DNA of 64,000 nucleotides from contig FMBT01000309.1 in assembly GCA_900095095.1 (NCBI GenBank), positions 434,001-498,000 of the forward strand, written 5' to 3'. This document shows positions 1 through 64,000 of the stretch, one piece after another (the first letter of the stretch is position 1; every line of letters begins with the position of its first letter). The DNA comes from Fragilariopsis cylindrus CCMP1102. Lineage: Eukaryota; Bacillariophyta; Bacillariophyceae; Bacillariales; Bacillariaceae. Made by a program: the position numbers and the translations under genes. The notes under the pieces are model-generated. The model did not search any database, had not been told where the DNA came from, and was given only the letters and a program-made list of their open reading frames with translations.

Positions 1-583
1 AATAGGAAAGATGATTAAAACGTACATGTTTACGATTTAGATTCTAAATTTGGCTCTGTATCGCCTAAATTAATATATATATAATAGATACGGACAAAAT
101 CGTGAAGTCAATCTTGCATTATACTAGTTCTGCGTTTCGGAATACTTTGAGCTTGCATAGCAATTCATTCGTCGACGTACGCGTGAATGAAACCATCATA
201 TTGCACTAAGGCTGTAATGTATAGGACGATCTTCCTATCGGTTAGTGAATATTTATACTAGAGATATAATAGAGGACGACGAGACGAACACTTCTAGTCT
301 ACTATTATAGCTACTTCTTGGTTTACTAGTGTTTATGGAATTTGGGAGATGAGATTCAATTCATCTATTTTAGTACCTTTTCATTTAATAATTTTTTGAC
401 CAGATATCATTCATTATCCACTTTTGATGAACGTTATGCTCTTAGTCAACTAGTAGTAGTAATAATGATAATAATAATTCACTTTCGTCTACATATTGTT
501 TGGTTGGTTGGTTTGCTTTATTGCAAAAATAAAAAGGAGATATGACCTGATTTGTTATTAATATTACTTGCACTACTATATTA
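1..583. other. No gene seen
   Basis: AT-rich sequence downstream of the PsbP-like gene. Short open frames here lack family features and codon bias. I see no RNA gene or repeat. Confidence 0.5.
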
Positions 584-1457
584 TTATGAAGTTTTATAAG
601 AATCTAAAATTTTGGTAAATAGTGGTTTCATGGAATCATAATCTGCCTCAGGTGCTTGTACTGTAATCGTCACTAAAACATTTCCTTTTCCACCATTTGC
701 TTCAATTGCCAAACTGAAAATAGTCTGAAAATGTGTCTTAGGTTGAGATGGAACAGTTTGTACGTAATCAAAGAAGTAGGCTGTAAAACGGTGTGACGAA
801 GAAAAAAGAGGAATAAATCAAACAAACAAATGATTGTTGAGTGAAAAATTGACGTGGTAAAGTAAAATCTAGACAAAACGAAACAAAACAAAACTTTATG
901 CGACAATCAGGGACAATGATTAATCATTAATTACCTTGTTTCTGGCAACAGCACTAAGCATGGTAGCATCTACGCCATCCTTTCCCATCAGATCAGATTT
1001 TGGTAAAATTGTAGACTGACCAACTTCATCCACAGACCCAAAACTCCCTAATGTTGTAAAGTCACTTCTGACAGGAGTGTACGCAATAAACATTAGTGTC
1101 TTTTGGTCTGAATCTGGTTTGAAGTATATATCAATCTTACGACGATCGGGTAACGTGTTTTCATTCTTAATCCAATCGGATGGTACGTCGATTGAAAATT
1201 TACATGCCTCGTCCTTATAGTTATTCAACGTTGGTGTTGTCGGCGAGGAAGAAGCAACGTCGTCGGCTGCATTGCGGGCGCATTGATGATAGATCAATCA
1301 GTAGCGACGAGGAAAATCCAGCGGCCGCGACACTTGCGGAAGAAGCAAAGACGTTACGTCTCGAGATCATCATCCCCTTCTTTAGTATCGAATAAGCATG
1401 GACGACCGTCAAGCTTGTTATCGCTACCAATACGGTAACGCAAATACGAACCATCAT
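584..1457 (-). CDS. PsbP-family thylakoid lumen protein, plastid targeted
   Basis: Three blocks: an N-terminal block from ATG 1457, a middle block down to about 927 ending at a GTAATT donor, and a last exon 780-584 after a TTTTACAG acceptor. The N-terminus has a signal peptide ending VVHA-YS (diatom plastid site), then a twin-arginine lumen signal (ISRRNVFASSASVAAAG). The mature part has PsbP features: CKFSIDVPSDW near its start, IDIYFKPD, then YFFDYVQ and a C-terminal strand-helix ending KILDSYKTS. The family contributes to photosystem II assembly or function in the lumen. The frame is broken twice: near 1270-1300, and at the second exon end, where one lost G before the donor would restore the reading through to YFFDYVQ. 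Which PsbP-like subgroup it belongs to cannot be told by eye. Confidence 0.8.
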
Positions 1458-1844
1458 AGTACTCTCTTATTACTTCAAATTATACGTTGAGTGATGACCT
1501 GCTGGTATGATAGTTTTTCAGCGAGTAATGCTTTTTATGGCTAATGATAATAATTGTAATTTTTTTATCATCATCGTCATCGGATGTTCGGATATCGGAA
1601 TGCGGTTTGCTTGTAATTTTTATCAGCACGTTTTATGTCTGAATCATCAACAAGATTTAAGATACCAAAAAATTAAAGGGTTGTTTCGGGGGTGTAATAA
1701 TGCTGTTATTAAAGGGGGGTTTTAAACTAAAACATCTGCCCGTCTGTCCTTTTGACTAACGAATGAAATGAAATTTAACAGAACGTTTGAATCAAGAATG
1801 TACAATCTAAACATTATTTCTAAATCAAAAAATAAACTAGAACG
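1458..1844. promoter_or_regulatory. Head-to-head spacer, shared promoter region
   Basis: 387 bp between the start codons of the PsbP-like gene (minus) and GPN2 (plus). Both must be transcribed from here. No clear TATA box or repeated motif stands out. Confidence 0.4.
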
Positions 1845-2959
1845 ATGGTGCTGTATGGTCAGGTTGTAGCTGGGCCACCGGGGTCTGGGAAGACAACCTA
1901 TTGTAATGGTATGCAAGAATATCTACGCTTATTGGGGAGAAATGCATGGGTAATCAATCTGATCCTGCCAATGAAGTTCCCAAAAAGAGAGACGAAGACG
2001 ACACCGACAACGAGAATGAAAACAGTTTACCCTACGAAGTACTTTTGGATGTTTGTGAAAGTGTGGTGAATCTATCGTCAGTTATGAAAGAGCTAGGATT
2101 AGGCCCGAACGGAGGGTTAGTGTATTGTATGGAATATCTTGAGGCACATGTTGATGAAATTTTGAATATGATCGAAGAAAGAATACGAAATAAAGGTGAC
2201 GACGTTTATTTAATATTCGACTTACCGGGACAAGTCGAATTATATACACATGGGAATGCCGTGCCACGTTTACTATCGAAACTTGTTAAGATCTTAGATT
2301 TACGTTTGGTGGCTGTCCAACTTATCGATGCACATTACTGTACGGAACCTGCTAATTTTCTTTCAGCAGCACTATTAGGAACAACAGTTATGCTCAAGTT
2401 GGAACTTCCAACCGTTAATGTTCTGAGTAAGATTGACCTACTCGCCAATTATGGACCTCTGCCATTTTCGTTGGAGTTTTTCACAGACTGTAATGATTTA
2501 GACAGACTTGTTCCCTATCTCCAAAGTCAAGGAGATTATAATAACAATAACGAAGACGAAATATCTTCAGATCTACACTACGACGAGGATAATTATGCAG
2601 ACGATCCAGAATATCAATTAGCACGGAAGATTAAATTTTCGTCTCCATTTTTTCGTAAACACGAACGTCTTCACAAATTAATGGCAGAAGTCGTAGAAGA
2701 TTTTGGTTTGATTTCATTTCTACCGTTGGATATATCCAGTGCTGAATCGGTGGGGAGAGTTTTGTCAAAAATAGATAAATCCAATGGTTACATATTCACA
2801 CAACATTCAACTAGTAAGAGTCCAACTACTAAAGCAGAAGATATTTTTCAAGTTGCCATGCAATCTGATTCATCCAATTACGAAACTATCGCTGATATTC
2901 AAGAACGAATTTCTATAGGAAAAGAACAACAACATAACCAGGAGGAAAAGCAATGTTAG
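1845..2959 (+). CDS. GPN2: GPN-loop GTPase 2
   Basis: GPN-loop GTPase, a cytosolic factor for assembly and nuclear import of RNA polymerase II and III. Visible motifs in order: P-loop [11 protein letters not shown] at residues 10-20, the NLDPANE box about 20 residues later, the family-defining GPN motif in [11 protein letters not shown]3 as [12 protein letters not shown], and G4 as LSKIDLL. A short acidic Asn/Asp insertion (around 2535-2600) follows the switch region. [13 protein letters not shown] with ELYTH and the GPN2-like C-terminal half point to GPN2 rather than GPN1 or GPN3. Single exon, about 371 residues once one frame break near 1961 (in AATCTGATCC, inside NLDPANE) is allowed for. 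Start ATG 1845 leads directly into the P-loop strand, as is usual for the family. A second member, GPN1, lies at 27.4-28.7 kb. Confidence 0.93.
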
Positions 2960-3338
2960 TTATTTAACACGATTTTTTTTAAATATTTAAATACGAATTA
3001 CTTTTATAGATAAAACTGCCGTAGCTATTGAATATTTAGAACTAAGTTTCGCTCATAAAATATAAATAAAAGGGTAAAACGTTTTTTACTACGGGTTTTT
3101 CAATGTGTTCTTCAATATTGAACAACAGAACTATCAGTATTTGTTATGACTTGCGATGATGCAAATGGACATCACTTAAGACATACACAGAAGCGAATGG
3201 AGAGAAGTAAATGTTCAGTGATTAAGGGAAAAAAAGATAGAAAGAAAACTAATAACGATTTGTGATTTAATTAATTGCTACTATAACTATGTTACTAACT
3301 AAGTGTAGCAGAAGCATTGAAAATAATAATGACATACT
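2960..3338. other. Tail-to-tail spacer
   Basis: Short AT-rich region between the 3' ends of GPN2 and the HSP90 gene. Presumably holds both polyadenylation regions. Nothing else seen. Confidence 0.4.
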
Positions 3339-6066
3339 CTACAGTTCAATGTGAACTTCATCTTCATCAGGAGACAGGATCAATACGATCATCTAAGTCC
3401 ATATCGTCGAAGTTCATGTCATCGAGGTTCATGTCATCGAAGTTCATACCGTCCAGAATACCGTCGATATCTGGAGCAACTTCTTCTTCAACCGGAAGTT
3501 CAGGGTGGGGTTCAAGCTTCAAGGATTCCAAACCAAGTTGAGATTGCAGGAATTTGAGGATTCGTGTTGAATGACCCTCGGGATCGTCGATTGGGTATCC
3601 ACCATTCAAAAGAGCCATTTCTTGCAAGATCATTGCGGTATCCTCAACACCATCAGGAACCTCGTAATCATCTCCAGCATCTTTTGGTGGAACGCTCTCA
3701 AGTAGTTTGAGGATCATAGGGTGACGAGGATTAATTTCAAAAACCTTCATGGATCGCATGGCCATGTCGTTTTGGCCGTGACTGTAGGCTTGGGCGCGCA
3801 TGATTCGTTCCATGTTAGCAGAGTGTCCGTATTCAGCAGAAGAAACAATTGCAGGTGCAGAAATTTGGCGCTTGGAGATGGCAACTCTCATTATTGAAGG
3901 TCCGTACAACTTCTTCAACCAAGTAGTCAATGGCTTGAATTTCTCTTTATAGAACTTTTCACGTCGTGTGGCCAAATCCTTGTCGTCATCATGGTCGTCC
4001 AACTTAATATTGTCAGTAGCGATATTCTTCAATTTCTTTCCATCGAAGCTACCAACTGTAGTAGCCATATACTCATCGACAGGATCCACAAAGTACAAAA
4101 CCTCCACTCCTTTTTCCAAAAATGGTTCGAGGAACTGTGACTTTTCCACTGCCGCGAGGCCATCTCCCGCTACGTAGAAAATCTCTTTCTGATTACCTCC
4201 TAGTTTGTCTTTCATATTCTCAACGTACCTTTCTAAACTTGTTGTTTCTCCACCTGATGCGGTACTCGTAAAACGGAGTAATTTCATAATTTTACCCCTG
4301 TTTGGTTCGTCATCAATAGCGCCCATTTTCAATTGAGCATTAAACTGGTCATACCATTCATTGTATTTATTGGTTTTGGATGTCGCCTTTTCTTCACTAT
4401 CAACATCATCGTCGTTGTCCTCCGAGGGCGCTGCTTCCAATCGGATTCTTTTGCGAAGTTTCTCAACATTTCTAATGCCTTTCGTACCACCTTCTTTTTG
4501 ATAACTTGGATTATTTTCGATTCCTGAAGTGTCTCTCGATTGACGTTTAGTGGCAAATCGTCACTATCTACAACACCCTTCATAAAGTAAAGGTAACGAG
4601 GTAAAAGTTCAAATTCGTCACTAATCAAGACCTTACGAACATACAGACTAAGTCCAGTAGCCTGTTTTTCCGTCATTCCTGATTGGAACCCTTGCGGGAC
4701 ATTCTTGGGGATGTACAAATAGACCTGAAATTTATGTTCCCTTCTGCATTAAAATGCGTCCATGTCTCTGCCTTGCCTTCGCCCTTCGTAAGTACCTCGT
4801 AAAAGGATTGATATTCTTCATCAGTAATATCTTCCTTAGAGCGAGTCCAAAGAGCAGGATTTCCATTCATAACCGCCCAGTCAAACGTCGTGACTTCCTT
4901 CATTTTCTTGGGTTTTTCTACTTCTTCGTCGACCTCTGAAATGTCATCTTCTTTCACCTCTAAATCGTCTTCATCTTTCTTTTCCTCTCTTCTTTCGCGG
5001 AAGTGTCTTTGTCATCATAGGCGTCGTCGTTTTTGTCTCATCTTCATCATCTTCTACTTCTATTTCCATTGTAGTTTTTGTTTTCAGATAAATCGGATGA
5101 GTAACAAATTCTGAATAATGCTTGGCTAACTGTGAAATCTTATATTCGTCAGCATATTCAATGCAATCCTCCTTTAGAAATAAAGTAATTTCTGTACCTC
5201 TCGGAAGAGTTTTACCTCGGGGATCCTCGTAGATCTGAAATTCCGACGAACCATTAGTTGACGACCAAACGTATTGAGTATCTGAATCGAGATGCTTACT
5301 AGCTACTTGGATACGATCCGAACGAGGAAGGCGGAATAAAATCCGACTCCGAATTGACCGATTTGTGAAATATCTCCAGAACTTTCTCCATCAGAACTAC
5401 CTGCCTTCAAGGCCTGCATGAATTTAGTGGTTCCGCTACGAGCAACTGTTCCTAGATTAGAAACAAGTTCGTCGTGTGTCATACCGATACCAGTATCTCG
5501 AATGGTTAAAGTGTTTTGTTCACTATCGTATTCAATTTGAACATGTAATTTCTCTTCATCTTTCAAATAATCAGGTTCGGTCAATGACAGGAATCGGATT
5601 TTATCTAGGGCGTCACTAGCGTTGGAAATAAGTTCTCGTAAAAATACATCCTTGTTCTGATAGAGAGAGTTGACGACAATATCAAGCATTTTGGAAACTT
5701 CGGCTTCGAAAGCGAATGACTCTGCAGTCTCAGGTACGGACAGGTCGGGCGTAGTACCATCGTCGGCTGCATCTTCGGCTCCAACAGTCATATAGGACAT
5801 CGACGAGGATTCTAATTTGTTTATTTATTTAGTTATTTTTTATGAAATTAAGAAAATAATAATGGCGAAGAATGAGTACGGATCGATCGCAGATACAAGT
5901 GTTGTCACGTGTCGGTATAGAAAAGATGACAATCAACGTCGCTCCCTCCACGATACGAGCGACGAACGTTCAGCTTATTATTGTGCTACTTACCTCGAAA
6001 AGGAAGTGGTACATTGCTGAAGGCCAATACAGCAAGGGCTTGAATAGCAATACGATCAAAACGCAT
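3339..6066 (-). CDS. HSP90B1: Endoplasmic-reticulum HSP90 (GRP94/endoplasmin type)
   Basis: ATP-driven chaperone of the ER lumen. Exon 1 (6066-5994) encodes a hydrophobic signal peptide, [17 protein letters not shown]. It ends at GAG-gtaagt and joins exon 2 at 5811. Exon 2 shows the HSP90 ATPase signatures [23 protein letters not shown] and [11 protein letters not shown], the charged acidic linker, the middle domain ([13 protein letters not shown]) and the C-terminal dimerisation domain. The SFAFEAEV start is GRP94-like. A C-terminal Asn/Met/Asp run is followed, in the next frame, by DEDEVHIEL and a stop; HIEL is an ER-retention tetrapeptide of the HDEL type. At least six one-base frame breaks are visible, near 5317, 5040, 4995, 4735, 4440 and 3375. 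Each is restored by adding one base within conserved sequence, so I read them as sequence errors. Divergent from the U2A' gene. Confidence 0.93.
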
Positions 6067-6577
6067 AATGACGATGGTTTATATCTTTGATTGGTTTGAC
6101 TATGTTGCTTTTGAAAAGGAAAAGCTGCTTTTGTGTGTCTCTTTCTGGAATATGAGTGAGATAGATTTTATTGCGATGATTTGTTGTTACCGGTACGAAG
6201 TTGCGTAACGTGTTAAAAAATGATAAAATAAATAGAAATCAGATTTTTCAATACTTCGACTGTATTGCTACTACAGTTAATTAGTGTGGTTCGGATTAAA
6301 GGATCTTTTGAAGTGTGTTTGAGATTATTCCCCCTTTTATTTATCTCCCCCTCTCCTTTTTACGGTAGTACAGAACATACTGTCCGCCGCCGCACAAATT
6401 TTTATTTATAAGCAACATTTCGACATTGCAACATGCTCACTGTATTAACATGACATATATCGGCTGATGAAACACTAAACATTCGTAGACACGCCCATTC
6501 AAATAGATCCAGCAAAGAGAAGAGAAAATATTTATACCGGACACACATTACAAGTGCATCAACACACACAATATATA
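6067..6577. promoter_or_regulatory. Head-to-head promoter region of HSP90 and U2A'
   Basis: 511 bp between the two start codons. A TTCTGGAA at 6143-6150, about 80 bp upstream of the HSP90 start, resembles two facing heat-shock-element half sites, but one pair is weak evidence. Confidence 0.35.
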
Positions 6578-7884
6578 ATGAGATTAACTGCTGAACTTAT
6601 AGGTTCCTCCGAACAAAGGACAAACCCGCTTGGAGAAAGAGAGATCATCTTACGAGGATTAGCTATCCCCGTGATAGAGCATTTGGGTGTTACTCGGGAT
6701 GCATTTGATGCTATGGATTTAACAGACAATCGATTAGGTCGATTAGAGAATTTTCCTCGGTTACTTCGTCTATGTAGTTTGAGTCTTTCTGGGAATGTCA
6801 TTGAAACGATCGATGCAAATAATATGTCGAAGAATGTACCTCATCTCAAATATATGGATCTATCCTACAATCACATATCCACATTATTGGAAGTTTCCAA
6901 TTTAGGAAAGGCATATTCTGCTACCACTACTGATAATAAAAGCGACAAAAGTAATGATAATAAGAAATCAAAGGGAGCACTCGAAATATTAAGTCTAGTT
7001 GGGAATCCTGTACAAAGTGAGTTGAAAAAATAAATAAATAAACTCTCGTAATCTTCGTCGTCGATATTACATCATCACTATAATAATAATCTGATGCAGA
7101 AATAAACATCTCTCGTTATTGTTGTTTGTTTTCGTACTTGAGAGAAAAGAAAAACATCAAATAATTATATACGATGGATGAAAGTTTGTTATTGCGTCGT
7201 TTCCCCGTTTCCCCTCCACGTACTGTGATGACAGCGCTATTATTACATTTTAGATTTAAAACAAACGATACCAAATCAACACCTTTTTTTTGTCTCAACA
7301 ACAAGATCGCACCCTTTATTCTTTTTCTCGTTATCTGCATTTCTTTTCTTTTTTCCTCCTTCTTCCAAACAATTATATAATAGGGAGGCAACATTATAGA
7401 CTGTACACCATACAGAGTATTCCTTCCCTTAAAGTCCTAGATCATCAAAGGATAACCCAAACAGAACGGGACCGAGCAAGGCGGTTAGCCGGTTCTGCGG
7501 CGGGGCTGCTTTGGAGAGTGATATACAGGTTGAAGCTGGAAAACAGAAAACATTTACTCCTGGTGAGGGGAATCGGCGGAAGAATCATTTGCAGTTAACT
7601 TCACACCAGAAGAAAAGGAACAAATTCGTCAAATGGTTGCCAATGCTGAATCTCCTACGGAAATTGAAGAGATAGAACGTTCTGTCCAAAGGGGGGTACT
7701 ACCGAAGCCGAAGACAAAGAAAGGGAGTGACGCCGAGGCCGCCGCAACCAATGAAGGGAAGGAAGGAATCAATTCTACAGATCTAGATAATGGTAATGAT
7801 CGCAAGCGACCTCCACCACCGCCCAACACAGAAGAAAATAAAAATGGTGAAGGGGGGCATACAGAGAAAAAAATAAAGACGTGA
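6578..7884 (+). CDS. SNRPA1: U2 small nuclear ribonucleoprotein A' (LRR protein)
   Basis: Core U2 snRNP protein that binds U2 snRNA together with U2B''. Exon 1 (6578-7016) begins MRLTAELI and carries the typical IPVIEHLGVTRDAFDAMDLT stretch, followed by leucine-rich repeats (LCSLSLSGN, LKYMDLSYNHI, LEILSLVGNPV). The intron 7017-7383 has a GTGAGT donor and ends TAATAG. Exon 2 begins RRQHYRLYTIQSIPSLKVLD, matching the NPV-HYR-VLD region of U2A', then ITQTERDRA, a TFTPGEG segment and a tail (TPEEKEQIRQMV, then a proline and acidic end). Exon 2 has two frame breaks near 7505 and 7566, both in G runs. With those corrected the protein is about 313 residues, a little longer than the human protein. 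Confidence 0.93.
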
Positions 7885-7927
7885 TAAGTATTTCTCATTA
7901 TAAACACTATAACGAATTGCTTCTATT

Positions 7928-7966
7928 TATAGATTGAGTAGACTTCTATTATAGATTGAGTAGACT
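7928..7966. repeat. Direct repeat, 17 bp x 2
   Basis: TATAGATTGAGTAGACT occurs at 7928-7944 and again at 7950-7966, 22 bp apart, just downstream of the U2A' stop. No known function. Confidence 0.7.
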
Positions 7967-8104
7967 GATTCGACTCGATTCGGATAACTGCGTTTCAGTC
8001 ATAACTAATTTAAATATATGTATCATTACATGTATGTTGCGTGTATACTTTTTTTTAAATCGATTTAATGATATCATCTCCCCACCAGCTAGCTAGCTTG
8101 CAAA

Positions 8105-10335
8105 TTAAAGAACAATTTTAGCCAGCTGTCGTTTTATTGACAAGGTCTTGGCAAGAATATCATCCTCAAATTTCTGAATGTATGGCAAAATATCCAAGGC
8201 TTCCAAACTTGTTAATCCTAAACTAAGTAATCTCATTAAGTTTATCGAAGGAGTGCACAGTCCACCCAAGTTGGATCCCAAGACTGGTTCCATCTGACAA
8301 AGAATCATTCCAGCGTGGCGCATATTGTATCCTTTACCCCCAGAGTATGTTGGTAACGTCATTTGCCTCAGTAGAGCATCTTCCATGAGAGCACGGCTGG
8401 TCATTTCCGCTTCGGTAACAACTTCAAGAGCTGTGGGTCCCAATGGAACATTCTTTTGTTGCATGCTCTTGATGTATTGTAGACTAGCCACCATAGTTGG
8501 TAGGTCGGTGGTAGACATAAGAATTTCCAATGCCATTCCATGTCGCCTCAATAGGTTTAGTTCTAACTGAATTGATAAATTAGAAGGATATATTGTTGAC
8601 GATGCAGTATTACAAGCGGCGGTAGCAGTAGACGAAGATAAATCGGCCCTCCTATGGACGTCGTACGTGATGATGACATGGCCATTCTTGGATATGTTTC
8701 AAAACGATTACTTGTATCTAATTGTTCATATGAAAATGAATGGGGAGCAGAATGAGACGGCGGTGAAAGTGGCAATGCTTGTTCAAGCTCGGTGCTAACG
8801 TTGGCGTGCTCCAAAACTATCGTCTGTTAAGTCTATTATATCACTGTCTGCAGGTATGAAGTTGAAATTATTGAAAGTAGAAGGTGCATCGACGTCTGAT
8901 ATTGTACGTGCTTCTGAGGGAGGTCCGTTCAACGCTGAATCAGAAATATTTTGACGTCGAACATCTTCCTCTCTTGATCCAACTTGAAACTCACTAAGCA
9001 AATTATCTGATACCCATCGTATTGATGGGATCGATCTACCATCCGATGAATGCCCAGAAGCTGGTATCTCAAGGCTTGCCTGCGCAGAATTATATGGCGT
9101 ATTGGTAATGTATGAGGAATTACAAGTGTCTTCTTGTTGAGCTCCTCCAAGTGCACTGCTCGAAATTCTTTTAGCAGTAGATGCTTCGAGACTTAGAAAA
9201 TCATCGAACCCTTTTTTCGGGTTCGGTCTTGCCGTCTCTCTGCAGTTTCCAACCAACTCATCAGGCGAAATCCAAAGACAATTCTTGGCTCCGTCTTTTA
9301 GTACAAGTCTCTTTACCAGCACAGCCCCAGACGATTTGTCAATTTCTAGTATCTTGCATGGTAAATTGATCTCCGTTTCATAGCATACCCTGTAAAAAAA
9401 GTGTAATGTGTGTGTGTGTGTGTTTGTGTGTGAGTGAGTGAGAGAAGGTACACCAAAAAGACAAGACAGTAAGGCTTCAAAAGCTAACCAAGCAACATAT
9501 TCATTCTAAAAATTTAAACTTACGCTCCTACCACAAGGTCGCACCGCACACGAAACTTCCCCTCCTTGAACATCCGCTTATTCAGGTAGAATTTACTTTC
9601 ATAAAAATGGTGTTCATTGTCCTCATGTTTTCTAGCATAGCCATCGCTGTCGTCATTATTAAAGAATCGGATCAAACCATCAGTAGAACACAAAACACCA
9701 GTTCGATATATCTGTTTTCGATCAAACATAGGCGATGGCCTATTGTGCCAAAGATAAGAAATTAACTGACCAGGCTTGGGTATGATGTATTTATCGTCGA
9801 TTTTTGCTTCAAAAGGTGGTGGTATAGCTGATTCTTTTCGGTGTGCATTTTGTGGTTTATCATCATAGATCGTCGATCCGGAGATTATCTTCACACCACC
9901 ACAACGTGCTAGGTGCCGGAGTGTGATATAATTAATTTCTTTTTTAACTTTCTTCTTCTTCTTGCGTTTTGACTTTATTCTACGTGAATATGACGTGCAA
10001 ACGAAAGGAGACATCACTTTCAGCCTCGTAATCGAAATAGGCAGCCCATTCAATTCTGTATCTTTCTTTTCACCCGATGGTCCTGTAACCTCCTTCGTAT
10101 CATTTATTTTCGCTAGCTGTTGCTGTTGCTTCTTTCTCTTTTGCCTCTTTAGTGTGGGTTCAAGAAAGAGTTGATGTGCGATACCGATTGATCCTTCCCG
10201 CCATGGACAATCCCTTTTCAATTTTACCTGCTGATTCCTAGTTGATCTCCTCTCTGATGGCGTTGGGGCTTTGAAAATTTTATTTCCCAGTTCCAGCTTC
10301 TTATTATCGCAGACGGCCATTATTGGAGAAGCCAT
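8105..10335 (-). CDS. Unrecognised nuclear-type protein, two exons
   Basis: I do not recognise this family. Exon 1 runs from ATG 10335 (MASPIMAVCDNKK) to 9524 at GAGC-gtaagt. Exon 2 starts at 9389 after TTTTACAG and runs to 8105, giving VVGAVCYETEINLPCKILEID across the junction. Seen: a lysine/arginine cluster (KSKRKKKKKVKKE) likely acting as a nuclear signal, basic KRQKRKKQQQQ, a globular-looking middle (GVKIISGSTIYDD; KPGQLISYLW), a long polar, probably disordered stretch ending DIIDLTDDS, and a well-ordered alpha-helical C-terminus (TSLEALDILPYIQKFEDD) that looks conserved. Two frame breaks in exon 2, near 8816 (one base too many in a T run) and 8652 (one base short in a G run), connect the parts. 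Length about 698 residues. The start could lie further upstream if there is another 5' exon. Confidence 0.65.
9402..9440. repeat. (TG)n microsatellite in intron
   Basis: GT/TG dinucleotide run inside the intron of the minus-strand gene at 8105-10335, next to the acceptor. On the coding strand it is a CA run before the polypyrimidine tract. Confidence 0.8.
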
Positions 10336-12237
10336 TTTTACGTCAGACGTAATATTTCCTAGATCTTTTTGAAGCGTAGTAGGCAACACAATAAAAACAA
10401 CTTATGTGGCGAAGTATGAAGCTGTAAACTTATCGCATTCAATCTAAATACATATTCTTTCTTTACTGTCCCACTCTCACTTTCTCTGGCTTAGGTGAAG
10501 CTAGTAAGGTAGTCGTACTTCTTTGTGATTAAATTCTGCCACGAAACATAATACTGTATCGAACCCGTACAGCACAAATTTCGGAGAATTATTATTTCTT
10601 GACAATCTTCGCAATCAAACAACACACACTTTCGCATTAAATACACATGATGGGATGGGATGTACGATCGATGAATAGTCCTGATTTCGCGCGCGCCACG
10701 TTGTTGAATAATAGAAACGCACAAAGCTTACTACTTGGACACAACCATTTATTTTATTACCCATAATGTATGTATTCAATAATTTGGAGCATGACCAGTA
10801 AGTACAACGTGTGTCTCTATCTTTGTCACTACTATCTTTGTGTCATCATTCATGGCAATTGATTGAATGATCCTTTTCTCCTGTAGATCTGGTGTGTGTG
10901 GTGGTGGCTAATAACAAAACCATAAATTGATGGCAGTATTTAGACTAACAATAACAACAGTCTTTCCAAGATTTCAATACAATCCATTTCAACTTATTAA
11001 GGCTACACTTATTGTCCATCATTGTCATATTGGGGCATCAAATAACATGACTACGATTGAAGTCAAGATTTTCTTTTAATTTGGATGATGCAGTTGTTGT
11101 GCTGCTGTGTGATTGATGATGATGTCTCCTTTTTGCCTGTACTAAAATAGCTACCAATGTTGAAGCCTGTAGAACATGGGAGTATTAGATACCTATCCTA
11201 CAAGGCATTGATACCTCACTTATTTGGGCTTCATTCCAGTAGATTTATGTAAAAGTTGCCATGGTCGAAATTTGATTACAATCACAAGGTTGTAAGATTT
11301 TTTACTTTGTTGATTGCTTGCACTATGATTTTGCTGTCTGAACAAGATAAGAAGTATGTGTCAATTGTAGATACAAAGGTCCAAACCAGGAATGTACACA
11401 ATATATGTCCAAACATTTGGGAATCCCATGCACAAACTTTGTGCTCCAGAGGTTTGCTGCACACAAATATTGTTATCGGTACACAGTCAGCAGTATTTTT
11501 TGTAGTTTTGTATCAAGATTTTTTTAAACTCAGTGAGTATATTTGGTATGGTTACCTTGTTGGGGATTCAATTTATTACAAGCCCCATGTGGGTTTTTGT
11601 GGTACACGTTCTGAGTCATCAACATATGGCATTTATATGGTCAACATAAAATTAAGCAAATTAAGGTGTGGTTGATAGCTCAAACAGACGATGTGAATTA
11701 ACATACCTATATTGCCGCATCACCATGTTTCTATGCAGTAGGTAAATAATATAAACAAGTTAATAAGCTAACAATATATAGTATACAAACCTACATATTA
11801 TAGTATAGTATCTTCAAGCATTACATAGTCATAGCATAGGCAGTGACCTCAAATAAGCAGGGTGTGATACATCGTATTGTATTTCAACACCCGGTAGAAA
11901 ATGAGTAGTTAAGCGAACCCTCTAAACTCGTAGTAGAAGTATTTAAGCCATTCGCCAAGAGTTGCGAGCAGCGTCCTCCGCAATATGCGAATTTCCCGTG
12001 CTTTTGAAATTTGTGCATTTATGAGAGATAACGGCCCAAACATAGTAAACAACGGTAAAACAGTGATCAGTGACTGAAGACAAAAGGATGACAGTTTAGT
12101 ATTGTGTATTGCAAACCTATCAACAAAAAGTTTACAACGACAGAAGATATTATTTTATGATGAGTTAAGAGTCTATTTCTGAATATTGCGTACTAGTAGT
12201 ACTATAAACATAAACGGAAATACACTACAGTACTTGC
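10336..12237. other. 1.9 kb spacer without a supported gene
   Basis: Lies between two divergent genes. One 139-codon open frame (11256-11675) starts with TTG, has no family features and overlaps another frame, so I do not call it. The stretch is AT-rich and unique-looking. I see no tRNA or snRNA signature, though a non-coding RNA cannot be excluded. Confidence 0.45.
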
Positions 12238-14104
12238 ATGTGGTCCTTCGGAAATAAACGGGAGGACCAGATCTCTCCAGAAGCAAAAATGCAAAATGGA
12301 CCAATTCTAAGACATCCTGCTACTACTACTACCCGTGCCATTAACGGCCCTCGATTAGATCAAAACCATCAACAACCTCAGCAACAAATCATTTCACCTA
12401 GAGGAGCAGGCACTCTTGCTGCTAAGAGTCGAATGTTTTATAAAAACAAGAAATTGTCATCGACAAATAATAACGTCTCCTCGAATACGAATACCAATAG
12501 CAATACCAAAGCAGGTCCTGGCGGTCAACAACCTCAAAATCAGCCACAGCAAGAGGCTCAAAACGAGCGTGGCAATAGTAACCGCTCAAAGAATCTTAAA
12601 CGCTATTTTTCAGGAGGAGGTAGCAACAGAAACAATAATGGTTCCACCAATGATATTATTTGCAAGACATGAGTGTCAGCGAAACATCCAATGGGATTGA
12701 AGTTTCATTTCCTGGTAGCCAATTAGCCAAATCAAATCATTCAAATTTAGATTCTCATCGAAACCCTGTAATATCCTTGAAGGATCAGATTCGGCAGCGA
12801 CAAAGAGTATATAAGAGCCAGTTTTCCGCTGTCTTATCTGCATCTACCGATATCGCAAATGCTGGTGCAATGAATAACAGCAATTGGCGACCGAAGGGTC
12901 ATAGAATACCACTCCTGGGAATTACTCCAGCCGATACAGCGTACACCGATACGTTACACCTACTTCAAACTGCGCCTGTTGTTGACGAATGGACGGCTGT
13001 CAAACAAGAGTTGGTACATTTGGAGAAGGAAATTTCGTCCCTTGAACGAGATCGAATCTTCCTGCAACAAAACCACCTCAAGGAGAATAATAACAATTCA
13101 TCTAGTCGCCAGTTAGAGAATATGCAGCAACACACTGAATTGATCACCTGGAATGTGCATAAGCTATTGAAGGACGATGCATTGAAACTGAAACTACTGT
13201 CAGTCTCGGAACGAACCAAGCTTCAAAAACAACGAGGAAATTCGCTAACAATTCATCTTAGCAATACCCGAACTCAGGAAATGTTTGTTCATACATGTGG
13301 AGGCAAACTACACAGTAATCAAAAAACGAGTCTATTTAAGAATGATGGTAGCATCATAACACTCATGCCAAGTAATTGCCGCCCTCCTCATGGTGCAGCT
13401 ACGACCTTACTATACTTGAGTTTGATATCCGATACCAAAAATTCCATCGGTAATGCTGGGTTGTATTTTTCACGAGATGATGGTGAGTCACAATGCATTG
13501 GAGAAATACCCAACAGACTCCATCGAAGATTAGAAAAGCAGGGTGGTGAAGGAACCACCGATAGTAGATATTTTCATATCTGAGTACTGGTCCACGCGGG
13601 TGCTACTTTGCCGAATTCCAATCTGGAGAATGTTGGTGGGGATCAGCTGTTGAAGATGCTGATTTTCACAATATAATGCATTCGTGGAATGTGTATCGAG
13701 TAGCTTTTGGTCCGATTGAGAGTATTAAACACGATAATCATGAACTACAAATACCAACAGCACAACCATCAGAAAAGAAACATAACGACAAAGCTATATC
13801 AACTAATTCCTGGATTATTTTAAGTCATGATGGGAGAGCAGCGTGGAAGAACCTGCCCTCACGATTGTCAAATAAATTAGAGGAGCGGCTGGCCAATCGG
13901 GCAGCACCAGTTGAAGTTTCTTTAGGTCCAGGTGATTCCTATTTCGTACGTTTTCTGGATGGTTCGATTGACTACTGTTTACCAGCTAAGGTTGCTCGTG
14001 TCTGTGAACGTATTGAACAGAGAGGAGGAACTATCACCAATATTAGTCTCCATCCTGATATATCTCATGACTTTGTCATTCGCCATACTGAATTGACAAG
14101 ATGA
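12238..14104 (+). CDS. Unrecognised protein with coiled coil and conserved C-terminal domain
   Basis: About 622 residues once two one-base breaks are allowed (near 12655, T-run loss; near 13580). The first 140 residues are Asn/Gln/Ser-rich and basic. Then come LKDQIRQRQRVYKSQFSAVL, a coiled coil (LVHLEKEISSLERDRIFLQQ) and a C-terminal block of about 250 residues with ordered composition: STGPRGCYFAEFQSGECWWG, FHNIMHSWNVYRVAFGP, SWIILSHDGRAAWKNLPSRL, VSLGPGDSYFVRFLDGSIDY and ISLHPDISHDFVIRHTEL. The Trp-rich strand-like pattern suggests a beta-rich domain. I do not know a named family for it, so function is left open. Start ATG 12238. Confidence 0.7.
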
Positions 14105-14871
14105 AAAATTCTTGATAAACAAAATGAATAATAAGTCATTATTTTCCTTAATTTTGGTTGGTTAAAGATTCATTCTGTATCATTACGTGAAGTAACAATC
14201 TACTTGCTAAAAACAAGCAGTATACTTATGTAGGCTAATACCCATTAGAGGTAAAATTGTAATATTTTTGTTTACTCCTGTATAATACTGTACAAATCAA
14301 GTACTTGTACAGTAGTATGATAGATATTTGTTTTGGCTACTAGTAGATTACTTTTTTTAATCTGACTGTAACGTTACTAGTACAGATTCTGTTTTGTCTC
14401 CTACAGTATATCGGGTCTAAAGGAGGTCTGTCCGGCCTCCGTCATGATACTTTGCTTAGACCAGTAATTTTCTCGGTCGTGCTACATTTTTTAAATAACA
14501 ACTACAAAATACTTTACACGTAATTAATTCTCAGTCGCACACAATTTTTGACGCGCCGACTCTCCAGAAAGGTATGTATGAAACACTCAAGCCCAAAATA
14601 GCCTTAATCTGTGCTACCGCTAGCTATAGACCGTGTCGCGACTATTCTTTCAATCGTCGTCTTCTATGATTATTATATTAAACAAGAAGACACTAGCAAC
14701 CTACCTATCTTGAATCTCCTTTCGGGCTTTAGCCACCCGTTCAATACAGCATCTAGCAACACAAACTCTCGCTCTTGCTTTATCTGGATGACGCCGCGGG
14801 GGACGACGAACGTTTACACAGGATCAACACTATTCTCACTCTTCAAAATAAGGTGAACATTGTTTTATCCA
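14105..14871. other. Spacer upstream of the HA-domain gene
   Basis: 767 bp between two plus-strand genes. The frame open from 14611 has no ATG and no family features. It probably holds the 3' end of the upstream gene and the 5' UTR and promoter of the downstream one. Confidence 0.4.
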
Positions 14872-17800
14872 ATGGCTTCGAAAGCTGCTCCTGCCCCGGC
14901 AAAATCTACACCAGCACAGCTGCCTGATAACCATGCTACTACTAACGCAACGACGGCCACAACGGCCACGACGACGCCGACAGCCACGACAGCTACGTCT
15001 TCATCCCACAATACTAATAGCAACAACAGCTCATCATTGCTGCCTGCGATCCGTCGTCGCCGAAGAGATTCTTCCGATGATTTCAATGCGAATGGGTCTC
15101 TGGGGAGCATTGGGGGGAGTGCAGTGGGAAGCAGTGTGGAATTATCCGCATCTGGAGGAGGAGGGGGAGTAGCAGGAGGGAATAGCAATATCAACAGCAA
15201 TGATAAAAAACGTACCAGTATTTCGCCTTCTGGGCGGAGACCATTTCGAAAACGAAAGGCATCCGTCGATTTTTCCTTCCCTGCCTTGTCGATGGATGAC
15301 AACGATGCTTCCTATTCCATTGCTAATACGGCATTACTTTCACAACATCATCGCCATGCGAAAACACCAGCGGCAACAACAGCACCAGTTGCAGAAAGAT
15401 CAATTTCGTCGTCAATGTTAGGTTCGATACTTCCGTCGTCATCCACACGCTGTCGTCTGTATTCCGATCTAACTATGAACGAGTCGTTAGCTGCATCAAA
15501 TTCCTCATCGAAACAACAACCACAGAATAATCATTTCAATAGTAATAGTAAACAGAAAGAAGATCAGGAACAGATTCTGCCTTCAATGGATGCTTTACCA
15601 CCCATGGAAGATTTGCTACCACATATTGACCACGATACATCGTCTATATTATTACACCCACCCGAAAGTCCAACAAGCAGTGGTAACACGCTTACGAATC
15701 ACTCTACTCACAGCAGCAGCCACAACACGCATACTTTACGAAAACGAAGGGCCTATTCTTTTGCTTCATCGGTAAAGTCAGAAGGTTGTGGTTTGGATCG
15801 TTTAGATACTTTGGGTGTCGAAGCAACCATATCTGCATCGAGGATACGGAAAGGTTCTTCGCTAACATCAGAAAAAAGTCATGGTGATAAATCTCACGAA
15901 GCTAGTGAAAACAGCAGTACCAATAATAGTTACGAAGGTACGTTGGGATCACAATCACATCGCTTCTTAATGGAAGCATTTCTAGGGGACGGGACGGAAA
16001 GTCTCGTGTTGAATCCGTCGCAGCGTGAACGATTAGGGAGTTTTGATCAGGCGGCTACGGTTACAGGAAGAAGTTGCACTCACACCACCACCACCAACAA
16101 TCATAATGGAATTAGTCGTAGTAAAAACAACAACAATAATGATGATGATAATAATAATAACAAAAGCAGCAGTGCTGACAACATACTCATCTCGCGAGAA
16201 CGACTGTCGAGTATAGGGGGACGACGAGACCGGTTAGATTCCTGGGGTGGAATGTCTGACTTGTCTTATGGGATGAAGGACCAAAATTTGGAATCTCTTG
16301 GAATCGGGAATGCTTCCACAGGAATTAATAATAACAGTAACAACGCAGCTGGGTCAGCCGTAGCACCCAACAATACAGCTTCAGCATTGGCGGCCACTAT
16401 TTACACTAGCTTGGCCAATGATGTAACGGCAGCTGCCCAGGATGGGAACGAATCCGTCTCATCATTTCTAATCAACGATGAAACTTTTCCAAACCGAGAT
16501 CGATCAAATACAATGGCAACTATGCAAACTATGCAAACTGTCGCAACAGACCAATCGGCACTCCTCCACACACACAACAATGCATTATCTGGTTTAGATT
16601 CTGAATTTCCATCTGATGTTCACAGTTTTGTCAAGGCTGCCATGGCATCCGTAGAAGATCAATTGGCAGATTTGGCAACAGCGGTTGAAGCTGTATCAAA
16701 AGACAACAATGGGGATTATGAAAGCGAAATAAGCAGCACAGTGTCGCCTATGATTGGAGCTGCTTCCGATATTGGCTCAAATATATCAGATTCTGTCGTC
16801 GGTCGGCCGAGATCCTCCTCAATATCTTCCTTGTTACAAATTGCCGTAGACTACGATGCTGTAGCTGCCGCTGTTGATGCTGCAGAAGCTGCTGCGGGTG
16901 CTATTGATTTGACCAATTTCACATCATCTAGTACATCGAAAACACCATCGATTACCAGCGCAGGGATCTCTTCCTCGTCATCTGTCGGATCACATCATTC
17001 GCAAATGAATCATAAACAGCGGGCACGTCCGCTTCCAATCCAGAAAAAGAAGTCTCGTACAACCAACAAGAATTCGGGTAAGCACCCTCCTTCTTCTTCT
17101 TTAAAATCATCAAAAAATCGAACAAAGAAGAGGTCGTTAGCAGCAGAATCGCTCCATTCAGCCAAGAAACAACGCGTTGCTACGAATTCTGCCGTCAAGA
17201 AGCCACCAAATACAATACAACTAAAAATGCCCTTGATTCCTAGATCCAAAATGGATGATCGTGACATGGAAAAGCTGCGAGAACGAGCAAGAGCTGCAGC
17301 AGGATATGTACCTCCATCTGCTACTGGTTCATCAATTAAAGCGACTTCATTGCCACCCAAAAAGCGTACTAATACACCGATGACTCCATCAACAGCTCCG
17401 CGTCCGTCCATGATTACAAGCGGTAGTAATTTTAAGACACCAATTGCGTCAAATACCGCCGCTTCAAAATACACTACTCCTCACTCAGCTTACAGTCGTG
17501 GTACACCGTCTTCTGCTACACCGAAAGGTCAATCTAGTCAAAAGTGGGAATCTATGTTCGTGTGTCTCGTGAAATTCATTGCGGAGCGAAAAACTGAAGC
17601 AACTGCTGGTATGACAGATGAGCAAATAAAGGTTTGGAGCTGGGATGGTAATGTTCCCACGACTTTCAAGACAAAGGATGGTAAGGCTTTAGGTCGGTGG
17701 GTGAATAATCAACGTTCCGCAAAAAGTAAGAACACGCTGAAGGATGAACGGGAAACACGTTTGGTAAATGCTGGTCTCAAATGGAGTGTCTTGGCATCTA

Positions 17801-20131
17801 ATTCTTGGAACGAGATGTTAGAGGAACTTCGTGTCTACGTTAACGATCAAATTAAACAGGGGAAGAAATGGGACGGAAACGGTAAGATCTCAATTTTGCT
17901 TTGTAGATTGTTTAAAAAAATATAATTTTGTGTATCTCCTCTAACATCGTCGATTCCATTTTTGTTACCACTTGACAGTTCCAACGAACTATCGGATCAA
18001 AGTTTCAAAGGATAAGGCAAAATTATTTGTGAAAGATGACGACGAGGACAAGAATCTTGGTCGTTGGGTAAACCGACAACGAAGTATGTTCCAGGCCGGA
18101 AAGCTTCGTAAAGATCGACAGTTATCCCTGGAAAAAATTGGCCTGAAATGGTCCATGTTGGCTACAACATCTTGGGAATCAATGTTTGAAACTCTTTGCC
18201 AGTATGTCGAAGAAAAGAAGAAAGGTGGGGCCGAATGGGATGGAAATGTCCCAGCTAATTATAGAACAGAAGATATCCCTCCACGTGCACTTGGACGTTG
18301 GATCAATCGCCAACGTTCTGCCTATGGCAAGAACAAATTAAAACCGGAATACGTTGCGAAGTTAAATGAAATAGGTTTAAAATGGTCAATTCATGAACGC
18401 CGACCTACTTATCATCAATATACAAGTGCTAGACCCGAAACTGCTGCGAGCTCCTCGGTAGTTCCAGAGTTGGCGTTGTCTTCATCGACTCCAACGCAAA
18501 ATACCGATGCTGCAAAACCTCAGGCTGCTTTAGCTGCTTCTGGTGTGCAGAAAGATTCTAACGTTAGTGATAAGGAAAATGATGCGATAATAATTGAAAG
18601 TGTGCGTCCTGACCATATTGGAAGTAGCGAGGGAAATATGAAGACTGTAATCTCGAAAGAGAAAACGGAATCGACGATTTTTTGTGATGATCCAAAGGAA
18701 GCTTGTCAGTCTATTCCAACAGGGAGTGAAGTAGGTACATCTACAAAACCATGTGAAACATTAAAGTCCGAGTCAAGTAACGCTGTGAAGATGCCTACTA
18801 CGAGTACACCGTCCTCTAAGGCCCCTATTTCTTCAAATGAACCTGTCAAGTTGGTCGTCAATGAGTCAGTAATTATGGCTAAGAAAGCTACTGACTCTAC
18901 CAATATTGAATTCGCTCTGGCTACACCATCAGCTGGGAATACTACTACGGATACGATTAAAAAGGAGTCAGGGGCAGTTGCTGATTCTACGAAACAGGGG
19001 TCATCTCCACCAGCATCAAAAGTCGAAAGTACAAAGGAGATCATTGCAGAGAAGCCAGTCAACAAAGTAATGGAATCATCTTCATCTATAGCGACAGCAA
19101 CAGCAACAACAACAACAACAATTGGAAATGTAACGACGGATGCGACCAAGATTAAACAGGAGTCAATTGAAACAGCAATAGCATCATCTCCGGCGATACC
19201 TGCAGTTGGAAAAACGACAACGGTGGAGTCAGGCGATAAAAAATTGATCGCATCATCTTCGGTGATACCAGCAGTTGGAAGTGTAACGACGGAGGCAATC
19301 AAGTTTAAACAGGAGCCAATTGAAACAGCAATAGCGTCATCTCCGGCGATAGCAGCAGTTGGAAAAACGACAACGGTGGAGTCAGGCGATAAATCAGTGG
19401 CATCATCTTCAGGAAAACTAGTTGGAAATGTAACAGCAGTCAAGATCAAACAGGAGCCAATAGAAAAAGCAATAGCATCATCTCCGGCGATAGCAGCAGT
19501 TGGAAAAACGACAACGGTGGAGTCAGTTGATATATCAGTGGCATCATCTGCAGGAAAACTAGTTGGAAATGGAACAGCAGTCAAGATCAAACAGGAGCCA
19601 ATAGAAAAAGCAATAGCATCATCTCCGGCGATAGCAGCAGTTAGAAAAACGACAACGGAACAGTCCGTCGATAAATCGACAGTATCATCTTCAGTGATAA
19701 TACCAACAATTGGAAAAACGACAACGGAGCAGTCCGTCGATAAATCGACAGTATCACCTTCAGTGATAATACCAACAATTGGAAAAACGAAAACGAAGCA
19801 GTCCATCGATAAATCGACAGTATCATCTTCAGCGACAATACCAACAATTGGAAAAACAACAACGGAGCCGTCCGTCGATAAATCGTCCGCATTATCTTCA
19901 GCGAAATCAGCAGCATCATCTTCGGAGATAATACCAGTAGTTGAAAAGACGACATTGAAAGAGTCTGTCGTCACTAAATCGACCGTATTATCTCCAGTGA
20001 TATCAGCAGTTGGAAAGTCAACAACGGAGCAGTCCGTCGATAAATCGACCTCATTATCCTCAGCGAAACCAGCAGTTGGAAATACAACGACGGTGGCGAC
20101 AAGCATTAAACAGGAGTCAGTCGACAAGTAA
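14872..20131 (+). CDS. Giant protein with three tandem helicase-associated (HA) domains and a repeat tail
   Basis: Two exons, 14872-17881 (ends AACG-gtaaga) and 17979-20131 (after TTGACAG), giving about 1720 residues without any frame break. Residues 1-890 are low-complexity Ser/Thr/Asn/Ala with nuclear-signal-like KKKSR and KKRSLAAE clusters. Three HA domains (Pfam Helicase-associated type) follow, each with the pattern W-(E/N)-M...WDGNVP...LGRW(V/I)N(N/R)QR...GLKWS, at 17545-17790, 17800-18160 and 18170-18400. The intron splits the second domain at WDGN-VPTNYR. HA domains are widely expanded in diatoms and are presumed to bind nucleic acid. The C-terminal 330 residues are a coding minisatellite (separate entry). 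No helicase core is present. Likely a nuclear DNA- or chromatin-binding protein by inference. The start ATG 14872 follows an upstream in-frame non-ATG stretch. Confidence 0.85.
19130..20120 (+). repeat. Coding minisatellite with repeated KxKQE/P motifs
   Basis: Within the HA-domain gene. Two unit types: a long unit of about 42-46 codons (IASSPAIAAVGKTTTVESGD...IKQEPIE, about four copies) and a short one of about 23-24 codons (IGKTTTEQSVDKSTVSSSVI, about four or five copies). The motif (I/F)-K-Q-E occurs five times, near 19151, 19301, 19443, 19587 and 20103, with an IKKE at about 18958. All fit the sumoylation consensus psi-K-x-E. Copies near 19440-19640 are almost identical in DNA, which suggests recent duplication. 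Confidence 0.85.
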
Positions 20132-20517
20132 ATCGATGGAAGCTTAAAATAATATAGATGTGAATGGAAGAGTACGTGCGCCATTCATTTGAGCTAATAA
20201 TAATGATATTGGATTGTTTTATGATGATTCTTTTTATGTGAACGAAAATTTTGTATAGTATGAACCTAGCTTCTATAGATTACTCTACTATTATTATTAT
20301 TGCTTGTTTTTTTTTCAATATTTAAAAAGTGATTTGAATATGCATAGATTGAAATGCCGCCGGTCGTGTAGAAAAGGAGCTACTGTAGTCGTCATAAGGC
20401 TAATGAAATGACTAGTGATGTATTATAAATGTAGTTGCTTTATATGACGTGATGTGATGTGATGTGATCTCTAGCTAGAATGAATGAATGAAAATAGTAT
20501 AGAATTTATATCAAAAT
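20132..20517. other. Tail-to-tail spacer
   Basis: 386 bp between the HA-domain gene and the rubredoxin gene. It contains a short TGATG run (about 20450-20468) and is otherwise AT-rich. Confidence 0.4.
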
Positions 20518-21176
20518 TTACAAATTTTCGACAGCCCAGATTCCGAACGCGATTGTAAGAGCGACACCACCGAAACTGAAGATAAGAATTGGTGCATCAC
20601 CTCCATCGAGAGTAGTACCAACACGATCTCCAACTTTCTTTGCATATCGACGACGTGGACCAGAACATTGTGGACAACGAAAACCGGGGGTTTGTTCTTC
20701 GAAGAACAAATCAGCGCATTCGGCCTGCGAAGTTTTAAAATTGATTAAATAATAAAATAAGATAAATTTTTTGGGAAAATTGACAATGTTAGACCCAAGA
20801 TAAAACGATTTTCATCAACATAGCTCTTCTTCCATCGAATTAAATTTGTTGCTGCGTAATCAATCACCATCATATAAGTTACAGCACTATTAATAAAATC
20901 ATACATTTAACTTACCCTGTTATAAATGTATCCACAGTCCTTGCAAACCCATTCTCCCTCCCAATACATAGCTGCTTTTTCGGCTTCTTCTGCCTTTTGT
21001 GCCTTTGACTTCTTTTTACCAAATACATTCAAACTTGTGTTACTCGTCCTACTAACTGCCGATGACGTTATACTGGACGCAATCGAAGATGGACGAACAA
21101 CAAATGCAGATGTTGTCGCTACTGATAAACATAGTAACGCGAAGATAATTGAGATGATGGAGGTGGATGATTTCAT
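20518..21176 (-). CDS. Plastid-targeted membrane-anchored rubredoxin (RBD1/RubA type)
   Basis: Exon 1 21176-20916 and exon 2 20724-20518 (donor AGG-gtaagt, acceptor TTCGCAG), 155 residues. Signal peptide with the diatom plastid site TTSAF-VVRP at about residues 22-28, then a Ser/Thr-rich transit peptide. The rubredoxin iron site is split by the intron: CKDCGYIYN and, after it, FRCPQCSGPRRRY, two Cys-x-x-Cys pairs that bind one iron. A single C-terminal transmembrane helix (APILIFSFGGVALTIAFGIW) anchors it in the thylakoid. Proteins of this layout (RubA in cyanobacteria, RBD1 in algae) act in photosystem assembly. Intact. Divergent from the PPR gene. Confidence 0.93.
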
Positions 21177-21715
21177 GATTAATATTATATTACGGTAGCA
21201 AGCGGAAAAAGAGGAGGTCGTTTGTTATGATCGGTTCTTTTGAATTAAATTGTGTCAATGCATTTTTTTTTTATTATTGAAAGTTTGTCGTGTTATCCCG
21301 TAGGTATTCTTTTACTGCAAGAATAAAAAAAGAAAAAGGCGCATAATATATTCAATTAATGATTGATGATGTGTTTGATGTGTGTGCTGTAGCGTGGTAA
21401 CTGTGTGTTACCGGTAGATGGGTTTCTTGTATGCTGGTGTCCTGACGTCACCCACAAGATTTCCACGACTGATAATACGTTATTAACGACGGCACAATTG
21501 TCATCCCAAGAAATATCAAAATATTACAGTATTAATATAGTAGTGGTAGTGGTAGTGGTAGTTTCGGTTGAAGGACGCACAATTCCAATTAAAAACTTTT
21601 TGTATTCTGTTATCAATCATAACACAAACAGAGCTGGTAACATAGTAGAGTCTATATACGGTATCTACATCAATTTTCAAAAGAGAGAAGGAACCAAATT
21701 CATATTTTGTTTACA
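21177..21715. promoter_or_regulatory. Head-to-head promoter region of rubredoxin and PPR genes
   Basis: 539 bp between the start codons. It contains a GTAGTG(GTAGTG) run at about 21538-21560. No known motif recognised. Confidence 0.35.
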
Positions 21716-24351
21716 ATGAGAGCGAGAATAAAATTTCCGAACTTCGCGATAGCGAGAAGAGAACAACATGGTTGGACTACTCGACGATCGGTGGATAATA
21801 TCCATTTTTCCAAAGAAATGCGGATAACAGCAACGAAGACGACGACGACGACGACGACGAGATTGTTTTCGTTATCGTTTCATCAATCGAGGATGACAGC
21901 ATTATCATTCGAAAAATTACCAATACCAACGCGATGTTGCTACTTTTCGTCATTACAAACAAGTAACGATGTTGACAATTCAGATTCTAACGACAATTCA
22001 GATTATAATGATTATGATTATGATGATAGTAATATTGCTGATGATCACGATCATGACCACGACGACGAAAATAATACTAAAAGACGTATTTGGTTGGATC
22101 CGAAGGCGCTTCTCTCGGATCGTACTAGTCGTTTTATCAATCAACCACTTGGTTCGTTACATCATTTAGATATCAAACTTGCTTCGGTAGATTTAATACG
22201 AGAATGTGGAAAACTTAATTCCTTTGAGGGAATGAAGATGGCATCTGATCTTCTTGAACGGATGATTGAAGAAAAAAAACACGTCAATTTAGAAATGAAC
22301 AATAGTAGTAATAATAATAATAATGGGTCTACATCTAGTATCCTTATCGTTCCCGATCGTACATTCAAAATGGTTATGTATGGATGGGCCAACATATGTA
22401 AAAAGTGTCTATTGCCCCACAAAGAATGCGAGAAGTATTAGATTTGATGATCCAAGAAGCAGAATATGATAAGTCGATAAAACAAGAAATGGAGACCAAC
22501 AGAATTAAAAACGAAGAAAGCAACAACAGTGGTGACGACGACAACAAAAACAAAAACAACACACAGGATAATGATAATTTATTTGAAGGATTATCCTGTG
22601 AGCCAACGGTCGATATATATAATACTCTTCTTCAAGGGCTATCGCAAGCAGCATCACGGTCTATTCAAGCCGCAATAGAAGCTGAACATGCACTAAAAAC
22701 AATGAAGAAGATGAATAGGAATCGAGGATGGCATACCAAGCCAAACACTCGAAGTTACTCGCTGGTCATGAATGCTTACGCAAAAACTAAGCATGTTACG
22801 GCTGGAGAACGGGCTGAATCTGTGCTACGAAAAATGATTCAATGCTACGAAGAAGAACAAGAAACATATTTTGAAGAGTACGGAGTACACTATGATATAT
22901 TCGATACACATACTAACGAAAGAAACATTGTTACCCCTGATACCATTGCATATAGTATAGTTATTCAAGCATACGGACAAAGTGATTCGGACGATGCTGC
23001 CGGAAAAGCTTTAAATTTACTCAATGAATTGATCAATTCGGACAATCCGATGTTACAGCCCGATGCATTTGCTTTTGCGAATACAATTAATGCCTTCTCT
23101 AGAAAGGCTGCCAAATTACAATCTCCCCATGCTAGATTCGAAGCAGCACAACAAGCAGAAGACATCCTTTGGATGATGGTAGATGAGATTAAAAAGAGAC
23201 CACAAATGGAGGTGACTGACGATAATACTGATGGATCGTTGGAGGATAGTCAACAGTCATCTAACCGGTTGTCTGGTAGCATTGTTCCCTTTAATTCATG
23301 CTTGAATGCGTGGGCCCAAAGTTTTACACGTGAGTCGCCACACCGTGCCGATGATTTGCTCCAACGAATGTTAGATCCTGAACTACAATCGCTTGCTCAG
23401 ATTTATCCTAATGCAGTATCTTTCAACACCTGCATGCTTGCCTGGTCCAAATCATCAAAATTTGAAGAAGGGTCTTCTGCTCCAGAACGGGCGGAAGAAC
23501 TTTTAAATTTACTCAGAGAAATTTCTAAAGGGGATGATGATGACAATTCACATGACAAGCAGAATTCGAAACTTCGTCCTGATGTTCGATCATATGTGAC
23601 TGTGATGAACGCATACGCAATATCGCATAGAAAAGATAGTGTCTTTCACACTTATCGACTGTTGAAGGATCTTATCCAAGACGTTCGGGAAGGATTCTTT
23701 GACACTGGTGACAACAAAGATAAGATAAATGCGTCTCCCTTTACGATTCTGTTCAAAGCTGTTGCGAATACGAAGAAAATTGACATGAGTTCTAATGAAT
23801 TAGAAGATTTGGCCTTTGGTCCTCTAGATGGAGATGAGGAAGAATTGTCAGAGGTGATAGACCCCTACTCGATTGCCCTAAAAACGTATTCAGATCTATT
23901 AAAGGACGCACACGATTTGGGTGTGCGTGCAGATCATTTTGCTTTTTCTGAAATGTTGGCTGTCGTGGAAGCACATACCGATGCTGAATCTATCGAAAGA
24001 AGACAGCGAATCGAAGAAATTTTTCACGATGCCTGCCAGGCGGGACATGTGAGTTCTATGGTAGTCCGCGCTATGCAAAAAGCATGTCCGAATGATATCA
24101 TGCTCAAAGATCTTCTGCAGCTACGTGGAAATGATACGGTTGTATCAATTGAAAGTATCAACAGATTCCCTAAACAATGGACTGCTCGTGTCTCACAAGA
24201 ATTTCGTAGGGTGAGTAGTCGTAGTGAACATTTTCGGAAGCAGACGAATTTCTTCGGTGCCAACAACAGTAAGAAAAATAACAACAGCAGCAGCAAGAAG
24301 AAACACAGCAAGAAGGGTTCGTTTCGCAAGAATATTATAAAACGAAAATAA
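21716..24351 (+). CDS. Pentatricopeptide-repeat protein, probably mitochondrial
   Basis: Start ATG 21716. The N-terminus is rich in Arg and Ser without acidic residues, and has a likely mitochondrial cleavage region (RCCYFSS). An Asp-rich linker follows. PPR helices appear throughout the C-terminal two thirds: VDIYNTLLQGLSQ, TRSYSLVMNAYAK, TIAYSIVIQAYGQ, AFAFANTINAFSRK, IVPFNSCLNAWAQ, AVSFNTCMLAWSK and VRSYVTVMNAYAI, each followed by an A-(E/A)-L helix. These are P-class-like, widely spaced motifs. The end is a Lys/Ser/Asn-rich basic tail. Such proteins bind organelle RNA and help its maturation or translation. No DYW or SMR domain is seen. One frame break near 22404 (loss of a G after an A run) splits the frame. 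Length about 878 residues. Confidence 0.85.
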
Positions 24352-24455
24352 ACGAGACTGAGTTCGTTTCTCTCTATTTTATTTTATTGAAAAATTGAAA
24401 TCAAAAGATTGAGTAAAAATAACAATAATAATAATAAAGATAATAGATAGCGACT

Positions 24456-25234
24456 TCATGAATTATATTTGACTTTACTTCGTGTATCGGGAGCAGTTTC
24501 CATCAATGTTTTGACACTTCGATGCGCGTTAGCATCCCAATTCATTTTTTGTTTCGTTATGGGCAAGATTCTACGTATCGATTTCAAATGATCACTTGTG
24601 ACAGAGTCCTTCATGGATGCTAGAATTTCCAATATGATCATTTCCCATTTCGTAATTTGTTGGACAATCCCATCTTCCAAAGATGGTTCCTCGTCCGATT
24701 TACAAGAGGCCTCCTTCCCCACCGTTATACGTGGAAATTCTTTTGTAATTTTTAGTTGTACGTTCCCATCTTCGTATGCGCACGAATGTACAACGACGTG
24801 TCCAGAAATTTCTCCAACACCTAGTTCTACCTTATCAATTGTCCAGGTGGCCGTCCAGCAACCAGAATATTGATTGGGTGTATCAATCTTTTCGGCGTAT
24901 GTGTGTACGAGTAATTGGTTGCTATTGTTTTTGTCCGTCGTCATTGCAATACGTGCCGCCGATACTCCTGGTTTGCTCAAGAAGTTAGCATTCTGATATT
25001 GTTTTAGTTTCTCGTGCAATGGTTTTGCTATTGGATGGTCCAGTTCCAATTCATCGCTTATATTTGCATCGTCGATACATTGTAATTCCTTTAACTCGTC
25101 TTGTACTTCTGTCAACCAAGAATCGCTACCAGAAATTGTCTGATTTCCAAGTTTCTTTATATTTTCAGCAACATCATCGACCTGACCTGGGGCTGCTGCT
25201 CGTAGGATTTCTTTGCGGCTTCTTCGTCTGACAT
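24456..25234 (-). CDS. CAPZA: F-actin capping protein subunit alpha
   Basis: Caps barbed ends of actin filaments as a heterodimer with CapZ beta. The N-terminus MSDEEAAKKILRAAAPGQVDDV (read across one frame break near 25210, A-run loss) matches the family's KI-L-APPGE-V start. Later come the CWTATWTID strand (family W-S-W block), SGHVVVHSCAYEDGNVQL (family YYEDGNVQL) and the C-terminal SIRRILPITKQKMNWD (family LRRQLPVTRTKIDW), then the short actin-binding tentacle region. About 259 residues, close to the usual 270-286. Single exon. Tail-to-tail with the PPR gene. Confidence 0.9.
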
Positions 25235-27374
25235 GGCGTTTATTTCGGTGATTATGGGAATGTTACCCCCTTTTCTGTTGATCATCCTCATTCTCATCTG
25301 ATAATAATTAAGCTTCGAAGCTGGTCGTGCCCTACCGCTACTGTAACGACTGTTTTCTTGATGTGCTTTTTTGTGATGACCTAAAAAAAATAAAGGCAGG
25401 ATAAATTAGGACTAAATCATACCTTTATTCACTATCTACTAGGGACTGAATCATTATCTCACTTTACTATTTTAATGTCCGCCACTCATTTTTTTGTTAG
25501 CACTTCGACAATCTTTTGGATCCCTCGAAACTGAAGATAATACAGTATTGTATGATGATGATGTGCTGAAAGCCCTTGATTTTTGTGGCTAACTCACATA
25601 ACCATAATAATTATTTGACAACATCCAACATCATGTGTAGGATATGACTACGACTACTCTAGCGAGATGACTTAATGGTCGTCTTTGATTAGACGATGGT
25701 AATAACCACGACACGTAAGTTAACAAGATGATTTCCATGTGCAAGTGCATTACTGACTGTATTGACATGTTTTTATTGTCTTGTTGTTGTTGAAAGACCC
25801 AAAGGACGAAATTCTTGCTTTATACCAACCACAAACATTCATGCGTGTCAACTGACTTTAACCGTGATCTCAACAAAGTATCTGATGGATATTGACAACA
25901 ACAACAAAACGATCTTTGTACTTAATGTATCCATTTGACGAAATTCAATCACGTTGTTTGCTTACCCGTTCACATTTTCATTTTCCCCCAGTTTCAGACT
26001 CATTGAAGATGATGATGTACTGACATTGAAAAATGAAAGTCTGATTTCGAAAGCTAATCTCGAAATCTAATTTCTTTCTTGGAAAATCCTGTCAATTAAA
26101 AGACGAGGAACAATGAAACTTAAGTTTCAATTATGGTAAGTGAATTCTGATGTTATTTCCTACTGTATCATCACCTTAGAGATGATACTATTATTATTTG
26201 TACAATTGTTATGACAAAAGATGTGTATCGCGCGACTATACTTCGAGACTACAATACAAACTATCTACTGCAAAGCCATACACTATATAATAAACTATGA
26301 CTGCCGATGATGACCTACCCTCATAGACCTGTTCTGAAATTACAAAACCGGTTTTTGAACCTGCCCCGAAAGGGGCATGGTGACTTACCAACTTCCCTGT
26401 TGAGAAACGAGTGCACCACCAACTTAGGAAATAATAGTTTGATTATTTGTGTAATGGGGTGGATGGATTGTTTGTTTGCTTCGAAAAAGTCGCGATGCGT
26501 GTTAGATATTATTTCTGTTCAACCCTTTACATATACCTATACCTTTGACGCTCAATAATCATTCTTTTTCTTTCTCCCTCACAATAATGTGTTGACAGAC
26601 AGCAGACGATATGATCCAATAATTATCATTATTTGCGACGATGAATCATACTATCGGATAGCGAAATAGAAGGAGATACTGATGAGCTCTGGTTAGATCC
26701 AAAAAAAGGAAACCAAGTCTGCTTCATTTCGATGAAAGAATATCTCTGATTGTGCTAAATCGGCCGCTTCATATTTATATCTTGCTTTGGTCGAGTCCGA
26801 ATTTTGCGGATAAATGCAACTGGGCCAGGTATTTCGCTTCAGATTTTGTGCTTACTTCTGACGGACTATAATATGCCTACAGGTGATGAAATAATATTAT
26901 TGCACACATATTCACACAGGATAGACGAATAATGATTTTTTTTCCAAGGTCAATCTTACTTACGTAATTACTGTACCTTGTACAAATATTAATAATCAAT
27001 TCTAAATCTGTACTTTTACCTGAAACTTACTACTACTACTTATAGCTAGCATACACGCATAAAAGAGCTATGATCGTTCAGTTTGACTATTGTTTTCCCC
27101 TGTTAGTTTGGAAGATTAGAATTGTAATAGTTCGCCACTAGATCAGCAGAACAACCTTGTTGTTGCTTTCTACTTTTGATGTTAACTAACCAACAGAGCA
27201 CTATATATTTTCTTTCATATGTCTGCTTTCATTTACACTACTGCATACAGTATACATCATAATATAATTGTTTATTTCAATGCAATCGATCTGGAATACA
27301 ATATTGTTGATGCAGTATTAATAATAATAATCCTCCTGCTCTATAGTAGCAATCTCTAGTTATTTTATCACTAC
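25235..27374. other. 2.1 kb spacer without a supported gene
   Basis: Between CAPZA and GPN1, both minus strand. One 83-codon frame (26307-26558) has no family features. A short perfect hairpin with a GAAA loop sits at 26362-26377 (separate entry). Otherwise AT-rich, with ATG-repeat bits near 25555 and 26005. No tRNA or snRNA recognised. Confidence 0.45.
26362..26377. other. Perfect hairpin with GNRA-type loop
   Basis: TGCCCC-GAAA-GGGGCA: six base pairs closed by a GAAA tetraloop, GC-rich within an AT-rich spacer. Suggestive of a structured RNA on the plus strand, but the stem is short and no family is recognised. Confidence 0.4.
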
Positions 27375-28725
27375 CTAGTATGGTGAGTTATCGTTATCAA
27401 CGTCTCTTTGTAATTTTCTAGCTTGAACACGTGCCATGGCTTTCCTTTTTGCATCCTGTTCTTCAATCCGATGCTTCAAATCTTCAATGTATTCACTAAA
27501 ATCGGTGTTTGCAGCATTTTTAATAACTTTCCAAAAATCATCAATCCCATCCCCAGTAACAGCTGAAACACCCACAGCGTTTTTACTGAATTCGGTATAG
27601 AATTCATCTAATACAAGTGACAGACTACGTGTTAATGAATCATAAAATCCTGATTCACCACCATTATTACTTCCTTCATTCCTTGCATTATCTAACGCAT
27701 CCTGGAATGCTTCAAAGTCTTTCATCCATTCCATACAGAATTCATGTGAAACAACATCGGTTTTGTTAAAACAAATCACTAATGGCAATCGTGTTCTATA
27801 ATACATAGAACATGCATATAACATATTACTCATAAATGTATTTGGTGAACTGGCACATCGGACTGTATCAACAACGAATACCATAACAGTTGGAAATGTC
27901 GATGCTAACGATTCACTCAAAATGGCACCGGATGCACTCCATGTAAATGCTTCAATCTATTATATATGTAAATATACACATGTATGAATTATAAGGTGAG
28001 AAGAAACGACGGATAGGAATAATATATATTTGATATGATTCGAAATTAATTCGGAATATAATATAGAACGACAAAACGTACCTGTCCTGGTGTGTCGACT
28101 AATAAAAATTCAGATAATTTGTTTTCATCTGCACGTTGTTCTAAAATATTAATAACCTGATCAAATTTTGTTGCATATAAATTTAATGAGGTCATGATTG
28201 CTCCATTGGGCCGAGATGATGTTGTGACATAACCTGTTTGTAATCAACAGTATCACGGATATCAATTGATGGACTGTATGGTACATCTAAACATGCTGGA
28301 TCTAAATTAATACAATATGCTGGCATATTCTTCTTCTTCTTTTCGTATTATCTTGTGATGATGGTTCTTTATTATCATCATCATCATCATCATCATCGTT
28401 GTTGTTGTTGTGTTGTTGTTGTCGTCGTCGTCTTTGTTCACAGTATTATCTCCATCTACTTTTTCATTTTCAACTTCTTCTTCGTCGTCGTCATCATCAT
28501 GCATGGTAGATTCCTGTAACTGCTTCATCAAAGTGTCTTTCCTGAACCGGCCATTCCAACAATCAACACACAAACTGGTGCTGGTGATTCTTCAGTCTGA
28601 TCTTCAATTCGTTTTATAACGGGAGGCTCCATTTTCTTTAATCTACTCTTATCTGCACTGGCACTGGCACTGGCGCTAGTACCGGTAGTTGATGCTGATG
28701 CCATTGATTCGGTATTCGTGCTCAT
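27375..28725 (-). CDS. GPN1: GPN-loop GTPase 1 (XAB1 family)
   Basis: Exon 1 28725-28082 and exon 2 27956-27375 (donor CAG-gtacgt, acceptor ATATAATAG). P-loop [25 protein letters not shown] and the GPN loop in [20 protein letters not shown]. Switch II VDTPGQ is at the exon end, and [12 protein letters not shown] begins exon 2. Then come [15 protein letters not shown] and [10 protein letters not shown] followed by [13 protein letters not shown], all GPN1-specific. The product assists RNA polymerase II assembly and nuclear import together with GPN3. Exon 1 is odd: about 55 residues of Asp/Glu/Asn/Thr low complexity are inserted just after the P-loop helix (about 28540-28330), in triplet-repeat DNA. 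Exon 1 has several one-base breaks (near 28535, two within the repeat, and 28210 in the GPN loop). Exon 2 is intact. Confidence 0.92.
28331..28500. repeat. Triplet-repeat low-complexity stretch in GPN1 exon 1
   Basis: ATC, GTT and GTC runs on the plus strand (for example about 28373-28398) encode acidic and Asn/Thr/Met runs, depending on frame, in GPN1. Confidence 0.75.
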
Positions 28726-29204
28726 TGTGGCTAATCGTTATGTTATAATAGATCTGCCGGTATAGTTAGGAAATTAAATGAACGGAAAGGTTTTATTGTC
28801 CCCATATTGGGTATTGATTATTAGACAAAAAATAACACACATTTTTCACTTTCTTTCCTTGGCTGGCCACAATGATGAGTCACGACTCAATGAATCACGA
28901 ACAACTAAATTGTGCGACGATTAAAAAAATGAAAAAGGTATTCAGAAAGTTTTCAAGTTGAAAAGTAAGAATTCATAACTTCAGAACTATGAATTCTAAT
29001 GAATCAATTCATTATTAATCATTCATCAATCAATCATAATCCTATGCTAGCTCCAGTAATAGAACATTAGCCAATTGGCGTACAAATAAAAAAGCTGAAG
29101 GAAAGGCTATAATAAATCTTAGAGGACTTTTAGGCGGCGTAGAAATGCACCCGGTACACATACGAAAACCGTGATTATGCCAACGACACCCAACGACGAC
29201 GACG
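28726..29204. promoter_or_regulatory. Head-to-head promoter region
   Basis: 479 bp between the start codons of GPN1 and the membrane-protein gene. It holds several ATGAATCA-like AT-rich words near 28990-29040. No known motif. Confidence 0.35.
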
Positions 29205-31209
29205 ATGACGTCGATATTTGACATCGATGACGACGATGATGACGATGATGAAATTATTTTGATTTCAACCACTAGGCAACGATATGAAAACCTTCATGGG
29301 ATTAACAAGAACAATAATTTAAATAATTATAAAATCAACAATAATAATGACAACGGCAATAACGACGACGACGACGACGACGACGAAGATGATGAAATAA
29401 TCGTAGTCAAGGTACGGCCACCCATGAGCAGAAGAAAAGATGACGATGATGTTGATGGAGGAAGTTTATATCAACGTGCTCAAACTTTCTTTCAGTTCGG
29501 TAGAATTATTAGTGGCGATATTATAGAATATCCATCTTCACAATTGTTAACGTTACTACTAATCGTTCTACCAATCATAATGATACAGAGAAAGAAACGA
29601 TTTTGTGTTGTCCGACAACGACGAAGCAGAACCATCACCGACACTACGAAAGTGCTCACAGTAGGAATAGAAGTGACAACAGAAGTAACAACAAAAGCAA
29701 CAACAACAGCTGGAACGGAAATGGAAATAACAGCAAACATAGGACACAACAATAATTCTCCCAATGCGTCTTTTGAAAATGGAAATGAAATTGGGGATAT
29801 TTCAAATGTAAAAGAAGAAGAAGAAGAAGAAGAAGAAGAAGAAAAGATAGCAGGAAAGGCGAAGATTGCGATCGATGGGGTTATAACACAAACACAAACT
29901 TGGCAATCTCATCAAATCATTGCTCAGCAGGGTACTTCATCGTCCTCGTTACTGTCATCATCGTCGTCGTCAACGTCAAATATATTAACAAATGAACAAC
30001 GTGATAACAGTAGTCAAGCACAAAAACTTCAAATGGTACGACAAATAGCAAAAGATATTCGTCTAGTACAAGATGTATTAATCGAGCATTCACTCGACCC
30101 ATCGATGGCACCACAACTTGCTATTAGTTTACAATCGTCTCAACATATTGTAGAATCTCAACGTGATATATGCTACCAACAGGCTATGTTCGATGCACAT
30201 CAACGACAACTTGATCGACAACAATCGGAACGACAGCATAGAGAAAGCTTACAGGGAGTAAAGTACGATCCTAATTGGAAAGAAAAATTAAAATCATACG
30301 AAACAAATGTTATTATTGGAATTTATTAGGATATGGTGGTGTTAGTAGACTTTGGTGGGAGGTAATATTGATACAACAATTGGCACGTTGGGTCATACCC
30401 GTTTGGCAGAATTATTATCACAATTACCACAGCGGCATTATGTATGGAAATAATGATCACGAAAACGGTCAACTAGTAGCTTCTGCCTTTATAAAAGATA
30501 CAATTGCATCGATCCTTACGCAAGTTTGTGATTGTCAATCATCCTGCACCATTGCTGATACAAGTACTGCTGATATGCCAACAACAACGTCAATAAAATC
30601 GAATGCATCATGGTTTCCAGCAGCAGCCGCAACAGTTATCATCTCGTTAAACACAAGTATTATGGGTAGTACACTATCAAGTTTCGTGGCGGTCCTATCG
30701 AGTATGATGAAACAATTTGTACCACATAATATGATGATGGAGTATATGACTTGTTATGGGTATTGTATATTATACGGTTCGGTTCTTTTGATGATGACCA
30801 TGATCCTTCATCAAGGATACGAATCCTATCGGTCCCATCTTTACTGCACCATATAGTGAACATTATATCTATCTCTTTGTTTTATGGCCCCCAACGTACA
30901 TTTGTGTTGTTTTTGACAACTATGATGAGGATGGTGATGGTGATGATAGTCACCGTGGATGATCATAATGATGATGCAAATATTAGCAGTAATAGTACCG
31001 CTGGCCTACAACAACAGCAACAACAACATCAATATCTAAGTAGTTATAGCATGATGGGATGCTCGTTTCTACTTGTTTCATTGTGGATACTAATGCCTCT
31101 TTTAAGTTGGATACGAACCTGTACCCTATATCATAAAGTGGAACGATGTGTGAAAAATGCTAGTCCAGTTGATTTTGAAACGTCTTTTGGTAAAGGTGTG
31201 CTGAACTGA
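29205..31209 (+). CDS. Unrecognised multi-pass membrane protein
   Basis: Start ATG 29205. About 668 residues if two one-base breaks (near 30327 and near 30843) are allowed. The N-terminal 100 residues are Asp/Asn-rich with YENLHGIN and VVKVRPP segments. The first membrane helix is LLTLLLIVLPIIMI at about 29545. A Glu run (29815-29845) and a helical, Gln-rich stretch (VRQIAKDIRLVQDVLIEH; QRQLDRQQSERQHRESLQ) follow, which looks like a coiled coil. After YGGVSRLWWEV come at least four more hydrophobic helices, at about 30625-30700, 30760-30810, 30850-30950 and 31045-31110. I know no family with this layout. Function unknown. Confidence 0.65.
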
Positions 31210-31916
31210 AACGGTGGCGTTGGGAACAGATTTTGGTACGATACATTCTCCTATCGATGTATCTACATTAGTCATGTGGGAAAGTATGGAATAACATGTA
31301 TATATATAGGTCTATATATAGGTCTATATACATCCTATATATATATATATATATTATGTATGTAACGAGTTTAAACTATAGACCTTTGAGAATCTTCCGT
31401 ACTTGACACATGGGACATTGCATACATTACTAGCTAGTGAATTGTTCTGCATAATCTTGTTTTCATATATAAGGTTTTAAAGTGCAGTAGATGAAAATTA
31501 TCACGAAAATATATATTGCCAAGATAAATATTTTGCTCAAGAATCCTTCTGATGTAGCTGTGCATGCTTTGGGAGCACTGCTTGGAAAAGTTTCCGACCA
31601 TTATTTGGTCGAATGGTTAACTTGTGAACTATTCCTATCTTACTGTATCTCTGTAAACTGCAACTGCTCTGTTCTCAGTTTACCATATCGAACTTGAAAC
31701 TGTTCTGTTCTCACTTTAGTGACTCAATTTCGGTTCAGTCTTGGCGGAACATTATAGATTTCGGCGTAAAAATTAAAATTCCTAGAAATAAAAATTCGCT
31801 TTGTTCAAACTCGAAAACAGATAATAATCATTGATCATAATATTCATTTCAGATTTTGGAGGAGAGAAAGTAAACAGCAACGAAGTTACATACTACATCG
31901 ACTACAGTAGAGAGCA
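31210..31916. other. Spacer with (TA)n run
   Basis: 707 bp. GGTCTATATATA repeats near 31308-31330 and a TA run at about 31337-31356. No gene seen. Confidence 0.45.
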
Positions 31917-32926
31917 ATGACTTTGCTAAGCAAGAAAATGACAGTGCCAATGAAAACGACTATCCTTCCAATGCTTGTAATAATAATATCTGGTATATTA
32001 ACAACATTATTGTTTTTCAGATCGCTGGACAGTAACGTCACGAGGAAACTTTCTGAAGATGGTAGCTACATATATACTGCTTTCGATAGTGCTTCTTGGG
32101 CTATCACTTCTAGATCTCTTTCGCCTATATTAGGGACCGATAAGCAATCCCTTTACGATAATTATATTGTTCAATGTAATGAGGCAATAACAAAGGAGAA
32201 TGATGACAATGGTAAAACAACCGCACCAGATGTTTGCACTGTAATGGATGAAAGCCGTCTGAAAATGAATGCAAATCAGCCAAAGTCTGTTTTTAATTAT
32301 ACCAAAGATGGCTATACCAAGACACGAGTACCATCAGATCTGTTTGATCTGATTAAAGAATTTTTCAATAGGAATCGACATCTTGCTAAAATCGAATGGC
32401 AATCACATACTGTGTATCATAATGCATGGATTGCACCCCCTACGATGGTAGGTCTTGATAAAGACAAAGCATTACAAAATCAAATACAAGAACAAATGAA
32501 GCCAATTTTAGAAGAATGGACGGGTCAGCATTTGAGCCCTGTCAGTACATATGGTATTCGAATGTATCATAATGGATCTATCCTAGCACCTCACGTAGAT
32601 AGAATGCCATTGGTAGCATCAGTAATCAGTAAGTAAGATCGTTATATCTTGTTTTTGAGCTTAAGAATTGAAAATAAGCAACGATAGTAAAATTGATGCA
32701 TATTCAATAGTTTTTATTAACTCATACTTTATTGTTTGGTTTTCACTTTGTTTTTACATTTGCTTTCATAATAACAGTCCAAGTTGACCAAGATGTGGAC
32801 GAACCATGGCCACTTGAGGTATATGGTCACGATGACAAGGCAACGAATATAACTATGGAACCAGGTACGTCGAAGTTTGTCAAAGGGCATATATTTATAA
32901 GATAAATTCCGATGCCGCTCTTAACG

Positions 32927-32966
<40 letters not shown>

Positions 32967-33646
32967 CTTTGTAATGTGTAATTTCAGGTGATATGGTATT
33001 ATATGAAAGTCATTCTGTCATCCATGGAAGACCATTTCCGATGATTGGTAACTTTTTTGCGAATTGTTTCATTCATTTTGAACCATATGCACCGCTTGAG
33101 GGAGAGGCGCATGATCCAAATTCAGATATTCCACCATATATTGTAGAAGACTCTATATGGGAAAATGAATGGAAAATTGCTAATCCTGACGGATGGAAAT
33201 TCGTAAGTATTGTCCTGCCCTTCTTTCTTTGTAGTAAATTTGTTTCTGTTTTTGTTCTTGTTTTTTGAGCACAAGATGATTGCTTTTGATCCTAATAATA
33301 GCGTTTCTTTTTGTCCTTCCAGAAAAAGTATGATGATGATTTTAAAACATTAGTTGAATACGGTAATGTGATAAAAGTCGAGGCATTGTTTCGCGATAAT
33401 CCAGATTTAGTACACGAAAAAGATGAAAATGGATGGACTTGCATTCACGAAGCCTCCCGTGGTGGACACCTTGAGATGGTCGAATTGATACTCAAGCATG
33501 GGGTAGACAAAGATCTTCTAACGAAGACAGGTGTGACTCCATTAAATATTGCTCTAGCGTTTTTAGAAGTAGACCACAAACTGATAGAATTTTTCAATGA
33601 TATAGGTGCAAAGGATATCGGTCGGAGTAAAAAGCAGGAATTGTAG
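31917..33646 (+). CDS. Membrane-anchored 2-oxoglutarate/Fe(II) oxygenase (P4H-like) fused to ankyrin repeats
   Basis: Four exons: 31917-32628, 32778-32864, 32988-33202 and 33323-33646; all junctions are GT-AG and in frame (445 residues). A signal anchor is at residues 15-35 (MLVIIISGILTTLLFF). The catalytic double-stranded beta-helix carries the iron ligands His226 and Asp228 (APHVDR) and His279 (SVIHGRPF), with EPGDMVLYES between them. The usual Lys about ten residues after the last His, which holds 2-oxoglutarate, is not there (FPMIGNFFANCF). From about residue 340, ankyrin repeats follow (ENGWTCIHEASRGGHLEMVE; TGVTPLNIALA). The family hydroxylates proline or similar residues in the secretory pathway. 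Substrate unknown. Confidence 0.88.
32926..32962. repeat. (TC)n microsatellite
   Basis: TC run of about 18 units in intron 2 of the oxygenase-ankyrin gene, part of the polypyrimidine region before the acceptor. Confidence 0.9.
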
Positions 33647-33786
33647 GTTCGAATTTAGATGAAGTTAAATTCTTTAAAAAAACACAACTTTCTTAAAGCC
33701 AAAGGAAATATATAGACGTTTTGTGTAACATCACATTCTTTAAAAAGTGTTGATAGCATAATATATAGTTTGTTACTATTAGATAA

Positions 33787-35466
33787 TTACTGAAATGCGT
33801 CTGGCTCATCAAAGAAGCTCTTCTTTTCATCTGTTTCTGTTGACGAGATCATCTCATCGGATGGAATATTTCTAACTTCTTCATCTAGCACTGCATCGCT
33901 ATCAGAAGAAAATAATCCCTGCAAAGTTTTTTTGGTCGTAAGACGCCTCATTTCAGCCTGCATAAAATATTTCAGTAGTTTGCATCGAGCTTTGTGGTCT
34001 TCTGCTTCAATAATCTTTTGCATTGTAAGCGACGACTCAAGTACCAAGGGTTGAAGCTCTATAGCCATACGCTTTTGTAGTTCTTGCAGCTCCTGCTGCA
34101 GCTCTTCTGTTAAGTCACCGAAGCCAATAGCGCTAAGAAGAACACAAAAAGTAATGTTGAGACTGCGACTATTATAATACCATACCCACGAAAAAAGGGA
34201 AAAAATCACACGAACGATGAACAAATATCGTAACCTCTGTCAGTACAGCTTCTTTCAATAACATACCTAGGTAATTCATCTTGCTGCAGACCTCTTTCCT
34301 TTTTAAGGAAATCTTTTAGTTTATCTTGAAATTCTTGTTGCAATTCATTTTGACGCGCCATGAGTCGTTGTTCTACGAAGCTCTGCCACAAACGAATCGT
34401 TTGCCAAAGTCCATCTTCGTCCGGCCCTTCTTTGACGGCAAGCGTGTTTGAAGCCGCCTTGGTAAAACGAACATCTTCCTCCAATTCGTGTTGAAGATCT
34501 ACAAGCTCTCCGAAAATATTACACAACTCCTTTTCTTCCTTATTAGTTGCTGCAGCGACTACAGCACCATAAACTTCGTCCAATTCCGGTCCATCATTTT
34601 CTCCTGAATCGTCCTTTCCCGAATCGTCATGGATTGTTCCTTCAATCTTTAAATATGTATCTCTCATCGCCCATGCCTCTGGATTTAATACTTTATCGAT
34701 AGTGACACGGCCTGTCACTTTGTGAGTACAAATGTATTTAATTTGATCTTCAGTTTGTTCACTAACTTCTTTCAAATCTTCTAACTCAAATACGACTCCA
34801 GTCTTTGCGAAGCGCCCTGATTCAGTAGGATGACTAGTGACGACAACAAATCTTTTGCTACCATTCATTAGTATATCAGTATACATCTGTCTATATCGCG
34901 GTTCAAAAATATTTAACACATGCTCTGTGTTTGGAGTGTAAACAATACCACCAAGCGGGAAAAGTGGGAGTATTGTTGAGCCCTAAATAAGAAGAGAGAT
35001 AAATATCAAAGATAGATACGAAATTTGAGGGGAATTGAAGATATTTATACGGTATACACATATTTTTGTCAACGAAATTTAACGAAAGAGACGAAATGAA
35101 TACAATACAAGGAATTGTTCGTCGGTGATGCTCGAATTAACGTACTTCTTTGGTTGATTCGATTGGCATGTTATCCCCCTTGGAACCCTCAACGGAAGGA
35201 AGCCACGAAACACTATCGATTCCTTTTGCTAGTGGCCCTTCTTCTGCGTCGTCGTCGTAATCGTCTTCTTCGTCGTCATCTGATCCAGCAAATCGGGGTA
35301 TCAGAGATCCTCGATGAATTACTTGTTGGTGACGATTTCCGATAAATGTGCTAGATTCCAAATACAGAGTTCTCCCTGCCGGGCACGTTGATGGAAGTAA
35401 GAAAGCATCAGCTTTATGTTTCTGCAGCAGGACCAGCGATAGAGAGACACCAAAGAGAAATTTCAT
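33787..35466 (-). CDS. Plastid-targeted LON substrate-binding domain protein
   Basis: Exons 35466-35146, 34982-34267 and 34132-33787; junctions are GT-AG, 460 residues, no frame break. Signal peptide MKFLFGVSLSLVLLQ with a plastid site KADAF-LLPS, then an acidic linker. The LON N-terminal (substrate-binding) domain begins GSTILPLFPLGGIVYTPNTE and contains the hallmark NIFEPRYRQMYTDIL, followed by KVTGRVTIDKVL. The rest is helical (LQHELEEDVRFTKAASNTLA; two coiled-coil-like stretches). The AAA+ and protease domains of Lon are absent. Stand-alone LON-domain proteins are known in plants and bacteria, but their role is poorly defined. Substrate recognition in the stroma is an inference. Confidence 0.88.
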
Positions 35467-36547
35467 TTTTTATTATATCTATAAAGTACGCGATTTTAAT
35501 TAAGTCGATATGCCTTATTTTCATTTATGGCAAATCTAGGATAGTGTGTGTATCTATCAGCCAGTAGTGCGAATAGGTCTGGTATTGGTTGACTTTTTGT
35601 TGTTGTGGTAATAATGATGCTGAGATACTTGTACAACTTAAACTTTTGATCCTCACGATACAGTATGCAAAAGTTGTGCCATTGCTTTCCAACGCATCAT
35701 CCGTCATGGTCGAGAGATGCATGGCTGAGTTTTTGTGTGATTGAATCTTCTTTACGCGGGACAAGATCTTCGTTTAGGGCTCACGGTAAATCAAGCAAAG
35801 TAAGAAATTTTAGAAAAGGCATTCTAGATAACATATTATTCCCAACACTATCTGTACATACATCATTAGCATAGCATTCACAGTGTATGTCAGTATAATT
35901 AGTAGTTAGATAATCAACCATTGTTGTTGTATAGTAGTAGATTAGAAACATATGCTCTCTCACTCACTCACTCACTCACTCACACACACACTCACTCACA
36001 CACTCACTCACACACTCACACACTCACTAGTTTAGATTATATGAGTCAATAATTGCACAATCAAGCTACAATAGTGAGCCAAGTATTATACCAAATTGAA
36101 CAACATCCACCTGAACAAGTCTACATAATATGGCGTAACCGTCAAAGATGTGTACCACAGTCAAACATAAAAATAATACAAACTACATAGAATTGAACAT
36201 ACTAGTATCATACTCAAATGTATTCACAGGAATAAGACATTTTAAAAAAGTTAACACACTGTTAAAAGGATCATTATAACAGCTCAACTGCAGGAACAGT
36301 TCATGTATGTCAAAACGTCAAAACCACAGTTGCTAAGGTAAGAGAAACAACAACTTACTCTCACAATGCTGACATTTTTCAAAATGAAGACATAGATAGA
36401 GATACAATGTAGGAATGTTTTTAAATGTCATTGACTATTGTTACTAGATTGAGAAAACGCTGTAACTTCATACAAAGATATAGTTTCTTTCATTCAGAAA
36501 ACGCATCTGATACCCAAACTGCATGTGCATTTACTACTACACTATCA
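35467..36547. other. 1.1 kb spacer
   Basis: Between the LON gene start and the RRM gene stop (both minus). It contains a CACT/CACA microsatellite. Short open frames here have no family features. Confidence 0.45.
35956..36027. repeat. (CACT)n/(CACA)n microsatellite
   Basis: Interrupted CACT and ACAC units over about 70 bp upstream of the LON-domain gene. Confidence 0.9.
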
Positions 36548-37663
36548 TTAATCAGTCCAATCAATTCTAATTGGTCGTCCCAGAAGATTCTTTCCGTTCA
36601 AAGTAGCTCCCTTTTCGCACGCCTCTGTCTTCCAAAACTCCACGAAACCACATCCTTTGAAGTCGCCCGATTCTTTGTGGTGCAACCAACGAACAGCCTT
36701 CACTTCAGCATCAACAGTCCCAAAAAATTTGATAATTCCTTCGTCGTCAATATCGTACGAAAGATTACCGATAAATAATTTTAAACAGTCATCGGGCTTA
36801 GCGCTCATAGCCTTCGTACCCGTCCCTCCAGCTTGTCCTCCAGTAGTACTGCCACCACTAATCACTTTTTTCGGTGGAGGCCAAACATCGCCTTCTCTAG
36901 CTTCGGCGAAGTTGATTTTAAGAGGCCGCCCGATCAATTTTGAACCTGCCATTGCCACAGCATCGGCAGCAGAAGTAGAATTGTCCATTTCTATAAAAGC
37001 CGATCCATAAAACTTTCCAGTCTCTTTATCCGTGATCCATTTGATGTGAGTGACTTCACCAGGGAAAAAGGCACCGAGTGAACTTTCGTCTACGGAAAAT
37101 GGGAGGTTACCAAGGAAGAGACGAGTAACGCCTTGGGGATTACCCTTGCACGGCATATTCTTTTCGGATGACGAAGATGAACTAGTTTTGCTTTGATCCT
37201 TAATGGCAGAGTCTTCGTCTTGTGTTTCTTTCCCTCCATTCTCCACGGAGATTGCATCGGCAGCATCTTCACTGTTATTCCCACTATCTTTATCATCATC
37301 GATTTCAGATGTTTCGTGGTCTGTCTTCTGTTTTTTCTTTTCTTTCTTTTCTTTCTTTTTCTTTTTACTTTTTCCTTCATCTTCTTCATTTGTGGATGAT
37401 GATTTTCGCTTTTTCTTGTTGATCTTTGCTTTTATAAGGCTGATGGTCCCATCTGCTTCCAATTTCACCTTTCCCGATTCTTCCATGTTCTGAATTGCCT
37501 TCTTGAATAATTTCTTGGAGCTCTTGTCACTTTCGTCCAATTGCAACGATAACAATACCATTTTACGAAGCTTCTTGACCTGCTTGATTTCTGAAGATTC
37601 TAATATGGAACTGATGGATTTGTTCCAATCCACACTATCATCGATGCTTGATGATGACGGCAT
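36548..37663 (-). CDS. Two-RRM nucleolar-type RNA-binding protein
   Basis: Single intact exon, 371 residues, ATG 37663. A helical N-terminal domain (residues 10-75: SSILESSEIKQVKKLRKMVL) is followed by a long Lys-rich and then acidic linker (KKKRKSSS; KKKKKEKKEKKKQK). RRM1 starts near residue 180 (RNP2 LFLGNL, RNP1 KFYGSAFIEM) and RRM2 near 295 (RNP2 LFIGNL, RNP1 DFKGCGFVEF), ending at GRPIRIDWTD. This layout resembles nucleolin/Gar2-like and Nop13-like ribosome-biogenesis proteins. A role in pre-rRNA processing is inferred. Confidence 0.88.
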   Translation of the reverse strand: MPSSSSIDDSVDWNKSISSILESSEIKQVKKLRKMVLLSLQLDESDKSSKKLFKKAIQNMEESGKVKLEADGTISLIKAKINKKKRKSSSTNEEDEGKSKKKKKEKKEKKKQKTDHETSEIDDDKDSGNNSEDAADAISVENGGKETQDEDSAIKDQSKTSSSSSSEKNMPCKGNPQGVTRLFLGNLPFSVDESSLGAFFPGEVTHIKWITDKETGKFYGSAFIEMDNSTSAADAVAMAGSKLIGRPLKINFAEAREGDVWPPPKKVISGGSTTGGQAGGTGTKAMSAKPDDCLKLFIGNLSYDIDDEGIIKFFGTVDAEVKAVRWLHHKESGDFKGCGFVEFWKTEACEKGATLNGKNLLGRPIRIDWTD

Positions 37664-38218
37664 GTTATCGATTTGAATTCTAAGATAATTCTATTCAAGA
37701 TGATTACAGTATATTCTCGGCTCTATCGGTCAGTTCGTTAATATGTTTGTAAAGCAACCACAAGAGTTTAAACTAAAATCTTTGAAATAATAATAAAAAA
37801 TGAGAAAGTTTATCAAAAATCTCGAGAAAGTTGAAATGGAGAGGTTCTCAGCGTTAGTGACTTAATCAGTCACTAGAGTCACGCATCTACAGTATGTTCG
37901 CTTCAATTTGTATATCCGAGGCCACGTCTGTTTGTTGTACGGTGATTTTTTTAACTTTTTACTCTGACTACGAGTACGACTACACTCTACGAAGTACATT
38001 AGTCTTGTCCAAAAAAGTCTTTTAAAGATCTATATCAATTGTTTTTCCAATTAGAGAATGAAAAATGCAGCCTACAAAAATCAGTAAGAATCTAATCTGT
38101 TTAAATGTTTGTATTCTTATTTTTCTTAAATACGATAGAAACGTGTTTCGTGTAATTTAATTAATTTAAATATCGTTCATTCGTGGTCGTACAGTACTAC
38201 TTTATGTTGACCCAATCA
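37664..38218. other. Spacer between minus-strand genes
   Basis: 555 bp, AT-rich. Promoter of the RRM gene and 3' region of the next minus-strand gene. Nothing else seen. Confidence 0.4.
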
Positions 38219-39226
38219 TTATCCAGAACCGGTTGCTTCTTGAAAGTACTCTCGCGTTGTTTGGCTATCCATTATTGAATCATAATCGACTAATCTCCAT
38301 GTAAAAGTAACAGGTTGAGATCCCGGAACATGGCTTTCATATGCTAGCCGTCCCATGCATGTGTAGGGGAGAAGTTTTTTCGTCTGTGCATCATTATGTC
38401 GACACCATAGAATGATTCTACTAGATGATATAGAAGAATTATTTGACGCTGTTTCCTTTCCCATGTGAATTAATCTCTGAATAACTGGAGAATCTTCCCT
38501 CATTTTGCTACCCCCAAACCAAGATACACACCGTCCGTTTGAAGAGAAATCATTTGGTCCTCCTAAATTAATCCAGAGATATATTGAATTCTTCCATTCT
38601 TGTACGCCACAGTACTTATTGAAAGAAAGACGGGAGACTCCCTGTAATCGATGTACGTCGTCTGGGTAAGCTACTTCACTAAAAGTGTTGTGAATCACAA
38701 AATCCTTTCCAAATGTTTCCATCGGCTTACCAAGAAACTTAAGAACAAGTTTAGATGTATCCAGTGAAATTGAACGGACTGAATTGGCTGCAGGTTCTGA
38801 TATCGATGATGATTTTTTTGAGGATATTATCTTCTTTTTCAACTGTTTATCCATATTAAATATCCTTTCGTCGGCATCATTATCATCGTCATCGTCGAGT
38901 ACGGTCAATGAACGTTTCGTCCCACGCTGATGATGTCTTTTCGTATCATTCAAAAGAGTATTGCTGACTTCCATATAATTCGCTTTGATCGGCTGACCCG
39001 ATATTCTTGACGAGCGTCGACTAGGCGTCACTATAGCTAGTATACTTGGTGTACTATGTTTCTTATTATTGCTCCTTGTTGTTGTTCTTGTTTTTGCTTT
39101 TGGAAAAGTATACAGTCCTAATTCCTTCAATCTGGCTTGATTACGAGCGATCTTGGCCGCCCTCAACGCCAAATATGGATTACCACACACATCATCATTG
39201 CTGTTATTATTCGTTTCTTCCTCCAT
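38219..39226 (-). CDS. Unrecognised protein with conserved C-terminal domain
   Basis: Single intact exon, 335 residues, ATG 39226. The N-terminal half is basic and low-complexity, with TPSRRSSRISGQPIKANYME, a segment like those before the WD repeats of WDR76-type proteins, and KRSLTVLDDDDDND. The C-terminal 170 residues look folded: FGKDFVIHNTFSEVAY, RLSFNKYCGVQEWKNSIYLW, GRCVSWFGGSKMREDSPVIQ, SRIILWCRHND, YTCMGRLAYESH and PVTFTWRLVDYD. The end (LGRL-Y...P-TFTW-L-DYD) faintly recalls DUF3427 in bacterial helicase-like proteins. That similarity is a hunch, not a call. Probably nuclear. Confidence 0.7.
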   Translation of the reverse strand: MEEETNNNSNDDVCGNPYLALRAAKIARNQARLKELGLYTFPKAKTRTTTRSNNKKHSTPSILAIVTPSRRSSRISGQPIKANYMEVSNTLLNDTKRHHQRGTKRSLTVLDDDDDNDADERIFNMDKQLKKKIISSKKSSSISEPAANSVRSISLDTSKLVLKFLGKPMETFGKDFVIHNTFSEVAYPDDVHRLQGVSRLSFNKYCGVQEWKNSIYLWINLGGPNDFSSNGRCVSWFGGSKMREDSPVIQRLIHMGKETASNNSSISSSRIILWCRHNDAQTKKLLPYTCMGRLAYESHVPGSQPVTFTWRLVDYDSIMDSQTTREYFQEATGSG

Positions 39227-39756
39227 CGTTTTCCAAAAGTGATAGCTTAGTTAGCTTAGAAGAAGTGGAGATCAATATGCGACGTTGATCTTCTTTTCTC
39301 ATGTGCGTTCATGGTTTCTCATGGTCGATGCATGGATCGATGTCGAGGTGTGAGGAAAGAGAAATACAAACGAGAAAAATCATTGTAAAAAGGCGCGACG
39401 ATCTTCCGCGCTCTGTTTCATGCGCGCGTAAATGAAATCTCCTTTCGAGTACCTCCACGATTCAATTTTTTCGACTCAAACAGAACTGCTGCGTAGATGA
39501 TGACACATGAATGATATAATCAAGATCGAATTTTGAGTTTTACACGGAGGAAACACCGCGAGAAAAAAGAACAACGAAGGCGTCAACTCTTACTTAATAA
39601 TTTCTTCTATCCGCTTTCTGCTTTAATATTCTGGTCCTATCAACGGAAGCTGCTGTCAGTCTAGTACATATTACAACAACAACAACAACTAGACTTGGAA
39701 GAGATACAATTGAAAAAGCAATATAAATACTACTCGTACAATCACAACTATCAACC
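39227..39756. promoter_or_regulatory. Head-to-head promoter region including ATG8
   Basis: 530 bp between the start codons of the unrecognised minus-strand gene and ATG8. GCGC-rich words lie near 39392-39428. Confidence 0.35.
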
Positions 39757-40408
<652 letters not shown>

Positions 40409-40556
40409 AGGAAGAAAAAAACGTTTATTATGTCACTCATAACATTAAGAGAACGAGAATAACGTACGAGGAAGTATCGATTTCTGTTATATAATTAGAG
40501 CTAGTTCGTTTCTAGGAGGCTGGTTCATTTCATACGCATGGAAACGGATACATGGG

Positions 40557-40592
<36 letters not shown>

Positions 40593-41043
40593 TCGTTTCT
40601 TTTTGGCATTCATAAATTACAATTTCAAATGTATAAAATAGATGACAATGTAATTATTATTTTTGTTGTTTCACCAAAGTCTTCCGTACGAATAACAAAC
40701 TTTTAATAGTACAGTTTAATAAATACTGCACTGTCTGGTATAATAACACACAAGCACATAAAAATGTTTCATCAAATACTAGGTTAGATTCAATCTGATT
40801 TTAGTCTATGATACCAATCTGAGCTCCGCATATATATTTGTATCTTATATGTGTATTAACTGTAGTTGTTATCCAATTTTATTTTCGTAACACAATTACT
40901 ACTCTACTATAAGCTATAGGAACAATACAGCAGTGGGTGCTGGTTACTACGAATTTTGAATAGAACTCCAAAAACTACAACTAAAATAGTTTAGGTTTAA
41001 TCTGTTTTTCTAGTAATATATATATAAATCGTTATTATAATAA
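40409..41043. other. Tail-to-tail spacer with (TA)n
   Basis: 635 bp between ATG8 and the secreted-protein gene. It contains a TA run at about 40558-40588. No gene seen. Confidence 0.45.
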
Positions 41044-42021
41044 TTATGCACTATCGACCACCACACATAAATCGATCCCAGAAACCCCAGCAAATGAATT
41101 AAGTGTGATGTACAGTCTATGGATGTTATCTAGACCAAGGTCGACATTTTGAAATCCGTTCTGACCTACAGATACCAAATTAATCTTTTCTGCAGTTCCA
41201 TCATTGTGTACCGCCAGTATTTCATTTTCTTCACCAATGATATTTAATAATTCTATACTATCAACTTTCGTCCATTTATTATGAAAGTCAAAGGTAAGGA
41301 CACCACCAAGTAACGATTCAGATGATGTTCCTTCGCTGCTGCCGATGTTGATACCTGTATTTGTACTAGTATTTGGAGAACCGGGCACTCGAGATGGAAT
41401 CAAAACCTTTTCAAGTCGTTGACAATTTTCTCCCGGTTGTCCTTCCCTACCACCCCTTCCAACTCCGAATCCTCCACAATCGAAGTTAGGTGAGCCAAGG
41501 GAAAAAATATCACTACTACCTTCTAATCCGTTCGTATTTACATTTGAGGAATCAAAAATCATTGGATGGATGTCCTTTTCCCCATTGTGACCCTCGGCGT
41601 GAATCATAACACCATACGTGTGGAACCATTCCCCATTCACGAAAAGACCACCGAACATTGTTCTTCCATTGGAAGCTTTAGCAAAGTCCAGTCTAACACG
41701 TTGACAAACAGGAACTATACCATCCTGTTTGTTACCATCTTTAGATCCACTCAAAAGTTGTGGTGACGATTTGTATTGATCTTGTTCTTGTATTAATTGT
41801 TCAAGATCTGGTTGTAATACTATATCGTTCTGTCCAGGTCCATTTGAATGTCTTCGAAGTTGACGCACAGGTACGCCCCTACCCGATTGATTAGACTTGC
41901 TATTTTCTTGTTCAGTTGTCACGATAAAGGAATCTTGGAGAGTCGCCGTTGCTACTGTTGCTTTTGCAATAACACAAACAACAGCAAACCATGCTGGGAC
42001 AGTAGCCAACCAACACCGCAT
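41044..42021 (-). CDS. Secreted protein with a PEP-CTERM-like beta domain
   Basis: Start chosen at ATG 42021, which gives a signal peptide (MRCWLATVPAWFAVVCVIAK...ATVATA). The longer open frame begins at a TTG. 325 residues, intact. After a Gln/Asn-rich linker comes RVRLDFAKASNGRTMFGGLF...EWFHTYGVMIHAEG...HPMIFDSSN, then GVLTFDFHNKWTKVDSIELLNI and a final strand HRLYITLNSFAGVSGIDL. The order 'L-F-G...G-V-I-A...P-I-F-D-S', then 'G-L-F-F...V-S-I-L-I', is common in secreted bacterial and algal extracellular proteins (many with PEP-CTERM anchors). Function unknown, possibly cell wall or surface. Confidence 0.7.
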   Translation of the reverse strand: MRCWLATVPAWFAVVCVIAKATVATATLQDSFIVTTEQENSKSNQSGRGVPVRQLRRHSNGPGQNDIVLQPDLEQLIQEQDQYKSSPQLLSGSKDGNKQDGIVPVCQRVRLDFAKASNGRTMFGGLFVNGEWFHTYGVMIHAEGHNGEKDIHPMIFDSSNVNTNGLEGSSDIFSLGSPNFDCGGFGVGRGGREGQPGENCQRLEKVLIPSRVPGSPNTSTNTGINIGSSEGTSSESLLGGVLTFDFHNKWTKVDSIELLNIIGEENEILAVHNDGTAEKINLVSVGQNGFQNVDLGLDNIHRLYITLNSFAGVSGIDLCVVVDSA

Positions 42022-42599
42022 TCTACCGATCCAAAGATTGAATACAAGAAGCTGTCTAGAATTATCCTTATAAAGCTTTTGTATCAAAGTGGATAGTTTG
42101 AACTTTCAGAAACGAATGTTGTTTGAATATAAAAGAATTAATGGTACGGATAGCATTCATTGTAATAGTATACAATTTAGTACAGTACTGTACTGTACAA
42201 CATTTTGCTTTTTTTTTCGGCGCGGAATTTTTAGTACACGACTCGCTCGACAAAAAAATTCCTAGAAATTTGAGAACATTCTTCTCAATTCTCAATTCTT
42301 ATTCTCCATCTATTTGACAACAATCCCATCATATACTGTCGTCGATTATCAATCAGTTGCGGTAAAAGGTAGAACACATCAACGAAAGAATTAACTAGTT
42401 TACGACATCACCTGCACCATCATCGTTCATCATCAACAATAATAGGAACGTCGTTGACGTTGACAAAGAAGTAGGCGATTTACAACATCATTATTCTTAG
42501 CTAGACAACCAATCATCCAAGATATTATTACAAGTATTGCAATAGTTTATCACCCTCCCTTACAGTCGACCAACGCACTTAACAGCCAACCGGAAAGAG
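42022..42599. promoter_or_regulatory. Head-to-head promoter region
   Basis: 578 bp between the secreted-protein and thiolase start codons. GTACAGTACTGTACTGTAC at 42180-42198 is a near-palindromic GTAC/ACTG run. Confidence 0.4.
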
Positions 42600-44092
42600 A
42601 TGTCTTCAATTGTAATCGCATCAATCGCTCGTACTCCGATAGCCAAATTTTGTGTACGTGACAAATGATAACAATATCCTGTCGAACGAGGATGCTATCA
42701 AAAATGATATTCAAAATCGAAAATGATTCTTGGTTCGATTCATTCACATTTTCCGTCATTGTTACTATTATCTTTCATTTCTCATTCACCTAATGCATAC
42801 ACTTCTTTGTTTTGGTAGGGAAATCTTTCTTCCCTCAAGGGTTCTGAGTTGGCGGCTGTAAGTGAATATACAGAATGAAAAAATACATATTAATGTTCTT
42901 CCGGTATAGTATTGGATACAGTATACAGATTTTAATGTTAACGATGATATTGTGTTATTTATCTGACGATACTTTTTCCTATTATTTTTCTTGAAAGTTG
43001 GCTATCCGTGGAGCACTGGACAAGCTTCCAAATGACATCCATATTTCAGAATGTATCATGGGCAATGTTGTTAGTGCGGGGATGGGTCAAGCCCCAACGA
43101 GGCAAGCAACTCTTTATGCTGGTTTGCCACCAACGACAATTTGCACCACAATAAACAAAGTTTGTGCTTCGGGCATGAAATCTGTTATGATGGCTAGTCA
43201 GGCATTACAATGCAGTGGTAGTAATAGTGGTAATATAATTATTGCTGGTGGATTTGAATCTATGTCCAACATTCCGCACTGTTTGAAAAATTCTCGGACT
43301 GGGAAAAAGCTCGGTAACTCTGAAGTAGTAGATTTGGTCATCAACGACGGTCTTTGGGATTTATACAATAATCAACACATGGGTATGTGTGGTGAAAAAT
43401 GTGCTACTGATCACAATTTATCACGAGACGATCAGGATGCGTACACTGTTGAATCCTATAAAAGAGCACAATCAGCACTGGTAGAAGGAGTATTCGAAGA
43501 AGTCATTCCCGTAGAAATTGCGCAACGAGGAGGCAACCTACTAATAGTGAATCAAGACGAGGAACCAAATTCTATCAAGATTGAAAAGATTTCAACATCG
43601 AAACCCGCCTTTGATCAAAGCAACGGAACAATTACTGCGGCGAATGCTAGCAGTCTGAACGACGGAGCTTGTGCGTTGGTTTTAATGACAGAAAAGGAAG
43701 CATTAGATAGAGGGATTGCTCCCTTGGCAAGAATTATAGGCTTTGGTGATGCAGCACAGGATCCAATCAATTTTACGACGACTCCGTCGCTCGCTGTTCC
43801 TGTTGCTTTAAATAATGCGGGTATTGAATTATCGGACGTAGACTATCACGAAATAAATGAAGCTTTTAGTGTTGTAGCGTTGGCTAATATGCAGCTACTA
43901 AATCTAGATTCGTCAAAGGTCAATGTATTTGGCGGTGCAGTGTCTTTGGGTCATCCAATTGGAATGTCTGGAGCAAGAATCATTGGAACTCTATACGATG
44001 TGCTGAAATATAGAGATGGGAATATAGGTTGTGCGTCAATTTGCAACGGTGGAGGTGGTGCATCTGCGATTGTGATCGAACGTTTGAGATAA
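42600..44092 (+). CDS. Acetyl-CoA C-acetyltransferase (thiolase II)
   Basis: Condenses two acetyl-CoA to acetoacetyl-CoA (first mevalonate step) or the reverse in degradation. Exons 42600-42653, 42819-42857 (only 39 bp) and 42998-44092, 395 residues, no break. MSSIVIASIARTPIAKFCGN at the start, nucleophile Cys near residue 87 in NKVCASGMKSVM, GGFESMSN, HEINEAFSVVALAN (His), GGAVSLGHPIGMSGAR and final CNGGGGASAIVIERL with the second catalytic Cys. There is no transit peptide and no PTS1 at the end (RLR), so cytosolic is most likely. Confidence 0.94.
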
Positions 44093-44254
44093 CGGCATTG
44101 TTGGTAGTAGCGTCTTTTTCGCTGTTTATACTGAATATATTCATCTCAATTTTTAGAATTGAAAAAGTTTAATTAAAAATATTGTGCTACTAGTATTCAA
44201 TAGCTGTGTCTAGTGTTACAAAGGTACGGTTCGTTATTTTGCTCCAGTAGCTGC

Positions 44255-45972
44255 TTAGAATCTAAATACGCTTGTCCCTCCCATGTCATCAACTAGCAAG
44301 TCATTTTGTCTCTTGTTAAACTCGTCATTGAATGCTTCCTTCATCATCTTCTTCTGCATGCGTGCTACCTGGCGTTCTTTTTTAACATTCAACTTTCTTA
44401 ATTTCTTTTCTTCTGCTGATTCATTTTTATGTCGTTTCTCTCCTTTATTCACACTCATCATTGTGTCGGCTCCATCAAGTGTTGGACAATAACCATCATC
44501 GGTATAGTGGCCACTTGGCAATACTTCCAACGGTAGCCCCGTCTTTTCCGACAACTGTATTATCTGATGCTGTTGGGCCGGAGCCGAGGCAGTGGATTCG
44601 TCATCATCTCCCAGTCCACTTTTTCCTTTTTTAGGCTTTCGTCGCCTTCGACGACTACTGGAGGCAATCGTCATCGGATTATTGTCTAAGTTCGAATACG
44701 TAGACAAGATACTTTCACAATCCCAAGGGTTTCTCATTCTCTCAGAATAATAGGATTTGCCATCAATGAAAACTTCTTCAATTGGTGGGGCTGCATGTGG
44801 ATTCCTCAAAGTATCATCAGCTTCGCCCAAGATTTCATCCATGGGGCGAATGGTACAATCGATTTCCTTTAGGTTTATATCCTTTACAGGCACCATCTTA
44901 GTTCCAACCAGTGCTGCAAATCCACTTCCGCCATTGTTTGGTCCATCCATGTAGTGACGATTCCCCTGCATGAAAATGTCATCATCTCGTTCCTGTAAGT
45001 AATCATCTAGTGCGGCTTCTACCTGAGTGTCACCCTCTAAAGGACGATTACCTATCACGTCATCATTATCGTATCCCTCCCCGAGCTCGTCCGAGTCGTA
45101 TTCGGCTAGAGCTTCATTGAATTTGTCACAGAGTGCTTGTTCTTCTAATTGTGTTAACTTAGGAACAATACCAGGAATAGTGTCATTTTCGTCAAAATAT
45201 CCTGAATCACCATCGTCGTCGTTATCATCATCGTAGCCTTTGCCAACTCGCTTGGCTTTAGAAAAAAAATCTTGATCCATTTTTCCTTGTTCGTGAATAG
45301 TAGATAAACCACCCATTCCGGCTTCATCGTGAGATTCCATCTTGGCCTTATCAATAAGCCTTGAACATGTGCTGCAAAATCAAAGGCTTGATCACCATCG
45401 GCTGTGGGTTCTGGTTCTTTGGCAGCATCAAGAACGAATTCATCGTTCAATTCTTCAAACTCACCCTCATCGAAATCACCAAACAACATTTGAGCGATTT
45501 CTTCATCCATATGATCTGAAGTTAATGCAATCGAATCCAATTGTCTATCTACTTCTTGAACGATTTCATCTTTTACATCTCTCGCACGTGCATCCAACAT
45601 GAAGTTAACCTCTCTCTTACTGGTTCCCGGCATATTCTTTGTATTATTGGCAAAATATTGTCCGGTCCCTGTGATGGGTTTCGTGTGTTCTTCATAATCG
45701 AAATCGTCCACCAATCCAGCTTCAGATAGCTGATTTTTCCATTGTGAGAGTGCACCATCCTCAATCACTCTCACACCTTTCTTTCCAAGGAGAATTTTTT
45801 CATCTGTTTCCGGGTTGTTATTGGGAGAAGGCCACAAAACTACTCCACTGTTGTTACCACTTTCGCTTCCGTTATCCGCGTCCCCATCCGCAACATCGCG
45901 CTGTGATCTGTATAGAAGGTGATAAGTAGAGGCATTCTTCTTATCGATGAATGGCTTTTTGGTCTTTCCCAT
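44255..45972 (-). CDS. LTV1: Ribosome biogenesis factor LTV1
   Basis: 40S-subunit assembly and export factor. ATG 45972, about 572 residues with one break near 45345. Start MGKTKKPFIDKKNASTYHLL is the LTV1 signature (KKPFI-KK-A-F-L-HRSQRD), followed by YRSQRDVADGD. Then come acidic stretches, DDYLQERDDDIF and the diagnostic RMRNPWDCESILSTYSNLDN. The end is basic and helical (EEKKLRKLNVKKERQVARMQ), as in known LTV1. Single exon. Tail-to-tail with the thiolase gene. Confidence 0.92.
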
Positions 45973-46223
45973 TATGGATTATTTGAAAGTCAATGAAGAT
46001 ACTACTACAAGTGATAATGTATGTAAGAACAAAAGGAATATACTGTATTGATAATAAGTTGTGATTATCCTCTCGACTTATTGGCTGCACATACAGTAGG
46101 CTGCATACTGTACCGTATAAAGTTTCAAGTAAGTTTGAAAGTGCGACTACAATTGTACGGCCAAAAGTGTGTTTTGACGACGAACGTCAAACGGTTGGTT
46201 CCTGGTGCGGGAATGAATAGTAG

Positions 46224-46258
46224 TCCCGTATAATACGGGAATAAATTAGTCCCGTATA
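46224..46258. other. Palindrome with a nearby repeat of the same half site
   Basis: TCCCGTAT-A-ATACGGGA at 46224-46240, an 8-bp inverted repeat. AGTCCCGTATA (46222-46232) recurs at 46248-46258 and once more at 56871-56881. Confidence 0.6.
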
Positions 46259-46625
46259 GTTTTTCAAAAGTCGTCAGGTTCCATGACATCATGTAATGCT
46301 ACATACCGGTTATGACATCAAGTTCTCCTGATGGTAGATTGTTCTTCATTAGCTTATTTTCTGTAAACGATATGAATTTTATGATTATTTTTCAGTTGTA
46401 GTTAGTGCCTGGTCTGCCGGCAATTTCTGTGTTAAAAGTTGATAGATGATGAGAATTTTCTGCTCATCAGTCACTTCTTTAAAAAGTAGCTGTGGAGTAT
46501 TAAAACGTCTAGATACTCATGTGCTTGGAATTGTATCATATGAATTGCATTTCTTTGCTTATCTTACTACGTTACTACTTGTACATGTGTACTTTTTTAC
46601 GTTGATGCCTGTTATGTTGCCTACC

Positions 46626-46752
46626 ATTCTTGTTGTTCTCTTGTTGCTTGTTCTCTTGTTGCTTGTTCTCTTGTTGCTTGTTCTCTTGTTGCTTGTTCTC
46701 TTGTTGCTTGTTCTCTTGTTGCTTGTTGCTTGTTGCTTGTTGCTTGTTGTTG
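46626..46752. repeat. 15-bp minisatellite (CTCTTGTTGCTTGTT)n
   Basis: About six to seven near-perfect copies followed by three to four copies of GCTTGTT. Because 15 is a multiple of three, both strands stay open in one frame. Confidence 0.92.
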
Positions 46753-47631
46753 ACAAGGTAAAATCACTCAACTAAAATGGTTATAGATATCTGAGTTAAA
46801 TTATTATTATTAACTGTGTTATTCTTAGATTATGAGGATGTCTACTTGTATTGTTGGTCTACTTTCATTTGATACTTTTGCAACTGATTGGTTGAGTTGA
46901 GCGTCTGCTCTTGCGGCCTGCCATTTGAATGGAATACCATTTTTCGGATTAATATCATTGCCTATGTAACTACATACTTAAACCGGTAGTCCAAATTGCT
47001 GCTAAGTGTTTGAACATATTTGAATACTGTACTTACACTTATGCATGGGCCATCCTTGTTGAGACTGCACTGGCATTTCCACTCCCGGCAAGTTTTAAGT
47101 GGTACTACGCAAGCAACTCAATATGGAGAATAGGCTACATTGGGTGGTACCAGTTGCTGCCTACTAATTTCCATACAAGTTACTAGACTACCCACATGGT
47201 TCAGTTAGCTCATATGATGATCTCATGGTAAGAGACACAGACAGTGCAGGGTAGAGGGGTGACATGTAATCAATTGTAAACAGTAGACATCAATTAATAG
47301 TAGTGGTGTTCAGGCTCATCCCAAATTCACTCAAATTTTTGCTCTGATAATTCTTTTGTACTGAGAATTTTGTTTGTTTTTAAAATTGCATGTTAATTTT
47401 GTAATTTTTTGTCTAGGCACTGAAATTTCCCTATTAAAAATGTAATGAATGTGTAGTAAGTACTACTAATATCCCTCCTAGCCGTGATGGAACTCACACC
47501 CATTTATTTGTTTGTAAACACTGCATAGCACCAACCAAAACAAGATTTTCTGAAGACTTTCCCTATGGTGCAAACTTGCGCATGCATTTCTGCCAAAGGT
47601 TAAATCTTGTCCAGCTGTAGGCCCTACTAGC

Positions 47632-47632
<1 letters not shown>

Positions 47633-47661
<29 letters not shown>
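47633..47661. repeat. (CT)n microsatellite
   Basis: CT run of about 14 units in the LTV1 to PIG-O spacer. Confidence 0.9.
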
Positions 47662-47662
<1 letters not shown>

Positions 47663-48215
47663 TTCTTTAAAAAGACCCCATGATAATCTACTACCAAGCT
47701 ATTAACTTTTAATGAACATTAGAAGCAGCTGGGCTTTCTTTGTTGACAATGGATATGGCATTTTTGTATCAAAATACACATTGCTAGGTTTACTTCTCAA
47801 AACAGGAGTAAAAGCTCCAAGATTTTGGGCAGACTGAGTCTTTCATGCATATTAAAAAGAGATAGAAAATGATGCATTGAGATAGCATAATTGATACAAA
47901 TACAAGCACTCATAAAATTCATCCTAGACACATTTCTCCCTCTTATCTGCAAGCAGATGCTAATTTAAAAAAGTGAATATTGAAAATATTTGCTTTATAT
48001 GACTATTTCTACATGAATGCAATTTTTCACAATTCTTACTTGGATGACCTCTTTGAATAGTGGTGGTTCCTAGAACAAAAATTGGAAAGTTTGGCAACCA
48101 GGAACTTCACAGCCACAACCCTAGAAATATCTTAAGAAGAAGACAGCATTCAACGGCTTTTTGCTCTAATGAAAAGGCAGTAAAAAAATATCACAATGTA
48201 TTTATCACACCCGTG

Positions 48216-51200
48216 TTATTGAAAACTATATAGTAGATAAACTATCACTTGACCAAAGCAATTCAGAATGAGAAAAATCGAAGAGAAGAGAAATCGAGGA
48301 GCGTACACGGCCCATACCATTAAATGCCTCCGTAAAAGACTAACAGATACGCAATTCAAAGAGCTCTCTACCAACTGATAAAAACCATACCAAGACCAGA
48401 GATGCTTTTTGTTGTGCATATATGCTGTAACCCATACTATGATCAGACCAATAATTTCCCATCCAAACGTGTTAAGAAACAATTGGAGACCACCCAAAGC
48501 AAAGTCAAAATTAATACTGGCCACAAATGCTGCCGAGTATTGAAGTCGATTAAACGCACAACCATGATTTGTAGCAAAGAATGTGTGCCGAACTAAAAAT
48601 CGCCACAGAGTTGCTTGTATAGGCGGTGATACTTCGTAAAAACCTGTAGCCCCAGCTAGGATGTACAGCATCCATCCCTGAAGAGAGAAAATTAAGATGG
48701 TTGCCGCGGTGGATGGTCCTGTCACTACCATGATGGCAAGAAGAAGCTCAAAAACAACTGTCAATGTTCTGACAAGGATTACATCACGACGGTTAATTGG
48801 GTGATGATTTCCAGCCTTCGCAATTTTCTTCGATATTTGCGTTATCGGAGGTAGAGTTTCTACAATGGCAATAGGTGTACACACAAGCAACAGACCAATT
48901 GCTGCTCTACTTGCAGGGTAGCCATTTCTTGTCTGATCTAGATTTCGTTTTTCCAGCCAGCTTAGTGCAATGCATAATATAATCGCACAGTCCATACTTG
49001 TATGGAACAATCCTGTCTTGGTCTTATTGGAAAGCGATTTGTAAAAAAAGACCCGCAGCGCCATCAAACCAACAAGAGATCCTAAAAATACTATGGGGTT
49101 GTGGGCAAGATGCAGGCGAATGGATGGATCCATACCGTGTCCTGATATCACTAGCTCGGAAATCCTCGATAACAAAGGGATCAATAATGGAATATATGGG
49201 ATGATTCTGGCGTTACCTCCCACTTTGACGCCTTGCATTCGCACAAAGATAGAGAGACCGAGAATTTGCAACATGAACATAACGATCATTTGCTCTGCTT
49301 CGATGTAGCTGTTACTGAAGGATAATATTCCACTCTGGAAAACTACGAATATCGCACTTAGTCCACTCTCAACGTATTGGTTTGGCGATAATCGGATGCC
49401 TCCAGTCAGAAAATATATTGAGATAACGCTGATAAATAGAGATAAGAAGAGAATCGAACCTCCCATAATCATTCCAAAAGTATCAAACCGCGTCCATACT
49501 GCATGGCCGAGGTCCGCGGCTTCCAACAAAAATGTCTTAAAAAGTCCACATGCTTTGTAGAATGCATTTGAATCCTCTGCTTGTTCCTTTTGTTCAACAA
49601 GAGCCTGTTTGTATACATCAACGGCTTCTTCCAATAGTAGTTGCAGCTCAGGTAAATTCGGAAGTTTGTTTGCTGTTTCAGAATATACAGTAAAGTATCT
49701 CCATACTTGAGCAGCATTCAGAGCCATAGCTGCGGCCGTTTCGTTAACCCGCTCAAATCCCATTAGAGATGGTACAACGCTACCTAGATTTGCGTAAGGG
49801 ACGGGTAATCCAAGTAGAAAAGAAATTGTTGGAACCAGATCGATTTGATGGATTGACTGGAATGCATCTTGTACATACTTGCTTCCAATACTCGGTGTCA
49901 AGTCGAGAGACAAGTCACCACAAGCTGGAGAAAAGTGTGCGAATAGTGCTGCATTGATCTCGTTTTCTGTCCCACCACCATGATTCCCATCTTCGGTCAT
50001 TCCATGATCTGTGTTAAGCACATAGTAATATGGTGGAGAAACGACGGTATCAGTAGGTTTCAATTTAAAAATAGTTAAGACACCATGTGCTCTCAGATAA
50101 ATAGAAGTAATCTTTGATCGTATTGTACACTGAAGGAGTAATATGAAAATCACGCACGCACGCACGCACACACGCACACACATATACATACCCCCAAAGA
50201 TCAGCGCTAAGTGACAGTTTTTTGATGAATCTAGCACATCTAATGTGGTACTCAAGGCAACATCCATTTGGTTCAGCTTTTCGGTCATGTGCTTGTCATG
50301 TGGTCCATAAGTATGACCGACATGGTCGACTCCTAAAAAATGAGAAACGACGACTTCCAATTCTTTTGGACTGGAGCCATCCATTCGTAAATCTTTCAAC
50401 AACAAAGGCAATCGCTCCAAAACTCCATTGTCAACTGTATCCAAGTCTCGAGTATTGAAGGATGGTAATGGGTATGATTCGTCAAACTGTCTGGGGTAAA
50501 GATCCACCTGATGAAACAATAAACAAAAATAATGGGTAAGAATCTTGATATTATGATATTTCAAATGCTTCTATCATCGATTATCCATTGAAAAAAAACA
50601 GAGATAGCCAGTCTTACCCATGTATCATCACCTACGAATCCCAGTCTTGATGGGAATTTCAAGCCTCGTTTATAGTGAGGAGTCGCTTTGAGCTGTTGAA
50701 CCCACGAATCTTCTTCAATTGAGGCTCCACCCTGTGAATGAAATATATATTGAATGATATCCATAATCAGATACATGTTTAGCGATAACTTAAAATTCTA
50801 TCGTACGTAAAGATCAGATGCATTGATTGCTATTACTATCCAACTACGAATTATCGCATTGCTTATTTGCATTTTTACATACGTACCATGCTTCCACTGA
50901 TATCTGCAAAAGTAGGTAGGGATCCTGTTGTTAATCCTTTCAGTCGTTGCATAGTCACCGTTGGTGGATCAGCTACAAATTGTAAGAGTTGTGATGCCGT
51001 TGTTTGATTGTTTTGTTGCTTTGCTTATTTTGTGGCGATATTCTTGATCCAATAGACATTGGCAAATGATCTCTCGCAAAGTCAAATCTCAAAGCATCAA
51101 CGACCAAAATGACCAGTGAATCGATTCTACGAGGAAGCCAACAACCATTTCGCGATTTGATTGTAGAATTATTAATATTATTGCTATGTTTGGCAGCGTC

Positions 51201-51461
51201 GTAATCGTCATCGTAATCGTTATCATCCATGACACCTACAACGAGATCAGTCTGTTCGCGAGAAAGTGAGAGAACTTCCGTAAAAAGGGTCCTAGCTTCA
51301 TCACACCGTGACACAAAGGGAAGAGTTCGTTTCGCTAGGAAGAAAGAGGCAGAAAACCAATACAATCCTACGATAGCTATAAGGGGAACAATTAAGTCTA
51401 CCGGCTTCTTCTTGGCTCGTTGAAAGTTGTTGAGGCGGCCCGTTGACGTTGACGACGACAT
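48216..51461 (-). CDS. PIGO: GPI ethanolamine phosphate transferase 3 (PIG-O)
   Basis: Adds ethanolamine phosphate to the third mannose of the GPI anchor in the ER. Exons 51461-50887, 50731-50618, 50507-50192 and 50089-48216; about 959 residues with one break near 51030. Membrane anchor [20 protein letters not shown] near the N-terminus. Alkaline-phosphatase-like catalytic domain: [24 protein letters not shown] (Thr nucleophile), [31 protein letters not shown] and [20 protein letters not shown]. Many C-terminal transmembrane helices (for example [20 protein letters not shown]). The [11 protein letters not shown] form fits PIG-O rather than PIG-G or PIG-N. The third intron holds a CA/CG repeat. 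Confidence 0.94.
50153..50188. repeat. (ACGC)n/(AC)n microsatellite
   Basis: In the third PIG-O intron, directly after the donor on the coding strand. It stays open in frame, which hides the intron. Confidence 0.85.
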
Positions 51462-52040
51462 GATCGTTGGAATGTATGTATGTATGTATGTATGCTCCTG
51501 TTAATTACAATAAAGTACAAAGATTAATTGTTTTTTGCTCCATTGAATAGGTCGAATTTATGACATATCCACACTACACCTTTATTATTCTTGTTCTTAC
51601 GGTATATTCCTGATGAGCGATGGCTGATGAATATACAAGCATATGTAATTGTAATGAAAATTGCCTTTTTAACTTTGCTGCATAGTTATTTTGGAAGAAT
51701 TACGGTAAAAATTTGTATCTTAGAATTAAATAATCTAAAAAAAATGTTTGAAAACATTTGGGGGAGATTCCAAAAGTCCTCAAAATTCCCCCAATAATAT
51801 TTAACCCCCCAAATATCTCGCTGGGTCGCAGCCACCGATTTTCATTTTTTTTCTTTCCAAAATCATTGAGGGAAAACAAGCAAAACTCGAAAACTTCATT
51901 TTCTTTTCTTTTAAATTTCCCTCGATTCAAATAAAAAATTGTTGTATTTGTGCTACAGTAAGTTAGCTTGTATATATGCATAGTAGTCGAGTTGAAAGGT
52001 TTACTAAAGTGTAGTTGGTATCAGGAAGAACTATAGAAAT
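51462..52040. promoter_or_regulatory. Head-to-head promoter region of PIG-O and DDX27
   Basis: 579 bp with a GTAT run at 51473-51494 immediately upstream of the PIG-O start. AT-rich otherwise. Confidence 0.4.
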
Positions 52041-54741
52041 ATGGCAGATTTGTTACCATCGCTCTCATCGGACGATGAAGATGGAAAAATTGGTAATAAT
52101 TACGATGACGAGGAAGATGACGACGAAAATGAAGAAGTTGATGTAGTTTTCGGGGGACTCCTGGTAAGTAGTCTTAAGCGTGTTAATGAACGTTCGTTTT
52201 TTTGCGTGGATATAGATATAGTAGATAATACGAATCCAAAACAATTTACTAATCTGAACTCTTTTTCCTTCCTCTTTTTCTTTGATTCAGGGAGAAGATG
52301 GAGGCCTTCCTTCTAGCTTGGTTTCTGGTCCTCACAAGGGATGGTCGTACCAAGCTGCTCTTGATAAAATCGAAAGCGAAAACCCTAACTCTTTGCGGAA
52401 TACACCGGCTCGTATGGATCTTTCTTCGATCATTGCAGCTAAAAGACAGATTCTGAAGAAGGAAAATGATGCAAAGCAACAACAAAATAATGATAGTGGA
52501 GACGATGAAAATAATGATAATAAGGAGGAGAGTAAGTCCGATGACGAAAAATCAGATTCCGATGATGCAGATTCTACCGATGAGTCAGGAAGCGAGAAGG
52601 AGGATGAAGATAAAGACAATGATGATGACGAAAGTGACAGTAGTAGTGATGGCGAAAACGACGATGAAGTTGATGATGCTAATGATAATGCTATGGAAGA
52701 GGATATTCTGAAAACTCGAATTGGCGAAAAGGAGAAAGATGACGACGATGATAAAGAAGAAGAAAACGAAGAGGAACAGAAGGAGGCTGAAAAGGCTGCC
52801 AAATTCTTTGACAATTCTAAACCTAATCAACCCACAGATGAGATCGAAGTATTTACAGAACTTACACTCTCTCGTCCACTCCTGCGCGGGATAGTGGCCA
52901 TGGGATATGTGAAACCCACTGCCATCCAATCTTCGGTTATCCCTGTCGCTCTTGCAGGTAGAGATATTTGTGCCAGTGCTGTAACGGGTAGCGGGAAAAC
53001 AGCGGCTTTTCTACTTCCCATCCTTGAACGATTATTATATAGGTCAGCTGGTCGGACTAAGACTTTAATCTTGACGCCTACACGTGAGCTTGCCGCGCAG
53101 TGTTATGGTATGATCGCGACTCTTGCACAATTTACAAAAATTACCTCAGTTTTGGTAGTTGGAGGTTCGAAGAATATGAACGCTCAAATTTCCGAGTTAA
53201 GGACTCGACCGCAAATAATCGTGGCGACACCTGGAAGATTGTTGGATCATGTCACAAATTCAGCTGGTGTTACGTTAGAAGATGTAGAATTCTTGGTACT
53301 CGATGAGGCAGATCGTCTCCTTGATTTAGGATTTCAGGAAGAAGTTAATGAAATTATCAAGTCCTGTCCAGTTGATAGGCAAACTTTGCTATTTAGTGCT
53401 ACCATGAACACAAAGGTAGATGATTTGATTTCACTCAGCATGAAGCGACCTGTTCGAATTCGAATTAGTGATAAGGGATCAAATTCTTCCAATGGCAGAG
53501 ATCTCGAAGTCGCTCCAAGACTGGAACAGGAATTTGTCCGTGTTCGATCAGGAAATGAAGGTATTAATCGTGAGGCGATGCTATTGGCCATGTTAACTAG
53601 AACCTTTTCAACGCAGACCATCGTGTTCTTTGATACTAAGGCAAAGGCTCATCGTATGATGATTCTCTGCGGTCTTTGTGGGATTCAGGGTGCTGAACTT
53701 CACGGTAATCTTACTCAACCTCAACGACTACAGTCTTTAGAGCAGTTTAGGAAGAGTGAAGTAGATATCCTTCTAGCGACAGATCTTGCAGCTAGGGGCC
53801 TCGATATAAGCCGTGTAGAAACTGTGATTAACTTCGAAATGCCAAATCAAGTTGAAACTTACATTCATCGAATCGGTAGAACAGCCCGAGCTGGCCGTGG
53901 AGGAAGAAGCTGTACGTTGATAGGGGAAGGTAGGAGACACTTGATGAAGGAGATTATGAAAGATGCATCAGAAAGGAAACAGATTACACCTAACGAGTCA
54001 TCAACGAACCGCTCACAAAGTGCCACTATTAGATCTCGATCCATTCCCGCTGCTGTAATTGCCCATTTCGTGAAGAAAATCAGATCTCTAGAAGAGCATA
54101 TAGAAGAGGTACTTCAAGCGGAAGCGGTTGCTCGAATGGACCGAATGGCTGAAATGGAAGTCATGCGTGCACAAAATATAATAGAACATTCTGATGAAAT
54201 TAAAGGAAGACCGCAACGTCACTGGTTTGCTTCTGAAAAGGAAAAGCAGTCTACCAAAGAAGCAGCTACCGAGAAGGCTAATCGCATCAAAGAAATGGTA
54301 GGAACTGGTATGCATCGTATGACCCGAAAGAAGCGTCGAGCACGTGAAGCGAAAGAATATTTTGAGAATGGAGGCGACGAAGATGATGAGATGAATGATG
54401 TCCCGCTTCCTCAAACTTCCATGAAACAAGCAGCAAGAGAATCAAAAAGAGACACCTACGAGAAGGAGAGGAAAATTAGTAACAAGAGTATTCACGATGA
54501 AGACGTTGAAAGAAAATCCAAAAAGCGCAAAGTTAAAGCTGGGTCGGATGCTCTTGGTGATAGTGGTTTGTTCGCTGAAGAAAAAGTTGCGTATGCACCG
54601 AAAAAGAAAGAGGGCGAAGAAGAAAGAGCCAAAAGTGCATATAATTTCCATGGTTTTGATGAAAAAACAGATGGCAAAAAGAAAGGAAAGCAGCGTGGTG
54701 CGCAGAAGTTCAAATCAAAGAGTAAATACAAGCGCCGTTAA
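52041..54741 (+). CDS. DDX27: DEAD-box RNA helicase, DDX27/Drs1 type
   Basis: Nucleolar helicase for 60S ribosomal subunit assembly. Exons 52041-52163 and 52291-54741, 857 residues, intact. A long acidic Asp/Glu/Ser N-terminus. The helicase core begins with the Q-motif GYVKPTAIQ. P-loop AVTGSGKT at about residue 271, PTRELAAQ, TPGRLLDH, DEAD at about 378, SAT at about 410, ATDLAARGLDI, and HRIGRTARAGR at about 567. The C-terminal extension is basic and coiled (RMTRKKRRAREAKEYFE), as in Drs1, which separates it from other DEAD families such as DDX10 or DDX47. Confidence 0.92.
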
Positions 54742-54858
54742 ATTAGTTCCATTTGATCAAATTAAAAAAATGGATTCTACTAAGTTAATTTTACTTGATT
54801 AGTGTAAAGATATAAATTCTATAAGTTGATACTTTAATCTGTGCATGAGTATTCTTTT

Positions 54859-56646
54859 TCACCAGTCGATTTCAGACTGTTCTATCAATACGGATACAGT
54901 TTCCCGTTCTCGACGCATACACGCCTGTTTTCTTTCTTGTATTTTCGCCAATAGAGCACTCATTGGTGTCTTCTTTTGCTTTGGGGGTAGTAACGTTGAT
55001 CTATCAAGTTGCTTTAGCTTGACACCCGACTGGATTTCTGACAGAAAAATATTCGTTTCTAGGTCTGCAGGTTGTAACGATGATCTATCAACTTGTTTTA
55101 GCTTGACACCCGACTGGATTTCTGACAAAAAATCATTCGTTTCTAAATCTTCAAGTTGTAACGATGATCTATCAACTTGTTTTAGCTTGACACTCGACTG
55201 GATTTGTGTCAAAAGATCATTCGTTTCTAGATTTGTAGGTTGTAACGATGAACTTTGAGTCTGTTTTAAGTTGATACCAGCTCGAATATCTCCGAAGAGA
55301 TCAGATGATGAACGAGTAGTTTTCGTAGCTGTCGATGGATTTTCTACTTCATTTAGCTCCACACCCGCTACTCGTATACTGGCAAAAACGTTACTGATCG
55401 AATTCGATTCGGTTGCAATTCCAGATATGTTCGCATCTTCATGAGTATTTCCTGATTGTATATCCTGATTAAAAAATTGTTTTGTAGAGAAAACAGGGTT
55501 GGCGATTGATGAAGTAGAGACTTTATCTGACTGATGTTTGCCAATTCGACTAGGATCAACTGCAGGTGATACTATTCCAGTGGCTATCATACCATGTTGA
55601 GGCTGGGTTGTGTTATTTGCATCGGATACAGTAGAACGGTAATTCGTTTTCTTGACTTTTGCGTTATTATGTTTTTCTTCAATATGCATATTGTTCCCGT
55701 GGGTATTATGTTGACCTCTTGGAGAAGTTGCAAATTGAATTGCAGACGTTTGTCGCGATGATGCGTGGACCATACCTTCATTTCTTATCCGACCACCATC
55801 ACCTGATCGCTTAATGTTGAACGGTATCTCGTTCGCACTAGATAATTGGATTCTTGAAGGATTCTTAATTCTTGCCGCCTCAGCAACATGCATAACATTG
55901 TAGGTATTTGATGACAGTGAAGATGATGCCTCGTCTCTCTCCCCATATAATGACTCAGTAGGTTTTGATGCAATTGTCGTTGTTCGGGGCGAAAACAAGG
56001 GCGGTGGTACTGGTGGTACTTGTACTTGTATAGCTCTTACCTTTCGAACTACGCGCCTGACCTTTCGTCCATTCCTCATCGTGACCGTCGATCGCTGACT
56101 ACTTGTGATTGATCCTCCATCTCCGACAAACTTTGACTGTGAAGGACTCTTTTCGTGATCCTCCATTATCGCCATTTTGTCTATGGTATGCAAGCGATCT
56201 GTAAAAGATTCTATACCCTCCTTTTTCTTCGTCATGAAAATTTCAGTAATAGGTGGTGATAGTTCGCTGTTATGAGAGAAAACAGCAGAGAGTTGAAGCT
56301 TAGGTCGTCGTTCTCGTTCTCGTTCTCTATCATCTTTTCCGTTACGTAAAGTTTCTTTCGGAACGAAATTAATCTCAATTGGTTGATTTTTTATGGATTG
56401 ATCGTGTCTTAAAAGTGATGATCTGTTCATATGAGTATCGGTAGACGCAGTAGCTGACGATTGAGCCTTTACTTGCATCTCTACGAGTCGCTTGTTGAGA
56501 CGCTTCATTTCTGCCTGAAGATCGTCTACTTGTTCCTTCAATACTCCACCTTGCGAACTATTGTCATCACGATAATCAACGTTTTTCGTCTTACTGTCGT
56601 TATTACTCTTTCTCCTGCGAAAGAGCGCCATGGTCGTATTTTTCAT
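54859..56646 (-). CDS. Tandem-WH2 actin-binding protein candidate
   Basis: Single intact exon, 595 residues, ATG 56646. Seen: basic N-terminus (MALFRRRKSN after MKNTT), a coiled coil at residues 34-60 (VLKEQVDDLQAEMKRLNKRL), long disordered Ser/Asn-rich stretch, a basic block RKVRRVVRKVR at 194-204 and a proline-rich motif VPPVPPPLFSP at 210-220. Near the C-terminus, four 28-residue units start at about 449, 477, 505 and 533, each fitting the WH2 pattern LL-x2-I-x2-G-x2-LK-x-V (DFLSEIQSGVKLKQVD). There is a divergent one at about 419 (NVFASIRVAGVELNEVE) and a partial one at 563 (ALLAKIQERK). WH2 repeats bind actin monomers. With a polyproline stretch for profilin, this suggests an actin nucleator or elongator. 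Actual activity is inferred. Convergent with DDX27. Confidence 0.75.
   Translation of the reverse strand: MKNTTMALFRRRKSNNDSKTKNVDYRDDNSSQGGVLKEQVDDLQAEMKRLNKRLVEMQVKAQSSATASTDTHMNRSSLLRHDQSIKNQPIEINFVPKETLRNGKDDRERERERRPKLQLSAVFSHNSELSPPITEIFMTKKKEGIESFTDRLHTIDKMAIMEDHEKSPSQSKFVGDGGSITSSQRSTVTMRNGRKVRRVVRKVRAIQVQVPPVPPPLFSPRTTTIASKPTESLYGERDEASSSLSSNTYNVMHVAEAARIKNPSRIQLSSANEIPFNIKRSGDGGRIRNEGMVHASSRQTSAIQFATSPRGQHNTHGNNMHIEEKHNNAKVKKTNYRSTVSDANNTTQPQHGMIATGIVSPAVDPSRIGKHQSDKVSTSSIANPVFSTKQFFNQDIQSGNTHEDANISGIATESNSISNVFASIRVAGVELNEVENPSTATKTTRSSSDLFGDIRAGINLKQTQSSSLQPTNLETNDLLTQIQSSVKLKQVDRSSLQLEDLETNDFLSEIQSGVKLKQVDRSSLQPADLETNIFLSEIQSGVKLKQLDRSTLLPPKQKKTPMSALLAKIQERKQACMRRERETVSVLIEQSEIDW
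54980..55302 (-). repeat. 84-bp coding repeat (WH2 units)
   Basis: Four tandem units of 28 codons. Units 2 to 4 share most DNA positions (TTGACACCCGACTGGATTTC on the plus strand recurs), indicating recent duplication within the gene. Confidence 0.88.
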
Positions 56647-57577
56647 TGACTGACTCTTGATCGTCCTAATTTGTGATTGTGAGAGTTGTTTCCGAAGTAA
56701 TCAAATATCGATCGTTAGACAGATGTTGAAACGATCGTGATAATCAGTAGAAGTGAGTAGGGTGGTTGTGGTTTAGAATTCTATATTTCATTATTTCATG
56801 GTTTAGGCGACTTTAGGTTTTCCTTCGTCCACGATCATTATTTCATCACTTCTTTTTTTGCGACTTTATCAGTCCCGTATAAAAGGATTTTTTTTATTTC
56901 AAAGATTTTTTAATATAAAATAATTGAATAATATATGTAGGGTGCATGTGTCCAGATATTTCTACTATGATTGGTTTTTGATGCCAAGTTTGGTTTAGTT
57001 TCTCATTATTGTGTTGTATGGAAGTCATGGCGGATGCCTGTTTTCTGGACAGTTGCCTAATAATTGAGCAAATCTTTTGTTGAAGAATTAAGAGAGCTGC
57101 TAGCTACGATGACAAATACCTATAGATGCAATTTCTAAATGAAAATTACGACTTTTTAGTTCTATTTTTTATGAAAGCAACGAGTTTTATAGTAGTATAA
57201 TAGTAATAATGAAAGAATTTGACAATTTTTGTTTTAGGGATGTTCTTCACAAGTCGATTTGAAAAGGAAGGATGTTATTGTCGAGTCATTTGTGTCCCTT
57301 TCTCAACTTGATTTTCAGGTTATGATTGCGGTGGAAGAGATTTCAAAAAAATGCTGTAATATCAGTAGATATGCACAATATTTTTGCCACACAGTGTCCT
57401 CCGAGTTTCTGAAAAGAACTTGCACAGTGTGTGTGTGTGTGCATGCCATATTATAAATATTTTACTATTATATAGTCTTCCAGACCAGTTTCTTCAGAGA
57501 ACAGTAGTCCTGTTGGCACACTCCCAAAACCCGCCCTCCTTTTCTTTCTCTTCCATACCCACTAATATAAGTAATAG
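56647..57577. other. Spacer between minus-strand genes
   Basis: 931 bp between the WH2 gene start and the MAT1 stop. A short TG run lies near 57427-57440, and a third AGTCCCGTATA is at 56871-56881. No supported gene. Confidence 0.45.
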
Positions 57578-58494
57578 TTAAAACGCCAATCCTTCAAATA
57601 TCGTACTAACAGTTTCATTCCAATTTCTTTCCTGTGAAGTCAAACTCCCAACCGGTATACCACCCCCCGCAGCCTGTCTCTTGCGGTAAAATTTTAGATC
57701 TAATGTATTTCCTGTATCTCGTCGATCTTTGAAGCCTCCCTCTGGTTCTCTTACCCGTGGCGAAACAAACACAGTCGCAGCATTAGCCTGTCGGCCCTCT
57801 CGCTGCCGTTTGAGTTCATTCCGGTAGCCTTGCATCTGTGCTGCTTTCAGCTCCGCAGAAACCTCGTCCCGCTCACCTAATAGAACTTCAGCCGATTCTT
57901 GTTTGAACTTTCGTTTCGTTAATGCGATAGCCTTTTCTTCTTCTCGTAGTTCCCGTTTACGTCTTTCAGCCTCGCGCTGTTCACTAGCAATTTGATCCTG
58001 AATGGCGCGTTCCGCATCTGCTCTTTGCGATTGTCTTATGACTATCTCTGTTCGATGATTTTCCTCGTAAGCCTTGATTTTCCCCTTGCACTCCTCAGCA
58101 TTTGGTTCCTCGTTAACGATGGAATATATCATATCTTCGACTTCTTCGAGGTAGTTGTTGTATTCAAGCAGGGAGGGGAAATCTTTCTGCGTTTTGTTAA
58201 AAACTTCATTACACGGCGTCTCCAACTTGTATCCTTCTCGCATAAGACATCATCAAGTGTTCGAGTAGATAGGGTCACCTTTTTCACTGGCGTTTCACAA
58301 ATTGGACAGGGGAATTCACGTCGTCTCGAGAGCTCACGATCAATACAAGATGAACAGAACTGATGACCACAGCCAACAGTTGAGTTGTTTTGCAGTTGAG
58401 ACTGAGAAGTCAAATTTGACGAATCTCCCTCGGCAATGCCACAAATGGCACAACTAAACAAATCCTCCTGTTCTTGGTGGTCGTCCATATTCAT
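57578..58494 (-). CDS. MNAT1: MAT1, CDK-activating kinase assembly factor (TFIIH)
   Basis: Holds CDK7 and cyclin H together within TFIIH. ATG 58494, about 305 residues with one break near 58209 (A-run loss). RING finger at the N-terminus: CAIC...CGHQFCSSC...CPIC, all zinc ligands present. Then the MAT1 block NKTQKDFPSLLEYNNYLEEV (family [20 protein letters not shown]) and a long coiled coil (RADAERAIQDQIASEQREAE). The Arg-rich C-terminus lacks clear known motifs. Divergent from the DAG lipase gene. Confidence 0.93.
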
Positions 58495-59141
58495 CTTTCT
58501 ATTGTGACGTTTTTTAAATATATCCGAAACGCTCAATTTACAATTTACGCTTATTAGCTTTTTGTAGGTTATACGAACTATTAACACTGCATGCATGCAT
58601 TGTTTGTCTACTTTCTACTTTTAACTTCGTACTTTTAAGTTACTTATTTTCAATTTGTCAGTCCAGATTTTCAAACAGGACCATCTTCCGCTTGGCGAAT
58701 TAAAATATTAAACATTACGAATATTCCCCTGATACCCTTACTCGCGCGCGGCATTGGTCATCAAAAAAAATCATATAAGCAATCATTTAGGTTAATGAAA
58801 AACCATTAAGCTTAATGAAAAATCATTAAGCAAAAATATTTTTATGCGCGAAAATGGATCTTAGATCTTACGGTACAACTTTCATAGGGCATGTTTTCGT
58901 CTATTTAGAGAAAAGAAATTAAAAAAGAAATTAACAATCTGCCTCTACAACTTTGAAAAGAAATCAAGCCACCGTCACCTACCCTACAGCATTAACGCCC
59001 GAACAAACAATAGAAAAGATTTGAAGTTGTAATGGTTGGATCCAAAGTTTGCAAAGAGCTTCACAAGATTAGATAGATGCAACACATCTAATACGTTTTG
59101 ATTCCAACGCCGTTCAGTATTTTCCTATCCTATTACACAAG
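58495..59141. promoter_or_regulatory. Head-to-head promoter region of MAT1 and DAG lipase
   Basis: 647 bp between the start codons. It contains two adjacent 20-bp copies of an AATGAAAA(A/T)CATTAAGC-like unit (about 58791-58831), the second forming a hairpin (separate entry). Confidence 0.4.
58810..58831. repeat. Inverted repeat GCTTAATGA/TCATTAAGC
   Basis: 9-bp perfect arms (58810-58818 and 58823-58831) around AAAA, preceded by the related copy GTTAATGAAAAACCATTAAG. Possible regulator site. Confidence 0.6.
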
Positions 59142-61914
59142 ATGCCTGCGCTGCAACTATTCGGACAACGGGTGCGTGCATACGAAAAGCAAACAAATAT
59201 ACAAATAAACAAGCAAACAAACAAACAAACAAACATAGGGCGTGATGAGATATTCCATAAATCACAATACACTGTTGCAGTCCTCTTTCTTAATCGCTTA
59301 TTCTCGCCTTTCCCTTCTCCACTATCTTCCTTCTATTCTTCTTTAATATGGCAAAGACCTTTTTTGCTGGCGATGACATATGCACCTTTTTAGTGCTTCA
59401 TGCATTATTCAGAGCATTCCAAATTGCTGTAGCATTGAGCCTAATCGGAATAACAGTCTTCTATAATCACAACCAAGAAATAATTCTACTGGAAAATGGC
59501 ATGAATTGTACGGTAGAGGGTTCGACCGAGGACCGCATGACATATATTTATTCATCAGTCTCTATTGTAGTAGCAGGAATGTCAATCTATTTAGTGGTAC
59601 CAATGTTTCATTACAGTAGAAAGGGAACACCGGTAAGTAAACGAAGAAAAACTGTTGAACCCAAAATGGAAGTAACATTTATATTGAACATACATATATC
59701 TCATTCGTTTCCGCGCGTACTATTTGCGGTGATCTTATAGACCGAACCAACGCTACGAGAACCATTGCGACGATTGTGCTATTTCGATACAACCGTTATG
59801 AACGTTCTTAGGATTATTGTGTTCGTTCTTGGCAGCAGGGATATAAAAGGCGTGATGGCCTATTGTAGATGCATTAGCAACGATATCTCTGTAGACACTT
59901 TTGTTGAAGTTCACGAGTCATGCCCCCGACACGCTGGTTTTATGACAGCTGTTATCACATTGTTCTGTAAGCACCTTGAATGAATCTATACAGTTATAAG
60001 AATACATATTTTCCGTTTTTTCTCTTCCCTCTCACATTTTCTTTTAAACATGCGTCATATACAGGTACTCATATTTTTGATGCATGCATGACTATTTTGA
60101 CGTTTCTATACTTTACATTCTGTCACGAAAATCTATTTATAAATTCTCAGATTGAATTCGTATCTTCAGAACAAAGATGTTCTATATGTCTGAGATGTTG
60201 TATCGGTTGGGCTTCGATATTCACTTGTTGTCTATTTGGAGGGGATAAAGCAGTACGTGGTGATTATGCCAACTTTTCTATGCTCCTTGCCAATTACGTC
60301 AATGGAAAAGGCATTCTTGATGTTACCGCATCTGATATTTCTGTAGGTCTTCATATGCTTAGAAAAGTCAGGAAGCGGAATAGACTCGAAACAACAAATA
60401 GACTAGTGCGAGAGCATAGCGAAATTTCTAAACAGAAAGTGGTCTCCTCCCGACATGGATCATCAGACAGGCTAAGTTTAAATGACGACAAAAACTATGA
60501 AAACAAAATTGTTGTCAAGATGTCAACTGATGGGAATTCAGTTGATCTTGTTCATGATAATTGTAATTCAGAGGATACGAAGGAAGAAATTTACGACAAT
60601 CGTGCGAGACCTCAAAATCTACCTGAACATCGACAAAAACTGGAAATTTTATCTAGCGTATATACGAGAGATGTGAATCTTATAAATGAAGCTGCTCATT
60701 TTATGATTTATGCTCAAGCAGCTTACACTGTGGTTTCGTACATGATGGAGAATCCAGTCACTGGATTTGTTAGTTTACAATTACAAATGCTTCGAAATTG
60801 GTGTGTCTGTCATTTTCCTTCTAGGAAAGAATCTATAGTGGGAGATAATTTCTGGCAAATACAAACAATTGCCTTCAAAGCCTTATCTGGGTTGGCTGTT
60901 AAAGATATCGTTTATGCGAATTTTTGCGACACAATTACAGAGATACCATATATAATTTTATTGGATCATGAATGGAAATCTGTGGTTGTTACTATTAGAG
61001 GTACAATAACGCTCGAGTCAGTTCTCACTGATATGAATGTTGCTCCAGAGGCACTCACAAGACTAGGTGAGGAATGTGGATTTGATGGCGACGGGTTGTA
61101 CTGTCACACTGGCATGTTGGCTTCTACAGAATGGCTTTATAGAGACATGAAAAGGCATGGCAAGTTAAATAAGATCTTGGCAGAATACGAGGGGTATAAA
61201 TTGCGAATCGTTGGCCATTCTTTAGGTGCTGGTATAGCGGCTATTCTTTCTGTCCTTCTACGACCAAAGTACCCTGATCTCCGATGCCTTGCGTTCAGTC
61301 CACCTGGTTGTGTAATGAGTGAGAATCTTGCTGATGATATTTCGACCTTTACCACCGCTTTCGTCGTGAACGATGATATTGTTGCTAGAACTTCAATCGA
61401 GGGGTTCGAAGAGCTCCGAAATAGTATCTTAGAAATGATCTGCCGCATCAAGATACCTAAACACATGGTAACGAAAGTCAGTAAAAACTACGACGATACC
61501 ACGGTAGATGGGTTATCGGAAGCAATCGATCACATATTATACGATAAAGATGACATCAACGACTCGAAATTCAAGCAAGAAATTGATGAGTTCCAGAAAC
61601 ATCAGATTGAATTGAAGGAAAAGAACAAGGAAAGCTACATCAAACTTTGTCCACCCGGTAATATAATTCAACTTTTTCTAACAGCTGATGTTCGTCAGTC
61701 CGAATGTATAACCACACATAATGGTGAAGAGATTGGTCAATATACAGCGCGATGGGCTAATCGAAGTGATTTTGAAAAGATAAACATTTCTTCGCATCTA
61801 ATCTCTGATCATAACACTAACGGTGTAAAGTACAAACTTCACGAATTAGCAGTAGGAAAATTCGGGTTGCATCCACCATTTAAACCCATATCGGATCCAG
61901 ATAGGGAAATGTGA
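59142..61914 (+). CDS. sn-1 diacylglycerol-lipase-like membrane lipase
   Basis: Exons 59142-59171 (30 bp), 59357-59632, 59741-59966 and 60065-61914; all in frame, 793 residues. MPALQLFGQR joined to TFFAGDDICTF parallels the start of animal DAG lipases (M-G-VVFGRRW...SDDL). Four or so N-terminal membrane helices (for example IAVALSLIGITVFY; MSIYLVVPMF; MTILTFLYFTF). The class 3 lipase domain has VVTIRGTITLESVLTDM, the nucleophile motif GHSLGAG near residue 560, LAFSPPGCV and NDDIVARTSIEG (Asp). The late His is likely in the C-terminal LISDH or HELAVGKFGLHPP region. The enzyme would release monoacylglycerol from diacylglycerol. No break. Confidence 0.87.
59193..59236. repeat. (AAAC)n microsatellite in first intron
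   Basis: CAAA/AACA run within the first intron of the DAG-lipase gene. It can be read in frame, hiding the intron. Confidence 0.85.
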
Positions 61915-62218
61915 TCAGCTTTTTATCTATTATACAGTGAAATACATATCTTTCTAAAGAATGATATATGTCTATAACCTACATACATACAGATACACAG
62001 AAAGTCGTTTGTTTTATCAATGATTGTTGAGATAAGAAGTAGTGTCAATATAATTCCGACAAAGCAAACGGGACAAAAAATACCATGTCGTACCTTTTAC
62101 TATTACTATGTAAATTATACTCAGGAAACGATTTTCTTTATCTGTTTTCGTACCAGAGGAAACAATTCCAATTCCAATTCCAAATGTCCATTCTATTGTT
62201 TACTGTCAACAATATAAA
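61915..62218. other. Tail-to-tail spacer
   Basis: 304 bp between the DAG-lipase and kinase genes. ATTCCAATTCCAATTCC repeat at about 62164-62182. Confidence 0.5.
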
Positions 62219-63418
62219 TCAATCATCTTCAAAAAAACTTGGATTCATGGGTGGTATTCCTTCTGTGAAATATTTATGTTCTAATGCTCCCTTAGCAGAG
62301 ATTCGCTTCTTTGGATCTAATGTTAGTAACTTGCATAACAAATCCCGTCCATTGCCATCCAAAAAGGTTTGCTTGAAATGTGGTGGAGGATTTATGGGAA
62401 ATTTTTTTTCCAATTGTACAGCATGATTTTTTTCTGATGATCGCCAACGGAACATTTTTGCGTTCGGTAAGTTCGTAAAATCGGGCCAATTTTCTTCGGA
62501 AGGTGCCCCTAACATAGTAAAGATTTTATCAATTTGATCAAGTTCTCCTTGTCCTTGCATCATAGCCTCCTGCTGAATCAATTCTCCAAAGATACAACCA
62601 ATACTCCAAATATCCACCGCAGGTGTGTACCGTGTTTCCCCAAACAGCAATTCGGGTGCACGATAATGTAAAGTAACGACGAGTTGTGTTAGATTCTTTC
62701 CCGGTGGATCTTGAAAGCGTCGTGCCAATCCAAGATCACACAACGCAACCCGTCCCGTGGGATTATGAACGAGAATGTTAGATGTTTTCAAATCTCGATG
62801 CATGAACCATTTAGAATGCATATAATGTACACCCTCTAAAATTTGTTGCATTATACCCTTCAATTCAGCCTGTCGCAACACATTCGGATATTTTCTTCGT
62901 TCCATGGCCTCCTGTAAGTCTTTGTGCATGAATTCCATAACCATAAACACCTTATCGGTATCTGTACCGACTACCATCTCTCTAACAGAAACGATATTTT
63001 CATGAGAAGAGAGTGCCATTAAGACATTAATCTCACGTAAGGCCGTAACGGGAAAACCTTGGATTTTTAATAGTTGTTGCTGATCTTCAAATTTGATTTG
63101 TTTCAGGGCAACAATCTCATTTGTGGCTAGGTCTTTGGCTTTCCAAACAATACCGTAGGTTCCTTCACTCAACCTAGCTATCCGATCATACGTATCATAT
63201 ACTGATCGGCATCCATGTAGAAGTGGATTGTGAAAGGGATAAAGATTCCCCTCATTTTCGATTATTTTAGGGCGTTTGCCATCTCTGCCGCTGCCACGAT
63301 CGTTAGCAGCAACAATAACGACTGGTGTCGCTTTTGTCTTGTTCTTGTTCTTGTTATTACTATTGGCACTATCTTCATCTTCAGAACTTGAAGAATCCCA
63401 ACGGTCTCTTTTCGCCAT
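62219..63418 (-). CDS. CDK10/CDK11-type protein kinase with DLG in place of DFG
   Basis: Single intact exon; ATG 63418 (the frame before it begins with GTG), 399 residues. A short polar N-terminus, then GCRSVYDTYDRI, which is typical of CDK10/CDK11. Kinase motifs: glycine loop SEGTYG at 83-88, Lys105 in VALKQIK, the cyclin-contacting helix PVTALRE (PITSLRE in CDK11) at 122-128, HRDLKTSN at 206-213, VVTLHYRAPE at 246-255 and VDIWSIGCIFGELI. The magnesium motif is CDLGLAR, i.e. DLG rather than DFG at 227-229; the Asp is kept. Expected to act with an L-type cyclin in transcription or splicing control. Divergent from a WD40 gene. Confidence 0.92.
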   Translation of the reverse strand: MAKRDRWDSSSSEDEDSANSNNKNKNKTKATPVVIVAANDRGSGRDGKRPKIIENEGNLYPFHNPLLHGCRSVYDTYDRIARLSEGTYGIVWKAKDLATNEIVALKQIKFEDQQQLLKIQGFPVTALREINVLMALSSHENIVSVREMVVGTDTDKVFMVMEFMHKDLQEAMERRKYPNVLRQAELKGIMQQILEGVHYMHSKWFMHRDLKTSNILVHNPTGRVALCDLGLARRFQDPPGKNLTQLVVTLHYRAPELLFGETRYTPAVDIWSIGCIFGELIQQEAMMQGQGELDQIDKIFTMLGAPSEENWPDFTNLPNAKMFRWRSSEKNHAVQLEKKFPINPPPHFKQTFLDGNGRDLLCKLLTLDPKKRISAKGALEHKYFTEGIPPMNPSFFEDD

Positions 63419-63865
63419 CACATAAAGTATCGAACGATAATAAGAAGCTGTGAGCTGTGAATATCCGGAATCTAGTTTATCATTGTTACTTTATTATGTT
63501 GTAGTGTGTTAAAAAGAATCCTAGAGCGAGGGACTATGACCTGAAGAGCGAGGCACAGACGTTCGATTAAAGATTTTTTTCTTACTAGTAAGTTAGTAGT
63601 AAAAAAATGAAATTCGTGAACAACGTGAAAATCAATTTAAAGAACTTTAAAACTACTAAGCTTTCCACAACAATAACCAAGATCACTTCTTTGAACATGA
63701 ACAAAGATAGTAAGGTCGACCTATGTGGGAAAAGTTGGAATTGCTCGTAGTAGTGGGAGAGCGATGGAGTAAGGAGGTCGTGATCGTATTATAGTCTGAG
63801 GAAATCTCCTGTAATATATAAATTAAATCACAAGACGACTTCAAACAACGGACAAGATTCCAAAG
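63419..63865. promoter_or_regulatory. Head-to-head promoter region
   Basis: 447 bp between the kinase start and the WD40 gene start. No motif recognised. Confidence 0.35.
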
Positions 63866-64000
63866 ATGACAGAACAACATCTTGGAATGCAAAAAATGCA
63901 AGGAAAAGGCCCTAAACTAAACGTTCCTAGTGTACCCGTTTGCCGCTTGAGTGGTCACGATGGACCTGTTCAATCTATAATATTTACTCCCGATGGCAAA
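63866..64000 (+). CDS. WD40-repeat protein, start only (possible WDR83)
   Basis: ATG 63866, runs off the window (45 codons). MTEQHLGMQKMQGKGPKLNV, then the first WD40 strand VCRLSGHDGPVQSIIFTPDGK with the GH pair. The start resembles WDR83/MORG1 (L-GH-G-V-F-DG) but 45 residues cannot separate it from other WD40 families. Confidence 0.65.
   Translation, partial: MTEQHLGMQKMQGKGPKLNVPSVPVCRLSGHDGPVQSIIFTPDGK

Follow-up and report, generated by a model that had tools for sequence, protein, structure and literature searches.

Does the minus-strand reading frame at positions 54859–56646 encode an actin nucleator, and if so, of which kind? Positions are those of the window, the whole 64,000-nucleotide stretch of DNA that was analysed. 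An earlier note on this DNA, made from the letters alone, described four C-terminal 28-residue repeats matching the WH2 actin-monomer-binding pattern, with a divergent fifth and a partial sixth unit, and proposed a candidate diatom actin nucleator.

The frame is open throughout (595 aa). With eight other ORFs of the window as reference, codon use is best in this frame among the six (+0.148 bits per codon); an antisense frame comes second (+0.096 bits per codon), and one 60-codon block (residues 181–240) scores negative in the ORF's own frame. The true start may instead be the second ATG, at residue 6 (ACCATGGCG), a choice that follows start-context preference. Upstream, between 56700 and 57570 on the minus strand, no open frame is longer than 69 codons except the ORF's own extension, so that a missed exon encoding an upstream domain is unlikely, although short exons could still lie there. 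The possibility that the frame is wrong near the 3' end was set aside, since the other two frames hit stops and, by eye, offer no better tail. Judged from its sequence, this is a real WH2-array gene, with a product that likely binds actin monomers (G-actin). The features discussed below are collected in Table 1.

Table 1. Features of the WH2-array reading frame and their positions in the window
Feature	Residues	Positions	Strand	Remarks
Whole ORF		54859–56646	minus	595 aa plus stop
Predicted helix with heptads, candidate oligomerising coiled coil	30–65	56452–56559	minus	
Basic stretch	190–206	56029–56079	minus	net +8
VPPVPPPLFSP proline motif	210–220	55987–56019	minus	
W0, divergent WH2-like unit	419–435	55342–55392	minus	equalled by 1 of 2000 shuffles against an N-WASP WH2; no Pfam match alone
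W1, WH2 unit	443–470	55237–55320	minus	best single Pfam match
W2, WH2 unit	471–498	55153–55236	minus	
W3, WH2 unit	499–526	55069–55152	minus	
W4, WH2 unit	527–554	54985–55068	minus	
84-bp tandem DNA repeat	 	54986–55251	.	Tandem Repeats Finder; 3.2 copies, 89% matches
C-terminal helix	562–589	54880–54963	minus	first part (ALLAKIQERKQA) resembles VCA C helix
EIDW	592–595	54862–54873	minus	last residue is the protein's only Trp

The WH2 array and its match to N-WASP

The earlier note had proposed a search with the Pfam WH2 profile (PF02205) as a check. Against the full protein this profile scores 30.5 bits over four stretches (cut-off 23.1, E 2.6e-7), which, together with the gapless match to N-WASP described below, bears out the WH2 identity of the four C-terminal repeats, W1–W4. 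Scanned singly, these units give weak WH2 matches that all lie under the cut-off (E 0.0013, 0.05, 0.0053 and 0.08 for W1 to W4), and neither W0 nor the C-terminal tail on its own has a WH2 match in the Pfam scan. None of four shuffled versions of the array matches the profile. A WH2-like regular expression, composed after the repeats had been seen, matches the protein five times (5000 shuffles: mean 0.0008, maximum 1), and the six frames of the whole window hold five such matches in total. The motifs start at residues 419 (W0), 449, 477, 505 and 533, with observed spacings of 30, 28, 28 and 28 residues. Aligned with an N-WASP WH2, each of W1–W4 scores better than all 2000 of its own shuffles. 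W0, lying upstream, is equalled by one shuffle in 2000, and it supplies the divergent fifth unit that had been described.

When the C-terminal 191 residues were searched against the PDB, all three chains listed at E up to 10 were N-WASP: 3m3n (E 6.4e-5), 2vcp (E 0.064) and 6uhc (E 0.73). The 3m3n alignment covers 81 residues and three units with no gaps, so that the spacing is shared as well as the motif; we take 3m3n to be an actin complex, and its chain, which carries three WH2, is presumably engineered. In the 2vcp alignment, the two motifs of N-WASP stand 28 residues apart, as W1–W4 do. A profile built from the five units found only 3m3n, weakly (E 0.2), and the single-sequence search found more.

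The individual units are less orthodox. The LKKV segment reads LKQT, LKQV, LKQV and LKQL in W1–W4 and LNEV in W0, and none of the five contains in full the family pattern given for this part in a passage of PMC3298513, L-[KR]-[KR]-[VTA]. Five of the six positions of the published helix pattern are present in W0, W2, W3, W4 and the tail, and nowhere else in the protein; W1 reaches four of six, a level also found at 13 other positions of the protein. The amphipathic motif helices on which the earlier note had counted do not stand out, their hydrophobic moments being ordinary (49th–83rd percentile among all 11-mers of the protein). The repeat could resemble WH2 by chance, or as the remnant of a decaying motif, and bind no actin, as the reduction of the basic pair to LKQ, these ordinary moments and the sub-threshold scores of single units would suggest. 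We consider this very improbable: the full protein lies above the Pfam WH2 cut-off, and the N-WASP match runs gapless across three units, which shuffles fail to reproduce.

In the DNA, W2–W4 are 81–89% identical among themselves, and W1 is 52–62% identical to them. The earlier description of the repeats as nearly identical, and of the array as evolving by duplication, thus suits W2–W4, where duplication appears recent, but does not extend to W1. These identities and the 84-bp tandem repeat point to a probable stepwise expansion of the array, in which W2–W4 are the recent part.

Predicted structure and the C-terminal tail

Structure models were built without an alignment and are of low confidence outside two helices. 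The full-length model (mean pLDDT 43, pTM 0.22) contains the first of these near the N terminus, where residues 41–60 reach block pLDDT values of 91 and 88 and the heptads of residues 34–61 carry L, I, V, M or F at seven of eight a/d positions (best of seven registers). The coiled coil that had been placed upstream of the array is thus recovered as a predicted helix with heptads, and the VPPVPPPLFSP motif is likewise present. Among the five WH2 units, the full-length model has helices in W3 and W4 only; its C-terminal helix has block means of 65, 71 and 51. A model of the 191 C-terminal residues (mean pLDDT 51, pTM 0.21) predicts helices at 417–422, 448–459, 474–485, 502–511, 526–539 and 562–590, and so at every WH2 unit, but with 10-residue block means of only 34–49 there; the last helix alone is confident, with block means up to 92. 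Overall, the protein is predicted to be mostly disordered with a short coiled coil. A further, low-confidence helix is predicted at residues 140–158 (56173–56229, minus strand) in the otherwise disordered middle.

Turning to the tail, a WH2-like helix begins at residue 564 and is not followed by an LKKV part. Against an N-WASP WH2, 38% of shuffles score as well as the tail, and against the protein's own units 23–79% do, which is chance level. Against the N-WASP C helix the score is 25 (shuffled mean 16.8) and 2.8% of 5000 shuffles do as well, a figure that comes from a set of seven comparisons, left uncorrected, and was obtained after looking. On this weak evidence, what had been described as a sixth partial unit may be nearer to a VCA connector (C) helix than to WH2. 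Used alone as a query, the tail draws no PDB match up to E 10, and in Pfam it has no related family; a match to FSAF1 (E 0.12) was dropped. The protein ends in ...SEIDW, and the statement that no VCA domain can be seen becomes less clear with this ending and the C-helix-like last segment, both weak signals.

These features raise the prospect of a highly diverged WASP-family-like protein, either activating a divergent diatom Arp2/3 complex that has been missed or persisting as a relic that now works alone. In VCA regions the C helix is followed by a disordered A segment, whereas the helix predicted here runs unbroken to residue 589–590. Only four of the last 15 residues are acidic (net −3), leaving the tail hardly acidic, and the hydrophobic positions of the C pattern, aligned on N-WASP by eye, are present at two of three. 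On the other side, the 2vcp and 6uhc alignments extend from the WH2 units into the N-WASP C helix, and the order of basic stretch, proline motif, WH2, C-like helix and Trp is that of the WASP family. The position of the only Trp as the final residue recalls many VCA acidic tails; Kollmar and colleagues describe a Trp that is last or close to the terminus in most WASP-family acidic domains (passage in PMC3298513). There is also a precedent in Plasmodium, for which text in PMC13340494 describes a divergent, atypical Arp2/3 complex earlier thought absent. The protein does carry WH2 units close to its C terminus, as the V region of the WASP family does, but N-terminal domains of the WH1, WASH or IMD type are not listed by Pfam at E up to 10. 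We regard such an activator or relic as quite unlikely. A further reading starts from the reported loss of Arp2/3, WASP proteins and often profilin in diatoms: a WASP-like protein for actin assembly would have been retained or built anew there, carrying more WH2 units, a C-like helix and a tail pared down to little more than its final Trp, and would act alone or on an Arp2/3 complex too diverged to be recognised. This is speculative and also unlikely.

Candidate roles in actin assembly

Among the closest known systems is N-WASP (3m3n, 2vcp, 6uhc), through the spacing of 28 and the gapless alignment to 3m3n. The differences are that N-WASP has two WH2 where this protein has four to five, that the C-like helix lies three residues closer to the last WH2 than in N-WASP, and that no WH1 or GBD appears in the Pfam listing and the tail is scarcely acidic. 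Like Spire, the protein clusters about four WH2 motifs, joined by short linkers. Pfam includes KIND and FYVE_2 models, and unlike Spire the protein has neither domain in the Pfam scan; the scan lists WH2 alone above cut-off, in agreement with the earlier remark that KIND is absent. Cordon-bleu (Cobl) is a WH2-based, Arp2/3-independent nucleator, and its N-terminal domain also has a Pfam model. In contrast to Cobl, that domain is not listed for the protein, and the even 28-residue spacing differs from the one long linker of Cobl. Spire has not been identified in SAR according to text in PMC11231147. Stramenopile relatives offer a further parallel in their extra V units: a passage of PMC3298513 describes two WH2 in Ectocarpus WAVE and a tandem VCA in stramenopile WASH. 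Were the host a diatom, they and the present protein would share a broad lineage; unlike them, this protein has more WH2 units and no recognised N-terminal family domain. Judged by the Pfam listing, the protein fails as a Spire, as a Cobl and, for the WH1, WASH and IMD types, on the WASP-family N-terminal domain.

In this gene a known motif is arranged in a new way. The earlier note knew of no diatom protein described with such a layout, and the open-access literature likewise has none among the matches listed. In viral contigs no relatives were found, and in prokaryote genome contigs eight stretches fit a peptide pattern, none of them a relative by tblastn. NCBIfam returned no families, and WH2 is the only Pfam family above cut-off; matches of the protein to YAF2_RYBP, DUF4055 and DUF7036 fell under their Pfam cut-offs, and weak side matches of single units to DNAPolymera_Pol and YAF2_RYBP were dropped.

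We propose, with about even confidence, a coiled-coil, tandem-WH2 G-actin binder that would nucleate or feed filaments without Arp2/3. The array of four good units and one divergent unit would bind a series of actin monomers arranged as a longitudinal strand, with the N-WASP spacing of 28 residues lining them up. The N-terminal coiled coil may bring two or more such arrays together, and the aligned, clustered monomers could then seed new actin filaments or feed their growth independently of the Arp2/3 complex, while the proline motif and basic stretch may recruit partners or membrane. The frame, the array and its spacing are observed and the helices predicted, whereas actin binding, dimerisation, nucleation, independence of Arp2/3 and a diatom host are inferred. 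Text in PMC11231147 states that nucleation requires at least two WH2 domains, and severing or sequestering one. Kollmar and colleagues report Arp2/3 and the WASP family absent from Bacillariophyta (passage in PMC3298513), and a paper on Craspedostauros, citing Aumeier 2015, says that many diatoms are without profilins and Arp2/3 (passage in PMC11420354). Given these reported losses, such cells could make good use of a factor that works independently.

Counting against nucleation, W3 and W4 are the only helical units in the low-confidence full-length model, and no unit carries the complete L-[KR]-[KR]-[VTA] pattern. WH2 domains may, moreover, sever or sequester actin as well as nucleate it (same passages of PMC11231147). 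The protein could accordingly handle monomers, sequestering them, severing filaments, or delivering G-actin to growing ends together with a formin or in place of profilin. This reading would agree with the description of clustered WASP-family proteins as polymerases in PMC5753033, and with the statement in PMC11420354 that profilins are missing in many diatoms. Against this, the regular 28-residue spacing and the coiled coil would exceed what sequestering needs, and a single short proline motif would make a poor feeder of profilin or actin. Monomer handling of this kind is possible, if somewhat doubtful, whereas a nucleator role is plausible and can be fairly put at about an even chance.

Raphid diatoms have actin bundles that follow the raphe, and their gliding has been suggested to be driven by an actomyosin system (passage in PMC11420354). 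Filament initiation in diatoms appears little studied, as far as the open-access literature matches listed show. If the host is a diatom, a tandem-WH2 protein in a cell without Arp2/3, WASP family and profilin would be a concrete candidate for a filament starter. The Trp-ended tail would then also raise the question of whether a cryptic Arp2/3 pathway remains in diatoms.

Surroundings of the gene

A DEAD-box helicase gene faces the WH2 ORF tail to tail, and the two ORFs are separated by 117 bases. A 137-aa ORF runs antisense to the array (54845–55258, plus strand); at +0.038 bits per codon its codon score is near zero, and it is probably a mirror of the repeats. Scans of the window for tRNA genes and Rfam families gave no matches, and a six-frame search for plastid-targeting motifs, intended as a marker of lineage, gave two, neither in a leader that convinces by eye.

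The next gene on the same strand is MAT1 (57578–58596, minus strand), of which the RING part is encoded in an ORF at 58129–58596 and the MAT1 part in an ORF at 57578–58243. By eye, the two overlapping frames join close to five consecutive T (minus strand; 58199–58203), and the split may come from a sequencing error in these T, from a short intron or from a true frameshift. Additionally, the window contains two ORFs with helicase-associated (HA) domains; this domain is common in diatoms, which gives no more than a hint at a diatom host. In the region 17900–20200, one of these ORFs (17972–20131) has a 492-aa ORF open on the opposite strand and carries long degenerate repeats: a 50-nt family is present in 14 copies, and further families have 69- and 141-base spacing.
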